The translations under genes and the position numbers were made by a program. From assembly GCF_001636295.1 (NCBI RefSeq), contig NZ_CP014209.1, positions 3,762,973 through 3,826,972 of the forward strand: a stretch of 64,000 nucleotides of DNA, in the 5' to 3' direction. Of the stretch, positions 1-64,000 are shown piece after piece (the stretch's first letter is position 1; every line of letters begins with the position of its first letter). The notes under the pieces were generated by a model that worked only from the letters and a program-made list of their open reading frames with translations, made no database searches and was not told the DNA's origin. This stretch comes from Isoptericola dokdonensis DS-3. Its GTDB lineage: Bacteria; Actinomycetota; Actinomycetes; Actinomycetales; Cellulomonadaceae.

Positions 1-990
1 TGGTTCGACGGGTCCGACCCGCAGAGGATGCACAACTACTACGCGCAGGCCTACAACGAGGTCGTGTTCGGCCTGCTGCGCCGTCGCCGCGGCGAGGGGG
101 AGGCGGTGCTGTTCGCGCGGTCGGCGACGACGGGCGGGCAGACGATGCCGGTGCACTGGGGCGGCGACTGCGACTCGCAGTTCTCCTCCATGGCCGAGAC
201 GCTGCGTGGCGGGCTGTCGCTCGCGATGTCCGGGTTCGGCTACTGGAGCCACGACATCGGCGGGTTCGAGGGCACCCCCGACGCCGAGGTGTTCAAGCGG
301 TGGCTCGCGTTCGGCCTGCTGTCCAGCCACTCGCGGCTGCACGGGTCGAGCTCGTACCGGGTGCCGTGGGCGTTCGACGACGAGGCGGTGGACGTCGCAC
401 GCCGGTTCACGCACCTCAAGATGCGGCTCATGCCGTACCTGGGTGCCGCCGCCGAGGAGGTCGTCGGCGCGGGGGTGCCGCTGATGCGACCGATGCCGCT
501 GGAGTTCCCCGGCGACCGCTCGACGTTCGGCATCGACACGCAGTACATGCTGGGCGGCGCGCTGCTGGTCGCGCCGGTGTTCTCGGCCGCCGGGGACGTC
601 GAGGTGTACGTCCCGGAGGGCACGTGGACGTCGTTGCTCACGGGGCAGCAGGTGACCGGGCCGCGCTGGGTCCGGGAGCGGCACGCCGCGGACTCCCTGC
701 CGCTCTACGTGCGCCCGGGCACCGTGCTCCCGGTCGGGGCGCGGACCGACCGGCCGGACTACGCGTGGGCCGACGGCGTCGAGCTGCGCCTCTTCGAGCT
801 CCCCGACGGGTACGACGCCGTGACGGCCGTCCCGACCCGCGGGGGCGGGGAGCACGTGCGGTTCCACGTCCGGCGCGTGGGCGACGAGGTCCAGGTGTCG
901 TCCGACGACGCGCCGGGGGACTGGTCCGTCCGCACCGGTGACGTGGTCGTCGCGGCGTCCGGTGCGGCATCGGTGACCCTCGCGCTGTGA
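1..990 (+). CDS. Alpha-xylosidase, GH31 (C-terminal part, cut by window start)
   Basis: The reading frame is open from base 1, so the N-terminal half lies outside the window. The visible 329 residues match the YicI-type branch of GH31, which removes alpha-linked xylose from xyloglucan oligosaccharides. Seen are FARSATTGG, then PVHWGGDCDS, whose Asp (codon near base 166) is the family acid/base, then the long signature LRGGLSLAMSGFGYWSHDIG and GLLSSHSRLHGSSSYRVPW. The catalytic nucleophile is encoded upstream of the window. A beta-sandwich C-terminal domain follows from about residue 190. A strong hairpin follows the stop, so the downstream beta-glucosidase is probably a separate transcript. 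Alpha-glucosidase activity cannot be excluded, but the motif set favours alpha-xylosidase. Confidence 0.88.
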   Translation, partial: WFDGSDPQRMHNYYAQAYNEVVFGLLRRRRGEGEAVLFARSATTGGQTMPVHWGGDCDSQFSSMAETLRGGLSLAMSGFGYWSHDIGGFEGTPDAEVFKRWLAFGLLSSHSRLHGSSSYRVPWAFDDEAVDVARRFTHLKMRLMPYLGAAAEEVVGAGVPLMRPMPLEFPGDRSTFGIDTQYMLGGALLVAPVFSAAGDVEVYVPEGTWTSLLTGQQVTGPRWVRERHAADSLPLYVRPGTVLPVGARTDRPDYAWADGVELRLFELPDGYDAVTAVPTRGGGEHVRFHVRRVGDEVQVSSDDAPGDWSVRTGDVVVAASGAASVTLAL

Positions 991-1000
991 GCCGCGCCGC

Positions 1001-1036
1001 GCCCGTCGTCGTCCTGCGCGCGGGACGACGACGGGC
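1001..1036. terminator. Hairpin terminator after the GH31 gene
   Basis: A perfect 14-bp inverted repeat (gcccgtcgtcgtcc and its complement) encloses an 8-nt loop, starting 10 nt after the GH31 stop. There is no U-tract, as is common in high-GC actinobacteria. Confidence 0.6.
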
Positions 1037-1107
1037 CCGGCGGACCACCGGTGCGACGCGAGCCGCGCCGTCCGGCACGGATGGTGGATCCGGCGTCCGC
1101 CGCACGC

Positions 1108-1125
1108 TAGTATCGAATCGATTCG
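1108..1125 (+). promoter_or_regulatory. -10 element and palindromic LacI-type operator upstream of the beta-glucosidase
   Basis: TAGTAT at 1108-1113 fits an actinobacterial -10. It is followed at 1114-1125 by the perfect 12-bp palindrome cgaatcgattcg. A central CG inside an even palindrome is typical of LacI-family operators. Its place at the presumed transcription start suits repression. The regulator is not identifiable from this window. Confidence 0.45.
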
Positions 1126-1140
1126 TGGGAACGCTCCCAC
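1125..1140 (+). promoter_or_regulatory. CebR-like LacI operator
   Basis: gtgggaacgctcccac is an imperfect palindrome. Its core tgggaacgctccca (1126-1139) differs at one base from the 14-bp TGGGAGCGCTCCCA operator known for the cellobiose repressor CebR of actinomycetes. It abuts the preceding palindrome and lies about 50 nt before a beta-glucosidase start, the kind of gene CebR controls. Induction by cello-oligosaccharides is inferred. Confidence 0.6.
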
Positions 1141-1188
1141 TCACCGGGCGCGACGCCGTCGCGCCGACCACCAGGAGGTAGACCACCG

Positions 1189-2664
<1,476 letters not shown>

Positions 2665-2694
2665 CCCTCGGACCTCCTGCCGACCGGCAGGCCC

Positions 2695-2733
2695 ACGACG
2701 CGCCCGGTGTGCCCGACACGCCGGGCGCGTCGT
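2695..2733. terminator. Hairpin terminator after the GH1 gene
   Basis: acgacgcgcccgg at 2695-2707 pairs with ccgggcgcgtcgt at 2721-2733 (13 bp, perfect), and a few more pairs continue inside the loop. Confidence 0.55.
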
Positions 2734-2816
2734 CGTCCGGGGAACGTCCGGCGGTCGCTCCGGACGTCCGGGCCGAGCTCGTCGTCGGGTCCGCCGGGAG
2801 GGTCGTCCGCGGTGTG

Positions 2817-2958
2817 CACACCTGTGGACGGAGCGGCGTCCACAGGTGTGGACGCCGGGGCCCGGACGGCGTCGTCGCAGGCCTCGGCGAGGGTCGTCCC
2901 GGTGGACGACGGCGGTGGACGACAGGGGTGTCAGAGGCGGCTGGGAGCATGGTCCACA
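2817..2958 (+). promoter_or_regulatory. Cluster of DnaA-box-like sequences in the nrd upstream region
   Basis: The 590-nt gap between the beta-glucosidase and nrdH has no supportable gene. It holds a perfect 14-bp inverted repeat (2817-2830 / 2837-2850) whose arms contain tgtggac / gtccaca, a further tgtggac next to it, and tggtccaca at 2950-2958. The last matches 8 of 9 positions of the actinobacterial DnaA box TTGTCCACA, the others 7 of 9. DnaA control of ribonucleotide reductase is established for E. coli nrdAB. Its operation here is inference, and the repeat could equally be a terminator or another operator. Confidence 0.35.
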
Positions 2959-3025
2959 GGGTCTCCCCGGGGCCCGCAGAGGCCTCCGGGGGCAGGGTGA
3001 CACGGTGGAAATCACACCGTTGGCA

Positions 3026-3072
3026 ACACAACATGTCGTAGGCGAGCGGGCGGCGAACACTAGGTGTAGTGT
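3026..3072 (+). promoter_or_regulatory. NrdR boxes upstream of nrdHIEF
   Basis: acactaggtgtagtgt at 3057-3072 has the perfect acacta-N4-tagtgt form of the NrdR box. Exactly 31 bp upstream, 3026-3041 (acacaacatgtcgtag) is a degraded partner keeping the left half-site. NrdR sites typically come in pairs about three helical turns apart. NrdR is the dATP/ATP-sensing repressor of ribonucleotide reductase operons, so the pair supports NrdR control of the genes that follow. Confidence 0.7.
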
Positions 3073-3255
3073 TTGGAGCACGTCGGGGGCCCAGCCCTCG
3101 CGGAGGATCACATCGGCGTAGTTGCACCGGTGTCGTCCCTGGTCGGGGCCCTGTCGCAGGGCTCGCCGGACCACGGCCGACCGCCCGGGAACCGCCCACG
3201 AACCACAGACATTTCACGGGCCGCCAGGTGGGCGGCGGACGAGGGGGAGACCGAC

Positions 3256-3498
3256 ATGAGCGTCACCGTCTACAGCAAGCCGGCGTGCGTGCAGTGCGAT
3301 GCGACCTACCGGGCCCTGGACCGCAAGGGCGTCGAGTACACCGTCGTCGACATCACGCAGGACGCCGAGGCGCTCGAGATGGTCCGCGGTCTCGGTTACC
3401 TCCAGGCGCCCGTCGTCGTCGCCGGCGAGGACCACTGGTCGGGCTTCCGCCCCGACCGGATCTCCTCGGTGGCCGCACAGCAGGCCGTCACGGCCTGA
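3256..3498 (+). CDS. nrdH: Glutaredoxin-like protein NrdH
   Basis: An 80-residue redoxin with the CVQC active site (Cys11 and Cys14), a Thr-Val-Val-Asp strand, and [19 protein letters not shown], the typical NrdH C-terminal half. NrdH reduces the class Ib reductase NrdEF and is itself reduced by thioredoxin reductase. ATG at 3256 is chosen because of gaggggga at 3241-3248 and because it gives the normal family length. It is the first gene of the nrd cluster; a 14-bp hairpin separates it from nrdI. Confidence 0.93.
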
Positions 3499-3504
3499 CG
3501 AGCT

Positions 3505-3542
3505 CCGGCCCGGTCGCGGGCGCAACCTCGCGACCGGGCCGG
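3505..3542 (+). terminator. Intercistronic hairpin between nrdH and nrdI
   Basis: A perfect 14-bp inverted repeat (ccggcccggtcgcg and complement) with a 10-nt loop sits 6 nt after the nrdH stop and 31 nt before nrdI. Because the genes form one functional unit it is probably a partial terminator or an mRNA stability element rather than an operon end. Confidence 0.45.
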
Positions 3543-3573
3543 CACCACGTACGTCCGAACGGGGGAGAGCGAC

Positions 3574-4005
3574 ATGTCATCGCTCGTGTACTTCTCCAGC
3601 GTCTCGGAGAACACGCACCGGTTCGTCCAGAAGCTCGGCTTCCCCGAGCAGGGCGTGCCGGTGCACCGCATCCCGCTGCGACCGAGCGACGGGTTCCTCA
3701 CCGTGGACGAACCGTACGTGCTCATGGTCCCCACCTACGGGGGCGGCAACGAGGGCGGAGCCGTGCCGCGTCAGGTCCGCAGGTTCCTGGGCGACGCGCA
3801 CAACCGGTCGTTGATCCGCGGCGTCATCGCGGCGGGCAACACCAACTTCGGCGCTGCGTACTGCATCGCCGGCGACATCATCGCGGCGAAGTGCCAGGTG
3901 CCATACCTGTATGCCTTCGAGCTGCTCGGCACGACGGAGGACGCCCAGCGCGTCCGAGACGGATGGGGACGATTTTGGCAACGACAGTCACTGATCTCGG
4001 CGTGA
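3574..4005 (+). CDS. nrdI: Flavodoxin-like NrdI
   Basis: A 143-residue flavodoxin-like protein that supplies the oxidant for assembling the Mn(III)2-tyrosyl radical cofactor of NrdF. Visible are the N-terminal strand [14 protein letters not shown] with the FMN-phosphate loop, VPTYGGG, and [19 protein letters not shown], all NrdI signatures. A good gggggaga at 3560-3567 precedes ATG 3574. Its end overlaps the preferred nrdE start, suggesting translational coupling. Confidence 0.94.
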
Positions 4006-6158
4006 GCACCGCGCCCGACACGGACGCGCAGGTCGTCCTCCCGCAGGCCGACCTCGACTACCACGCGCTCAACGCGATGCTCAACCTCTACGGACCGGAC
4101 GGCAAGATCCAGTTCGACAAGGACCGCGAGGCGGCCTCCGCGTACTTCCGGCAGCACGTCCTGCCGAACACGATCGAGTTCGACACGCTCGACGCCAAGC
4201 TCGACCACCTTGTCGAGAACAAGTACTACGACCCGGCCGTGCTGGACAAGTACTCCCGGGCCTTCGTCAAGGAGCTGTTCCAGCGCACCTACGCCGCCGG
4301 GTTCCGCTTCGAGTCGTTCCTCGGCGCGTTCAAGTACTACACGTCGTACACGCTGAAGACGTTCGACGGGAAGAAGTACCTGGAGCGCTTCGAGGACCGC
4401 GTCTCCATGGTCGCGCTCGGCCTGGCCGACGGCGACGAGCAGATGGCCCGCGACATCGTCGACGAGGTCATCGCCGGCCGATTCCAGCCCGCCACCCCCA
4501 CGTTCCTCAACGTCGGCAAGGCGCAGCGCGGCGAGCCCGTGTCCTGCTTCCTGCTGCGCATCGAGGACAACATGGAGTCCATCGCGCGCGGCATCAACTC
4601 CGCGCTGCAGCTCTCCAAGCGTGGCGGCGGCGTCGCCCTGCTGCTCAGCAACGTGCGCGAGCACGGCGCGCCCATCAAGCACATCGAGAACCAGTCGTCC
4701 GGCGTCATCCCCGTGATGAAGCTTCTCGAGGACTCCTTCTCGTATGCCAACCAGCTCGGGGCGCGCCAGGGCGCCGGCGCGGTGTACCTGCACGCGCACC
4801 ACCCCGACATCATGCGGTTCCTCGACACCAAGCGGGAGAACGCGGACGAGAAGATCCGCATCAAGACCCTCTCGCTCGGCGTGGTCATCCCGGACATCAC
4901 GTTCGAGCTGGCCAAGCAGAACGCCGACATGCACCTGTTCAGCCCGTACGACGTCGAGCGCATCTACGGCAAGCCGTTCGCGGACATCTCCGTCACGGAG
5001 AAGTACGACGAGCTCGTCGCCGACGACCGGATCCGCAAGACCACGATCAAGGCGCGCGACTTCTTCCAGACGATCGCCGAGCTCCAGTTCGAGTCCGGCT
5101 ACCCGTACGTCATGTTCGAGGACACGGTGAACCGCGCCAACCCCATCGAGGGTCGCATCACCCACTCGAACCTGTGCTCCGAGATCCTCCAGGTCTCCAC
5201 GCCGTCGACGTTCCACGAGGACCTGTCCTACGACCACGTCGGCCGGGACATCTCCTGCAACCTCGGCTCGCTGAACATCGCCAGGACGATGGACTCCCCG
5301 GACTTCGGCCGGACCATCGACACCGCGATCCGCGCGCTCACCGCCGTGTCCGACCAGACCAGCATCGAGTCCGTGCCGTCGATCAAGCGGGCCAACGAGC
5401 TCGGGCACGCCATCGGCCTCGGTCAGATGAACCTGCACGGCTACCTCGCGCGCGAGCGGATCCACTACGGCTCCGACGAGGGCGTCGACTTCACCAACAT
5501 CTACTTCTACACCGTCGCCTACCACGCGATCGCGGCCTCCAACCGCCTCGCCAAGGAGCGCGGCCGCGCCTTCGGCAGCTTCGCCACCTCCACGTACGCG
5601 ACCGGCGAGTACTTCGACAAGTACACCGACCGCGTCTGGGAGCCGGCCACCGAGCGCGTCGCCGCCCTCTTCGCGGACGCCGGCGTGCACATCCCCACGC
5701 AGGACGACTGGCGCGAGCTCAAGGCGTCCGTCATGGAGCACGGCATCTACAACCAGAACCTCCAGGCCGTGCCGCCCACCGGCTCCATCAGCTACATCAA
5801 CCACTCCACGTCGTCGATCCACCCCGTCGCCGCGAAGATCGAGATCCGCAAGGAGGGCAAGCTCGGGCGCGCGTACTACCCGGCGCCCTTCATGACGAAC
5901 GACAACCTGGAGTACTACCAGGACGCGTACGAGATCGGCTACGAGAAGATCATCGACACCTACGCGGCGGCCACCCAGCACGTCGACCAGGGCCTGTCGC
6001 TCACGCTGTTCTTCCCGGACACCGTCACCACCCGCGACGTCAACAAGGCGCAGATCTACGCCTGGCGCAAGGGCATCAAGACGCTCTACTACATCCGGCT
6101 CCGTCAGCTCGCGCTGGAGGGCACGTCCGTGGAGGGTTGTGTCAGCTGCATGCTGTAG
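3963..6158 (+). CDS. nrdE: Class Ib ribonucleoside-diphosphate reductase, alpha subunit
   Basis: The catalytic subunit, reducing NDPs to dNDPs with the NrdF radical. From ATG 3963 it has 731 residues, close to the family norm. Seen are the N-terminal [10 protein letters not shown] motif, [10 protein letters not shown] and SNLCSEILQ with catalytic cysteines, [10 protein letters not shown], the [18 protein letters not shown] loop, and the C-terminal redox pair CVSCML that NrdH reduces. The frame is open upstream to 3069, but the NrdE match begins only after 3963. GTG 4002, overlapping the nrdI stop, is an alternative start; neither has a strong ribosome-binding site. The C-terminus is intact although a homing-endonuclease-like gene begins 10 nt after the stop. 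Confidence 0.95.
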
Positions 6159-6167
6159 GGATTGGTC

Positions 6168-6941
6168 ATGGCGACGCAGCTTCCAGGCAGGCAGAGGCCC
6201 GTGGGAATCATCTACGGCATCCGACTCAAGGACTCGAACGAGTACCGGTACATCGGACTGACGACCTGGAGTTCGTCGCGTCGCTTGCGGCGACACCTCA
6301 GCAATGCACGAGCCGGCCGGAAGACCCCGTACTACGACTGGCTGCGCAAGCATCAGGAGGACGTGGTGGTCGACCAGCTCTACACCGAGCGCGAGAGCCT
6401 GACGAGGCTCGGGGAAGCTGAGATCCTCTGGATCGCCGCACTGCGTGCCGAGGGCCATCGGCTGCTCAACCTCTCCGCCGGTGGGCTCGGGCCCACCGGC
6501 GTGGTGTGGACCGACGAGATGCGCGAAGCCGCAAGGCAGCGGTCGACCGGACGGAAGGGAGTGAGCAGGCCCGGGCCGCTCGGGCCCTTCTACGGGATGC
6601 AGCACACGCCGGAGCAGAGGGCGAAGTGGTCGCGGGACCGCAAGGGAACGTTCGTCGGTCCCGCGAACCCGAACTACGGGAAGTTCGGCGAGGACCACCC
6701 GAGCTTCGGGCACACCATGTCGCCCGAGTCGCGTGCGGTGCTCTCAGAGATGCGCCGCGGCGAGCGGAATCCGAACTTCGGGAAGAAGGCGAGCCCGGAG
6801 ACGCGCGCGAAGATGTCCGCCGCGCAGAAGGGCGTGCCCAAGCCGTCGAGCGCCCGGAGCGCTCACACTCGGTACCACACGAACCAAGGCCGTACGAGCC
6901 CTACCTGCAAGTTCTGTATCTCGGACGCGCAGAGCAACTGA
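6168..6941 (+). CDS. GIY-YIG homing-endonuclease-like protein with NUMOD3 repeats
   Basis: 257 residues. The N-terminal domain has G13-I-I-Y16 and Y28-I-G30 (GIY-YIG), an arginine-rich helix at 38-42 that can carry the catalytic Arg, and E85 before L-W-I, the usual metal-binding Glu. From about residue 138 there are three imperfect NUMOD3-type DNA-binding repeats (PFYGMQHTPEQRAKWS, PSFGHTMSPESRAVLSE, PNFGKKASPETRAKMSAAQK). A single CKFC ends the protein. It stands free between the intact nrdE and nrdF, 10 nt after nrdE and 28 nt before nrdF. Codon use is unlike its neighbours: CTT, CCA, GGA, CGA, AGT, AAT, CAT and AGG occur within the first 65 codons. A TTG at 6162 is a less likely start. It resembles intron- or phage-borne mobile nucleases; the cleavage site is unknown. 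Confidence 0.88.
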   Translation: MATQLPGRQRPVGIIYGIRLKDSNEYRYIGLTTWSSSRRLRRHLSNARAGRKTPYYDWLRKHQEDVVVDQLYTERESLTRLGEAEILWIAALRAEGHRLLNLSAGGLGPTGVVWTDEMREAARQRSTGRKGVSRPGPLGPFYGMQHTPEQRAKWSRDRKGTFVGPANPNYGKFGEDHPSFGHTMSPESRAVLSEMRRGERNPNFGKKASPETRAKMSAAQKGVPKPSSARSAHTRYHTNQGRTSPTCKFCISDAQSN

Positions 6942-6954
6942 CGCGTCGACCTGA

Positions 6955-7950
<996 letters not shown>

Positions 7951-7962
7951 GTCGCCCGGTAC

Positions 7963-7999
7963 GAACGGGCCCGCACGCTCTCGGCGTGCGGGCCCGTTC
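7963..7999. terminator. Terminator between nrdF and the phosphoribosyltransferase
   Basis: A perfect 16-bp inverted repeat (gaacgggcccgcacgc and complement) with a 5-nt loop lies between two convergent genes, so it probably serves both directions. Confidence 0.75.
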
Positions 8000-8014
8000 T
8001 GCGTCGGTGCCTCG

Positions 8015-8515
8015 TCAGGCGACGACGTCGGTGTTCGCGCCCTCGACGGGCGGCTCGGCGGACCACGGGAAGGTGATCCACCTGTCGGTCTCGCGCCACG
8101 AGTACGCGGGGCGGATGACGGAACGTGGCTTGGTGTAGAGCACGGCGGCGCGGGCGTCGGCGCCGTGGCCGTCGAGCATCCGCATGACGAGCTCGAGGGT
8201 GCGGCCGGAGTCCGCGACGTCGTCGACGACGAGGACGCGCGACCCGGTGAGGTCGGACGTGTCCATGAGCGGCGGCAGGACGCGCGGGTCGTCGAGGGTG
8301 CGGCCGATGTCGGTGTAGAACTCGATGTTCATCGTCCCGACGCCCTTGGTGCCGAGCGCGTAGGCGATCGCCCCGCCGGGGACGAGGCCGCCGCGCGCGA
8401 TCGCGACGACGACGTCGGGCCGGAACCCGTCCGCGACCACCTGCTCGGCGAGGCGGCGCGAGGCCTCCCCGAAGTCGGCCCAGGTGAGGATCTCGCGTGC
8501 GGCGTCGTTCGTCAT
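8015..8515 (-). CDS. Phosphoribosyltransferase (purine/xanthine type)
   Basis: 166 residues with the PRTase core. VVVAIARGGLVPGGAIAYAL forms the early strand-helix, and RVLVVDDVADSGRTL is the PRPP-binding loop with its Asp-Asp pair. RPAYSWRETDRWITFPWS near the end resembles xanthine/hypoxanthine phosphoribosyltransferases of actinobacteria. The likely role is salvage of purine bases to nucleotides in the cytoplasm, but the base specificity cannot be read. No ribosome-binding site is seen; a TAGTTT hexamer 6 nt before the ATG suggests a leaderless mRNA. It converges with nrdF. Confidence 0.75.
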   Translation of the reverse strand: MTNDAAREILTWADFGEASRRLAEQVVADGFRPDVVVAIARGGLVPGGAIAYALGTKGVGTMNIEFYTDIGRTLDDPRVLPPLMDTSDLTGSRVLVVDDVADSGRTLELVMRMLDGHGADARAAVLYTKPRSVIRPAYSWRETDRWITFPWSAEPPVEGANTDVVA

Positions 8516-8521
8516 GCGAAG

Positions 8522-8527
8522 AAACTA
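8522..8527 (-). promoter_or_regulatory. Leaderless -10 of the phosphoribosyltransferase
   Basis: On the minus strand TAGTTT is followed by 6 nt and then the ATG, with no Shine-Dalgarno sequence. This spacing puts transcription start at the initiation codon. Confidence 0.45.
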
Positions 8528-8557
8528 CCTGCCGCCGAGACGGGCGTCGCCACGACG

Positions 8558-8599
8558 ACGGACGGCCCCGCACCTCCGAGGAGGTGCGGGGCCGTCCGT
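8558..8599. terminator. Hairpin between the phosphoribosyltransferase and FKBP genes
   Basis: A perfect 19-bp inverted repeat with a 4-nt loop (left arm starts acggacggccccgcacctc) lies downstream of the minus-strand FKBP gene, so it most likely terminates that gene. Confidence 0.65.
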
Positions 8600-8600
8600 G

Positions 8601-8650
8601 CTGACTCGCGGGAACCTGCGCTGACTCGCGCCGGCGTGCGCTGACTCGCG
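8601..8650 (+). repeat. Three direct repeats at 20-bp period
   Basis: ctgactcgcg occurs at 8601, 8621 and 8641, each separated by exactly 10 bp of different sequence. It lies between the FKBP terminator hairpin and the FKBP stop codon. No function is assigned. Confidence 0.7.
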
Positions 8651-8670
8651 TCAGGTGGCGAGGGACCGGG

Positions 8671-9648
8671 TCAGTCGGCGTCGAGGATGTCCACGACGAA
8701 GACGAGGTCCTGGCCGGCGAGCTCGTTGTCCGCGCTCTCCTCGGCGCCGTACGCCTGCTCGGCGGGGATGACGAGCAGCACCTGGCTGCCGACGGTCTGG
8801 CCGGCGAGGCCCTCGGTCCAGCCCTCGATGACGCCCTGCAGCGAGAAGGACGACGGCTCCCCGCGCTCCCAGGAGGAGTCGAAGACCGTGCCGTCGAGCG
8901 TCCAGCCGGTGTAGTGGGCGGTCACGGTCTGCTCGGCGGTGACCTCCGCGCCGTCACCCTTGATGAGGGTCTGCGCGACGAGCTTGTCCGGGGCCTCGTA
9001 GCCCTCGGGGAACTCGACGGACGGGGCGCCGTCGTCGGCGAGGGTGACGGTGGGCAGGCCCTCGGCGGGCTCGACCGCCTCGCCCTCGGCGCGGGTCGGG
9101 ATCTCGCGGGCGTCCACGATCTCGATGAGGTTGACCACGGTCGACGGGTTGTTCTCGGCGTCGTAGGTGGGGTTGGCGATGAGGAGGCGCGCCCCGACCT
9201 GCTGGCCGGTGAGCGGCTCGGTGAGGAGGTCGAAGCTCGGGTCGCCGAGGACGAAGCTCTGGGGAGCGTCGGTCTCCCAGGTGGAGCCGAGCTTCTGCCC
9301 CGCGGCGTCGTAGGCGACGTACTGCATGGTGACCTTCATGCCGTCGGCGAGCTCGGTGCCGTCACCGGCGTCGACGTTGCGGGTCGTCGGCACGGACACG
9401 GTGAGGTCGGAGAAGACGAGCTCCGGCTCGGCGCCGGCGTCGCCGTCGACCTCGACGGCCTCGAGCGCCGCGACGTCCTCCGCGGTCGGCTCCGGGGCGG
9501 TCGTCGCGTCGGCCGACGCCGACGACTCGGCCGACGCCGAGGCCGACGGCGACGCGTCGTCGCTCGACCCGTCGCTCTCCCCGCAGGCGGTCAGCGTGAG
9601 GGTGGCGGCGAGCGTCGCGGCGAGGGCGACGGAGGTTCGGAGCTTCAC
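8671..9648 (-). CDS. Lipoprotein FKBP-type peptidyl-prolyl isomerase, tandem domains
   Basis: 325 residues. A lipoprotein signal ends at the lipobox LTAC (Cys22), followed by a Ser/Ala/Asp-rich linker. Residues about 85-180 form a degenerate FKBP-like domain (GMKVTMQYVAYDAAGQKLG). Residues about 215-325 form a canonical FKBP domain with VTAHYTGWTLDGTVFDSSW and GVIEGWTEGLAGQTVGSQVL. It probably assists folding of secreted proteins at the outer face of the membrane. GTG at 9648 is chosen because it directly precedes the signal peptide and has a gaaggg about 6 nt upstream. The N-terminal domain lacks most conserved aromatic residues and may be inactive. Confidence 0.85.
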   Translation of the reverse strand: MKLRTSVALAATLAATLTLTACGESDGSSDDASPSASASAESSASADATTAPEPTAEDVAALEAVEVDGDAGAEPELVFSDLTVSVPTTRNVDAGDGTELADGMKVTMQYVAYDAAGQKLGSTWETDAPQSFVLGDPSFDLLTEPLTGQQVGARLLIANPTYDAENNPSTVVNLIEIVDAREIPTRAEGEAVEPAEGLPTVTLADDGAPSVEFPEGYEAPDKLVAQTLIKGDGAEVTAEQTVTAHYTGWTLDGTVFDSSWERGEPSSFSLQGVIEGWTEGLAGQTVGSQVLLVIPAEQAYGAEESADNELAGQDLVFVVDILDAD

Positions 9649-9759
9649 AGGAGGCCCTTCGATGTCGGCGGCAGTACGGTCGGCGATACGCAAACCCCGG
9701 ACACTGTAGCGGTCCGACCTGAGCGCGGGCAGTGAGCCGCCGGCGCACGGCGGACGCGG

Positions 9760-9765
9760 GACAAT
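9760..9765 (+). promoter_or_regulatory. Leaderless -10 of the 98-residue protein gene
   Basis: gacaat, 7 nt, then ATG 9773, without a ribosome-binding site. Confidence 0.35.
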
Positions 9766-9772
9766 AGGACGC

Positions 9773-10069
9773 ATGCCGAACCGCCGACCCTCTCGCAAGC
9801 GTCCCTGGAACGCCGAGCACCCCGAGCTGGATGTCGAGCGGGCGCGCGGGGGAGTGCGGCACGTCGACGGGCGCGACGGGCAGTGGACGGTGCGCCGCGT
9901 CACCGGGGACAAGTCCTACATCTGCCCCGCCTGCCACCAGCAGATCCCGCCGGGCACGCCGCACGTCGTCGCGTGGCAGCGGGACGTCGTCGGCGGCGAG
10001 GCCGCCGGTCTGGAGGCCCGTCGGCACTGGCACTCCTCCTGCTTCGACCGGCGCGAACGGCTGCGCTGA
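9773..10069 (+). CDS. Small conserved actinobacterial protein with putative zinc site
   Basis: 98 residues, basic N-terminus (PNRRPSRKRPWN). CPAC (residues 51-54) plus HWHSSC about 35 residues later give four possible zinc ligands. I recognise this as a small protein common next to hydrolase genes in actinobacteria, without a known function. No signal peptide or membrane segment is visible. The ATG has no Shine-Dalgarno sequence but a plausible -10 at leaderless distance. It is followed by two alpha/beta hydrolases on the same strand, the first with its own promoter. Confidence 0.7.
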   Translation: MPNRRPSRKRPWNAEHPELDVERARGGVRHVDGRDGQWTVRRVTGDKSYICPACHQQIPPGTPHVVAWQRDVVGGEAAGLEARRHWHSSCFDRRERLR

Positions 10070-10128
10070 CCTCGCGCGGCACCACGGACGTCAGGCCGCG
10101 CCCACCGGGCGAGGGCGCCGGTGCGAAC

Positions 10129-10134
10129 TAGGCT
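10129..10134 (+). promoter_or_regulatory. Leaderless -10 of the first alpha/beta hydrolase
   Basis: TAGGCT, 7 nt, then ATG 10142. A ggag at 10135-10138 is too close to be an effective Shine-Dalgarno. Confidence 0.45.
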
Positions 10135-10141
10135 GGAGACG

Positions 10142-10921
10142 ATGAACGACGACGCCGCCACCGGCCACCAGATCCGCTCCCTGACCGTCCTGCCCGGGCG
10201 GAGGGAGGACGTCGAGCTGCACACCGCCGACGGCCTCACCCTCGTCGGCGAGCTCGCCCTGCCCGCCGACCGGGACCCCGTCGCGACGCTGCTGACGTTC
10301 CACCCGCTGCCCACGCACGGCGGCTACATGGACTCCCACGTGTACCGCAAGGCGGCGTGGCGGCTGCCGGAGCTCGCCGACCTCGCGGTGCTGCGGTTCA
10401 ACACGCGGGGCACGTCGTCGCCGCGGGGCACGTCCGAGGGGGAGTTCGACGGCGGCGAGGCCGAGCGTTTCGACGTCGCCGCCGCCCTGGAGCTCGCCGA
10501 GTTCCGCGAGCTGCCGCGCCCGTGGCTGGTCGGCTGGTCGTTCGGCACCGAGCTCGTACTGAAGCACGGCGCCGACCCGAGCATCGAGGGCGCGATCCTG
10601 CTGTCCCCGCCGCTGCACCGCGCCACCGACGCCGACCTCGACCGCTGGGCCGAGTTCGGCAAGCCGCTCGTCGTGCTGGTGCCGGAGCACGACGACTACC
10701 TGCAGCCCACCGAGGCGCGCGAGCGCTTCGCCCGGGTGCCGCAGGCCGAGGTGATCGGCGTCGACGGCGCCAAGCACCTGTGGGTGGGGGAGCCCGCCGT
10801 GCGTCGCGTGCTCGACGAGATCGTCGCGCACGTCCTGCCCGGCCACCCGCCGCTGCCCACCCACTACGACGGCGAGGTCACCCAGGCCCCGTCCGACGGA
10901 CCGGTCCCGACGAGAGGATGA
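10142..10921 (+). CDS. Alpha/beta hydrolase
   Basis: 259 residues. The nucleophile elbow is GWSFGTE (Ser at the centre), preceded by LAVLRFNTRGTSSPRGTSEG, which resembles the region before the elbow in COG2945-type and dienelactone-like hydrolases. A late Asp (VPEHDDY) and His (GAKHLWVGEPA) complete a triad. The substrate is unknown. Frame-open codons upstream start at GTG 10121, but ATG 10142 fits both homologous length and the leaderless promoter. Its stop overlaps an ATG of the next hydrolase gene, so the two are probably co-translated. Confidence 0.78.
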   Translation: MNDDAATGHQIRSLTVLPGRREDVELHTADGLTLVGELALPADRDPVATLLTFHPLPTHGGYMDSHVYRKAAWRLPELADLAVLRFNTRGTSSPRGTSEGEFDGGEAERFDVAAALELAEFRELPRPWLVGWSFGTELVLKHGADPSIEGAILLSPPLHRATDADLDRWAEFGKPLVVLVPEHDDYLQPTEARERFARVPQAEVIGVDGAKHLWVGEPAVRRVLDEIVAHVLPGHPPLPTHYDGEVTQAPSDGPVPTRG

Positions 10922-10926
10922 CGACG

Positions 10927-11718
10927 ATGACGTCCCCGACCCTGGCGTGCCACGTCCTGCGCGACGGCGCGGGCGTCCCGCTGCTGCTGCTGCACGCGTT
11001 CCCGTTCGACCACCGCATGTGGGCGCCGGTGGTCACGCACCTGCCGGACGGCCTGCGCGTGCTCGCCGTCGACCTGCCCGGCCACGGGCACAGCGACCTC
11101 GGTGGCATCCCGCCCAGCCTCGACGCCGCCGCCGACGCCGTGTACGCGACGATGCGTGCGCAGGGGGAGGGGAACGTCGTCGTGGCGGGGCTGTCGATGG
11201 GCGGCTACGTCGCCCTCGCGCTGGCCGACCGGCACCCCGACCTGGTGCACGGCGTCGGGCTGCTCGACACGAAGTCGACCGTCGACCCCGACGAGGTGCG
11301 CGCCAACCGCCTGGAGATCGCGCGGACCGTGGAGGACACCCAGACCCTCGACGCGGTCAAGGGGATGCCCGCCAAGGTGCTCGGCCCGACCAGCCACCTG
11401 GAGCGGCGCTCGCTCTACCCGACGGTGGACCACTGGATCCGGTCGCAGTCCCCGGCGGGCGTCGCGTGGGCGCAACGGGCGATGGCAGCGCGCCCCGACC
11501 GGACGCACGTGGTGGCCGAGTTCGACGGCCCGGTCGCGATCGTCGTCGGGGCCGAGGATCAGATCACCCCGGTGGCGGACGCCAAGCACTTGGCGGCGGC
11601 CTCCCGGGACGCGACCCTGACGATCGTGCCCAACGCCGGTCACCTCAGCGCGGTCGAGGAACCGGCCGCCGTCGCGGCGGTGCTCGCCGCGCTGCACACC
11701 CGGGCCACGCGCCGCTGA
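10927..11718 (+). CDS. Alpha/beta hydrolase
   Basis: 263 residues of the classic alpha/beta-hydrolase fold: HAFPFDHRMW oxyanion region, AVDLPGHGHSDL, nucleophile elbow GLSMGGYVA, VGAEDQITP with the acid residue, and NAGHLSAVEEP with the catalytic His. It resembles 3-oxoadipate enol-lactonase-like esterases, but no pathway genes are near. Start choice: ATG 10918 gives an ATGA overlap with the preceding gene, but gagagg would then touch the start. ATG 10927 has the same motif 9 nt upstream and is preferred. A 19-bp hairpin follows the stop. Confidence 0.82.
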   Translation: MTSPTLACHVLRDGAGVPLLLLHAFPFDHRMWAPVVTHLPDGLRVLAVDLPGHGHSDLGGIPPSLDAAADAVYATMRAQGEGNVVVAGLSMGGYVALALADRHPDLVHGVGLLDTKSTVDPDEVRANRLEIARTVEDTQTLDAVKGMPAKVLGPTSHLERRSLYPTVDHWIRSQSPAGVAWAQRAMAARPDRTHVVAEFDGPVAIVVGAEDQITPVADAKHLAAASRDATLTIVPNAGHLSAVEEPAAVAAVLAALHTRATRR

Positions 11719-11730
11719 GACCTCGCACGG

Positions 11731-11772
11731 ACGACGACGGCTCGCCCTCGGCGGAGGGCGAGCCGTCGTCGT
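11731..11772. terminator. Bidirectional terminator between hydrolase and coiled-coil genes
   Basis: A perfect 19-bp inverted repeat (acgacgacggctcgccctc and complement) with a ggcg loop lies between convergent genes. Confidence 0.8.
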
Positions 11773-11779
11773 GCGGGTG

Positions 11780-13291
11780 TCAGGCCTTCGTGGCCGCGTG
11801 CTCCTCGTCGGCAGGGCGCTCGTCGGCGGGCAGCTCGTCGGCGGGCAGCTCGTCCGACGGCTCGTCGGTGCTCTCCTCCGCGGACTGCGTGGAGGCTGCT
11901 CGCGCGGCCTGCGCGGGCGTCTGGGTGGTCCCGGCCGGGCGCGCCGCGACCGGGGCCGGCGAGGCCGCGGACGTCGGGGCAGCCGGCGCCTTCACCTCGC
12001 CGACCGGCACGGCGCCGGACGACGGCGCGGGCGGCGCAGGCGGCGCGGACGCCGCTGCTGCGAGACCGCTCGCCTGCTCGGTCCCGAGCAGGCCGCGCAG
12101 CTCCTCCAGGTAGGAGTTGATCGAGTCGTGCCGGCGGGTGAGGTCCTCGAGCTGGCGCGACGCGGTCGTCCGGCTCTGCTCGGCCTCCGCCTGCGCGTCC
12201 GAGACCGTCTGCTCGGCGAACGCCCGCGCCTCGGAGACGATGCGGTCGGCGGTGCGGCGCGCGTCGGCCAGCAGCTCCTTGACGTACGCGTCCGACTCGG
12301 TGCGGACCTGGTCCGCCTGGGCCAGGGCGACGGCGACCCGCTTCTCCGCCTCGGCGGCGTGCTCCTCGGCGGCCTGCACCAGCCGCTCCGTCTCGGCCCG
12401 CGCCACCTCGTGCCGCTCGGCCGCCTCCGCCTCGACCCGCTCGCGCGTCTGCGCGGCGGACAGCTCGGCGTCGGCCAGGGTCGCCCGCGTCTGCTCGCGG
12501 AGCTGCTCGAGCTCGGCGGTCACCGCCGTCGCCGCCTCCGCCGCCTGGTGCTTCGCGTCCGCGACGATCCGCGCGGCCTCGTTGCGGGTGCGCTCCATGA
12601 GCCCGGTCGACTCGCGGTCCGCCTCCTCGCGCAGCGCGGCGGCCTCCGCGGCCGCCTCCGCGCGAGCCTGCGCGATCTCCCGCTCCGCGACGACGCGCGC
12701 CTCGGTGACCTCGCGCTCGGCCGTGGACCGGAGGGTGCCGATCTCCCGCTCGAGGCTCGCCCGGCGCTCGCTCTCCTCCGTGGCGAGGGTGCTCGAGATG
12801 AGGGCCGCCTCGCGCTCCGCGGAGCCGACGAGCTCCTCCGCGCGACGCTGCGCCCCCTGGAGGACGCCGTCGGTCTCGGCCGACGTGGTCGCCCGGACCT
12901 CCTCCGCCTCCCGGCGGGCGCTGCCCAGGATCTCCGCCGCCTCGGACTCCGCGCGCTGGCGGACCTGGCCGGCGGAGAGCTTGGCGCGCGCCATGACGTC
13001 GGCGGCCTGCTGGTTCGCCTGGGTGAGCACCTCGGCGGCCTGCTCGTCGGCGGTGCGCAGCAGCCGCTCGGCACGGGCGCCCAGGCCCGCGTACGACGGC
13101 TTCTCGTTCTCCCGCAGCTGGCGGTGCGCCTCGGCGAGCTCGGACGAGAGCTGCATGGCCCGACCGTCCGTGGCCTCGACGTTGCGTCGGGCCTCGTCCA
13201 GCGCCTGCTCCAGGCGGGAGAGCTGGTTCTCGACCGCGGCACGGTCGTAGCCGCGCATGGTGATCGGGAAGAGCGTGCGCTCGTCGGACAC
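11780..13291 (-). CDS. Long coiled-coil protein, DivIVA/FilP-like
   Basis: 503 residues. After VSDERTLFPITMRGYDRAAVENQL, a DivIVA-like N-terminal patch, residues about 20-400 are an almost unbroken Ala/Glu/Arg-rich coiled coil. From about 405 a Pro/Ala-rich tail follows, ending in acidic ADELPADELPADERPADEE repeats. Related actinobacterial proteins (often labelled cellulose-binding or DivIVA-domain, including FilP and Scy of Streptomyces) form cytoskeletal filaments or polar scaffolds. That role is family knowledge, not shown here. GTG 13291 is chosen for the ggagg at 13298-13302 upstream; longer in-frame extensions lack coiled-coil character. It is transcribed away from the membrane-protein gene at 13576. 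Confidence 0.72.
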   Translation of the reverse strand: MSDERTLFPITMRGYDRAAVENQLSRLEQALDEARRNVEATDGRAMQLSSELAEAHRQLRENEKPSYAGLGARAERLLRTADEQAAEVLTQANQQAADVMARAKLSAGQVRQRAESEAAEILGSARREAEEVRATTSAETDGVLQGAQRRAEELVGSAEREAALISSTLATEESERRASLEREIGTLRSTAEREVTEARVVAEREIAQARAEAAAEAAALREEADRESTGLMERTRNEAARIVADAKHQAAEAATAVTAELEQLREQTRATLADAELSAAQTRERVEAEAAERHEVARAETERLVQAAEEHAAEAEKRVAVALAQADQVRTESDAYVKELLADARRTADRIVSEARAFAEQTVSDAQAEAEQSRTTASRQLEDLTRRHDSINSYLEELRGLLGTEQASGLAAAASAPPAPPAPSSGAVPVGEVKAPAAPTSAASPAPVAARPAGTTQTPAQAARAASTQSAEESTDEPSDELPADELPADERPADEEHAATKA

Positions 13292-13542
13292 GTGGAGACC
13301 TCCGTACGTGGTGGGTGTGGCGCCCCGGCACCGGCCAGGATAGTGCGGGCGTCGTGCAGGCGGCACCCCGGGGAGCCCGGCCAGGACGCCCGAGGGTCCC
13401 CGTCGGGGCCGACGGCGGCCCCCGCGTGGCCGGGGGAGCGCGGTTCGTGCCAGGCTCAGGGGCATCGGTACCCGACTCGTGAAGGGTTGGTGAACCATCC
13501 CGCGTGCCTGCTCCCAGGGGCGGGTGCACCCTCCGGACTCCC

Positions 13543-13548
13543 TATCCT
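13543..13548 (+). promoter_or_regulatory. -10 element of the membrane protein gene
   Basis: TATCCT lies 27 nt before the GTG at 13576, and a gaaggga Shine-Dalgarno (13564-13570) lies between them. No clear -35 is seen. Confidence 0.35.
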
Positions 13549-13575
13549 GAGAAGTCCACGTCGAAGGGAAACTCG

Positions 13576-14988
13576 GTGCTGCAACGCATTCTCGGTGCCG
13601 TCCTGGCCGTCCTCGGTCTGGGCGTCATCGCGTTCGGGGTCGCGTCCGCGACCGTGCTCAAGGAGTCGGACACGGTGGTCGCCACGGCGCGCCCCGCGGG
13701 CGACGGCACGGTCGTCGTCACCGACCCCGGGGTGCTGGGCATGGTCGGCACGGACGTCACGGTGACCGCCTCGGTGCCGGACGGCCAGCAGGTGACGCTC
13801 GTCGTCGGCCGCGACGTCGACGTGCAGGGCTGGCTCGGTGACGACGCCTACACGCGCGTCACGGGCATGACCGACTGGGAGACGCTGTCGACGACGGCCG
13901 TCGCCGCCGCCGAGCCCGAGGAGGGCGAGGAGGCGGACGCCGAGGCCGAGGAGGCCGCGCCCGAGCTGCTCGACCCGCGCGGTTCCGACCTGTGGGTGAA
14001 CGAGCAGACCGAGCCCGGCGAGGTCACCCTGCGCTGGAGCGACCGGCCCGGCCCGTGGGTCCTCATGGCGGCGGCCACCGGTGCCGCCCCCGCCGAGGAC
14101 GGTGCCGCGCAGGACGACGCGGCGGCCGACGACGCGGCCCCGGAGGAGACCGCCGCGACCGCACCCACGCTCCAGCTCACCTGGGTGCGCGACGTCGCGA
14201 CGCCGCTGCTCTGGCCCGCCGTCGGGGTGGGCGCCGTGCTGCTCGTCGTCGGCGTCGTGCTGTTCGTCGTCGGACGGCGCAAGCAGCGCCGCGCCGCCCG
14301 GTCGGCCCGCTCCGCGCAGTCGTCGGCGACCCCCGGCTCGTCGGCCTCCGCGGGCTCCCCGTCGGACGCCGGCCCCGCCGGTCCGGCGGGCCCGACCTGG
14401 TCCGGCCCGGCCGCCGCACCCTGGCCGGGCACCGTCGCGTCGCCCGCGCCGGCGACGTCCCCGGCCCCGCCGCCGGTGTCCGGCACCGGTGACGACCAGG
14501 GCCCGCGCGAGGATGAGCGTGAAGGGTCCGGCACCGCGCCCGTGCCCGTCGCCGGCCGTTTCTCCCGCCGCTCCCGGCTCGCCCAGCGCGCCGTTCCCGC
14601 CGACCCGGAGCCTGCCGAGGCCACCGCCGTGCGCGAGCCGGTCCCGGCCCCCGCCGCGCCGGCCGACGAACCCGCACCGACCACCACCGGCTCGCTGCCG
14701 GCGATCGTCGACGGCCGCCCCCTGACCCGGCGCGAGCTGCGCCTCCAGGAGGAGGAGCGCCGTCAGGCGGCGGGCTCCGGCATGGGCCGCGCCCTGCGCG
14801 CGCTCACCGGCCAGACGCCGGTCGTCCCGCCGCCCGCGGCCGGGACCCCCGGGGCGGCGCCCGCACAGGCGGAGCCGACCGACCGGTCCCGCCGGTCCGC
14901 CGCCTGGCGCCAGACCTGGGGCTTCGACGCCGGCGCCGCCGAGCGCGGCGCCGGCACCGACGAGACCACCGACGAGGGGAACCGATGA
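13576..14988 (+). CDS. Uncharacterised membrane protein with Pro/Ala-rich tail
   Basis: 470 residues. The first membrane helix is at about 5-25 (ILGAVLAVLGLGVIAFGVA). A roughly 180-residue exported segment with acidic low-complexity stretches follows. The second helix is at about 209-233 (VGVGAVLLVVGVVLFVVG). Then comes a cytoplasmic tail of about 235 residues rich in Pro, Ala and Ser, with a basic RRELRLQEEERR patch. I do not recognise the family. GTG 13576 gives the signal-anchor directly after a good gaaggga. Its stop overlaps the start of the lipoprotein gene (ATGA), so the two are translationally coupled and probably act together at the envelope. Confidence 0.72.
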   Translation: MLQRILGAVLAVLGLGVIAFGVASATVLKESDTVVATARPAGDGTVVVTDPGVLGMVGTDVTVTASVPDGQQVTLVVGRDVDVQGWLGDDAYTRVTGMTDWETLSTTAVAAAEPEEGEEADAEAEEAAPELLDPRGSDLWVNEQTEPGEVTLRWSDRPGPWVLMAAATGAAPAEDGAAQDDAAADDAAPEETAATAPTLQLTWVRDVATPLLWPAVGVGAVLLVVGVVLFVVGRRKQRRAARSARSAQSSATPGSSASAGSPSDAGPAGPAGPTWSGPAAAPWPGTVASPAPATSPAPPPVSGTGDDQGPREDEREGSGTAPVPVAGRFSRRSRLAQRAVPADPEPAEATAVREPVPAPAAPADEPAPTTTGSLPAIVDGRPLTRRELRLQEEERRQAAGSGMGRALRALTGQTPVVPPPAAGTPGAAPAQAEPTDRSRRSAAWRQTWGFDAGAAERGAGTDETTDEGNR

Positions 14989-16055
14989 CCGCCACGACCC
15001 GCCGCACCGCAGGCCGGCGTGCCGCCACCGTCGTGATCGGCGCCGTCGGCGCCACCGCGCTGCTCGCGGGGTGCGCCCAGGAGGTGCCCACCCCCGTCGC
15101 CGAGGAGCCTTTCGACGGTCCCATGGTGAGCGTCGAGCAGGAGGAGGCCGTCGTCACCGACGTCGCCGCCGTGCTCACCAAGGCCGACGAGGAGCGCGAC
15201 GCCGGACTGCTCAAGCCTCGCGTCGCAGGCCCGGCCCTCGAGGTGCGCAGCAGCCAGCTCGAGGTCGCCGCCGAGCGCGAGGACAACTCGCTCGTCACGG
15301 ACATCCCCACGGACATCCTGCGGTCCATCCTGCCCACCACGCAGACCTGGCCCCGCGCCACCTTCACCATCACCGAGCCCACCGAGGACCTCGAGGTGAA
15401 CCGGCTCGTCGCCTACCAGCAGAGCTCGGCGCGGGACAACTACCGGCTCTGGGCCTGGGTGCAGCTCATCCCCGGCACGACCATGCCGAACTTCGCCGAC
15501 CCCGAGCTCATCGGCTCCGAGGCCGTCGCGGCGGACGACGACTCCCTCCAGGTGACCCCCACCGAGGCCATGGCCCAGTACGCCGACCTCGTCACCCGGG
15601 GCACCGAGGACTCCGAGAACGCCGCCGCGTTCGAGCTCCCCAGCGAGAGCCAGGACCTCGTCGCCCGCGTCCAGGCGGACGCGCGCAGCGTCCGCGAGGA
15701 CGACGCGTTCGGGGAGGCCGACGGCTCCTACGCCCTCAAGTTCGTCCCGCAGTCCGACCTCGTGGCCGTGCGCACCTCCGACGGCGGCGCCGTCGTCATG
15801 GGGGCCCTCGACGGCAACGTGCGCATCAAGGTCGAGGAGGACGGCGAGATCAACCCCCTCACCGAGACGCAGCAGGCCCTCGTCGGGGACGCCGACGCCA
15901 CCAACGAGCTGTACGTCGAGTACACCGACCAGGTGGCGCTCTACGTCCCGCCCGCCGGGTCCGAGGAGCTCATGCGCCCGCTCGGCTTCTCCCACGTGGC
16001 CGTCGCCGCCGACACGAGCATCCCCGACAAGAAGAACACCGACCGCAAGGGCTGA
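14985..16055 (+). CDS. Uncharacterised lipoprotein
   Basis: 356 residues. A twin-Arg-rich N-region and hydrophobic stretch lead to the lipobox LLAGC (Cys30), so the mature protein is anchored to the outer face of the membrane. The rest is soluble, without repeats or recognisable catalytic motifs; WPRATFTITEPTEDLEVNR and NYRLWAWVQLIPGTTMPNF are the most distinctive segments. ATG 14985 overlaps the stop of the preceding membrane-protein gene by 4 nt. The pairing suggests a joint extracytoplasmic role, which cannot be named. Confidence 0.75.
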   Translation: MTATTRRTAGRRAATVVIGAVGATALLAGCAQEVPTPVAEEPFDGPMVSVEQEEAVVTDVAAVLTKADEERDAGLLKPRVAGPALEVRSSQLEVAAEREDNSLVTDIPTDILRSILPTTQTWPRATFTITEPTEDLEVNRLVAYQQSSARDNYRLWAWVQLIPGTTMPNFADPELIGSEAVAADDDSLQVTPTEAMAQYADLVTRGTEDSENAAAFELPSESQDLVARVQADARSVREDDAFGEADGSYALKFVPQSDLVAVRTSDGGAVVMGALDGNVRIKVEEDGEINPLTETQQALVGDADATNELYVEYTDQVALYVPPAGSEELMRPLGFSHVAVAADTSIPDKKNTDRKG

Positions 16056-16109
16056 CCCCGTGCCGGGCGGCGACGTCCGCCACCCGGTCCACCCGCCCCG
16101 ACGTCTCCG

Positions 16110-16115
16110 TAGGAT
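16110..16115 (+). promoter_or_regulatory. Leaderless -10 of the co-chaperone gene
   Basis: TAGGAT, 6 nt, then ATG 16122, with no ribosome-binding site between. Confidence 0.45.
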
Positions 16116-16121
16116 GTGCCC

Positions 16122-17069
16122 ATGAGCAACCCCATGCCCGAGCCGAGCATCAGCACGCGCGGCGCCGTCGACCTGTCGGCGCTCACCCGCCCCCAGGCCC
16201 CGCCCCCCGGTGAGCCCGGCGGTGCCCCCTCGGCGGGCGGGTACGTCGTCGACGTCACCGACGCGAACTTCCAGCAGGTCGTGCAGGACTCGACCCGCTA
16301 CCCCGTCGTCGTCCTGCTGTGGATGCCGACCGACCAGGCCAACGCCGACCTCGCGACCCTCCTCGGCCGACTCTCCGACGAGTACGCCGGCCGGTTCCTC
16401 CTCGGCCGTGTCGACGTGCAGACCTCCCCGCAGATCGCCGCCGCGTTCCAGGCGCAGGGCGTGCCCACCGTCGTCGCGGTCCTCCAGGGCCAGCCGCTCC
16501 CGCTGTTCGCCGGCGCCGCCTCCGAGGAGCAGGTCCGCGGCGTCCTCGACCAGGTACTCGCCGCGGCCGAGCAGAACGGTGTCACCGGCCGTGCCCCCGC
16601 CCAGGGCGGCGAACCGGAGGCCGAGCGGCCCGCCGCGGAGCCGGAGCCCGAGCCGCTGCCGCCGCTGCACCAGGAGGCGTACGACGCCATCGAGCGCGAC
16701 GACCTCGACGCCGCCGCCACCGCCTACGAGCGCGCCATCAAGCAGGACCCGAAGGACACCGACGCCGTCGCCGGCCTCGCGCAGGTCCACCTCATGCAGC
16801 GCACCCGCGACGCCGACCTCCAGCAGGTCCGCGCCGCCGCGGCCGCCGCACCCGGCGACGTCGACGCCCAGCTCGCCGTCGCCGACACGGACATGCTCGG
16901 CGGCAAGGTCGAGGACGCCCTCGCGCGGCTCCTCGACCTGCTCCCCGCCGCGGACGCCGAGGCCAAGGAGAAGCTGCGCGCGCGCCTCGTCGAGTACTTC
17001 GAGGTCGTCGGCGCCACGGACCCGCGCGTGGCCAAGGCCCGCCGCCACCTGGCGATGTACCTGTACTGA
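16122..17069 (+). CDS. YbbN/CnoX-type thioredoxin-fold and TPR protein
   Basis: 315 residues. After a Pro-rich start, residues about 40-150 form a thioredoxin fold (PVVVLLWMPTDQANADL, then GRVDVQTSPQIAAAFQ, then the cis-Pro loop QGVPTVVAVLQGQPL). The CxxC of true thioredoxins is replaced by MPTD, so it has no dithiol activity. Residues about 180-315 are TPR-like helices (AYDAIERDDLDAAATAYERA). E. coli YbbN/CnoX has this layout and works as a holdase feeding GroEL and DnaK. A similar role is inferred. The gene appears leaderless, and a long hairpin follows it. Confidence 0.85.
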   Translation: MSNPMPEPSISTRGAVDLSALTRPQAPPPGEPGGAPSAGGYVVDVTDANFQQVVQDSTRYPVVVLLWMPTDQANADLATLLGRLSDEYAGRFLLGRVDVQTSPQIAAAFQAQGVPTVVAVLQGQPLPLFAGAASEEQVRGVLDQVLAAAEQNGVTGRAPAQGGEPEAERPAAEPEPEPLPPLHQEAYDAIERDDLDAAATAYERAIKQDPKDTDAVAGLAQVHLMQRTRDADLQQVRAAAAAAPGDVDAQLAVADTDMLGGKVEDALARLLDLLPAADAEAKEKLRARLVEYFEVVGATDPRVAKARRHLAMYLY

Positions 17070-17109
17070 GCGTCTCCCGTCGGGTCCGGGGTTCGGGGTC
17101 CGGGGTTCC

Positions 17110-17210
17110 GGTGGTGGGGACGAGGTGCGGGGCGCGGTCGCGTTCACGGGCCCCAGGGGGCCCTCCACTCCCGGTCTGACGACCGCGCCCCGCACCTCGT
17201 CCCCACCACC
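17110..17210. repeat. 101-nt hairpin, copy 1 of a conserved-apex element
   Basis: A perfect 31-bp inverted repeat (17110-17140 / 17180-17210) encloses a 39-nt loop that contains its own gggcccc / ggggccc stem. The apical 57 nt (17132-17188) match 45109-45165 at 54 of 57 positions. The outer 22-bp arms are unrelated to those of the other copy yet fully self-complementary. It lies between the convergent co-chaperone and glgB genes, so it may act as a bidirectional terminator. Confidence 0.85.
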
Positions 17211-17319
17211 TTCGTCGCGCCGGCGGCCCACGACACGCTCCGCCGTTCGTCGGGACACGTCGAGCAGCCGCTGTGCGCGACCCACCGCGGACGGACGCTA
17301 CCTCTGCGTCGACGCCAGC

Positions 17320-19545
17320 TCAGCGCGGAGTCAGCACCAGGGCGCCGAGGGGCGGGACGCGCAGGACGGCGGAGTGCTCGCGGCCGTGGTGGCCGTGCTG
17401 CTCGGTGTGCACCTCGGTGTTGACGACGCCGGAGCCGCCGTAGCGCGGGTGGTCGGTGTTGAGGGCCTCGCCCCAGGCGCCGCCGTGGGGGAGCCCGACG
17501 CGGTAGCCCTCGTGGGGGACGCCGGCGAAGTTCACGACGACGACGACGGGGGAGCCGTCCGCGGCGCGGCGGACGTAGGCGAGCACGTTGCGGGCGGCGT
17601 CGTCGGCGTCGAGCCACTCGAAGCCGGAGCCGTCGAAGTCCCGCTCCCACAGGGCCGGGGTGGCGCGGTAGAGCCCGTTGAGGTCGGCGACGAGCCGCTG
17701 GACGCCGGCGTGGCCGGGGTCGTCGAGGACGTGCCAGTCGAGGCTGCGGCCCTCGTTCCACTCGGTCTCCTGCGCGAGCTCGGATCCCATGAAGAGGAGC
17801 TGCTTGCCGGGGTGGGTCCACTGGTAGGCGAGGAACGCGCGGACGCCGGCGAGCTGCTGCCAGTGGTCGCCCGGCATCTTGCCGAGCAGGGAGCCCTTGC
17901 CGTGCACGACCTCGTCGTGGCTGATGGGCAGGACGTACTGCTCGGAGAACGCGTAGACGAGGGAGAACGTCAGCTCGCCGTGGTGGTGGTGGCGGTACAT
18001 CGGGTCCTTGGCGACGTACCGCAGGGAGTCGTTCATCCAGCCCATGTTCCACTTGAGGCCGAACCCGAGACCGCCGGCGCTGGTGGGCCGGGTGACGCCG
18101 GGGAACGCGGTGGACTCCTCGGCGATCATGAGGACGCCGGGGCTGCGACGGTAGGCGGTGGCGTTGGCCTCCTGGAGGAACGAGATCGCCTCGAGGTTCT
18201 CCCGTCCGCCGTGCACGTTGGGCTCCCAGCCGCCCTCCTCGCGCGAGTAGTCGAGGTAGAGCATGGAGGCGACGGCGTCGACGCGCAGGCCGTCGGCGTG
18301 GAACTCCTCGAGCCAGTAGGTGGCGTTCGCGACGAGGAAGTTGCGGACCTCGCGGCGGCCGAAGTCGAAGACGTAGGTGCCCCAGTCGAGCTGTTCGCCG
18401 CGGCGCGGGTCGGGGTGCTCGTACAGGGGGGTGCCGTCGAACCGGGCGAGGGCGAACTCGTCCTTGGGGAAGTGGCCGGGCACCCAGTCGAGGATGACGC
18501 CGATGCCGGCCTGGTGGAGCCGGTCGACGAGGTACCGGAAGTCGTCGGGGTGGCCGAACCGTGAGGTGGGGGCGTAGTAGCCGGTCACCTGGTAGCCCCA
18601 GGAGCCGCCGAACGGGTGCTCGGCGACGGGCAGGAGCTCGACGTGGGTGAACCCCTGCTCGACGACGTAGGCGGTGAGCTGTTCGGCGAGGTCGCGGTAC
18701 CCGAGGCCCTGCCGCCAGGACCCGAGGTGGACCTCGTAGGCGCTGAGCGGGCCGCCGTGCTGGTCGCCCGACGCGCGGCGCGCCATCCACTCGCCGTCGC
18801 CCCACGTGTACGTGGACTCGGTGACGACGGACGCCGTGGCGGGCGGCACCTCGGTGCCCTTCGCGACGGGGTCGGCCTTGGCCCGCCAGACGCCGTCGGG
18901 CCCGCACACCTCGTACTTGTAGCGGGTGCCCTGACCGACGTCGGGCACGAAGATCTCCCAGATGCCGCTGGAGCCGAGGGAGCGCATCGGATGCATCGGC
19001 GACCACCGGTTGTGGTCGCCGACGAGGCGGACGCCGCGTGCGTTGGGCGCCCACACCGCGAAGGAGGTGCCGACGACGTCGCCGAGCGCGCTGGGGTAGG
19101 TGTGCCGGTTGGCGCCGAGGACGCGCCACAGCTCCTCGTGGCGGCCCTCGCCGAGGAGGTGCAGGTCGATCTCGCCGAGGGAGGGCAGGAACCGGTACGG
19201 GTCGTCGCTGGTGCGGACGTCGTCGTCGTACCGGGTGCGGATCCGGTAGTCGGGGGCGTGCCGGGTGCCGTCGGGGTCGACGGTGGCGGGGACGACGGCC
19301 GACCACACCCCGGCGGCGTCGTGGCGCGCGTCGTGGGTCTCCTCGCCGTCCGGTCCGGCGACGACGACGGCGACCTCGTCGGCCAGCGGCCGCAGGACGC
19401 GCACGACGGCCCACGGGGTGGTCGCGGCGCCGGGTCCGTCGGCGGGCAGCAGGTGGGGCCCGAGCACGGCGTGCGGGTCGTGCGTGGTGCCGCGGGCGAT
19501 CGCGGTGAGGACCTCGGGATCGACGGTGGGCGGCTCGGGCGTCAT
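17320..19545 (-). CDS. glgB: 1,4-alpha-glucan branching enzyme
   Basis: 741 residues, the full two-CBM48 plus GH13_9 layout. Residues about 25-110 form the first beta-sandwich, about 145-250 the CBM48 ([19 protein letters not shown]). The barrel follows with [20 protein letters not shown], the nucleophile segment [16 protein letters not shown], the acid/base [11 protein letters not shown] and [12 protein letters not shown]. It introduces alpha-1,6 branches into glycogen or into the linear glucan made by GlgE. ATG 19545 has gaaggg close upstream. In many actinobacteria glgB directly follows glgE-treS-mak. Here it has the same strand and order but lies 14 kb from mak. Confidence 0.96.
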
Positions 19546-19708
19546 GCACCCACCCTTCCACGCCGGGAGGTCGCCCGCGTCGGTAACACGCGGCCCGGCC
19601 GGCCCGGGGAGCGCCGGATACGATCCGCGGGACGGACGATGGACGGACGGCCCGCACGTGCCGCGTCCTCGACGAGCCGCTCGCCGCCCGGACCTGGAAG
19701 GACGCACG

Positions 19709-20944
19709 ATGACGACGCCCTGGACCGACCTGCCCACGCACCGCGCCTGGCTGGACGCCGAGTGCCGACGGCTGCTCGCCTTCGGCGCGCGGGTCGTGCA
19801 CCCCGACGGCGGCGCGGCCTACCTGGGCGACGACGGCACCCCGGAGCCCGAGCGCGGCGTGCAGACCTGGATCACGGCCCGCACGGTGCACGTGTACAGC
19901 CTGGGCGCCCTGCTGGGGGTGCCCGGCAGCGCGACGGTCGCGCGCGGCGCGCTCGCCGGGCTCACCGGCCACCTGCGGGACGCCGAGCACGGTGGCTGGT
20001 TCCACGCGGTGGCCGCCGACGGCACCCCGGACGTCGCGGCGGGCAAGTCCTGCTACGACCACGCGTTCGTCGTGCTGGCCGCGTCCAGCGCGACGCTCGC
20101 CGGGCTGCCCGGCGGCCGCGAGCTGCTGGACGAGGCGACCGGCGTCCTGCTGGAGCGGTTCTGGGACGAGGACGCCGGTCGCTGCGTCGACACCTGGGAC
20201 GCGGCGTTCTCGCGTCTGGACGACTACCGCGGGCTGAACGCGAACATGCACGCCGTCGAGGCGATGCTGGCCGCCGCCGACGCCCTCGACGACCCGGCGT
20301 GGCGTGGCCGCGCGGCCCGGGTCGCCGAGCTGGTCGTGGCGCTCGCGGCCGGGCACGACGGCCGCCTGCCGGAGCACTTCGGCCCGGACTGGACGGCGCA
20401 GCCGGAGCTCAACCGGGAGCAGCCCGGCGACCAGTTCAAGCCGTTCGGCGCGACCGTGGGGCACGGCCTGGAGTGGGCGCGCCTGCTCGTCGAGCTGGAG
20501 GCGGCGCTCGGGGACCGTGCCGACCCGGCGTTGCGCCCGACGGCGGTGGCGCTGTTCGAGCGCGCCGTGACGGACGGCTGGTCGGTCGACGGCGCCGCGG
20601 GCTTCGTCTACACGACCGACTGGGACGGCACGCCCGTGGTACGCGACCGCATGCACTGGGTCGCGGCGGAGGCGGTCTCGGCCGCCGACGCGCTGCACCG
20701 CGCCACCGGCGACGCCCGGTACGCGGCGCTGTACGCCACGTGGTGGGACTACGTCGCCGAGCACCTGATCGACATCGTGCAGGGTTCCTGGTTCCACCAG
20801 CTCGACGACCGCAACCGGCCGGCGGGCGACGTGTGGCCGGGCAAGCCGGACCTCTACCACGCGGTGCAGGCGACGCTGCTGCCGCGGGCGCCCCTGACCC
20901 CGGCGCTCGCCCGCGCGGCCCGGGACGGTCTCGTGCAGGGCTGA
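19709..20944 (+). CDS. AGE-family sugar epimerase/isomerase (mannose isomerase-like)
   Basis: 411 residues with the (alpha/alpha)6-barrel motifs of the N-acylglucosamine 2-epimerase superfamily: [74 protein letters not shown] and [14 protein letters not shown]. The conserved histidines are kept. Members include mannose isomerase, cellobiose 2-epimerase and YihS. Because the neighbouring island contains a beta-mannosidase, conversion of mannose to fructose, or epimerisation of a mannoside, is the likely job. aagga 12 nt upstream supports ATG 19709. The upstream gap contains a plausible -10 (TACGAT near 19618). Confidence 0.82.
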
Positions 20945-20971
20945 CGTCCGCCCCGGCCGTGGGGTGCCGGC

Positions 20972-20999
20972 CCGCCCGCCCGACCGGTCAGGCGGGCGG
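20972..20999. terminator. Short hairpin between isomerase and LacI-type genes
   Basis: ccgcccgcc and ggcgggcgg (9 bp, perfect) flank a 10-nt loop that contains the stop codon of the minus-strand gene. The genes converge here. Confidence 0.4.
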
Positions 21000-21857
21000 T
21001 GCGGTCGTGCCCCGGACCAGCAGGCGGGGGAACGGAGCGGTGCGGGTGGTCGGCGGGGCGCCGTCGAGGACGGCCAGCACGGCCTCCCCGACGAGACGGC
21101 CCAGCCCGTGGACGTCGTGGTGCATGGCGGACAGCGGTGGGCTCGCGAGCCGGCACAGGGCGGAGTCGTCCCAGGCGACGAGGGACAGGTCCGCGGGCAC
21201 GGCGACCCCGGCCGACCGGGCGTGCCCGAGCCCGCCGAGGGCCATGACGTCGTTGTCGTAGACGATCGCGGTGGGTCGGGGGTCGAGGTCGAGGAGCTCG
21301 GCGGTGGCCCGCGCGCCGGACTCCTCGGTGTACTCGCCCTCGGCCACGTGGTGGGTCAGCCCGCTGGCGGCGCACTGTGCCGCGAACGCCGCGGTGCGGG
21401 TCGTGGTGTGCGCGAACTCGGCCGGGCCGGTCACGCGGGCCACGACCCGGTGGCCCTGGTCGGCGAGGTGCACCACGACGTCGCGCGCGGGCCGCGCGTT
21501 GTCGATCCAGACGTGGGGCTCGCCGGGGGTGGGCCGCGGTGCACCGACGACGACGTACGGCAGGCCGAGCGCGTGCAGGGCGGCGGGGCGGGGGTCGTCG
21601 TCGCGGACGTTGGTGACGACGACGGCTCCGACGGTGCCGTGCTCCGCCCATCGCCGGTAGGTGGCGATCTCGGCGTCGAGGTCGCCGACGACGTGCAGGA
21701 GCAGGGACCGCTGGGCGGGCGCGAGCACCTCCTCGGTGCCGGCGACGAGCTCCATGAAGAAGGGCTCGACGGCGAGCATCCGGGCCGGACGGGCGAGGAC
21801 GAGTCCGGCGACGTCGTGCGTCCAGGAGCGGTTCACGGTGGTCACCGTACCGGGCAC
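20988..21857 (-). CDS. LacI-type sensor domain lacking the HTH (possible regulator remnant)
   Basis: 289 residues matching only the periplasmic-binding-protein-like sensor half of LacI regulators: VAGLVLARPARMLAVEPFF, GAVVVTNVRDD, FAHTTTRTAAFAAQC, TAIVYDNDVMALGGLG, SLVAWDDSALCRLASPPLS. The usual 60-residue N-terminal HTH and hinge are absent. The protein opens with VPGTVTTVNRSWTHD and enters the sensor domain at once. GTG 21857 is chosen because AGGAG lies 5 nt upstream; GTG 21845 is an alternative. The sequence upstream in the same frame has no HTH and contains the divergent transporter promoter. It may be a decayed repressor or a ligand-binding modulator. Confidence 0.75.
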   Translation of the reverse strand: MPGTVTTVNRSWTHDVAGLVLARPARMLAVEPFFMELVAGTEEVLAPAQRSLLLHVVGDLDAEIATYRRWAEHGTVGAVVVTNVRDDDPRPAALHALGLPYVVVGAPRPTPGEPHVWIDNARPARDVVVHLADQGHRVVARVTGPAEFAHTTTRTAAFAAQCAASGLTHHVAEGEYTEESGARATAELLDLDPRPTAIVYDNDVMALGGLGHARSAGVAVPADLSLVAWDDSALCRLASPPLSAMHHDVHGLGRLVGEAVLAVLDGAPPTTRTAPFPRLLVRGTTAPPA

Positions 21858-21964
21858 CGGGACTCCTGCCGGGTGGACGGGAGAGGCCACGGTTCGTTCG
21901 GCGTCCGCACGAAGTTGAGGACTCTGTTGGGGGCACTCTGCCGAAAGTCGGGCGACGAAGGGTC

Positions 21965-21994
21965 TTGACCGCCATAACTTTGATCGGCTACAAA
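21965..21994 (+). promoter_or_regulatory. Promoter of the oligosaccharide importer operon
   Basis: TTGACC at 21965-21970 and TACAAA at 21989-21994 (18-bp spacing) resemble -35 and -10 boxes. An imperfect inverted repeat (actttg ... caaaagt) overlaps the -10 and could bind a regulator. The stretch 21858-22100 contains no other gene and is less GC-rich than its surroundings. Confidence 0.4.
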
Positions 21995-22100
21995 AGTAAG
22001 TGCCGCTCGAGCTCTGACGCCCGGGCCACCGACGGGGGTGGGCCACGGGGGCGCAGCGGCCAGGTGTCGCCAACGACGGCGACCGACCGAAGGACGACAG

Positions 22101-23813
22101 ATGACCACGCAACGACGCATCCGCCGCCGTGTCCTCGGCGCTGCCGCCGCGTCGGCGGCGATCGCCCTGACCGCTGCCTGCACCGCGGGCACCGGGACGG
22201 GGACCGGCACCGCGAGCACCGGCACCGGCGAGGGCGGGACCTCGTCCATCACCGTGTTCAACGGCGCCACCGGCACGATCAACGAGAACTGGAATCCGTT
22301 CTCGCCCACCGCGCTCCAGCCCACGCTGGGCGTCATCTACGAGCCGCTGTTCTGGTACAACCTGGCCCAGACCTCGGACCCGACGCCGCTGCTCGGCACC
22401 GACTTCTCGTGGAACGACGACGGCTCCCAGCTCACGATCACCACCCGTGAGGGCGTCACCTGGTCCGACGGCGAGCCGTTCACCGCCGCCGACGTGGCCT
22501 TCACGTTCAACCTGCTCCAGAGCACGCCCGAGCTCAACACGGCCGGCACCGCCGCCACCGCGGAGGCGACCGACGACACCACCGTCGTCCTGACGTTCCC
22601 CGAGCCGAACTCGTACATGCAGGAGGCCGGCGTGCTGGGCAACCAGGCGATCGTCGCCGAGCACGTCTGGTCCGAGATCGACGACCCGGTCACCACCATC
22701 AACCCCGACCCGGTCGGCACCGGAGCCTTCACCCTCAAGGAGTTCTCGCCGCAGAGCTACGTCATCGAGGCGAACGAGAACTACTGGGACGAGGGCAAGC
22801 CGACCATCGACGAGGCCCGCTACATCTCCCTGGAGACGGCGGACGCCGCCGCCGGGGCGCTGCTCGCCGGGCAGGTCGACTGGATGAGCTCCTTCCTGCC
22901 GGGCCTCGACCAGATGCTCGCCGACAACGAGGAGATCTCGTACGTCAACACCCCGGCGCTGACCACGTCGATCTTCACCTGCTCGAACGCCGACCTGGGC
23001 TGCGAGGGCCCGCAGACCGACCCGGCCGTGCGCCAGGCGATCTACCACGCGCTCGACCGCACCCAGCTCAACGAGCTGGCCGGCGGCGGGTTCGCCGGCG
23101 TCGCGTCGCCGACCCTGCTGCTGCCCGAGCGTGACGCCGACTGGGTCGCGGACAGCGCGAACCTCGAGGTGCCGCAGACGGCCGACGTCGCCGCCGCGAA
23201 CCAGATCCTCGACGACGCCGGCTGGGAGACGGGCGACGACGGCATCCGCACCAAGGACGGCGAGCGCCTGAGCATGACGATCCAGACCGTCACCGGCTGG
23301 GCCGACTACATCTCGCTCAACGACACGATGAAGCAGCAGCTCGCCGCCGTCGGCATCGAGCTCCAGCCGACGCAGATCGCCTGGAACGAGTGGAACGACA
23401 ACCAGGTCAAGGGCAGCTACCAGCTCTCGCTGGACTCCATCGGCCTCGGCGCGTCGGCCAACCCGTACTACACGTACAACGGCAAGTACCGCTCCACGAA
23501 CAGCGCGGAGGTCGGCGAGATGGCGTCGGGCGGCAACTACGCCCGGTACGCCAACCCGACCGTCGACGCGGCCATCGAGGCCGCCGAGGCGACCGCCGAC
23601 GAGGCGGAGCAGCAGGAGCAGTACGCGATCGTGCAGTCCGAGATCGTCGAGGACCTCCCGTACATCCCGATCTACGTGAACTCCACCCTGACGGAGTTCA
23701 ACAACACGCGGGTCACCGGCTGGCCGGACAACGACGACAAGTACGCGTTCGCCGCCTCGTGGAAGGCGTGGGACAACGGGATCGTCCTCAAGACGATCAC
23801 CCCTGTCGGCTGA
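22101..23813 (+). CDS. ABC transporter substrate-binding lipoprotein, family 5 (Dpp/Opp type)
   Basis: 570 residues. The signal peptide ends at the lipobox LTAAC (Cys27), followed by a Gly/Thr linker (AGTGTGTGTASTGTG). The mature part is a cluster-C binding protein: WNPFSPTALQPTLGVIYEPL, GVTWSDGEPFTAADVAFTF, NPVGTG-like PDPVGTGAFTL, DPAVRQAIYHALDR and ENLPYIPIY-like EDLPYIPIYVNST. Such proteins bind peptides, but several also bind cello- or manno-oligosaccharides. The beta-mannosidase and alpha-galactosidase downstream favour oligosaccharides. aagga precedes ATG 22101. Confidence 0.9.
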   Translation: MTTQRRIRRRVLGAAAASAAIALTAACTAGTGTGTGTASTGTGEGGTSSITVFNGATGTINENWNPFSPTALQPTLGVIYEPLFWYNLAQTSDPTPLLGTDFSWNDDGSQLTITTREGVTWSDGEPFTAADVAFTFNLLQSTPELNTAGTAATAEATDDTTVVLTFPEPNSYMQEAGVLGNQAIVAEHVWSEIDDPVTTINPDPVGTGAFTLKEFSPQSYVIEANENYWDEGKPTIDEARYISLETADAAAGALLAGQVDWMSSFLPGLDQMLADNEEISYVNTPALTTSIFTCSNADLGCEGPQTDPAVRQAIYHALDRTQLNELAGGGFAGVASPTLLLPERDADWVADSANLEVPQTADVAAANQILDDAGWETGDDGIRTKDGERLSMTIQTVTGWADYISLNDTMKQQLAAVGIELQPTQIAWNEWNDNQVKGSYQLSLDSIGLGASANPYYTYNGKYRSTNSAEVGEMASGGNYARYANPTVDAAIEAAEATADEAEQQEQYAIVQSEIVEDLPYIPIYVNSTLTEFNNTRVTGWPDNDDKYAFAASWKAWDNGIVLKTITPVG

Positions 23814-23849
23814 CCCGTACCACCTGCACCGAGGAGGGGCTCGATCGCC

Positions 23850-24839
23850 ATGACGTTCGTCCTGCGCAAGCTCGGGTTCTACGCCGTCGCCCTGTGGGCG
23901 GCGCTGACCCTGAACTTCCTGATCCCGCGGCTCATGCCCGGCAACCCGGTGGACCAGCTGGTCTCGAAGCTGGCCCAGAAGGGCCAGGTCACGCCGGCGA
24001 CCCGGGAGGCCATCGAGCTCCTCCTCGGTGCCAACACCTCGGCGCCGCTGTGGGAGCAGTACGTCGACTACCTGCGCCAGCTCGCCCAGGGCGACCTGGG
24101 GGTGTCGGTCACGTACTTCCCCGCACCGGTCACGCAGGTGATCGGCCAGACCCTGCCGTGGACGATCGGACTGATCGGCATCTCCACGGTGATCTCGTTC
24201 GTGCTGGGCGTCGGGCTCGGCACGCTGGCCGGGTGGAAGCGCGGCTCCTGGCTGGACAACCTCATCCCGGTCACGACGATGTTCCAGTCGGTGCCGTACT
24301 TCTGGCTCGCGCTGATCCTGCTGTACCTGCTCGGGTCGGTGTGGATGGTGTTCCCGCTCAACGGCGGCTACGACGTGTACACCACACAGATCGGCTGGAA
24401 CCTGCCGTTCGTCGGGTCGGTGATCTACTACGGCACGCTGCCGGCGATCACGATCGTCATCTCGTCCGTCGGCGGCTGGATGGTGGGGATGCGCAACATG
24501 ATGGTCTCCACCCTCTCGGAGGACTACATCCTCACCGCCGAGGCGAAGGGCATCGCGCCCGGGCGCATCATGCGCACCTACGCGGCCCGCAACGCCATCC
24601 TGCCGTCGGTCTCCGGGTTCGCGATCTCGCTCGGGTTCGTCGTGGCGGGGTCCCTGGTCACGGAGGCGGTGTTCTCCTACCCGGGCGTCGGGTCGGCGCT
24701 GCTGTCGGCCGTGAACTCCAACGACTACGCCCTCATGCAGGGCATCTTCCTGGTCATCACCATCTCGGTCCTCGGGGCGAACCTGCTCGTGGACCTCCTG
24801 TACTCCGTGATCGACCCGCGGACCCGGGCCCGGAGCTGA
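23850..24839 (+). CDS. ABC transporter permease, DppB type
   Basis: 329 residues with six predicted helices: the first in FYAVALWAALTLNFLIPRLM with the DppB-type PGNP after it, others around LIGISTVISFVLGVGLGTL and YFWLALILLYLLGSVW. The cytoplasmic EAA loop is EAKGIAPGRIMRTYAARNA, which docks with the ATPases. It is the second gene of the importer operon, 36 nt after the binding protein with a gaggagg ribosome-binding site at 23831-23837. Confidence 0.92.
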   Translation: MTFVLRKLGFYAVALWAALTLNFLIPRLMPGNPVDQLVSKLAQKGQVTPATREAIELLLGANTSAPLWEQYVDYLRQLAQGDLGVSVTYFPAPVTQVIGQTLPWTIGLIGISTVISFVLGVGLGTLAGWKRGSWLDNLIPVTTMFQSVPYFWLALILLYLLGSVWMVFPLNGGYDVYTTQIGWNLPFVGSVIYYGTLPAITIVISSVGGWMVGMRNMMVSTLSEDYILTAEAKGIAPGRIMRTYAARNAILPSVSGFAISLGFVVAGSLVTEAVFSYPGVGSALLSAVNSNDYALMQGIFLVITISVLGANLLVDLLYSVIDPRTRARS

Positions 24840-24849
24840 AAGGACGACG

Positions 24850-25886
24850 ATGTCGATCAGCACGCAAGAACCCCAGCCTCCCGAGACGTCCAGGGCCGAC
24901 GAGGTGGACGGCGTCGCGCCGCGGGCGCTCGACGCCGCGCCGTCCCCGGCCGACCGACGGCGCCGCCGCACCTTCGCGGTGCCGGTCACGCCCAAGCTCG
25001 TCGTCGGCCTCGGCATCGTCGTGCTCACGACGCTGTTCGCGCTCGTCGGGCCGCTGCTCGTCCAGGACCCGTCGCAGGTGAGCGACGTGGGCCTGGCGCC
25101 GCCCAGCGCGGACCACCTGCTGGGCACGACGCAGACCGGCCAGGACGTCTTCGCCCAGCTCGCCTACGCCTCGCGCGGCTCGCTGACGATCGGGCTCGTC
25201 GTCGGCGTCATCGTCGTGGTGCTGTCGGGGTTCTTCGGCGTCGTCGGGGCGTACGTCGGAGGCTTCCTCGACGACTCCTTCTCCCTGCTGACCAACATCA
25301 TGCTGGTCATCCCCGGCCTGCCGCTGGTCATCATCATCTCCAGCTACGTGCCGGACAAGAGCGTGTGGCTGGTGGCGGTGGTGCTGGCGATCACGAGCTG
25401 GGCCGGGTCCGCCCGCGTGCTGCGCGGCTACACGCTGTCGGTGCGGTCCCGGGACTACGTGCTCGCCGCGAGGGTGGCCGGGGAGCCCGCCTACCGGGTC
25501 CTGATGGTCGAGATCCTGCCGAACCTCGTGCCGCTGCTCGCCTCGCAGGCGATGTTCGCGGTGATCTTCGCGATCCTCGGCGAGGCGGGGCTGTCGTTCC
25601 TGGGGCTCGGCGCCACGGGCTCGTTCACGTGGGGCACGATGCTCTACTACGCCCAGAACGGGCTGGCGCTGCGGCTCGGCGCCTGGTGGTGGTTCGTCCC
25701 GCCGGGCCTGATGATCGCGCTGTTCGGCGCGGCCCTGGCGCTCATCAACTTCTCGATCGACGAGGTCATCAACCCCCGCCTGCGCAACCAGACGCGCCAG
25801 GCGCGCAAGAAGTGGCACCTGGACCGGCCCGCCCGGGCCGCCCGCCGCTCGGGCGGACGGCGCGACACCGGGACGGAGGCGGCGGC

Positions 25887-25890
<4 letters not shown>
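24850..25890 (+). CDS. ABC transporter permease, DppC type
   Basis: 346 residues. A cytoplasmic N-terminus of about 45 residues precedes helix 1 (LVVGLGIVVLTTLFALVGPL). HLLGTTQTGQDVFAQLAYAS is the DppC signature, and the EAA loop is ARVAGEPAYRVLMVEILPN. The C-terminus is basic. It lies 10 nt after the DppB-type gene, with its stop overlapping the ATPase start (ATGA), and forms the heterodimeric channel with the previous protein. Confidence 0.92.
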
Positions 25891-26824
<934 letters not shown>

Positions 26825-26828
<4 letters not shown>

Positions 26829-27628
26829 CCACCCTCGAGATGCGCGACGTCACGAAGGACTACCGGATCCGCGACGGCTGGCACTCCCAGCGGCTGCGGG
26901 CCGTGGACGGTGTCTCGTTCACCCTGGAGCCGGGGCGGACGACGGCGCTGGTCGGGCAGTCCGGCTCCGGCAAGTCGACGGTCGCCAAGATGCTGATGCG
27001 GCTGGAGTCGCCGACGTCGGGGCAGATCCTGCTCGACGGCCGACCGGTCGGGCGCGGGCGGGCCGCCCAGCGGGCGTACCGCCGGCAGGTGCAGATGGTC
27101 TTCCAGGACCCGTTCGGCTCCCTCAACCCGCACCACACGATCGAGCACCACCTCGCCCGCCCCGTCGCGCTGCACCACCCCGGGATGTCCGCCGCGCAGG
27201 TCCGCGAGCGCGTGCTCGACCTGCTGCGACGGGTGCGGCTCGACCCGGCCGAGGACTTCGCGGCGCGGCGCCCGCACGAGCTCTCCGGCGGGCAGCGGCA
27301 GCGGGTCGCGATCGCGCGGGCCCTCGCCCCCGAGCCGGGCATCCTCGTCGCCGACGAGCCGGTCTCGATGCTCGACGTGTCGATCCGGCTCGGCGTGCTC
27401 AACCTCCTCGCCCGGCTCCAGCGGGAGGAGAACCTGGGCGTCCTGTACATCACCCACGACCTGGCCACGGCCCGGCACTTCAGCGATGACATCATGGTGA
27501 TGTTCCGTGGATCGGTCGTGGAACGTGGCCCGGCGGACGAGGTCCTGCTGCACCCGCAGCACGAGTACACGAAGACGTTGCGCGCGGCGTCGCCCGACCC
27601 GGAGCGGCGGCTTGCGGAGCTGGCCTGA
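26825..27628 (+). CDS. ABC transporter ATP-binding protein, DppF type
   Basis: 267 residues with Walker A GQSGSGKST, Q-loop MVFQDPFGSLNP, signature ELSGGQRQRVAIA, Walker B ILVADEPVSMLD and YITHDLATARHF. It ends at DPQH-like HPQHEYTKTL, typical of DppF/OppF, without the long extra Fe-S region. It overlaps the preceding ATPase gene by 4 nt (ATGA). The two ATPases form a heterodimer. Confidence 0.93.
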
Positions 27629-27676
27629 GGTCGGTGCCGCGCCCGTCCCGTCCGACGACGACCCGGGAGACCGACG

Positions 27677-28900
27677 ATGACAGAGCTGCTGCGGGTGCCC
27701 GGGCCACAGGGCGCACCGCCGTCGAGCCGCGCGGCCGTGCTGGACGCGATCCGGGTGGCCGGCACGATCAGCCGGGTCGAGATCACGGAGGTCGCCGGGC
27801 TGACCGCGGCGACCGTCTCCACCACGGTGCGCCGCCTCATCGAGGACGGGCTCGTGCGGGAGGCCGGCCGGGGCGAGTCGACCGGCGGCAAGCCGCGCGT
27901 GCTGCTCGAGCTCGTGCCGACGAGCCGGTACGCGCTGGGCGTGCACCTCGACGCCGAGGACGTCACCTACGTCCTGGTGGACCTGGGCGGCGCCGTCGTC
28001 GCGCGGCTGCGGCGGGCGCAGGCGGTCGGCGACCCGCAGACGGTCGTGGACCGGATGGCCGCCACCGTCCGCGGTCTCGTGGAGAGCACGGAGGTGGCCT
28101 GGGACCAGGTCCTCGGTCTCGGCGTGGTCGCGCCGGGGCCGCTGTCCCGGCGCTCCCAGCTCGTCCTCACCCGCCCCGCGATGGACGCCTGGGGGGACTT
28201 CCCGCTCGGCCCGAGCCTCGGGGAGGCCACCGGCCTGCCCGTCGTGCTGGACAACGACGCGACCGCGGCCGCCGTCGGCGAGCACTGGGGCGGCGGGGCC
28301 GGCGGCAGCCGGGCGTTCGCCGCGCTGTACCTGGCCACCGGGATCGGCTCCGGCGCGGTCATCGACGGCGCCCCGCTGCGGGGCGTCAGCTCGAACGCCG
28401 GCGAGATCGGGCACGTGTGCGTCGAGGCGGACGGCCCCGAGTGCTGGTGCGGGTCGCGCGGCTGCGTGGAGGCGCTGGCGGGCCCCCGGTCGGTCGTCGC
28501 GGCGGCCGAGGCCGCCGGGTTCGACCTGGGCGGTCCCGGCCGCGGCCTCTCGGAGCGGTTCGCCGCGCTGGCGCGGGCCGCGCTGGGGGGAGACGTCCTC
28601 GCGGCGAACCTGCTGGGCCGGTCGGCCCGCTACGTCGCCATCGCCGCCCAGACCCTCGTCCAGGTGCTCGACGTCGACCGGCTGGTGCTGACGGGCCCGG
28701 CGATGGCCGTCGCCGGCTCGCTCTACCTGCCCGCCGTCCGGCAGCGCCTCACCACCTCCCAGTTCGCACGCGGCGACCACGACGTCGACGTCGTGATCTC
28801 GTCGCACGCCGGCGAGGCGGCCGCCGTCGGCGCCGCGGCGCTCGTCCTCCAGGGCGAGCTCGTCCCGCCCGGCGGCGGCCTCCGCATCGACGTCGCCTGA
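27677..28900 (+). CDS. ROK-family transcriptional regulator
   Basis: 407 residues. Residues about 15-75 form a winged helix-turn-helix (TISRVEITEVAGLTAATVST, then RRLIEDGLVRE). The ROK sugar-kinase-like domain follows with GLGVVAPGPLS, LDNDATAAAVGEHW, YLATGIGSGAVIDG, and the zinc motif CWCGSRGCVEAL. Together with the HTH this marks a regulator rather than a kinase. It lies 48 nt after the importer genes and 70 nt before the beta-mannosidase. Because the LacI-type protein of the island has no HTH, this is the most likely DNA-binding regulator of the cluster, responding to a mannoside or its product. Confidence 0.9.
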   Translation: MTELLRVPGPQGAPPSSRAAVLDAIRVAGTISRVEITEVAGLTAATVSTTVRRLIEDGLVREAGRGESTGGKPRVLLELVPTSRYALGVHLDAEDVTYVLVDLGGAVVARLRRAQAVGDPQTVVDRMAATVRGLVESTEVAWDQVLGLGVVAPGPLSRRSQLVLTRPAMDAWGDFPLGPSLGEATGLPVVLDNDATAAAVGEHWGGGAGGSRAFAALYLATGIGSGAVIDGAPLRGVSSNAGEIGHVCVEADGPECWCGSRGCVEALAGPRSVVAAAEAAGFDLGGPGRGLSERFAALARAALGGDVLAANLLGRSARYVAIAAQTLVQVLDVDRLVLTGPAMAVAGSLYLPAVRQRLTTSQFARGDHDVDVVISSHAGEAAAVGAAALVLQGELVPPGGGLRIDVA

Positions 28901-28970
28901 CCCGCTCCGAGACCCGTCTCCCGGCGGCTCGCCCCACCCACGTCCCGCCCCACCACCCGAGGAGCCCTTC

Positions 28971-31583
28971 GTGACCACCTCCCCGTCCACCACCACCGCA
29001 CCGCTGACGGTCCGTGAGATCCATGACGGCTGGACCGTGCGCGCCGTCGGCGGGCCGGTCCCGGAGCCGTTGCGCGACCTGCTCGACGGCACGACCGCGG
29101 TGCCGGCCGGCGTCCCGGGCACGGTGCACACCGACCTGCTCGCCGCCGGGCTGATCCCCGACCCGTACCTCGACGACCACGAGGCGCTGCTGAAGTGGGT
29201 CGGGCACTGCTCCTGGGAGTACCGCACCACGTTCGACTGGACGGCGGGCGGCGCCGACCGGCACGACCTGGCCTTCGACGGGGTCGACACGGTGGCGGTG
29301 GTGCGGCTCAACGGGACCGTCGTGGCGCGCACGGAGAACATGCACCGCCGCTACCGGTTAGACGTCACCGACCTGTTGCGCGTGGGCGCGAACGAGCTGG
29401 TCGTGGAGCTCGCCTCCCCGGTGCGGGAGGCCGACGCTCGCAGCCTCGCCCTCGGTTACCGGCCCCAGGTCAACCACCACCCGTTCAACGCGCTGCGCAA
29501 GGCCGCGTACAACTACGGCTGGGACTGGGGCATCGACGCCGCCACGGTCGGGCTGTGGCGTCCCGTCCGGCTCGAGTCGTGGTCGACCGCGCGGCTGACC
29601 GGGGTGCGCGTGCTGCCCGGGGCGGAGCGCGCCGCGGACGGCACGTGGGACGGCACGCTCGACGTGCACGTGGACGCCGGGCGGGCGCCCGGCGTCGACG
29701 GGGGAGACCTGCGCGTCGACGTCGTCGTGACCGGGCACGGCACGACGCTCGGGGCGACGGGCGCCGTGACGGACGCCTCCGGCGTGGTGCGCCTGCGCGT
29801 GCCGGACGTCGCCGTGTGGTGGCCGCGCGGGTACGGCGACCAGCCGCTGTACGACGTCGAGGTCACGCTCGCGGCCCCGGCGACCGCGGACGCCCCCGGC
29901 GCTGCGGATGCCCACGCCCCCGGCGACGGCCTCGACCGCTGGACCGGGCGCACCGGTTTCCGGTCGGTCCGCCTCGACACGACGCCCGACGCCGACGGCA
30001 CGCCCTTCACGATCGTGGTGAACGACCGCCCCGTCTGGGTCAAGGGTGCCAACTGGATCCCCGACGACGAGTTCCTGCCGCGCGTCACCCGCGAGCGCCT
30101 CGCGGCCCGGATCGGCCAGGCGGTGACGGCGAACGTCAACCTGCTGCGCGTGTGGGGCGGCGGGGTGTACGAGTCGGACGACTTCTACGACCTGTGCGAC
30201 GAGCGTGGCGTGCTGACCTGGCAGGACTTCCCCTTCGCGTGCGCGGCGTACGCCGAGGACGAGCCGCTGTGGTCCGAGGTGGAGGCGGAGGCCCGGGACA
30301 ACGTCGCCCGGCTCTCGCCGCACCCGAGCCTGGTGCTGTGGAACGGCTCCAACGAGAACGTCTGGGGTCACCGGACGTGGGGGTGGGTCAAGCGGCTCGA
30401 CGGGCGGACGTGGGGCCTCGGCTACTACGAGGACCTGCTGCCCCGCGTGGTGGCCGAGCTGGACGGCACCCGGCCCTACACGCCGTCGAGCCCGTGGTCG
30501 GGCGACCTGCCGATCCGCGCCGACGTGTTCCCCAACGACCCCGCGCACGGCTCGATGCACTCGTGGGAGGTGTGGAACCGCCAGGACTGGCCGCACTACC
30601 GCGACACGGTGCCGCGGTTCATGGCGGAGTTCGGATGGCAGGGCCCGCCCACGTGGTCGACGCTGACCCGGGCCGTCTCCGACGACCCGCTGACGCCCGA
30701 GTCGCCGGGGATGCAGGTGCACCAGAAGGCCGCGAGCGGCAACGACAAGCTCACCGACGGGCTGCTCGCGCATCTGCCTCTGCCCGACGACATGGCCGAC
30801 TGGCACTGGGCGATGTCGTGGAACCAGGCGACGGCCGTGCAGGTCGCGGTCGAGCACCTGCGCTCCTGGACGCCCCGCTGCCAGGGGTCGGTGGTGTGGC
30901 AGCTCAACGACTGCTGGCCGGTGACGTCGTGGGCGGCGGTCGACGGCGACGGCCGGGCCAAGCCGCTGCTGCACGCCCTGGCGCACGCGCACGCCGACCG
31001 GCTGGTCACCGTGCAGCCGCGGTCGGCGGACGGCGGCGAACCGCTCGGGGACGGCACGGACGGGCTCGCCGTGGTGGTCGTCAACGACACCGACGACGCC
31101 TGGTCGGGCGAGGTCGTGGTGCGCCGCCTCGGGCTCGACGGCGGCGAGCTGGCGGCCACGACGACGGCCGTGAACGTCGCCGCCCGGGGGGCCGCGACCC
31201 TGCTGCCGGGCGCCGACGTCTCGACCCCCGCCGACGCCGGGGCCGAGCTGCTCGTGGCGGACTTCGGCGGCGTCCGCGGCCTGTGGTTCTTCGCCGAGCC
31301 CCGCGACTCCGCCCTCGCCGCGCCCCGCCTGGAGACCACGGTGCTGCCCGCCGCCGACGGCGTCGTCGTGCGGGTCACGGCCGTGAACCTGGTCCGCGAC
31401 CTCACCCTGCTCGTCGACAAGGTCGTCCCGGACGCCGTGGTGGACGACATGCTCGTCACGCTGCTGCCGGGCGAGAGCGTCGACCTGCACGTCACGCTCC
31501 CCGCGGGCACCACGGTGGACCCGGCGGCCCTCGTCGCACCGGACGTCCTGCGGTCCCTCAACCAGCTCGTCGGGCCGGCGTGA
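28971..31583 (+). CDS. Beta-mannosidase, GH2
   Basis: 870 residues, no signal peptide, so it acts in the cytoplasm on imported beta-manno-oligosaccharides. Visible are the N-terminal jelly-roll (VPGTVHTDLLAAGLIPDPYL, DGVDTVAVVRLNG), the GH2 signature NYGWDWGID, acid/base Glu462 in WNGSNENVW, nucleophile Glu553 in FMAEFGWQGPP, and the FPCAC-like DFPFACAAY. Length is normal for the family. GTG 28971 has gaggag 6 nt before it. Its stop overlaps the next gene (GTGA). Confidence 0.94.
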   Translation: MTTSPSTTTAPLTVREIHDGWTVRAVGGPVPEPLRDLLDGTTAVPAGVPGTVHTDLLAAGLIPDPYLDDHEALLKWVGHCSWEYRTTFDWTAGGADRHDLAFDGVDTVAVVRLNGTVVARTENMHRRYRLDVTDLLRVGANELVVELASPVREADARSLALGYRPQVNHHPFNALRKAAYNYGWDWGIDAATVGLWRPVRLESWSTARLTGVRVLPGAERAADGTWDGTLDVHVDAGRAPGVDGGDLRVDVVVTGHGTTLGATGAVTDASGVVRLRVPDVAVWWPRGYGDQPLYDVEVTLAAPATADAPGAADAHAPGDGLDRWTGRTGFRSVRLDTTPDADGTPFTIVVNDRPVWVKGANWIPDDEFLPRVTRERLAARIGQAVTANVNLLRVWGGGVYESDDFYDLCDERGVLTWQDFPFACAAYAEDEPLWSEVEAEARDNVARLSPHPSLVLWNGSNENVWGHRTWGWVKRLDGRTWGLGYYEDLLPRVVAELDGTRPYTPSSPWSGDLPIRADVFPNDPAHGSMHSWEVWNRQDWPHYRDTVPRFMAEFGWQGPPTWSTLTRAVSDDPLTPESPGMQVHQKAASGNDKLTDGLLAHLPLPDDMADWHWAMSWNQATAVQVAVEHLRSWTPRCQGSVVWQLNDCWPVTSWAAVDGDGRAKPLLHALAHAHADRLVTVQPRSADGGEPLGDGTDGLAVVVVNDTDDAWSGEVVVRRLGLDGGELAATTTAVNVAARGAATLLPGADVSTPADAGAELLVADFGGVRGLWFFAEPRDSALAAPRLETTVLPAADGVVVRVTAVNLVRDLTLLVDKVVPDAVVDDMLVTLLPGESVDLHVTLPAGTTVDPAALVAPDVLRSLNQLVGPA

Positions 31584-33745
31584 CGGCGGTCGACCGGCAC
31601 GTCCACCTCCGGGCGGGTGGCGTCAGCCTCGTCCTGGCGGTGCACGACGCCCGCCTGCCCGTCGTCGTGCACTGGGGCGCCGACCTCGGCGACCTCGACG
31701 ACGCGGCGCTCGCCGCCCTCGAACGGGCGGTCGCCCCGCAGCCGTTCGGCTACCCCGTCGACGGGCCGATGCCCGTGTCGGTGCTGCCCGAGGCGTCCAC
31801 CGGCTGGCCCGGCGTCCGCGGGGTCACCGGGCACCGGGCGGGCGGCGCCCCCACGACGAGGTTCGTGGTCACCGGCCTTCGGGTCGTCGACCGCGACGCC
31901 CCGTGGTCGCAGGCCCTGGAGCTGACCGCGCGGGACGAGGCCGCCGGGCTGGGGCTCGACCTCGTGGTCGAGCAGGCGCGCAGCGGGCTCGTGCGGCTGC
32001 GCGCCGCGGTGACGAACCGCGCCGACGGCGTCCACGACGTCGCCGGGGTGCTCCCCGCCCTGCCGGTGCCCGCCCGCGCCACCGAGCTGCTGGACCTCAC
32101 CGGCCACCAGCTGCGCGAGCGCAGCCCGCAACGGCTGCCCTTCGCGCACGGCCGCCACGAGCGCACCGGGCACCGGGGCCGCCCCGGCTTCGACTCCGCG
32201 TTCCTGCTGTGCGCGGGGGAGCAGGGGTTCGGCGCCCGCACCGGCGAGGTGTGGGGCGTGCACGCCGCGTGGTCCGGCGACCAGCGGTTCGTCGCCGAGC
32301 GCTCGTACCACGGGGTGCGGCTGCTCGGGGCGGGGGAGGCGCTCGCGCCCGGCGAGGTCCGGCTCGCCCCCGGGGAGACGTACACGTCACCGTGGACGTA
32401 CGCGACGTGGGGACACGGCCTCGACGCCGCGAGCGGGCGCGTGCACGACTGGCTGCGCGCCCGCCCCGACCACCCGGCGGCACCGCGACCCGTCGTGGTG
32501 AACACCTGGGAGGCCGTCACCTTCGACCACACCCTGTCCCGCCTCACGGCGCTCGCGGACGCCGCCGCGGAGGTGGGTGCCGAGCGGTTCGTGCTCGACG
32601 ACGGCTGGTTCGGGGGCCGCCGTGACGACCGGGCCGGGCTGGGGGACTGGGCTGTCTCGCCCGCCGTGTACCCGGACGGCCTGTGGCCGCTCGTGGACCA
32701 CGTCCGCGCGCTCGGGATGGACTTCGGGCTGTGGGTGGAGCCGGAGATGGTCAACCCGGACTCGGACGTCGCGCGGGCGCACCCGGAGTGGATCCTGCGG
32801 GCCGCGGGCGGCCGGCTGCCCGGGCCGGGCCGGCACCAGCAGGTGCTGAACCTCGCCGACCCGGGGGCGTACGCCCACGTGCTCGACGGGCTCGACGCGC
32901 TGCTGGTCGAGTACCCGATCGCCTCCCTGAAGTGGGACCACAACCGGGAGCTCGGCGAGGGCGGGCTGCCCCCGGACGGGCGCGCGGCGGTGCACGCGCA
33001 GACGCACGCCGTCTACCGGCTGCTCGACGAGCTGCGTGCGCGGCACCCCGGCCTGGAGGTCGAGACGTGCGCGTCCGGCGGCGGACGCGTCGACCTGGAG
33101 ATCCTCCAGCGCACCGACCGGGTCTGGGCCTCGGACTCCACGGACGCGCACGAACGGGTCGGGATCCAGCGCTGGACCTCGCTGCTGGTGCCGCCCGAGC
33201 TGCTGGGCGCGCACGTGTCCTCGCCGGTCGCCCCGACGTCCGACCGGGCGCTCCCGCTGGACGTCCGCTGCGCGGTCGCGCTGTTCGGGCACCTGGGGAT
33301 CGAGTGGGACCTCACCGAGGCGGCGCCCGCGGAACGGGCCCGGCTCGCGCAGTGGGTGGCGTTCTACCGGGAGCGTCGCGGCCTGCTGCACTCCGGGCGC
33401 GTGGTCCACGCCGACGTGCCCGACCCGGCGTACGGGCTGCACGGCGTCGTCGCCCACGACGGGTCGCAGGCGCTGTACGCCTGGGTGTGCACCGCGTCGT
33501 CCGACACGTGGCCGCCGCCCGCGGTCCCGCTGCCGGGCCTCGACGCGGCACGCACCTACCGGGTGACCCTCGACGGGCCGATCACGACCCTGGAGGGTGT
33601 CGCGGCCCGCTGGGGCGTGCCGCTGGGCTGGGTGGACGACGGTGGTGTCGAGCTGCCGGGCGCGCTCCTGGAACGGGTCGGTCTCGCGCTGCCCGTGCTG
33701 TTCGCGGACCGGGTGCTGCTGCTGCGGGCCGAGGCCGTCGCCTGA
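31580..33745 (+). CDS. Alpha-galactosidase, GH36
   Basis: 721 residues. An N-terminal beta-supersandwich (about 1-300) is followed by the barrel with NTWEAVTFDH, ERFVLDDGWFGGRRDD, GLWVEPEMVNPDSD, nucleophile Asp453 in LKWDHNRE, CASGGGRVD, and acid/base Asp519 in WASDSTDA. It removes alpha-1,6 galactosyl branches. Beside a beta-mannosidase this points to galactomannan or galactoglucomannan fragments. GTG 31580 overlaps the mannosidase stop by 4 nt, so the two are coupled. The frame is open far upstream, but that extension is antisense-like read-through of the mannosidase gene. Confidence 0.94.
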   Translation: MTAVDRHVHLRAGGVSLVLAVHDARLPVVVHWGADLGDLDDAALAALERAVAPQPFGYPVDGPMPVSVLPEASTGWPGVRGVTGHRAGGAPTTRFVVTGLRVVDRDAPWSQALELTARDEAAGLGLDLVVEQARSGLVRLRAAVTNRADGVHDVAGVLPALPVPARATELLDLTGHQLRERSPQRLPFAHGRHERTGHRGRPGFDSAFLLCAGEQGFGARTGEVWGVHAAWSGDQRFVAERSYHGVRLLGAGEALAPGEVRLAPGETYTSPWTYATWGHGLDAASGRVHDWLRARPDHPAAPRPVVVNTWEAVTFDHTLSRLTALADAAAEVGAERFVLDDGWFGGRRDDRAGLGDWAVSPAVYPDGLWPLVDHVRALGMDFGLWVEPEMVNPDSDVARAHPEWILRAAGGRLPGPGRHQQVLNLADPGAYAHVLDGLDALLVEYPIASLKWDHNRELGEGGLPPDGRAAVHAQTHAVYRLLDELRARHPGLEVETCASGGGRVDLEILQRTDRVWASDSTDAHERVGIQRWTSLLVPPELLGAHVSSPVAPTSDRALPLDVRCAVALFGHLGIEWDLTEAAPAERARLAQWVAFYRERRGLLHSGRVVHADVPDPAYGLHGVVAHDGSQALYAWVCTASSDTWPPPAVPLPGLDAARTYRVTLDGPITTLEGVAARWGVPLGWVDDGGVELPGALLERVGLALPVLFADRVLLLRAEAVA

Positions 33746-33803
33746 CGCGCAGGGCCGCGGGTGCTCGTCCCACCACGTCGCGCCGTGCGGGTGCGGGGCG
33801 GCG

Positions 33804-35207
33804 TCAGGGCGACGGGTCGAGGGCGCGGTCCACCGCGGCCAGGGGGATCGGCAGCCAGTGCGGCCGGTGCCGCGACTCGTAGACGACCTCGTAGAGCGCC
33901 TTGTCGAGGACGAGCGCGCGCAGGGCGACCTCGGCCGTGCCCTCGTCCAGCCCGGGAGGAAGGCCTGCCGCCCGGCGGTACGCGGCGAGGAGCTCCCCGG
34001 CGGCGTCCGCCCGCCACAGCGCCGGGTCGGCGGCCCCGCCGACGGCCGCCGCGTAGTCGAAGGAGCGCAGCATCCCGGCGACGTCGCGCAGGGGCAGGTC
34101 CGGTGCCGTCCGCTCCGCCACCGGCCGCTGCGGCTCGCCCTCGAAGTCCAGCACCTTCCAGGCGCCGTCGCCGTAGAGGGTCTGGCCCAGGTGCAGGTCG
34201 CCGTGCACGTGCTGGGTCGGTGGCGGTGCGGGCAGCGCGGCGAGGCGGCGCTCGAGCTCGTCGAGGAGCGCGCCGATCTCGTCGGCCCGCCCGCCGAGCT
34301 CGGTGGGCGCCTCCGCCACGGCACGCGCGGCCCGGACCCGCAGCCCGGCGACGAAGCGACCGGCGTCCAGCGGCGGGCCCGGCGGCAGCACCCGGCGCAG
34401 GCGCTCGTGCAGCTCGGCCAGCAGCCGCCCCAGCGCGCCCGCGTGCCCCACGAACGACTCGTCACGGCTGGCCAGGTCGCACGCCAGCTCGAACCCGTCC
34501 TCCGCGTGCGGCACCAGCTCGGACAGGATCGCCAGGTGCACCGGCTCCGTGTCGTCCGGGTCCACCTCCAGCGCGCCCAGGAACCGCGGGACGCCGTCCC
34601 ACCCGTCCGCCGTCAGCGCCGCCGGCACCACCACGTCCGGGTGCGGGCCGTCCGCCACCGTCCGCAGGATCTTCAGCATCGCGCCCGTGCCGCTCGGCGA
34701 CGGGACCGCCGGGAGGAACACGGACGTGTTCGACTGCTCGCCCGCCAGCACCCGCGCCCGCTCGGTCAGCACGTCCAGGTCGCCGGGCACCCCCATCGCG
34801 TGCAGCAGCGTCACCCAGCCGGTCGGGTTCGCCCCGCCGTCGTGCACCGCCACCTCGCCCGCCTGCGTCGTGATCGTGCCGATGTGCCCGAGCCCGGTGT
34901 GCGCGACGTCCGACAGCACCAGCGGCACCTGGGCCACCAGCTCGCCGCCCGGCAGCGCCGCACCGGTGAGCCGCACCAGCAGCAGCACCAGGTGCGGCTC
35001 GGCGGTCGGGACCGCGCCACCGTCCGACAACGGTCCCGACACCCCGTCGGCGTCGTCCTCGTCAGGGCCGGCGAACGTCACCGCCAGCCACGGCTCGACG
35101 CTCACCTCCCCGGCACCCGGGTACCAGCGCTGCGTCGGAAGCCAGGCCGCGAGCAGGTCGCCGACGCTCGGGTCGGGGGTCGCGGAGTGCACGGAGACGT
35201 CGACCAT
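33804..35207 (-). CDS. mak: Maltokinase
   Basis: 467 residues. The N-terminal cap (LAAWLPTQRWYPGAG) is typical of maltokinases. The kinase-like part shows EQSNTSVF, VHGDLHLGQTL with the catalytic Asp, and KVLDFEGEP with the Mg-binding Asp. It phosphorylates maltose to maltose-1-phosphate, the GlgE substrate, taking maltose from TreS. It starts 3 nt after the treS stop, with its aggagaggtg ribosome-binding site inside the treS end. It is last in the glgE-treS-mak unit and converges with the GH36 gene of the mannoside island. Confidence 0.93.
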   Translation of the reverse strand: MVDVSVHSATPDPSVGDLLAAWLPTQRWYPGAGEVSVEPWLAVTFAGPDEDDADGVSGPLSDGGAVPTAEPHLVLLLVRLTGAALPGGELVAQVPLVLSDVAHTGLGHIGTITTQAGEVAVHDGGANPTGWVTLLHAMGVPGDLDVLTERARVLAGEQSNTSVFLPAVPSPSGTGAMLKILRTVADGPHPDVVVPAALTADGWDGVPRFLGALEVDPDDTEPVHLAILSELVPHAEDGFELACDLASRDESFVGHAGALGRLLAELHERLRRVLPPGPPLDAGRFVAGLRVRAARAVAEAPTELGGRADEIGALLDELERRLAALPAPPPTQHVHGDLHLGQTLYGDGAWKVLDFEGEPQRPVAERTAPDLPLRDVAGMLRSFDYAAAVGGAADPALWRADAAGELLAAYRRAAGLPPGLDEGTAEVALRALVLDKALYEVVYESRHRPHWLPIPLAAVDRALDPSP

Positions 35208-35210
35208 GAC

Positions 35211-36982
<1,772 letters not shown>

Positions 36983-36986
<4 letters not shown>

Positions 36987-39037
36987 GCCGGGTCCACCCG
37001 CAGCACGTGCGCGACCTGCTGCTGCGGATCGAGCCGGACGTACGGGTGGGCGCCCCACCCGAAGGTCTGCCCGGACAGCTCGTCGTGGACGGCGAAGAAG
37101 GGTTGGTCCTCGGTGCCGTCGGGACGTGCCAGGCCGAGCGCCTCCAGGTCGAGCAGCAACGTCGACTCCTGCGCCTGGTGCGGGTCGAGGTTCACCACGA
37201 CCAGCACGACGTCGTCCTGCGTGGCCCCCGGCCGCCCGGCCGCCGGCAGGTGCTCCGCGCGGACCCGCCGCGAGAACGCGACGACCTGGTCGTTCGTCGT
37301 CGTGTGCACGGTGATGTTGCGCAGCTGCTGCAGCGCCGGGTGGGCGCGACGGACCTCGTTGAGCCGGCCCAGCAGCATCGCGATGCCGAGGTCGTCGGCG
37401 CGGGACCAGTCGCGCGGCTTGTACTCGTACTTCTCGTTGTCGATCTGCTCCTCGACGCCCGGGCGCGGCACGTTCTCCACCAGCTCGTAGCCCGAGTAGA
37501 TCCCCCACGTGGGGCTGCCCGTCGCCGCGAGCACGGCCCGCACCGCGAACCCGGCGACGCCGCCGGCCTGGAGGTACGGCGGCAGGATGTCGTGCGTCGT
37601 CGGCCAGAACGACGGCCGCATGACGGCGCCCTGCTCCCCGCCGACCTCGGCGAGGTACTCCTCGACCTCCTCCTTCGTGTTCCGCCAGGTGAAGTACGTG
37701 TACGACTGGTGGAACCCGATCCGGGCGAGGGTCTGCATCATCGCCGGCTTGGTGAACGCCTCCGACAGGAAGATCACCTCCGGGTTGGTGGCGTGCACCT
37801 GCGCCAGCAGCCACTCCCAGAAGTCCAGCGGCTTCGTGTGCGGGTTGTCCACGCGGAACAGCGTCACGCCCCGGTCGATCCACACCCGCACCACCCGCAG
37901 CACCTCGGCGTAGATGCCCTGCGGGTCACGGTCGAAGTTCAGCGGGTAGATGTCCTGGTACTTCTTCGGGGGGTTCTCCGCGTACGCGATCGTCCCGTCC
38001 GCGCGCACCGTGAACCACTCCGGGTGCTCCGTGACCCACGGGTGGTCCGGGGAGCACTGCAGCGCCAGGTCCAGGGCGACCTCCAGGCCGTTCGCGTGCG
38101 CCTCGGCGACGAACGCCTTGAACCCGCGCTCCGTGCCGAGGTCCGGGTGGATGGCGTCGTGCCCGCCCTCCGGTGAGCCGATCGCGTACGGGCTGCCCGG
38201 GTCGCCCGGCTGCGCGTCGAGCGTGTTGTTGCGGCCCTTGCGGAACGTCGTGCCGATCGGGTGGATCGGCGTCAGGTAGACGACGTCGAAACCCATCGCC
38301 GCGATCGCGGGCAGCCGCTTCGCCGCCGACACGAACGTGCCCGACCGCCACGTCCCGTCCCGGCGCTGCGTCGCGCCCTCCGACCGGGGGAACATCTCGT
38401 ACCAGGACCCGGCCAGCGCGAGCCGGCGGTGCACGCGCAGCGGGTAGGTCGCGCTCGGCGTCATCTGCTGCCGCAGCGGGATCCGGCGCAGCGCCTCCCT
38501 CACCGCCTGCTGGGTCGCCATCGCGAGCCGCGCCTCCGGGGGGCGCGTGGTGTCCGCGAGCTCCGCGGCGACTTGCGCGAGCAGCTCGGCGTCGGCGCGC
38601 GACCGCCGCTTCTGCAGGCGCTGGGTGATGATCTCGACGAACAGGCGGGCGCCCTCGGTGAGCATCAGCTCGACGTCCTGGCCCGCCGGCACCTTGATCG
38701 AGGCGTCGTGCGCCCACGTCGCGTACGGGTCGGACCACGCCTCCACCCGGAACGACCAGTCGCCCTCGGCGTCCGGCTGCAGGAAGCCGCGGAACCGGTC
38801 CAGGCCCGGCGCGACGTCGTCCATCGGGGCCCACGAGTGCACCCGCCGGTCCGGGCCGAACAGCACCGCCGTCGCGTTCACGGCGTCGTGCCCCTCCCGG
38901 AACACGGTGGCCTCCACGGGTACCACCTCCCCGGGGGTCGCCTTGGCGGGCCAGCGGCCGCCCTCCACGACGGGGGAGACCTCGAGCACGGGGATGCGGC
39001 CGATCGGGCGGTACGGGGTGGGCTGGGGCGACGTCAC
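36983..39037 (-). CDS. glgE: Alpha-1,4-glucan:maltose-1-phosphate maltosyltransferase
   Basis: 684 residues, GH13_3. It extends linear alpha-glucan by transferring maltosyl units from maltose-1-phosphate. The nucleophile is Asp397 in [11 protein letters not shown] and the general acid Glu426 in FLSEAFTKP. Their spacing of 29 equals that of Streptomyces GlgE (Asp394/Glu423). Also seen are [18 protein letters not shown] and [12 protein letters not shown]. The N-terminal domain is complete ([17 protein letters not shown]). GTG 39037 has no useful Shine-Dalgarno (ggagg is only 1 nt away), but a -10 lies 6 nt upstream, so the mRNA is probably leaderless. First gene of the glgE-treS-mak operon. Confidence 0.96.
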
Positions 39038-39043
39038 GCCTCC

Positions 39044-39049
39044 ACGCTA
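39044..39049 (-). promoter_or_regulatory. Leaderless -10 of the glgE operon
   Basis: On the minus strand TAGCGT, 6 nt, then GTG. Confidence 0.4.
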
Positions 39050-39116
39050 GTCAGCCGGAGGCCCCGGTGCGCGACAACATGCCCGGACGGACGGTGTCGA
39101 TCACGATTCCCGCGGA

Positions 39117-40799
39117 TCAGCCGGCCGCCGCGAGCGCCCGCCCGGTGACCCGTCCGGTGTGCAGGCAGCCGCCGAGGAACGTGCCCTCCAGGGCGCGGTG
39201 GCCGTGGACGCCGCCGCCGCCGAACCCGGCGGCCTCGCCGACGGCCCACAGACCGTCGAGCACGGTGCCGTCGTCGTGCAGCACGCGTCCCGACGGGTCG
39301 CACCACAGGCCGCCGAGGGTCTTGCGGGTCAGCACGGACAGGCGGACGGCCAGCAGCGGGCCGTCCTTGGGGGTGGTGAGGGGTCGCGGCGGCGAGACGC
39401 GGATCATCTTGTCGACGCGGAAGTCGCGGGCGGCGCGGGTGGCGACGACCTGCGGGTCCTTGCCGAGGCCGGAGGCGACCTGGGCGTCGCGGGCGGCGAC
39501 GATCGCGGCGAGCGCGCCGGGGTCGACGTGGCCGCGGGAGCCGGGGGTGGCCTCGGTGAGGGCGTTCATCTTCCCGGCGAGCTCGGCGGGTGTGTCGGCC
39601 CACAGGAACTCGGGGGACTCCGCGGCGAACCGCGCGACGGGCCCGACGGCGCCCGGCAGGACGCGCTGGGCGAGCAGGCGCAGGTCCTTGCCGGTGAGGT
39701 CGGGGTTCTGCTCGGACCCGGACAGGGCGAACTCGGAGTCCATGATGGCCTTGTTGAGCACGAACCAGGAGTGGTCGTCCCCGCGGCGGGTCACGTGCTG
39801 GAGCGCGCCGAGGGCGTCGAAGCCGGGGAACAGCGGCGCGGGCAGGCGATTGCCGTCGGCGTCGAGCCACAGCGAGGACGGGCCCGGCAGGATGCGGATG
39901 CCGTGGTTCGTCCAGACGGGCGAGTGGTTGGCGATGCCCTCCGGGTAGTGCCACATGCGGTGCTCGTGGACCAGCGCCGCGCCGGCGTCGGCGGCGTGGC
40001 CGAGCATGAGGCCGTCGGTGGAGTCGGGGACGCCGGACAGCATGCGGGCGGGCAGGGTCCCTGCCCCGGCGTCCCAGCGGTCGCGGGCGAGGTCGTGGTT
40101 GGCGCCGATGCCGCCCGACGCGACGACGACGGCGCCGGCGGTGAGCTCCTCGGTGCCGACGACGTCGCGGGTGGACGGGGCGCCGCGCAGGGCGTCGTCG
40201 TCGGCCAGGATCTCGGTGCGCACACCGGTGACGCGGCCGCCCGAGACGACGAGCCCGACGGCGCGGCGGCGGAACCGCAGGTCGAGCAGCCCGGCGGAGC
40301 GGGCGCGGTGGGCGGCCTCGACGAACGGGGCGATGACGGCGGGGCCGGTGCCCCAGGTGACGTGGAACCGCGGGACCGTGTTCCCGTGGCCTCCGGTCGG
40401 GTAGCCGCCGCGCTCGGCCCACTGCACGAGCGGGAACCAGCGCACCCCCTTGGCGTGCAGCCAGGGGCGCAGGTCGCCGGCGGCGGCCTCCACGTAGTGC
40501 TTCGCCCAGGCGTAGCCGTGCCGGTCGGGGCCCTCGCCGTCCTCCGCGCCGGGCGCGAAGCGCGCGGAGCCCAGCCAGTCGGCCCACGCGAGCTCGGCGG
40601 AGTCGCGCACGCCGAGGCGGCGCTGCTCGGGGGAGTCCACGAGGAACAGCCCCCCGAACGACCACCAGGCCTGCCCCCCGAGGGAGGCCTCCGGCTCCTG
40701 GTCGAGCAGGATCACGCGGCTGCCCGCGGCGGTGAGCTCGGTCGCGGTCACCAGGCCCGAGAGCCCGGCTCCGATGACGATGACGTCGGCGTCTGCCAT
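39117..40799 (-). CDS. FAD-binding dehydrogenase (fumarate reductase/KstD-like flavoprotein)
   Basis: 560 residues. The N-terminal dinucleotide motif is DVIVIGAGLSGLVTATELTA, with GGQAWWSFGGLF binding FAD phosphate. A second FAD segment, LDGLWAVGEAAGFGGGGVHG, lies near the C-terminus, followed by LEGTFLGGCLHTGRVTGR. The overall layout is that of the fumarate reductase/3-ketosteroid dehydrogenase flavoprotein group, in which many actinobacterial members have no known substrate. There is no signal peptide. ATG 40799 has no ribosome-binding site but has a -10-like CAGGAT 6 nt upstream. It stands alone between glgE and glgX. Electron transfer to the nearby ETF is conceivable but unsupported. Confidence 0.78.
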   Translation of the reverse strand: MADADVIVIGAGLSGLVTATELTAAGSRVILLDQEPEASLGGQAWWSFGGLFLVDSPEQRRLGVRDSAELAWADWLGSARFAPGAEDGEGPDRHGYAWAKHYVEAAAGDLRPWLHAKGVRWFPLVQWAERGGYPTGGHGNTVPRFHVTWGTGPAVIAPFVEAAHRARSAGLLDLRFRRRAVGLVVSGGRVTGVRTEILADDDALRGAPSTRDVVGTEELTAGAVVVASGGIGANHDLARDRWDAGAGTLPARMLSGVPDSTDGLMLGHAADAGAALVHEHRMWHYPEGIANHSPVWTNHGIRILPGPSSLWLDADGNRLPAPLFPGFDALGALQHVTRRGDDHSWFVLNKAIMDSEFALSGSEQNPDLTGKDLRLLAQRVLPGAVGPVARFAAESPEFLWADTPAELAGKMNALTEATPGSRGHVDPGALAAIVAARDAQVASGLGKDPQVVATRAARDFRVDKMIRVSPPRPLTTPKDGPLLAVRLSVLTRKTLGGLWCDPSGRVLHDDGTVLDGLWAVGEAAGFGGGGVHGHRALEGTFLGGCLHTGRVTGRALAAAG

Positions 40800-40805
40800 G
40801 GCCGC

Positions 40806-40811
40806 ATCCTG
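40806..40811 (-). promoter_or_regulatory. Leaderless -10 of the FAD-dehydrogenase gene
   Basis: CAGGAT on the minus strand, 6 nt before ATG 40799, without a Shine-Dalgarno sequence. Confidence 0.35.
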
Positions 40812-40854
40812 CCAGACGTCCGCGTCCGCACCCAGGGATGCCGCGGGTGACGTG

Positions 40855-43089
40855 TCACCTCCGGGCCACGAACACCTCGACGCTGAGCGACTCGACCCGG
40901 GCCGTGCCCGGCTCGTCCACCTCGTCCGCCTCGTCCGGCCCGTCGGGGGAGTCCCACGTGGAGCTCCACACCCGGTCCCAGGGCGCGGCGCCGTCGAGCG
41001 GGTCGGGCAGGGTCACGACGGCGTCCTCCAGGCCGCCGTGCAGCACCACCAGGACGTCCGCGTCGTCGTCCTCCGGCCCGGGCCGCAGCATCTGGATGAT
41101 CCGGCGGCCGTCGACCGACCAGGCGGCCGCGTCCATCGCCGCGCCGCCGTCGTCGTACCAGAGCAGGTCGGTGAGCTCCTCGCCGGGCCGGGGCACGCCC
41201 AGGTAGAACGACTCGGCGCGCAGGGCGGCGTGCTCCGCCCGCAGCCCCGTGAGGAACCGGGCGGTGGCCAGCAGCTCGGCACCGGCCGTATCGAGGTCCC
41301 AGTCCAGCCAGGAGATCTCGTTGTCCTGCGCGTACGCGTTGTTGTTGCCGCCCTGGGAGCGGCCCATCTCGTCCCCGGCGGTGATCATCGGCGTGCCTGC
41401 CGACAGCAGCAGGGTGGCCAGCAGGTTGCGCTGCGACCGGCGGCGCAGGGGCACGACCGCCGACCACGGCTCCGTGGTCGCGTCGGCACCGGACGGGTCG
41501 TGCCCCTCGACGCCGTGGTTCCACGACCGGTTGTCGTCGGTGCCGTCGCGGTTGTCCTCGCCGTTGGCGTCGTTGTGCTTGTGGTCGAACGACACGAGGT
41601 CGGCGAGGGTGAAGCCGTCGTGGGCGGTCACGTAGTTGATCGACGCCACCGGCCCGCGCATCAGCGGCGGGTCCGAGTGCCCGAAGAGGTCCGCCGACCC
41701 GGCGAGCCGTGTCGTCAGCTCCCGCAGTCCGTGCATGGGCTGGCCGTGCGAGCCGGCCTTCGGGGCCTCCAGCCAGAACGAGCGCGCCGCGTTGCGGAAC
41801 CGGTCGTTCCACTCGGCCATCGGCGGTGGGAACCGGCCCGTCTGCCAGCCGCCGGGACCCACGTCCCACGGCTCGGCCACGAGCTTCAGCCCGGACAGCA
41901 CCGGGTCCGTCTGCAGCGCCACGAGGAACGGGTGGTCGGGGGTGAAGCCGTCGTGGTCGCGTCCCAGCGTCACGGCCAGGTCGAACCGGTAGCCGTCGAC
42001 GTCCACCTCCTGCGCCCAGTACCGCAGCGAGTCCAGCGCCATCTGCACCACCCGGGCCCGCCGGAAGTCCAGCGTGTTGCCCGTGCCGGTGACGTCCGCC
42101 AGCCGCGCCGGGGACGAGCCGTCGTGCAGGTAGTACAGCGTGTTGTCCAGCCCGCGCCACGACAGGTCGAGCGCGTCGTCCCCGCCCTCGCACGTGTGGT
42201 TGTAGACGACGTCCAGCAGCACCTCGATGCCGGCCTCGTGCAGCAGGTGCACCATGCCGCGCACCTCGTCCAGGACGGCGTCCGGCCCGGCCGCGCGCGC
42301 CGCGGCCGTCGCGTACCCGGCGTGCGGGGCGAAGAACGACATCGTGGAGTAGCCCCAGTAGTTCGACAGCCCGCGTCCGGCGAGCCACGGCTCGGACGCG
42401 TTCGCGTGGATCGGCAGCAGCTCCAGCGTCGTCACGCCGAGCGCCTTGAGGTGCTCCACCACGGCCGGGTGCGCCACCCCCGCGTAGGTGCCGCGCAGCT
42501 CGGGCGGCACCCCCGGGTGGCGCATCGTCAGGCCGCGCACGTGCGCCTCGTACACCACCGTGTCCGCCCACGGCACCCGCGGCCGCCACACCGTGGCGCG
42601 CGGGTGCTCGGGCATCACCACGCCGTGCGGCACGAACGGCAACGAGTCCTCGCCGTCCGGCCCGCCGTCCTCGCCCGCCCCGCCGCCCAGCGTCGCCGGG
42701 ACGTACGCGAGGTCGCCTGCGTACCCGCGCGCGTACGGGTCGAGCAGCAGCTTCGCCGGGTTGTGGCGCATGCCCGCCGCCGGGTCCCACGGGCCGTGCA
42801 CGCGGAACCCGTACCGCTGCCCCGGCCCCACGCCCGGCACGTGCCCGTGCCACACCCCGTACGTCGGGCCGTCGAGCTCGACCCGCCGCTCGGTGTACCG
42901 GGCCGGGTCGTGCGCGTCCAGCGCGGCGTCGACCTCGTCGATCAGGCACAGGTCGACGCCGGTCGCGTGGGACGCGAGCACCGCCACGTCGATGCCGCCG
43001 TCCGGCGTGGTGCGCACCCCCAGCGGGGGGACGTGGCTGCGCGTCCGCGTCGGGCGGGTCAGCGGCGTCACCTTGGGTCTGGCCTCCAT
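40855..43089 (-). CDS. glgX: Glycogen debranching enzyme GlgX
   Basis: 744 residues, CBM48 plus GH13_11. Visible are PPLGVRTTPDGGIDVAVLAS, the glycan-binding YGFRVHGPWDPAAGMRHNP, VYEAHVRGLTMRHPGVP, EVLLDVVYNHTCEGG, nucleophile region VDGYRFDLAVTLG, acid/base LKLVAEPWDVGPGGW and VTAHDGFTLADLVSF. It removes short alpha-1,6 branches during glycogen breakdown. ATG 43089 is used; GTG 43095 is in frame two codons earlier. CATCAT lies 6 nt before the ATG, so a leaderless start is possible. Confidence 0.94.
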   Translation of the reverse strand: MEARPKVTPLTRPTRTRSHVPPLGVRTTPDGGIDVAVLASHATGVDLCLIDEVDAALDAHDPARYTERRVELDGPTYGVWHGHVPGVGPGQRYGFRVHGPWDPAAGMRHNPAKLLLDPYARGYAGDLAYVPATLGGGAGEDGGPDGEDSLPFVPHGVVMPEHPRATVWRPRVPWADTVVYEAHVRGLTMRHPGVPPELRGTYAGVAHPAVVEHLKALGVTTLELLPIHANASEPWLAGRGLSNYWGYSTMSFFAPHAGYATAAARAAGPDAVLDEVRGMVHLLHEAGIEVLLDVVYNHTCEGGDDALDLSWRGLDNTLYYLHDGSSPARLADVTGTGNTLDFRRARVVQMALDSLRYWAQEVDVDGYRFDLAVTLGRDHDGFTPDHPFLVALQTDPVLSGLKLVAEPWDVGPGGWQTGRFPPPMAEWNDRFRNAARSFWLEAPKAGSHGQPMHGLRELTTRLAGSADLFGHSDPPLMRGPVASINYVTAHDGFTLADLVSFDHKHNDANGEDNRDGTDDNRSWNHGVEGHDPSGADATTEPWSAVVPLRRRSQRNLLATLLLSAGTPMITAGDEMGRSQGGNNNAYAQDNEISWLDWDLDTAGAELLATARFLTGLRAEHAALRAESFYLGVPRPGEELTDLLWYDDGGAAMDAAAWSVDGRRIIQMLRPGPEDDDADVLVVLHGGLEDAVVTLPDPLDGAAPWDRVWSSTWDSPDGPDEADEVDEPGTARVESLSVEVFVARR

Positions 43090-43208
43090 CCGCACATGAT
43101 GTCCCAGACCGGTGACGACGACACGTCCGCACGTCGCGCGGCGCGTCGCGACCGTGCCCGCCGCGCGTCCGAGGTGAGACGGCGACAGGGCGACGGCGAC
43201 CGGAGCGC

Positions 43209-43214
43209 TAGGCT
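43209..43214 (+). promoter_or_regulatory. -10 element of etfBA
   Basis: TAGGCT lies 61 nt before GTG 43276, in the 186-nt divergent gap between glgX and etfB. The leader carries a ggaagg ribosome-binding site at 43264-43269. Confidence 0.35.
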
Positions 43215-43275
43215 CGGCACTGGCGGCCGACCGCCGCCGTCCCAGCCCGTCGAGCACCTGATCGGAAGGTTCCTC

Positions 43276-44079
43276 GTGCGCATCGTCGTTCTCGTCAAGT
43301 ACGTCCCGGACATCAACGCCGACCGGCGGTTCGAGGACTGTCGGGTCGTGCGGTCGCCGGGCGAGGGCACCCTCAACGAGCTCGACGAGAACGCCCTCGA
43401 GGCCGCGCTGCGGATCGTCGACTCGCTCGACGACGACGCCCGCGCCGCTGCCGAGGTCGTCGCCCTCACGCTCGCGCCCGAGCAGGGTGACCTCGCGCTG
43501 CGCAAGGCGTACCAGATGGGTGTCGACCGTGGCGTCCGCGTCACCGACGACGCCCTCGCCGGCTCCGACTACGCCGGGACCGCCGCCGCGCTCGCCGCCG
43601 CCGTGCGCCGCCTGGAGGCCGACGGCCCCGTCGACCTGGTCGTCACCGGCATGGCGGCGCTCGACGGCCTGGGCTCCGTGGTCCCGGCCCTCGTCGCCAC
43701 CGAGCTCGGCCGCCCCGCCCTGACCTTCGCGAAGAAGGTCGCCCTTGCCGACGGCGTGCTCGAGGTCGTCCGCGAGACGGACGAGGCCACCGAGACGCTG
43801 ACCGCGCCGCTGCCCGCCGTGCTGTCCGTCGCGGACACCGCGAACACCCCGCGCATGCCGAACTTCAAGCTCATCATGGCCGCGCGCACCAAGACGATCG
43901 AGGCGTGGAGCCTCGCCGACGTCGGGCTCGACGCCGGGCTCGTCGGGGACGCGGGTGCCCGCACCGCCACGACGCACGCCGCCCCGCGCCCCGCCAAGCC
44001 CGAGGTCGAGCTCGTCCAGGACAAGGGCGAGGGCGGCAAGGCCCTCGCCGAGTTCCTCCTCCGCCACGACCTCGTCTGA
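43276..44079 (+). CDS. etfB: Electron transfer flavoprotein, beta subunit
   Basis: 267 residues with the family pattern VRIVVLVKYVPDINADRRF, NELDENALEAALRI, ALRKAYQMGVDRGVRVTDD, DLVVTGMAALDGLGSVVPAL, and the AMP-binding PLPAVLSVADTANTPRMPN. With EtfA it carries electrons from acyl-CoA or other flavin dehydrogenases to the respiratory chain. GTG 43276 is supported by ggaagg 6 nt upstream. It lies 12 nt before etfA. Confidence 0.93.
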   Translation: MRIVVLVKYVPDINADRRFEDCRVVRSPGEGTLNELDENALEAALRIVDSLDDDARAAAEVVALTLAPEQGDLALRKAYQMGVDRGVRVTDDALAGSDYAGTAAALAAAVRRLEADGPVDLVVTGMAALDGLGSVVPALVATELGRPALTFAKKVALADGVLEVVRETDEATETLTAPLPAVLSVADTANTPRMPNFKLIMAARTKTIEAWSLADVGLDAGLVGDAGARTATTHAAPRPAKPEVELVQDKGEGGKALAEFLLRHDLV

Positions 44080-44091
44080 GAGGACCGCCAG

Positions 44092-45069
44092 ATGACCAAC
44101 CGCACCGTCCTCGTCCTCCTCGACCCCGCCGGCGAGGTCCGCTCCAGCATCCTGGAGCTCCTCACCATCGGCCGCGCGCTCGGCCGCGTCGAGGCGGTCA
44201 CGCTCGAGTCGCCGTCCGTCGAGGCGCTCGCCCAGCTCGGCGCCCACGGTGTCGAGACCGTCCACCAGGCCGAGCTGCCCGCCGACCTGCGCGGCGACGC
44301 CCGGCACCTGTCCGGCGTCGTCGCCGCGACCCTCGCCGCGGCCGTCCGGCGCACCGACGCCGACGTCGTCCTCGCGCCGTCCACGTTCGCCGCGAAGGAG
44401 GCCGTCGCGCTCGCCGGGCAGGCGCTCGGCGCGGGCGTCGTCATCGACGCCGCCGGCGTGAGCGAGGACGAGCAGGGTCGGATCGTCGGCACCAAGCGCG
44501 TCTTCGCCGGGTCGTGGGACACCACCAGCGTCGTGACGACCGACGTCGCGCTGCTCACCGTCCGCGCCAACACCGTCGTGCCGAAGCCCGCGGACGCGGC
44601 CGTCGCCACCGAGGTGGAGGGCTTCGCCGTGAGCGTCGACGCCCCCCTGCCCACCGTCACGCAGCGCGTGCCCGTCGTGCGCGACGCCGCCCGCCCCACG
44701 CTCGAGGAGGCGGCCACCGTCATCGCGGGCGGACGCGGCACCGGCGGCGACTTCGGCCCCGTCGAGGACCTCGCCGACGCGCTCGGCGCCGCCGTCGGCG
44801 CGTCCCGCGACGCCGTCTTCGAGGGCTGGTTCGACCGCTACGTCGGCCAGACGGGCGTCACGGTCGCCCCGCGTCTCTACATCGGCGCCGGCATCTCCGG
44901 CGCCCCCCACCACCGCGGCGGCATGCAGGCCTCCCAGGTGATCGTCGCCGTCAACTCCGACCCCGAGGCGCCGATCTTCGAGATCTGCGACTTCGCCGTC
45001 GTCGGGGACCTCGCGGACGTCCTGCCCCAGGCCGCGGAGGTCATCCGGGCGCACAAGGCCGCTCGGTAG
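44092..45069 (+). CDS. etfA: Electron transfer flavoprotein, alpha subunit
   Basis: 325 residues. The C-terminal FAD domain is unmistakable: GGRGTGGDFGPVEDLADALG, ASRDAVFEGWFDRYVGQTG, LYIGAGISGAPHHRGGM and VIVAVNSDPEAPIFEICDF. The N-terminal half is the adenosine-like fold shared with EtfB. It forms a heterodimer with EtfB. No acyl-CoA dehydrogenase or ETF:quinone oxidoreductase gene is present in the window. A gaggacc motif precedes ATG 44092. The gene is followed by two long hairpins. Confidence 0.95.
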   Translation: MTNRTVLVLLDPAGEVRSSILELLTIGRALGRVEAVTLESPSVEALAQLGAHGVETVHQAELPADLRGDARHLSGVVAATLAAAVRRTDADVVLAPSTFAAKEAVALAGQALGAGVVIDAAGVSEDEQGRIVGTKRVFAGSWDTTSVVTTDVALLTVRANTVVPKPADAAVATEVEGFAVSVDAPLPTVTQRVPVVRDAARPTLEEAATVIAGGRGTGGDFGPVEDLADALGAAVGASRDAVFEGWFDRYVGQTGVTVAPRLYIGAGISGAPHHRGGMQASQVIVAVNSDPEAPIFEICDFAVVGDLADVLPQAAEVIRAHKAAR

Positions 45070-45088
45070 CTGCTGCTGTCGGTCACCA

Positions 45089-45185
45089 GGCCTGGTCCGA
45101 GGGCCTGCGCGCGGTCGCGCTCACGGGCCCCAGGGGGCCCTCCGCTTCCGGTCTGACGACCGCGCGCAGACCCTCGGACCAGGCC
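45089..45185. repeat. 97-nt hairpin, copy 2 of a conserved-apex element
   Basis: A 29-bp inverted repeat with one mismatch (45089-45117 / 45157-45185) encloses a 39-nt loop identical to that of copy 1 (17141-17179) at 36 of 39 positions. The inner 9-bp stem gcgcggtcg / cgaccgcgc is shared exactly; the outer 20-bp arms are different in sequence but pair with each other. Like copy 1 it lies between convergent genes (etfA and moaD). Confidence 0.85.
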
Positions 45186-45230
45186 CGGGCGGCGTCGTCT
45201 CGCGAGGGCGCGACAGCGTGTCGCCGAAGT

Positions 45231-45287
45231 CGACCCACCCGTACTGAGATCGACGTTCCGTGCATCGATCTCGGCACGGGTGGGTCG
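45231..45287. terminator. Second hairpin between etfA and moaD
   Basis: 45231-45253 pairs with 45265-45287 over 23 bp with two mismatches, loop 11 nt; arms begin cgacccacccgt. It is probably the terminator of the molybdenum-cofactor operon arriving from the other side. Short direct repeats of cgatctcgg occur in and after the right arm. Confidence 0.5.
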
Positions 45288-45329
45288 ATCTCGGCGTTCG
45301 GCTCCGACGACGGCCCGGACGGACGGAGC

Positions 45330-45662
45330 TCAGCCGCCCGCGAAGGGCGGCAACAGGTCGAGGGTCGCGCCGTCGGGCACGGCGTCGGTCGGTGCGGCGC
45401 GGCGGCCGTCGAGCAGCACGGAGCAGCGGGCGACGACGGGCTCGGCGGACGGCACGGCGGCCATGAGGTGCGCGACGACGTCGGCCACGGTCACGGCACC
45501 GGCACCGGCACCGGCACCGGCACCGGCACCGGCACCGGCACCGTCGGCGTCGACGGCGACGGCGACCGTCCGGTCTGCGAACCCGAGTGCCGCGCGGGCG
45601 GCGGCGAAGCACCGCACCTGCACGGTCACCCGGACGGCGGGGTCGAGTCCTGTGTCGCTCAT
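45330..45662 (-). CDS. moaD: MoaD/ThiS-type molybdopterin synthase small subunit with Gly-Ala insert
   Basis: 110 residues, longer than the usual 80-85. VRVTVQVRCFAAARAALGF and LLPPFAGG at the C-terminus are MoaD features. The terminal Gly-Gly is where the thiocarboxylate forms that donates sulfur to molybdopterin. Between two strands, at about residues 40-56, is a run of eight Gly-Ala pairs encoded by a hexanucleotide repeat. MoaE is not in the window. It starts 2 nt after the moaA stop and is the last gene of the cofactor operon. Confidence 0.82.
   Translation of the reverse strand: MSDTGLDPAVRVTVQVRCFAAARAALGFADRTVAVAVDADGAGAGAGAGAGAGAGAVTVADVVAHLMAAVPSAEPVVARCSVLLDGRRAAPTDAVPDGATLDLLPPFAGG
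45495..45542 (+). repeat. Hexanucleotide microsatellite (ggcacc)8 inside moaD
   Basis: Eight uninterrupted copies of ggcacc lie in the moaD coding region; on the coding strand they read as Gly-Ala repeats. Unit changes keep the frame. Confidence 0.95.
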
Positions 45663-45664
45663 CG

Positions 45665-46753
45665 TCAGCCTCCGATCGCGCTCATGGTGCGTTCGGGCTG
45701 GGTGAACGACGGGTCGCTCATCCCGTGCCCGGGGCCCTTGGCCCACATGGCGGCCCGCCACAGGTCGGCGAGCACCGCGTCGGGGGCCCCGGCGCGCAGG
45801 GGGCCGAGCAGGTCGGTCTCGGTGTGCGCGAACAGGCAGTCGCGCACGCCGCCCTCGGCGGTGAGGCGGGTGCGGCGGCAGTCGCCGCAGAACGGCTCGG
45901 TGACGGACGCGATGATGCCGACGCGGCCGAGCCGCTCGCCGGTGGCGACGGACCGGACGACGAACCGTTCCGCGGGGGCGCCGTCGCGCGGCTCGTGGTC
46001 GGGAGCGAGCGCGAACCGTCCGCCGAGCAGGCCGCGCACCTCGGCGGCGGTGACCATCGCGGACCGGTCCCAGGAGTGGTCGGCGTCGAGCGGCATCTGT
46101 TCGATGAACCGCAGCTCGAACCCGCGGTCCAGGCACCAGGAGAGCAGGTCGGCGGCGTGGTCGAGGTTGACCCCGCGCACGAGCACGGCGTTGATCTTCA
46201 CGAGGTCGAACACCTCGGCGGCGGCGGCGATCCCGGCGAGGGTGCGTTCGAGGAAGGGACGGCGCGCGAGGGTGGCGAACGTGTCGGGGTCGAGGGTGTC
46301 GAGGGAGACGTTGACGCGGTCCAGCCCGGCGTCGCGCAGCCGGTGCGCCCGGGAGTCGAGGCCGACGGCGTTGGTGGTGAGGCTGATCTCGGGCCGGTGC
46401 TCCAGCGCGGCGACGTCCCGCACGATGTCCACGAGGTCGCCGCGCAGCAGCGGCTCCCCACCGGTGAACCGCACCTGCTGGACGCCGAGCTCGCGGGTGG
46501 CGACGTCGACCAGCCGGGCGATCTCGGCCCGCGTCATGACCTTGGCGCGGGGGAGCGCGGGCAGGCCCTCGGCGGGCATGCAGTAGGTGCAGCGCAGGTT
46601 GCAGCGGTCCGTCAGGGAGACGCGCAGGTCGGTCGCGACCCGCCCGAACCGGTCCACCAGCCCGTCCGTGGCGGGGCGGTCGGCGGGCAGCGCGACACCC
46701 TGGTCGGTGACGGCGGTGGGGATCGCGGGGATCCCGAGGTCGACGAGCGTCAT
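45665..46753 (-). CDS. moaA: GTP 3',8-cyclase MoaA
   Basis: 362 residues, radical SAM. Cys51, Cys55 and Cys58 (CNLRCTYC) bind the SAM cluster. FTGGEPLLRGD, LTTNAVGLDS and VNVSLDTLDPDTF follow. The C-terminal cluster is bound by CGDCRRTRL plus a later Cys, and the protein ends in the conserved Gly-Gly needed for activity. It makes 3',8-cyclo-GTP in the first step of molybdopterin synthesis. gaggag precedes ATG 46753. The partner MoaC is not in the window. Confidence 0.95.
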   Translation of the reverse strand: MTLVDLGIPAIPTAVTDQGVALPADRPATDGLVDRFGRVATDLRVSLTDRCNLRCTYCMPAEGLPALPRAKVMTRAEIARLVDVATRELGVQQVRFTGGEPLLRGDLVDIVRDVAALEHRPEISLTTNAVGLDSRAHRLRDAGLDRVNVSLDTLDPDTFATLARRPFLERTLAGIAAAAEVFDLVKINAVLVRGVNLDHAADLLSWCLDRGFELRFIEQMPLDADHSWDRSAMVTAAEVRGLLGGRFALAPDHEPRDGAPAERFVVRSVATGERLGRVGIIASVTEPFCGDCRRTRLTAEGGVRDCLFAHTETDLLGPLRAGAPDAVLADLWRAAMWAKGPGHGMSDPSFTQPERTMSAIGG

Positions 46754-46761
46754 GGGGCTCC

Positions 46762-47040
46762 TCAGCTCGTCGCTTCCCAGCCGAGGGCGAGCCGTGCGGC
46801 GCGCTCGACCGCGTCGTCGTCCGTGACCCCCGTGGCCCCCTGCGCGGCGGCGAGCCCGCGGGCGTACCCGACGAGGTAGGTGGTGACGGGGGCAGCGGGC
46901 CGGGCGACGTGGTGGGCGGCGTCGCGGGCGAGGTCGAGCACCTCGGTGACGTCGATGCTGCCGCCCGGCAGCCCGAGCTCGGCCTCGAGGGCCTCGACCC
47001 AGCGTGCGAGCACGGTGGGGGTGTCGGGGGTGTCGGTCAT
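46762..47040 (-). CDS. Small DUF6457-type protein of the molybdenum-cofactor operon
   Basis: 92 residues, all-helical in appearance: VLARWVEALEAELGLPGG, DVTEVLDLARDAAHHVARPA, APVTTYLVGYARGLAAAQG. I associate it with the DUF6457 family, found beside or fused to mobA in actinobacteria. No catalytic motif is visible. Its ATG overlaps the mobA stop and it precedes moaA by 8 nt, so it is co-expressed and probably has a structural or helper role in the pathway. Confidence 0.65.
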   Translation of the reverse strand: MTDTPDTPTVLARWVEALEAELGLPGGSIDVTEVLDLARDAAHHVARPAAPVTTYLVGYARGLAAAQGATGVTDDDAVERAARLALGWEATS

Positions 47041-47663
47041 GGGTGCGCCTCCTCGGGTCGGTCCGCGTGCCGGGCGGAGAGCCTGGTCACATCCTCCCAG
47101 GTGTCGACGTCGTCGCTCGCACCGGTGGCGTCGTCGACCTCCACCAGCGTCAGCCCGGCGACGAGTCGCCGCACGGGCGCACCGTGCACGACCAGCCCGG
47201 CCGCGGCGGCGGCGAGGGCGTCGGCGCGGTACAGGCCGGTCAGCCACTGCGCGCGTCCGTGCCGCACGAGGTGCACGCCGTCGGCGTCGGGGTGGCGGGC
47301 GGCCGCCGCGAGGAGCGGGTCGACGGCGTCGGCCGCGCCGGGGACGTCGACGGCGAGCACGAGCACCCGTCCCGGCCGGTCGGGACTTCCGGGCCGGGAG
47401 AGGGCGGCGAGCCCGGCGGCGACCCCCGCGACCGGTCCGCCGCGCGGCGGGTCCTCGCAGGTGACGACGACACCCGCCGGGACCGGCCTCACCTCGTCGG
47501 CGGGGCCGACGACGACGGTGCGTCCCGCCCCGGCGCAGGCCGTCAGCGCCCGGTCCAGCAGGGTGCGGTCGCCGACCAGCACGCCGGGCTTCGGGGTGCC
47601 GCCCAGCCGGGTCGCCCGCCCGCCGGCGAGCACGATCGCGTCGTACGTGGGCCCGGCCGTCAT
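47037..47663 (-). CDS. mobA: Molybdenum cofactor guanylyltransferase-like MobA
   Basis: 208 residues with the nucleotidyltransferase start AIVLAGGRATRLGGTPKP, the segment CEDPPRGGPVAGVAAGLAAL that binds guanine nucleotide, and VLAVDVPGA, where the metal-binding Asp sits. It attaches GMP to molybdopterin, giving the guanine dinucleotide cofactor that both nitrate reductases in this window need. Its ATG overlaps the moeA stop by 4 nt. Confidence 0.88.
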   Translation of the reverse strand: MTAGPTYDAIVLAGGRATRLGGTPKPGVLVGDRTLLDRALTACAGAGRTVVVGPADEVRPVPAGVVVTCEDPPRGGPVAGVAAGLAALSRPGSPDRPGRVLVLAVDVPGAADAVDPLLAAAARHPDADGVHLVRHGRAQWLTGLYRADALAAAAAGLVVHGAPVRRLVAGLTLVEVDDATGASDDVDTWEDVTRLSARHADRPEEAHP

Positions 47664-48919
47664 CGGGGCTCCGGGACGCGCAGCACCGTGAGCAGGTCAC
47701 CGGGGCGCACCTGCTCGACGTCGGCGGGCACGACGGCGAGGGCGTCGGCGTGGGGGAGCGCGGACAGGTGGTGGCCGCCCGGTCCGGCCGGGGCGGCGCC
47801 GTCGGGGCCGAGGCGCACCGGCACGACCTGCTCGACGCCCGCCGGGCTGGTCCAGCCGGCCGCGGCGGGGACGGTGAGCGCGGTGTCGTCGACGACCCCG
47901 GCGAGCCGCCGCACGGCGGGCAGGACGTACAGGACGGTCGAGACGAACGCGCTCACCGGGTTGCCGGGCACCGCGACCCACGGCACGCCCCGCCAGGCGG
48001 CCAGGGCCTGCGGCCTGCCGGGCCGCATCGCGACGGTGGCGACGTCGACGTCGCGGGCGGCGCCGGAGGCGAGCACCTCCCGGACGACGTCGGACGCACC
48101 GGCGGAGACCCCGCCGGACGTCACCACCAGGTCGACGCCCGGCCCCGGGGCGACGTCGGTGCCCGGCAGCGGCGCCGTGACGCGGTCGAGCGCCGAGCGC
48201 AGCGCGGCACCGTCGTCGGGCACGGCGCCGACGCGGACCACGTCGGCTCCCGCGGCGCGCACGAGCGCGGCGAGCATGAGTGAGTTGGAGTCGGGCACGG
48301 TGCCGGCACCGCCCGTGCCGAGGGCGACGAGCTCGGACCCGGTGGAGAGCACGGCGACCCGGGGACGCCGGTGCACCGGCACGGCCGTGAGCCCGGCGGC
48401 GGCCGCGGCTGCCACGACACCCGCACCGACCCGCTCGCCCGCCTTCGCGAGCGGAGCACCCGGCTGGACGTCGGAGCCCGCCCGGCGGACGTGGTCGCGG
48501 TGCTGCCGGGCGAGCGTCACCGTGCGTTCCGTCGTCGGGCCCCCGGCGACGAACCGGCCCGTCGAGGTGCGCTCGACCGGGACGACGGCGTCGAACCCGG
48601 TCGGCAGCGGGGCGCCGGTCATGATGCGCACGACGCCGGGCCGGTCGCCCGGGTCGGTGCTGCCGGGACCGCCGGCGCGGACGTCGGCGAGCACCGGCAG
48701 GGTCACCGGGGAGCCGTCGGCGGGCAGGTCGGAGAGGCGCACGGCATACCCGTCCATCGCGGCGTGGTCGAACCCGGGGACGGCCGCCGCGGCGACGACG
48801 TCGCCCGCGAGCGCCAGCCCGAGCACCGCAGGATCGTCGAGGGCGACGGCGGCCGCGTCCACGGGCGAGACCCGCGCCAGGACGGCGGCGCGGTGCTCGG
48901 CGATGGTGCGCTGGCTCAC
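47660..48919 (-). CDS. moeA: Molybdopterin molybdenumtransferase MoeA
   Basis: 419 residues. Visible are PGFDHAAMDGYAVRLSDL, RIMTGAPLPTGFDAVVPVE, VAVLSTGSELVALG, LVVTSGGVSAGASDVVRE, and PGNPVSAFVSTVLYVLPAVR, the full MoeA set. It inserts molybdate into adenylylated molybdopterin. GTG 48919 is chosen because TATCGT stands 7 nt before it, the leaderless geometry seen elsewhere in this window; GTG 48928 is an in-frame alternative. It is the first gene of a five-gene cofactor operon and lies downstream of the narGHJI-transporter operon. Confidence 0.9.
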   Translation of the reverse strand: MSQRTIAEHRAAVLARVSPVDAAAVALDDPAVLGLALAGDVVAAAAVPGFDHAAMDGYAVRLSDLPADGSPVTLPVLADVRAGGPGSTDPGDRPGVVRIMTGAPLPTGFDAVVPVERTSTGRFVAGGPTTERTVTLARQHRDHVRRAGSDVQPGAPLAKAGERVGAGVVAAAAAAGLTAVPVHRRPRVAVLSTGSELVALGTGGAGTVPDSNSLMLAALVRAAGADVVRVGAVPDDGAALRSALDRVTAPLPGTDVAPGPGVDLVVTSGGVSAGASDVVREVLASGAARDVDVATVAMRPGRPQALAAWRGVPWVAVPGNPVSAFVSTVLYVLPAVRRLAGVVDDTALTVPAAAGWTSPAGVEQVVPVRLGPDGAAPAGPGGHHLSALPHADALAVVPADVEQVRPGDLLTVLRVPEPR

Positions 48920-48927
48920 GTCGGCCA

Positions 48928-48933
48928 CGATAG
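48928..48933 (-). promoter_or_regulatory. Leaderless -10 of the molybdenum-cofactor operon
   Basis: TATCGT on the minus strand, 8-nt or shorter gap to GTG 48919, no Shine-Dalgarno. Confidence 0.4.
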
Positions 48934-48993
48934 GCGGGGCATGTGTCCGGCGTGCAGCACCGTCCTCACAGCGGTCGGCGCGGGGCGGTGAGG

Positions 48994-50229
48994 TCACGGC
49001 CCGGTCTGTGCCCGCACCCGTCGGCGGACCGGCCCGAGCGTGAACAGGAACGTCAGCGCCGCGGTGAGCGCGAGCAGGCCGAAGCCGAGGTCGTAGTCGC
49101 CGTCGGCGGCGTACACGGCACCCATGATCAGGGGCGGGATGAACCCGCCGAGACCGCCGGCCGCGCCGACGACGCCCGTCACGGCACCCACCTTGTCCGG
49201 CGGCGCCATCCGCGCCACCAGGGCGAACGTGGCACCCGAGGACGCGCCGAGCCCCGCGGCCATGCCGAGGAACGCGATCGTGGCGCCCGGCACCAGGGCC
49301 GGCTGGAAGATCACGACCGCCGCGAACACCGTCACCACCGCGAAGCACGCGAGGGACACCGGGATCGGGCCGACCTTGTCCGACAGCGTTCCCCCGACGG
49401 GCCGCATGACGACGGCGAGGACGACGAACCCGGCGGTGCGGAACGACGCGTCCGACGCCGAGAGGTCGTAGGCGTTCTGCAGGAACGTCGGCAGGTACAC
49501 GCTGAACGCGACGAAGCCGCCGAAGCCGACGGCGTACAGCCAGGACAGCTGGAGCGTCGCGGGGATCTTCATCGTCGCCCAGGTGCGGGCCATCATCCCG
49601 GGCGCGTCCGGGCCCGGGGCGACCCGGTCCGGGGACTCCCGGAGCATCGTGCGGGACACGAGCGCGAACACCGCGAGGAACCCCGCGACGATCCAGAACG
49701 GGGCGGTGTCGCCCCACGCGTCGCGGATCGGCACCGTGCTGAACGACGCGATCGCGGTGCCACCCATGCCCGCGCCGAAGATGCCGATCGCCGTGCCGCG
49801 GCGGGCCGGCGGGTACCAGGAGTTGACGAACGGCACGCCGATGGCGAACGTCGTGCCGCCGAGGCCCAGGAAGAACCCGCCGAGCAGCAGCAGCGGGAGG
49901 CTGTCCGCCACCAGGCCCACGAACAGCACCGGCACGATCGTCGCGGCCGCCGCGACGGGGAACACGACCTTCGCGCCGAACCGGTCGGTGAGCGCGCCCA
50001 TCGGGATGCGCCCCAGCGAGCCGACGATGACCGGCACCGCGACGAGCACCGAGACCTCGAAGTCCGTCAGGTCGTACAGCTCGCCGTAGGTGTTCCCGAG
50101 CGGGCTGAGCAGCGCCCACGCCCAGAAGCAGATCGCGAACCCGCCGGTCGCCAGCGCGAGCTGGCGGGTCGCCCCGGGCCGTGTGGCCACGGCGTCCGGC
50201 GTCGTCGGCTGCTGCGCTGCGTCCGTCAT
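48994..50229 (-). CDS. Nitrate/nitrite transporter of the respiratory operon (MFS, NarK family)
   Basis: 411 residues with 12 predicted helices. The NarK/NNP signatures are present: RIPMGALTDRFGAKVVFPV and the Gly-rich FFLGLGGTTFAIGVPFVNSW followed by YPPARRGTAIGIFGAGMGG, and later GFVVLAVVMRPVGGTLSDKVG and VTGVVGAAGGLGGFIPP. The two conserved Arg residues that bind nitrate are in these segments. ATG 50229 overlaps the narI stop (ATGA), placing it as the fifth gene of the nar operon, where it would import nitrate or export nitrite. Confidence 0.92.
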   Translation of the reverse strand: MTDAAQQPTTPDAVATRPGATRQLALATGGFAICFWAWALLSPLGNTYGELYDLTDFEVSVLVAVPVIVGSLGRIPMGALTDRFGAKVVFPVAAAATIVPVLFVGLVADSLPLLLLGGFFLGLGGTTFAIGVPFVNSWYPPARRGTAIGIFGAGMGGTAIASFSTVPIRDAWGDTAPFWIVAGFLAVFALVSRTMLRESPDRVAPGPDAPGMMARTWATMKIPATLQLSWLYAVGFGGFVAFSVYLPTFLQNAYDLSASDASFRTAGFVVLAVVMRPVGGTLSDKVGPIPVSLACFAVVTVFAAVVIFQPALVPGATIAFLGMAAGLGASSGATFALVARMAPPDKVGAVTGVVGAAGGLGGFIPPLIMGAVYAADGDYDLGFGLLALTAALTFLFTLGPVRRRVRAQTGP

Positions 50230-50990
50230 CGTCTCTCCCGGGGTGTCGAGGTGGGCTCCCAGCCCGGCCGTGGGGTGCGGGCACCGGAGCCCGACGTGGT
50301 GTCGCGCGACCGGTACACGATGTACGGCCGGAACGGGTAGGCGACCGGTGCGGAGAACGCGTGCACCAGCCGCGTGAACGGCCACAGGGCGAACAGCAGC
50401 AGCGCGACCGTGACGTGCACCTGGAACGCCAGCGGGACGCCCGCCATGAGCAAGGGCTCCGGCTGGAGGACGAACAGCGTGCGGAACCAGGGCGAGATCG
50501 TCTCGCGGTAGTCGTAGCCGTGGCCGCCCGCCAGGATCTGGGTGTGGACGGTCGCCCATGCGCCGGACAGGATCGACGCGGCGAGCCCGACGTACATCGC
50601 CTTGTCCATGCGGGTGGTGGCCTGGAACACCGGTCCGGTGGTCCGCCGCCGGTAGACGAGGATGACCAGCCCGGCCACGAGCGCGAGGGCGCCGAGAGAT
50701 CCGAGCCACGTCGCCAGGAAGTGGTAGGCGGCCTCGCTGACGCCCGCCGCCTCCGTCCACGACTTCGGGACGACGAGCCCGACGAAGTGCCCGGCGATCA
50801 CCGCGAGGAGGCCGAAGTGGAACAACGGGCTGCCGAGGCGCAGCAGCCGCTTCTCGTAGAGCTCGCTGGACCGGGTGGTCCAGCCGAACTTGTCGTACCG
50901 GTACCGCCACAGCGTGCCGACGACGAAGATCGCCAGGCAGGCGTACGGCACCACGACCCACAGCACGATCTGGTCGCCCGTCACGTCCAC
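50226..50990 (-). CDS. narI: Respiratory nitrate reductase, gamma subunit (cytochrome b)
   Basis: 254 residues with five membrane helices. The haem ligands are expected in LFHFGLLAVIAGHFVGL and in VHTQILAGG / FQVHVTVALLLFALWPFTRLVHAFS. ARPYIVYR-like FRPYIVYRSR ends the conserved part. It oxidises menaquinol and passes electrons to NarH. GTG 50990 overlaps the narJ end by 10 nt, with a gggagggac stretch upstream. Confidence 0.94.
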   Translation of the reverse strand: MDVTGDQIVLWVVVPYACLAIFVVGTLWRYRYDKFGWTTRSSELYEKRLLRLGSPLFHFGLLAVIAGHFVGLVVPKSWTEAAGVSEAAYHFLATWLGSLGALALVAGLVILVYRRRTTGPVFQATTRMDKAMYVGLAASILSGAWATVHTQILAGGHGYDYRETISPWFRTLFVLQPEPLLMAGVPLAFQVHVTVALLLFALWPFTRLVHAFSAPVAYPFRPYIVYRSRDTTSGSGARTPRPGWEPTSTPRERR

Positions 50991-51691
50991 GGCAGGTCCC
51001 TCCCTCCGGGGCCCGCGGCCCCGTACCCGTCCAGCCCGACCGTCTCCGTCGGCGGCCCGGCCGCCACGAGGTCGGCGACCCGTTCGGCGGTCGCGGCGTC
51101 CACGGGCGCCAGGGTGAGGCACACCGCCTCGATCCCGGCCGCCCACGGCGAGCCGAGCGCCGCCAGCGCCGAGCGCAGCACCTCGATGCCGTCCCGGTGC
51201 GCGTCGAGCAGCGCGCCCGCGATCCGGGCGCCGTCCGGGCCGCCGCACGCCGACAGCTCCAGCACCGTCGGCAGGTAGTCGGGCAGCTCCGTGCCGGTCG
51301 TCTCGAAGCCTGCCGCGCGGTACGCCTCGACGAAGCGCACCAGGGCCGCCCCCCGGCGACGGGTGTCCCCCGCCGCGTAGTACGACAGGTACATCGAGCA
51401 GCGCCGCCGCAGGTCGAACGTCGCCACGTAGTCCGCCTGGAGCGCCCGCTGGTCGCCGTCGAGGAGGAGCGCGGCCAGGCCGTCGAGCCGGTCCCGGACC
51501 GACGTCGGCAGACCGGTCACGGCGGTGCGCACCTGCGCCGCGGCGGCGAGTGTCTCGTCGTCGGGGTAGGCGAGCAGCAGGGAAGCTGCCATGTGAGCGG
51601 TGGCCCGGGACGCGTCGTCGAGGCGCACCGGGTCCAGGGCGTCGAGCCGCGCGGCACGCACGCCCGGGCGGGGCAGGAACGCGAGCCTCAT
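50981..51691 (-). CDS. narJ: Nitrate reductase assembly chaperone
   Basis: 236 residues, cytoplasmic, helical TorD/NarJ fold. ASLLLAYPDDETL, LQADYVATFDLRRRCSMYLS and YYAAGDTRRRGAALVRFVEAY are conserved NarJ segments; LPDYLPTVLELSA follows. It holds apo-NarGH while the molybdenum cofactor is inserted and is not part of the final complex. ATG 51691 overlaps the narH stop. Confidence 0.93.
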   Translation of the reverse strand: MRLAFLPRPGVRAARLDALDPVRLDDASRATAHMAASLLLAYPDDETLAAAAQVRTAVTGLPTSVRDRLDGLAALLLDGDQRALQADYVATFDLRRRCSMYLSYYAAGDTRRRGAALVRFVEAYRAAGFETTGTELPDYLPTVLELSACGGPDGARIAGALLDAHRDGIEVLRSALAALGSPWAAGIEAVCLTLAPVDAATAERVADLVAAGPPTETVGLDGYGAAGPGGRDLPWT

Positions 51692-53376
51692 GACGCCCCC
51701 CGTCCGGACCCGCCCTGCCGGCCGCCCGTCCCGGGGTCCTCGTCCGGCGGGAACAGGCCGTCCGGGCGGCCGTTGCCGTCCCAGTTGAGGAGGTTGACGC
51801 GGCCGGGGGTCGACGGGCCGTACGGGGAGTCCGCCGTCTGGCGGTTCGCCAGCGCGTGGAAGTTCTCCACCGCGACGGGCGTCGGCTGCCCGGACGACGA
51901 CCCGAACGGCCCGGCCCCGCCCATGCCGGGCCCGCCCTCGTAGTCGAGCGAGCACGCCATCTCCTCCAGCTCGTCGGCGATCTCGGCGTGCGCCGTCGGG
52001 ATGACGTAGCGCTCCTCGTACTTCGCGATCGCCAGCAGCCGGTACATCTCGCGCACCTGGTCACCCGTCATGCCGACGGCCGCCGCGGTCTCCTCGACCG
52101 GTTCCCGGCCCAGGTTGACGTCCCGCATGTACGAGCGCATGGCCGCGAGGCGCCGCAGGACCCTCTCCACCGGAGCGGTGTCGCCCGCCGTGAACAGCCC
52201 CGCCAGGTACTCCAGCGGGATCCGCAACTGCGAGATGGCGGCGAACAGGGTCCGCCCGTCCTCGCCGTCGTTGCCCGACGACGCCACGACGTCCACCACC
52301 GGCGACAGCGGCGGGATGTACCAGACCATCGGCAGCGTCCGGTACTCGGGGTGCAGGGGCAGGGCGACCTCGTAGTCGTGGATCAGCCGCCACACGGGGG
52401 AGCGCTGCGCCGCGCCGATCCAGTCGTCCGGGATGCCGTCGCGGCGTGCGGCGGCCACCACCTCCGGGTCGTGCGGGTCGAGGAGCACGGACCGCTGCGC
52501 CGCGTACAGGTCGTGCTCGTCCGGCGTGGCCGCGGCCTCGCCCACCCGGTCGGCGTCGTACAGGACCAGCCCGAGATACCGCAGCCGGCCCACGCACGTC
52601 TCCGAGCAGACCGTCGGCTGCCCGACCTCGAGGCGCGGATAGCAGAGCGTGCACTTCTCGGCCTTGCCGGTCTTGTGGTTGAAGTAGACCTTCTTGTACG
52701 GGCAGCCCGTGACGCACATGCGCCACCCGCGGCACTGGTCCTGGTCGACCAGCACGATGCCGTCCTCGGCCCGCTTGTACATCGCGCCCGACGGGCAGGA
52801 GGCCACGCACGCGGGGTTGAGGCAGTGTTCGCAGATGCGCGGCAGGTAGAACATGAAAGTCTGCTCGAGCTCCTCGGCCACGTGCGAGCTCATGTGCGCC
52901 AGCACCGGGTCGTCCTGCATCGTCGCGGTGGACCCGCCGAGGTCGTCGTCCCAGTTGGCCGACCACCTGATCTTCATGTCCTCGCCCGTGAGCAGGGACT
53001 TGGGCCGGGCGACCGGGGTGTGCTGCTGCGCCGGCGCGGAGAGCAGCACGTCGTACTCGTACGTCCACGGCTCGTAGTAGTCGTGGATGTCGGGCAGCTT
53101 CGGGTTGAAGAAGATCGTCGCGAGCTTCTTCCACCTTCCACCGGCGCGCAGCGTCAGCCGCCCCCGCCGGGTGAGCCTCCAGCCGCCCTGCCAGCGCTCC
53201 TGGTCCTGGTAGGTGCGCGGGTAGCCGAGGCCCGGGCGGGTCTCCACGTTGTTGAACCACACGTACTCGGTGCCCGTCCGGTTCGTCCACGCCTGCTTGC
53301 ACGTCACCGAGCACGTGTGGCACCCGATGCACTTGTCGAGGTTCATCACCATCGACATCTGCGCCATGACCTTCAT
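51688..53376 (-). CDS. narH: Respiratory nitrate reductase, beta subunit (Fe-S)
   Basis: 562 residues. The first ferredoxin motif is CIGCHTCSVTCKQ, the second CEHCLNPACVASCPSGAMY, the third CRGWRMCVTGCPYKKVYF, with a Trp in place of one Cys as expected for the 3Fe-4S cluster, and the last CTLCYPRLEVGQPTVCSETC. It relays electrons from NarI to NarG. ATG 53376 has ggaggtg upstream. The C-terminal 60 residues are Gly/Pro-rich and variable. It is 88 nt downstream of narG. Confidence 0.95.
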   Translation of the reverse strand: MKVMAQMSMVMNLDKCIGCHTCSVTCKQAWTNRTGTEYVWFNNVETRPGLGYPRTYQDQERWQGGWRLTRRGRLTLRAGGRWKKLATIFFNPKLPDIHDYYEPWTYEYDVLLSAPAQQHTPVARPKSLLTGEDMKIRWSANWDDDLGGSTATMQDDPVLAHMSSHVAEELEQTFMFYLPRICEHCLNPACVASCPSGAMYKRAEDGIVLVDQDQCRGWRMCVTGCPYKKVYFNHKTGKAEKCTLCYPRLEVGQPTVCSETCVGRLRYLGLVLYDADRVGEAAATPDEHDLYAAQRSVLLDPHDPEVVAAARRDGIPDDWIGAAQRSPVWRLIHDYEVALPLHPEYRTLPMVWYIPPLSPVVDVVASSGNDGEDGRTLFAAISQLRIPLEYLAGLFTAGDTAPVERVLRRLAAMRSYMRDVNLGREPVEETAAAVGMTGDQVREMYRLLAIAKYEERYVIPTAHAEIADELEEMACSLDYEGGPGMGGAGPFGSSSGQPTPVAVENFHALANRQTADSPYGPSTPGRVNLLNWDGNGRPDGLFPPDEDPGTGGRQGGSGRGAS

Positions 53377-53464
53377 CGCCCCCACCTCCCGATCGCCGCT
53401 CGGTGTCTCTGGTCGCGCTCGCCGACGGACTCGTCCCTCGTTCTGCGGCTCTCCGTTCGGGCGG

Positions 53465-56400
53465 TCACGAGTACCGCACCTCCTGCGAGCGCCGCCGGAT
53501 CGTCGTGATCTCGTCGCGCTGGTTGCCGGTGGGGCCGAGGTAGTTGAACGCATAGGTGAGCTGCGCGTACCCGCCGGCCAGGTGGGTGGGCTTGAGCAGG
53601 ATGCGGGTGAGCGAGTTGTGGATGCCGCCGCGCTGCCCGGACGTCTCGGCGAGCGGCACGTCGACCGTGCGCTCGGTCGCGTGGTACATGAAGACGGTGC
53701 CCTCGGGCATGCGGTGGGACACGACGGCTCGGGCCACGACGACGCCGTTGCGGTTGACGGCCTCGATCCACTCGTTGTCGGCCACGCCGATCTTCGCGGC
53801 GTCGGCGGGACTCATCCACACGTTCGGTCCGCCCCGCGAGAGCGACAGCATGAACAGGTTGTCCTGGTACTCCGAGTGGATGGACCACTTGGAGTGCGGC
53901 GTCAGATACCGCACCGCGACCGTGGCGTGCCCGTCGGCCTCGCCGACGGTCCCCGGGACGGGGGAGTCGCCGAACAGCCGGTGCAGGTCGAGCGGCGGGC
54001 GGTACACGGGCAGCTGCTCGCCGAGCTCGACCATCCAGTCGTGGTCGAGGTAGAAGTGCTGGCGGCCGGTGAGGGTGTGCCAGGGCTTGAGCCGGTCGAC
54101 GTTCACGGCGAACGCCGTGTAGCGCCGGCCGCCGTGCTCCGACCCGCTCCACTCCGGCGAGGTGATGACGGGCACGGGGCGGGCCTGGGTGTCGGCGAAC
54201 GTCACGAGCTTGGCCTGCTCGTCGCGGGCGAGATCGGCGAGCTCGCGACCGGTCCGCTTCTCCAGGTGCTCGAAGCCCTGTACGGCGAGACGCCCGTTGG
54301 ACGTGCCGGACAGGGTGAGGATCGCCTCGCAGACCTGCACGTCGGTGTCGAGCCGTGGCCGTCCCGCGGTGGGCCCGGCCGCGACCGTGCCGTTGCGCTG
54401 CCCGAGGGAGCGCACCTCGACGTCGGGGGAGAACCTGACGCCCTTGGTGACCATGCCGACGGAGTCGGTGAGAGGGCCGAGCGACGCCATCCGCGCGGCG
54501 AACGCCGGGTAGTCCCGTTCGACGACGGCGAGCTTCGGCATCGTCACGCCGGGGACCAGGTCGCGCTCCGTGACGGGTGATCCGGGGTCGGGGACGGTGC
54601 CGTGCGGCATCGCGAGCTCGTCGGGCGTGTCGTGCGCCAGGGGAGACGCGACGAGGTCGTGCCGCACCCCGAGGTGCGTCTCCGCCAGCCGGGAGACGTC
54701 CCTCGCGATCGTGTGGAAGGTCGCGAAGTCGGTGCGGCACTGCCACGGCGGGTCGATCGCCGGGCTGAACGAGTGCAGGTACGGGTGCATGTCCGTGCTC
54801 GACAGGTCGTGCTTCTCGTACCAGGTCGCGGCGGGCAGGACGACGTCGGAGTACAGGGTGGTGCTCGTCATCCGGAAGTCCGCCGTGACCAGCAGGTCGA
54901 GCTTGCCGCGCGGCGCCTCGTCCCGCCACGTCATCGTCCGCGGCCGCCGCCCCGGCGGCGACTCCGCCGCCCGCACCGCGGACTCCGCGCCCAGCAGGTG
55001 CCGCAGGAAGTACTCGTTGCCCTTCGCCGACGACCCGAGGATGTTCGAGCGCCACACCGTGAGCACCCGGGGGAAGTTCTCGGGGGCGTCCGGGTCCTCG
55101 ACCGCGAACCGGAGGCGCCCCGCCCTCAGCTCGTCCACGACGTGCTGCGCAGGCTCCTTGCCCGCCGCGCGAGCCTCGTCGACGAGGTCCAGGGGGTTGC
55201 GGTCGAACGTCGGGTAGGCGGGCATCCAGCCGCGCTGCACCGACTCCACCAGCGCGTCGGCGGTGGTGCGCCCGGCCAGCAGCCCCTTCGCCAGCGGGGA
55301 GGCCAGCGAGTCCGCGGGCATCCCGTCGTAGCGCCACTGGTCCGTCGCGAGGTAGAGGAAGCCCGTGCCGATCGTCTGCCGGGGCGGGCGCACCCAGTCG
55401 AGCCCTCCCGCGTACTGCGCCCACCCCGTCACCGGGCGGCACTTCTCCTGCCCGACGTAGTGCGCCCAGCCGCCGCCGTTGACCCCCTGGCAGCCCGTCA
55501 CCGTGGTCAGCGTGAGGAACGCCCGGTACGTCGCGTCGCCGTGGAACCACTGGTTCGCCCCGGCGCCCATGATGATCATCGAGCGGCCGCCCGAGTCCAG
55601 CGCGTTCTGCGCGAACTCCCGGCCGATCCGCTCCGCCTGCACCGCCGGGACACCGGTCAGCTCTTCCTGCCACGCCGGTGTGCCCGGGGTGCTCGCGTCG
55701 TCGTAGCCCGTCGGCCACTCGCCCGGCAGGTCCAGGTCCGGCCGCGCCACCGCGTACTGCGCGAGCAGCAGGTCGAACACCGTGGTGACCAGGTGCCCGC
55801 CGACCTCCCGCACCGGGACGCCGCGCGCGACGACGCCCGCGCCGCCCAGGTGGGCCGCCTCGTCGTCCCCGTCCTGCGGGACGAGGTCGAAGCGCGGCAG
55901 CAGCACGGCGACGGCCTGCGGGGCCTCGTCGGTCCGGTCGAGGTCCGCGATCGACAGCACCGGGTCGACGTCGCCGAGGTCGAGGTTCCAGCGGCCCTCG
56001 TCGGCGTCGCCGTAGCGGTGGCCGAGCGTGCCGTTCGGGGCGACGGGCGTGCCGTCGGCGTCGAGCAGCACGGTCTTGAACCGGTTGTTCGCCATCGTCG
56101 AGGCGCCCGGCAGGACGTCGTCAGAGAGTTCGGCGGCGGTGAGGAACTTGCCGGGCGTGAACCCGCCGGACGGGTGGGTGTCGAGCCGCACGAGGAACGG
56201 GGCGTCCGCGAACCGCTGGAGGTACGCCGCGAACGCGGCGGTGCGCCGCTCGACGAGGAACTCGCGCAGCACCACGTGCCCCATCGCCAGGGCCAGCGCC
56301 CCGTCGGTGCCGGGGTGCGGCGCCATCCACTCGTCGGCGAACTTCGTGGCGTCGTTGAAGTCGGGATTGACGGTGACCACCTTGGCACCGCGGTAGCGGG

Positions 56401-57262
56401 CCTCCGCCATGAAGTGCGCGTCCGGGGTGCGGGTGACCGGCACGTTCGACCCCCACAGCACCAGGTAGGACGAGTTCCACCAGTCGGCGGACTCGGGGAC
56501 GTCGGTCTGGTCGCCGAACACCTGGGGGCTCGCGACCGGCAGGTCGGCGTACCAGTCGTAGAACGACAGCATGGTGCCGCCGAGCATCTGCACGAACCTG
56601 GCGCCGACCCCGTGCGACACCATCGACATCGCGGGGATGGGGGAGAAGCCCGCGACGCGGTCCGGCCCCCACCGCTTGATCGTGTGCACGTGCGCGGCCG
56701 CGACGAGCTCGGAGACCTCGTCCCAGGTGGCGCGGACCAGGCCGCCGCGCCCCCGGGCGGACTTGTAGCGGGCGGACACCTCCGGGTCGGACGTCACCCG
56801 CTCCCAGGCGAGCACCGGGTCCCCGCCCACCTCCGCCCGCGCCGCGCGGAACGCCTCCAGCAGGACGCCGCGGACGTACGGGTAGCGCACCCGCGTGGGG
56901 GAGTAGGTGTACCAGCTGAACGCCGCGCCGCGAGGGCACCCGCGCGGCTCGTACTCGGGGGAGTCGGGCCCCACCGACGGGTAGTCCGTCTGCTGCGTCT
57001 CCCAGGTGATGATGCCGTCCTTGACGTACACCTTCCACGAGCACGACCCCGTGCAGTTCACGCCGTGCGTGGAACGCACCACCTTGTCGTGCGACCAGCG
57101 GTCCCGATAGAAGACGTCCCCCTGGCGCCCGCCGCGCAGGAACAGCTGGCGCAGGTCCTCGCTCGTCTCCCCCCGGCGCAGGTGCCGTCCCAGCCGCAGC
57201 AGCGGATCCTTCCCGTCCCCGGCGGGCACGGCGGTCGGAGGTGCGGTGGTGCCGTGCGTCAT
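53465..57262 (-). CDS. narG: Respiratory nitrate reductase, alpha subunit
   Basis: 1265 residues, cytoplasmic-facing molybdoenzyme. The FS0 cluster site is HGVNCTGSC...RGCPRGAAF with His as first ligand, typical of NarG. Also visible are YSPTRVRYPYVRG, FSPIPAMSMVSHGVGARF, TGCQGVNGGGWAHYVGQEK, LVTADFRMTSTTLYSDVVLP, and PHSKWSIHSEYQDN. It reduces nitrate to nitrite using bis-MGD cofactor. No Tat-like export signal is obvious at the short N-terminus. An agggag lies before ATG 57262. It is divergent from the assimilatory operon across a 274-nt gap. Confidence 0.96.
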   Translation of the reverse strand: MTHGTTAPPTAVPAGDGKDPLLRLGRHLRRGETSEDLRQLFLRGGRQGDVFYRDRWSHDKVVRSTHGVNCTGSCSWKVYVKDGIITWETQQTDYPSVGPDSPEYEPRGCPRGAAFSWYTYSPTRVRYPYVRGVLLEAFRAARAEVGGDPVLAWERVTSDPEVSARYKSARGRGGLVRATWDEVSELVAAAHVHTIKRWGPDRVAGFSPIPAMSMVSHGVGARFVQMLGGTMLSFYDWYADLPVASPQVFGDQTDVPESADWWNSSYLVLWGSNVPVTRTPDAHFMAEARYRGAKVVTVNPDFNDATKFADEWMAPHPGTDGALALAMGHVVLREFLVERRTAAFAAYLQRFADAPFLVRLDTHPSGGFTPGKFLTAAELSDDVLPGASTMANNRFKTVLLDADGTPVAPNGTLGHRYGDADEGRWNLDLGDVDPVLSIADLDRTDEAPQAVAVLLPRFDLVPQDGDDEAAHLGGAGVVARGVPVREVGGHLVTTVFDLLLAQYAVARPDLDLPGEWPTGYDDASTPGTPAWQEELTGVPAVQAERIGREFAQNALDSGGRSMIIMGAGANQWFHGDATYRAFLTLTTVTGCQGVNGGGWAHYVGQEKCRPVTGWAQYAGGLDWVRPPRQTIGTGFLYLATDQWRYDGMPADSLASPLAKGLLAGRTTADALVESVQRGWMPAYPTFDRNPLDLVDEARAAGKEPAQHVVDELRAGRLRFAVEDPDAPENFPRVLTVWRSNILGSSAKGNEYFLRHLLGAESAVRAAESPPGRRPRTMTWRDEAPRGKLDLLVTADFRMTSTTLYSDVVLPAATWYEKHDLSSTDMHPYLHSFSPAIDPPWQCRTDFATFHTIARDVSRLAETHLGVRHDLVASPLAHDTPDELAMPHGTVPDPGSPVTERDLVPGVTMPKLAVVERDYPAFAARMASLGPLTDSVGMVTKGVRFSPDVEVRSLGQRNGTVAAGPTAGRPRLDTDVQVCEAILTLSGTSNGRLAVQGFEHLEKRTGRELADLARDEQAKLVTFADTQARPVPVITSPEWSGSEHGGRRYTAFAVNVDRLKPWHTLTGRQHFYLDHDWMVELGEQLPVYRPPLDLHRLFGDSPVPGTVGEADGHATVAVRYLTPHSKWSIHSEYQDNLFMLSLSRGGPNVWMSPADAAKIGVADNEWIEAVNRNGVVVARAVVSHRMPEGTVFMYHATERTVDVPLAETSGQRGGIHNSLTRILLKPTHLAGGYAQLTYAFNYLGPTGNQRDEITTIRRRSQEVRYS

Positions 57263-57340
57263 CGCGGACTCCCTGCTGCTGGGGGCTCGAGGGTGCTGCT
57301 CGAAGTCAAACCCAGCGGTGGGCGTCGCGCATGGCGAGAC

Positions 57341-57375
57341 AACTTCTCACAGTGGTGCCGCGGGGAGTGAGAGTT
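57341..57375. promoter_or_regulatory. Inverted repeat in the narG/narK divergent region
   Basis: aacttctcac (57341-57350) and gtgagagtt (57367-57375) form an inverted pair differing by one inserted T. It lies between the two divergent nitrate operons, where a regulator of either could bind. The regulator is not known. Confidence 0.35.
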
Positions 57376-57390
57376 CTTCCTCATGGGGAT

Positions 57391-57434
57391 TTCACGCCCC
57401 GACGACGGGAGGCGAAACACCCGCTTCCTACGGT
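57391..57434 (+). promoter_or_regulatory. Promoter of the assimilatory nitrate operon with GlnR-like half-sites
   Basis: TTCAC, 18 nt, GAAAC, 10 nt, TACGGT (57429-57434). The same arrangement stands before nirB (62958-63000). The two pentamers resemble the gTnAC and GaAAC half-sites of GlnR, the actinobacterial nitrogen regulator. The leader to the ATG is about 100 nt. Confidence 0.45.
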
Positions 57435-57536
57435 CATGACACCGGCCCGACGTCGAGCCGGTCCGGCCCCGGCACCCGCCGGCCCGGACGGCGCCGGCGT
57501 CGCACGACGTCCGGCACGAGCACGAGGAGAACGGCG

Positions 57537-58951
57537 ATGGTTGCTCCGACGAGTGGGACCGCCGCACCCGAGCCGGTGGGCGGGCCGACGACGGCCGACA
57601 CCGCGACGCTCGACCCCACGACCTTCGGGACCGCCCCTGGCAGCACTCTGGGGCCCGTGCGCCGGTCGGGACGGTGGATCGACCACTGGGACCCGGAGGA
57701 CGCCGTCTTCTGGCGCAACGGCGGCCGCACGATCGCCCGCCGTAACCTGGTGGTCTCGGTGTTCGCCGAGTTCCTCGGGTTCTGCGTGTGGGCCGTCTGG
57801 TCGATCGTCGTCCCGCAGCTGCCCGCCGCCGGCTTCGCGCTGACCGCGGACCAGATGTTCTGGCTCATCAGCCTCCCCGCCCTCGTGGGCGCGACGCTGC
57901 GCATCCCCTACACGCTCGCCGTGCCGGTGTTCGGCGGCCGCAACTGGACCGTCGTGTCCGCCCTCCTCCTGCTGATCCCGACCCTCTCCCTCGCCTGGGT
58001 GGTGCAGCGGCCCGAGACGTCGTTCGGCGTCCTGCTCGCCGTCGCGGCGCTCGCGGGCTTCGGCGGCGGCAACTTCGCGTCGTCGATGGCGAACATCTCG
58101 TTCTTCTTCCCGGAGAAGGAGAAGGGCGCGGCGCTCGGCTGGAACGCGGCCGGCGGCAACATCGGCACCGCCGCGGTGCAGTTCGTCGTCCCGCTGGTCA
58201 TCGCCACCGGCGCGGGCCTGGCCCTGCAGAACGCGGGCCTGGTGTTCATCCCGTTCATCCTGCTGGCCGCGATCCTCGCCTGGCGGCTCATGGACAACCT
58301 CGGCACCGCCAAGGCCGACCCGCGGTCGTTCGGTGCCGCGGCCCGCGAGAAGCACACGTGGATCATCTCGTTCATCTACATCGGGACCTTCGGCAGCTTC
58401 GTCGGCTTCGCGGGGGCGTTCCCGACGCTGCTGGCGCGCGAGTTCCCCGAGGTCACCCTGTCGTTGGCCTTCATGGGGGCGCTCGTCGGGTCGCTGAGCC
58501 GTCCCGCGGGCGGCTGGATCGCCGACCGGCTCGGCGGCGCCCGGGTCACCCTGGTCTCCTTCGCGGTGATGATCCTCGGGGCGTTCGGCGCGATCCAGGC
58601 CCTCGGCAGCGGCTCGTTCGGCCTGTTCTTCGGCTCGTTCCTGCTGCTCTTCGTCGCCACGGGCGTCGGCAACGGGTCGGTTTACCGGATGATCCCGGCC
58701 GCGTTCCGCGTCGCCCGGGTGGGCGGCGGCGGTGCGGCGACGGCGAAGCTGGCCGCCGGGTGCATCGGCATCGCCGGTGCGGTGGGCGCGTTCGGCGGGT
58801 TCCTCATCCCGCGCGGCTTCGCGATGTCGACCACCGCGACCGGTTCCCTCGTGCCCGCCCTGTGGGTCATCATCGGGGTCTACGCGGTGATGACGGTGGT
58901 CACGTGGGCCGTCTACGGTCGCCGCTCCGGAGCCATGGGAGCGGCCCGCGT

Positions 58952-58955
<4 letters not shown>
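57537..58955 (+). CDS. Nitrate/nitrite transporter of the assimilatory operon (MFS)
   Basis: 472 residues with about 60 cytoplasmic N-terminal residues, then 12 helices. NNP-family segments are LRIPYTLAVPVFGGRNWTVV, GFGGGNFASSMANISFFFP, GWNAAGGNIGTAAVQFVVP, GSLSRPAGGWIADRLGGARV and FVATGVGNGSVYRMIPAAF. WIDHWDPEDAVFWRNGG before the first helix is typical of the longer actinobacterial nitrate permeases. gaggaga at 57523-57529 supports ATG 57537. Its stop overlaps the nitrate reductase start, linking uptake to assimilation. Confidence 0.93.
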
Positions 58956-61173
<2,218 letters not shown>

Positions 61174-61177
<4 letters not shown>

Positions 61178-62817
61178 GTCTCCACGTGCCGCTGAAGGTC
61201 GTCGTGGTCGGCCACGGCATGGTCGGCTCGCGGTTCGCCGACGAGCTGGTGCGCCGCAGCCCGGACGCGTTCGACGTCACGGTGCTCGGCGCGGAGCCCT
61301 ACGAGCCGTACAACCGCGTCCTGCTCAGCGACGTCGTCGCGGGGCGCACCGAGATCGCGTCGATCGGCATGCCCGAGGTCGTCGGCGAGCACGTCACGGT
61401 GCTGCGCGGCGTCACGGCGGTCGCCGTCGACCGTCGCGCCTGCTCCGTCACCGACGAGTCCGGCGCCGTGCACCCCTACGACCACCTCGTCCTCGCGACC
61501 GGGTCCCGGTCGCGCGTGTTCCCGATGCCGGGTCTGGTGGACGACGCGGGCCGGATCGAGCTGCCGGGCGGCGTCCACGCGCTGCGCGACCTCGACGACG
61601 CCCGCGAGATCGTGGCGGCCACCGTGAACTCGACGCGGGCCGTGGTGGTCGGCGGCGGCGTGCTCGGGGTCGAGGCGGCCCACGGCCTGGCGTCGCGCGG
61701 CCTGCGGGTCACGCTCGTCGACCCGTCGTCCGCGCCCATGAACCGTCAGCTCGACGTCGACGCCGGTGCGGTGCTCGCGGCCGGGCTCGCCGCGAGCGGC
61801 GTGGACGTGCGCTGCGGCGTGCGGCCCACGGAGGTGCTGGTCGCCGGCGGGCGGGCCGTCGGGGTGCGGGTCGACGGCGCCGCGGGGAGCGAGGTCGTCG
61901 CGGCCGGGCTGGTGGTGCTCACCACCGGCACGGTGCCGCGCGTCGACCTGGCGCGGGACGCGGGACTGGAGGTCGACCGCGGCGTCGTCGTCGGGCACGA
62001 CCTCGCCTCGCCGACCGACCCCCGGGTGTTCGCGATCGGCGACTGCGCGCAGCCGCCGGAGGGCTCGCGCGGGCTGGTCGCCGAGGGCTGGGACCAGGCC
62101 CGCCGCCTCGCCGACCGGCTGGCCGGGATGGTGGCCGCCCGGGCGGCGGCGGCACAGCGACCGGACGGCCCGCGGGAGCACCTGCGGCTGCCGGGCACCG
62201 AGGAGCGGCCGTCGATGGCGGTGCGGCTCGGCACCCTGCTCGCCACCCGCGCGGCCACGGAGGCCGGGATCGACACGCGCGGCACCGACGTCGTCAAGGT
62301 CAAGGCGGGTCCGCTGAGCGTGGTGTCGATGGGGGCCTGCGGCACCGGCCGGGCACCCGTCGAGGGCGAGCGCGCCGTGCGGCTGCACGACCCGGCGGGC
62401 GGCCGGTTCGTCGAGGCGGTCGTGGCGGGCGGGGTGTTGGTGGGGGCGACGTGCGTCGGGGACGCCCAGGTGGCGGCCGACCTCACGGCCGCCTACACGC
62501 GGCGCACGCCCACGCCCGTCGACCCGGCGTTCCTGCTGCTCACCGCCGTCATGCCGAGCGCCGAGCCGGCGTCGTCGCCCGAGCACATGCCCGACGACGC
62601 GACCGTCTGCCGCTGCAACGGCGTGACGAAGCACGACATCACGGCGTGCTGGGACGCGGGCGCCCGCACCGCCGGCGACATCGCCGCGGCGACCCGGGCG
62701 ACGACCGGCTGCGGCGGCTGCAAGGACGCCGTGTGCGGCCTGGCCGAGTGGCTGGGCGCGACCCGGGGCGACGACGCGCCGGAGCCCGCCGTGCCCGCCG
62801 GGGCCACCGCCCGCTGA
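61174..62817 (+). CDS. FAD/NAD(P)H oxidoreductase with C-terminal BFD-like [2Fe-2S] domain (NasB/NirB-like electron donor)
   Basis: 547 residues. The FAD motif is KVVVVGHGMVGSRFADELV, the NAD motif AVVVGGGVLGVEAAHGLASRG, and FAIGDCAQPPEG closes the FAD site. A NirB-like middle follows. Near the C-terminus CRCNGVTKHD and TGCGGCKDAVCG give the four-cysteine BFD-like cluster site. This layout is that of NasB, which passes NAD(P)H electrons to assimilatory nitrate reductase. It lacks the sirohaem domain, so it is not itself a nitrite reductase. aggagg at 61160-61165 and an ATGA overlap mark the start. Hairpin 62833-62868 ends the operon. Confidence 0.88.
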
Positions 62818-62832
62818 GGGCGGCCACCTTCT

Positions 62833-62868
62833 CCCGGCCCGCCCGCCTCCCCCTCCGGGCGGGCCGGG
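62833..62868 (+). terminator. Terminator of the assimilatory nitrate operon
   Basis: A perfect 13-bp inverted repeat (cccggcccgcccg and complement) with a 10-nt loop begins 16 nt after the stop codon. Confidence 0.65.
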
Positions 62869-62957
62869 TGCCGTCGCGCGAGGGTGCGCCGCCGGCCACG
62901 TGTGACGCGTTCCTCTCACCGCGCCGCCGCGGCGAGTGAGCAAGATGTTCCGGCGAG

Positions 62958-63000
62958 GTAACCGCCCCCTGACGGGGTGGTCACGGCGGCTTCGTACGGT
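62958..63000 (+). promoter_or_regulatory. nirB promoter with GlnR-like half-sites and leaderless -10
   Basis: GTAAC, 17 nt, GTCAC, 10 nt, TACGGT (62995-63000), then 7 nt to ATG 63008. The pentamers sit in an imperfect inverted repeat (62958-62968 / 62974-62984, two mismatches). The arrangement repeats that before the transporter gene at 57391-57434. Confidence 0.5.
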
Positions 63001-63007
63001 CGGTGCC

Positions 63008-64000
63008 ATGACCAGCGAGCCCCCCACCACGGTCCGGCCCCCCGAGGGCGACCAGCGTCACGTCGTCGTCGTCGGCGGCGGCATGGTCGCGCAGCGGTTC
63101 GTCGAGGCGCTGCGCGCCCGCGACGACGCCGGCGCCTGGCGCGTCAGCCTCTTCGCCGAGGAGCCGCGCAAGCCCTACGACCGGGTCGGCCTGACCCGGT
63201 ACTTCGAGGTCCGCGACCCCGAGGAGCTGACGCTCGGCGACCCGGCGCTGTGGGACGACCCGCTGGTCGACCTGCACCGCGACTGCAAGATCGAGTCGAT
63301 CGACCGCGAGGCGAGGACGGTCACCGACCGCCTCGGCCGCGTCCACGCCTACGACGAGCTGGTGCTGGCGACCGGGTCGAACGCGGCCATGCCCCCCATC
63401 CCCGGCAACGACCTGCCGGGCGTGTACGTCTACCGCACGATCGACGACGTCGCGGCCCTGCGGGGCTGGGTCGAGGCGAAGCGGGAGGCGGGGCGGGTCG
63501 AGACCCGCGGCGGCGTCGTCGAGAAGCCGATCCGCGGCGCCGTCATCGGTGGCGGCCTGCTCGGCCTGGAGGCCGCCGGCGCGCTCAAGGCGCTCGGCGC
63601 CCAGGCCACGGTCATCGAGTTCGGCACGCACCTCATGGGCGTGCAGGTCGACCTCGGCGGCGGGCACGCGCTGAAGCGCCTCATCAACGACAAGGGCATC
63701 TCCGTGCGGGCCGAGACGGCCACGAAGGAGATGAAGGCGCACCGGCGCACCGGCCACGTGGGGCGCCTGGACTTCGCCGACGGCGGCCGCCTCGACGTCG
63801 ACGTGGTCGTGGTCGCCACGGGTGTGCGGCCGCGTGACGAGCTGGCCCGCGCCGCCGGCCTGGAGATCGGCGAGCGCGGCGGCGCCGCGGTCGACCTGAC
63901 CTGCCGCACCGCCGACCCGCACGTCTGGGCCGTCGGCGAGGTCGCGTGCATCGAGGGCCGCTGCCTGGGCCTGGTGGCACCGGGCAACACGATGGCGGAG
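63008..64000 (+). CDS. nirB: Nitrite reductase large subunit NirB (N-terminal part, cut by window end)
   Basis: 331 codons are visible with no stop. After a Pro-rich start come the FAD motif HVVVVGGGMVAQRFVEALRA, FAEEPRKPYDRVGLTRYFE, ELVLATGSNAAMPPIPG, the NAD motif GAVIGGGLLGLEAAGALKAL and VVVVATGVRPRDELARAAG. This is the NADH-dependent flavin half of NirB; the Fe-S and sirohaem domains lie beyond the window. It reduces nitrite to ammonium, completing the assimilation route begun upstream. There is no ribosome-binding site; TACGGT 7 nt upstream implies a leaderless mRNA. Confidence 0.93.
   Translation, partial: MTSEPPTTVRPPEGDQRHVVVVGGGMVAQRFVEALRARDDAGAWRVSLFAEEPRKPYDRVGLTRYFEVRDPEELTLGDPALWDDPLVDLHRDCKIESIDREARTVTDRLGRVHAYDELVLATGSNAAMPPIPGNDLPGVYVYRTIDDVAALRGWVEAKREAGRVETRGGVVEKPIRGAVIGGGLLGLEAAGALKALGAQATVIEFGTHLMGVQVDLGGGHALKRLINDKGISVRAETATKEMKAHRRTGHVGRLDFADGGRLDVDVVVVATGVRPRDELARAAGLEIGERGGAAVDLTCRTADPHVWAVGEVACIEGRCLGLVAPGNTMAE

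Follow-up and report, generated by a model that had tools for sequence, protein, structure and literature searches.

A family of roughly 100-letter palindromes with a conserved loop and variable, self-complementary arms in Isoptericola and its relatives

Two long hairpins in the chromosome of Isoptericola dokdonensis DS-3 have nearly identical tips and largely dissimilar arms, each of which nevertheless pairs with its own partner, raising the question of what kind of element keeps its loop constant while its stem changes. Both lie in the window analysed here (64,000 nucleotides of contig NZ_CP014209.1), and their coordinates refer to its plus strand. Copy 1 (17110–17210) holds a 31-nt 5' arm (17110–17140) and a 31-nt 3' arm (17180–17210) forming a 31-bp perfect stem around a 39-nt apical loop (17141–17179), which follows the loop consensus of 55 core copies and bears an inner hairpin (GGGCCC/GGGCCC, 17148–17163) predicted by RNA folding. 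Copy 2 (45089–45185) pairs two 29-nt arms (45089–45117 and 45157–45185) with a single mismatch around a loop also of 39 nt (45118–45156), again with a predicted inner hairpin (45125–45140). A 315-aa gene with a TPR_20 domain (Pfam; 16122–17069, plus strand) ends 40 nt before copy 1, and a 325-aa gene with electron transfer flavoprotein (ETF) alpha domains (Pfam; 44092–45069, plus strand) ends 19 nt before copy 2. The former is a crude gene call and the latter comes from the ORF list, having been missed by the crude predictor used for the genes around the copies, whose calls are verified in part by Pfam and HemD homologues. The first-pass annotation had described a common 57-nt apex (3 differences, 54 of 57 positions identical), almost perfect self-pairing of the arms, and a location of both copies between convergent genes, all of which hold. 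Its statement that the outer arms have no similarity was slightly too strong, although only 10 of 20 positions match when the arms are anchored at the apex.

Stems of this kind do not occur by chance. The window contains three perfect inverted repeats of at least 18 bp with a short spacer, the longest of 31 bp, whereas each of 30 second-order Markov sequences contained none, their longest being 15 bp. RNA folding of the four strands of the two hairpins gave z-scores from −7.0 to −10.9. The ordinary hairpins of the window hold stems of 14–19 bp and mostly short loops; those at 8558–8599 and 11731–11772, for instance, are intergenic, with 19-bp perfect stems and 4-nt loops.

The two window copies are members of a sizeable family. 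With copy 1 as the query, BLAST returned 41 rows in the genome of origin (designated G000), and a covariance model built from 25 copies (R1) returned 70 rows, which correspond to 55 distinct places, the 15 surplus rows being the same palindromes read from the opposite strand. The first-pass annotation had stated that many copies in such a search of the genome and its relatives would support a family, and that the existence of only two, arisen by simple duplication, would refute it; the 55 places in the one genome and the matches in 18 of 18 genomes of the genus settle this point in favour of the former. In a first survey, 20 of 38 genomes matched, namely all 18 Isoptericola and 2 others of the same family, with 2 to 70 rows per congener and expansions in the genome of origin (70), in G010 (67), and in G017 (27). 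Under stricter filters, with which weak matches are lost, 38 of 200 genomes of the family matched at 1e-6, belonging to 6 of the 25 sampled genera, and one of 396 genomes of the phylum, namely the genome of origin. A pattern scan of all species, which admitted a single short range of gap lengths in the loop and required GGGA following the motif, yielded 79 stretches, 77 of them in Isoptericola, Krasilnikoviella, Promicromonospora, Myceligenerans, Puerhibacterium, and Xylanimonas. The other two come from a Firmicutes MAG (L155), where the hairpin is real, and from a Halobacteriales MAG (L191), where the stretch has no arms and is regarded as a chance match.

The window copy found no match in plasmid and phage collections, nor did a Firmicutes copy in the plasmid collection, and of two scans of viral contigs, the first yielded 14 stretches, all lacking the hairpin, and the second yielded 0, so that transport by plasmids or phages is unsupported. 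In Rfam, no family exceeded its gathering score in the window; with an E-value cut-off, weak sub-gathering matches, mostly to microRNA hairpins, appeared in 6 loci and in none of 4 Firmicutes loci, and the assignment to a known RNA family was rejected. Literature searches on palindromic repeats of Isoptericola and Promicromonospora and on conserved loops, which reached little of the subscription literature, retrieved no paper on the repeat. The earlier suspicion of a repeat or RNA family is borne out to the extent that there is a real repeat family outside Rfam, with a conserved apex, self-complementary variable arms, and many copies, which are found after genes and within them.

A typical copy has a unit length of ~95–105 bp, a stem of 28–32 bp (93 of 108 copies), and a loop of 38–42 nt bearing its own hairpin of 6–7 bp. 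Among 127 non-redundant hairpins, the loop most often measures 39 nt (60 hairpins), followed by 38 nt (28) and 41 nt (17), and ranges from 36 to 47 nt in the remainder; its positions are mostly invariant in the 55 core copies, and the apex pattern fits 119 of the 127. The 5' strand of the inner hairpin reads GGGCCC, GCGCCC, GGGCGC, GGTCGC, or GGCCGC and is paired in every case, and in the inner hairpin as seen in copy 1, two of the six pairs are altered on both sides among 25 copies. An extra pair within the apex also covaries (T-A in 96, C-G in 22, and T-G in 1; n = 119). A hammerhead-like core, judged by eye, was dropped because its residues are not invariant.

In the arms, it is the pairing that is conserved. 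Across 25 copies, 23 of 28 stem pairs have changed on both sides and 98.9% of the cells are paired, a level far above that of all shuffle and slide controls. Stems are free of mismatches in 73 of the 127 hairpins and carry at least one in the other 54. The 3074 stem cells of 108 copies comprise 3023 Watson–Crick pairs (~98%), 28 A-C, 8 G-T, and 15 others, which means that G-T wobble is nearly absent; in RNA helices, G-U pairs are normally plentiful. A-C, the wobble of the opposite strand, is thus in excess over G-T, with a p of ~0.001 for non-coding copies, uncorrected for shared ancestry. No U tract was seen among the letters of the 3' flanks.

The unit that spreads is the complete hairpin. 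The 53 hairpins of the genome of origin with stems of at least 24 bp fall into one cluster of 14 with common arms, clusters of 3 and 2, and 34 singletons. Members of the large cluster have their full 28-bp arms in common, with at most 4 mismatches in 28, and their flanks drop to chance identity (0.31), the fall taking about 5 nt outside the 5' arm and being less abrupt outside the 3' arm. Because the whole arms are common to these 14 copies and the flanks are unlike, the entire hairpin must have been copied, the boundary evidence coming from the one subfamily young enough to provide it. For a comparison of sites with the congener G010, 16 copies were prepared, the flanks of 15 were searched, and 14 were located, where G010 holds the hairpin in the same orientation in 5, in the opposite orientation in 1, and lacks it in 8. 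The opposite orientation is seen in the G010 site matching L024 (L290, 1084–1177). Neither a target-site duplication nor a base-exact insertion point is readable in the flanks of the two genomes, because these are too diverged and full of other repeats. In G000 and G010, many copies have flanks filled with arrays of a ~20-bp repeat (GCGAGTCAGCGC or the complement of this), among them L014, L020, L027, L029, and L075 and their G010 partners, and two units of the repeat are present in the window (8618 and 8638). The search for a mobilising enzyme, carried out with the Y1 transposase family PF01797, found none in 18 of 18 genomes of the genus and matched 5 of 14 control genomes.

Copies also reside within protein genes. 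The hairpin is in frame inside a gene in at least 13 of 138 loci, with L142 as a fourteenth, and the host genes, recognised by Pfam or by homologues, include an HrpA-like helicase with DUF3418, an AAA/RNase_H_2 protein, an alpha/beta-hydrolase–AMP-binding fusion, the glycine cleavage P protein (GcvP), HemD, and a PfkB kinase, the hairpin being antisense to the gene in the last three. Among 16 aligned HemD homologues, 4 have the left arm, the loop, and the right arm as extra residues, one keeps the residues of a single arm, and 11 are without the insert, including a near relative from strain AK164. Pairing is equal in coding copies (412 of 418 cells) and in the others (3149 of 3209).

At sites common to two species, the two arms change together. 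Comparison of 25 orthologous hairpins between G000 and G010, over 24 bp each (600 pairs), showed 489 pairs unaltered, 70 with both partners replaced, and 41 with a mismatch in one of the species, indels accounting for part of the last class. This upholds, at orthologous sites, the earlier proposal that arms diverge with their pairing retained. The loops of the same hairpins are identical at 625 of 663 positions, and fourfold sites of the two genomes differ at 27.9% (2841/10173). In the outer half of the stems, 59 of 300 pairs are compensated and 29 of 300 mismatched. As many as 41 of the 70 compensated changes are of the transversion type, unreachable through a G-U or A-C intermediate, and there are 13 runs of adjacent compensated pairs, each of 2–5 pairs. 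Both window sites are kept between species with compensated arms, as is, across three genera, a convergent site next to a CRP-like regulator gene, found in 9 loci; pairwise comparison of 7 of them left 10–26 of 26 stem pairs unchanged, with the rest compensated and at most one mismatch. Within the HrpA-like gene of four Promicromonospora, whose fourfold divergence is 0.24–0.35, 39–42 of 42 loop positions and 23–26 of 26 stem pairs are unchanged, and all the stem changes are compensated.

Selection on structure, one of the explanations offered by the first-pass annotation, is part of the answer, although the rarity of wobble, the changes without a wobble route, and the adjacent runs also fit copying from one arm to the other. 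Template switching has been described as creating and maintaining stems, including by multibase compensatory changes, in the accessible part of a study of this process (PMC8794818). Frequent compensation, few standing mismatches, and multibase jumps are the pattern to be expected if templates are switched between the two arms of a palindrome. Selection must act as well, since resident copies, including those in genes, retain a conserved loop; and because a purely selfish resident copy should decay, either a function for the host or re-homogenisation is also needed.

The explanation preferred here, which is given about an even chance of being correct, is that of a family of mobile palindromic DNA elements with a conserved tip, whose arms are kept complementary largely by template switching. 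The spreading unit would be the whole hairpin, two arms of ~28–32 bp around the conserved loop of ~39 nt, with most landings directly downstream of a stop codon and some in frame within protein linkers. The loop sequence would be kept through recognition by the copying or inserting machinery, acting on a single-stranded DNA foldback or on RNA, and the arms, needing complementarity alone, could drift in sequence. A mutation in one arm would be copied into the other by template switching during replication, and the remaining mismatches would be cleared by purifying selection. Between convergent genes, the hairpin very probably also serves as a bidirectional transcript end, which would make it better tolerated there. 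Several observations weigh against this explanation: PF01797 is absent from all 18 genomes of the genus and plasmids and phages gave no match, no target-site duplication or base-resolved empty intergenic site can be read, loops are conserved at old vertical sites such as the HrpA-like gene of Promicromonospora, and 54 of 127 stems are imperfect and 41 of 600 orthologous pairs mismatched in one species.

The main rival, possible though rather doubtful, is an RNA element owned by the host and acting at 3' ends, as a strong terminator, bidirectional for the most part, or as an mRNA protector, with an apex that binds a protein and arms that change by ordinary compensatory substitution. The placement of the copies argues for it. 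According to the crude gene calls, 71 of 108 copies lie between convergent genes, 15 are tandem sense, 12 tandem antisense, 1 divergent, and 9 intragenic or undetermined, the majority being located directly downstream of a stop codon. A same-strand gene precedes 86 of the 99 classified copies, at a median distance of 46 nt, compared with 219 nt for the gene on the opposite flank, and for every one of the 71 convergent copies the same-strand gene is the closer of the two, a sidedness that suits a role at the transcript level and counts against the mobile-element explanation. The retention of the window sites and of the CRP-like-regulator site across species and genera with compensated arms, the covarying apex pair, and the strong conservation of the loops point in the same direction. 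On the other hand, copies in translated genes are paired and conserved equally well, the hairpin is antisense in GcvP, HemD, and PfkB, and orientation in tandem genes is near even (15 versus 12). In addition, the lower number of G-T than of A-C cells (8 versus 28) is the opposite of what a sense RNA should show, and the number of rows varies from 2 to 70 among congeners.

Some copies occur in close pairs, five of which were noticed in the genome of origin, all in plus-then-minus order (G000:C1:14548/15200, 1711987/1712247, 1831788/1832180, 2283954/2284222, and 3200887/3201072); the same order was seen in close pairs in G010, G008, G015, and the Firmicutes genome. At the 3' ends of ETF and TPR orthologues in other congeners (L107, L108, L110, L119, L127, L131, L132, and L136), other long palindromes were found with quite different arms (for example TGTGGGC..., GCAACGAGCGTGCTGG..., and GGTCGAGCCTGTCGAGACC), and several palindromic families may be competing for these gene-end sites.

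A host site acting at the level of DNA, in which a cruciform or single-stranded hairpin would be bound through its apex by a nucleoid, repair, or replication protein, with its copies under selection for chromosome organisation, seems improbable. Strict Watson–Crick pairing would suit both strands equally, and the structure is the same whether the DNA is coding or not and whichever way the copy is oriented, as expected of such a site. However, copy number varies widely among close relatives, and 8 of the 14 sites examined in G000 are empty in G010, unlike a conserved system of chromosomal sites.

Far less probable still, and now largely refuted, is the earlier proposal that a 57-nt apex invades the loops of terminator hairpins already in place. 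It draws on the 14–19 bp stems of the ordinary window hairpins, close to the outer arms of 20–22 nt, and on the mostly unrelated outer arms within one genome (34 singletons of 53). Nevertheless, the 14 related copies moved with their full 28-bp arms, the HemD insert comprises the whole hairpin with both arms, copies inside genes had no terminator to invade, stem length is narrow, and where a site is shared, the arms of orthologues have diverged through compensated changes. As for REP elements moved by a RAYT (Y1 family) transposase, their palindromic, mostly extragenic nature and occasional inverted pairs are matched here, but at the sensitivity of this search they are rejected as next to impossible, given arms whose sequence is unconserved (both partners vary in 23 of 28 stem pairs) and PF01797 in 0 of 18 genomes of the genus versus 5 of 14 controls.

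Returning to the mobile palindrome, its reach may extend beyond Actinobacteria. Six related copies are present in a MAG of a rumen Firmicute, titled Eubacterium sp., one of them between genes presumed to be rpmA and obgE. Five fold as long hairpins whose arms are mutually unrelated and of local composition, mostly AT-rich; in the sixth (L293, 1618–1745; G214:C14 from 17017), additional inverted repeats interrupt the region of the loop. With one deviating, they have a common core (CTCGGGGCACGTTCACGC ... GCTCCACTTCGGG) that is nearly the apex motif of Isoptericola. Covariance model R2 (29 sequences) includes the Firmicutes copy L155, which makes that match circular, and the other three Firmicutes matches, outside the model, scored 36.6–49.2 bits. 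Among relatives of the MAG, no copy was detected in 290 of 291 genomes of its class, searched with stricter filters, and 149 of 150 of its family, and contamination of the MAG may be the source of these copies. It is conceivable, though unlikely, that the family is a hairpin parasite that crosses phyla, in which the apex would be the sole inherited sequence and arms of any sequence would be rebuilt and kept perfect by template switching in the host, so that the element would adopt the base composition of GC-rich Isoptericola or of a largely AT-rich rumen Firmicute and could even reside in frame in genes.

Covariation in stems is usually taken as proof of a functional RNA. The large natural set described here, with its copies inside genes, makes it possible, at known divergence, to distinguish the retention of pairing by selection from its retention through a mutational process. 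Protein-coding palindromes, of which those of Rickettsia are the best known, are also extended by it to GC-rich Actinobacteria, and it provides a concrete apex with which a mobilising or binding factor can be sought.

Several known systems bear comparison with this family. Like intrinsic bidirectional terminators, its members are very stable hairpins just after stop codons (86 of 99, at a median of 46 nt) and between convergent genes; unlike them, they have a conserved 39-nt loop with its own hairpin, stems of ~30 bp, copies within genes, and no visible U tract. REP/BIME elements associated with RAYT are likewise short palindromes dispersed close to the ends of genes and at times arranged as inverted pairs, but the Isoptericola family conserves its loop rather than its stem. 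The stems maintained by template switching (PMC8794818) are similar in being kept perfect through multibase compensatory change, and Nematomorpha mitochondria hold coding palindromes, perfect inverted repeats within genes (PMC6649704); unlike the Isoptericola repeat, neither constitutes a dispersed family with a conserved apex in the accessible portions of these reports.

The closest likeness is to the Rickettsia palindromic elements (RPE), which, as far as the consulted parts of their descriptions go, are palindromes of ~100–150 bp, intergenic and in frame in conserved protein genes, with no known transposase (PMC10969869, PMC2229807), and to the related coding palindromes of Wolbachia and Methanocaldococcus. 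The Isoptericola family resembles them in size and dispersal (~95–105 bp at 55 places), in its intergenic and in-frame placement (13 loci and L142), and in having no known transposase. The RPE stem tabulated in the consulted part of one of these papers (PMC2229807) holds 12 contiguous Watson–Crick pairs, larger stems having mispairs, whereas the Isoptericola arms are strictly complementary, with a conserved loop and free arm sequence, in another phylum and in very GC-rich DNA. The relation is a likeness by description, in which sequence homology is not expected and membership is not claimed. The family is best described as coding and intergenic palindromes of the Rickettsia kind, in which the organisation as a whole—a conserved apex with free but concerted arms—is new.
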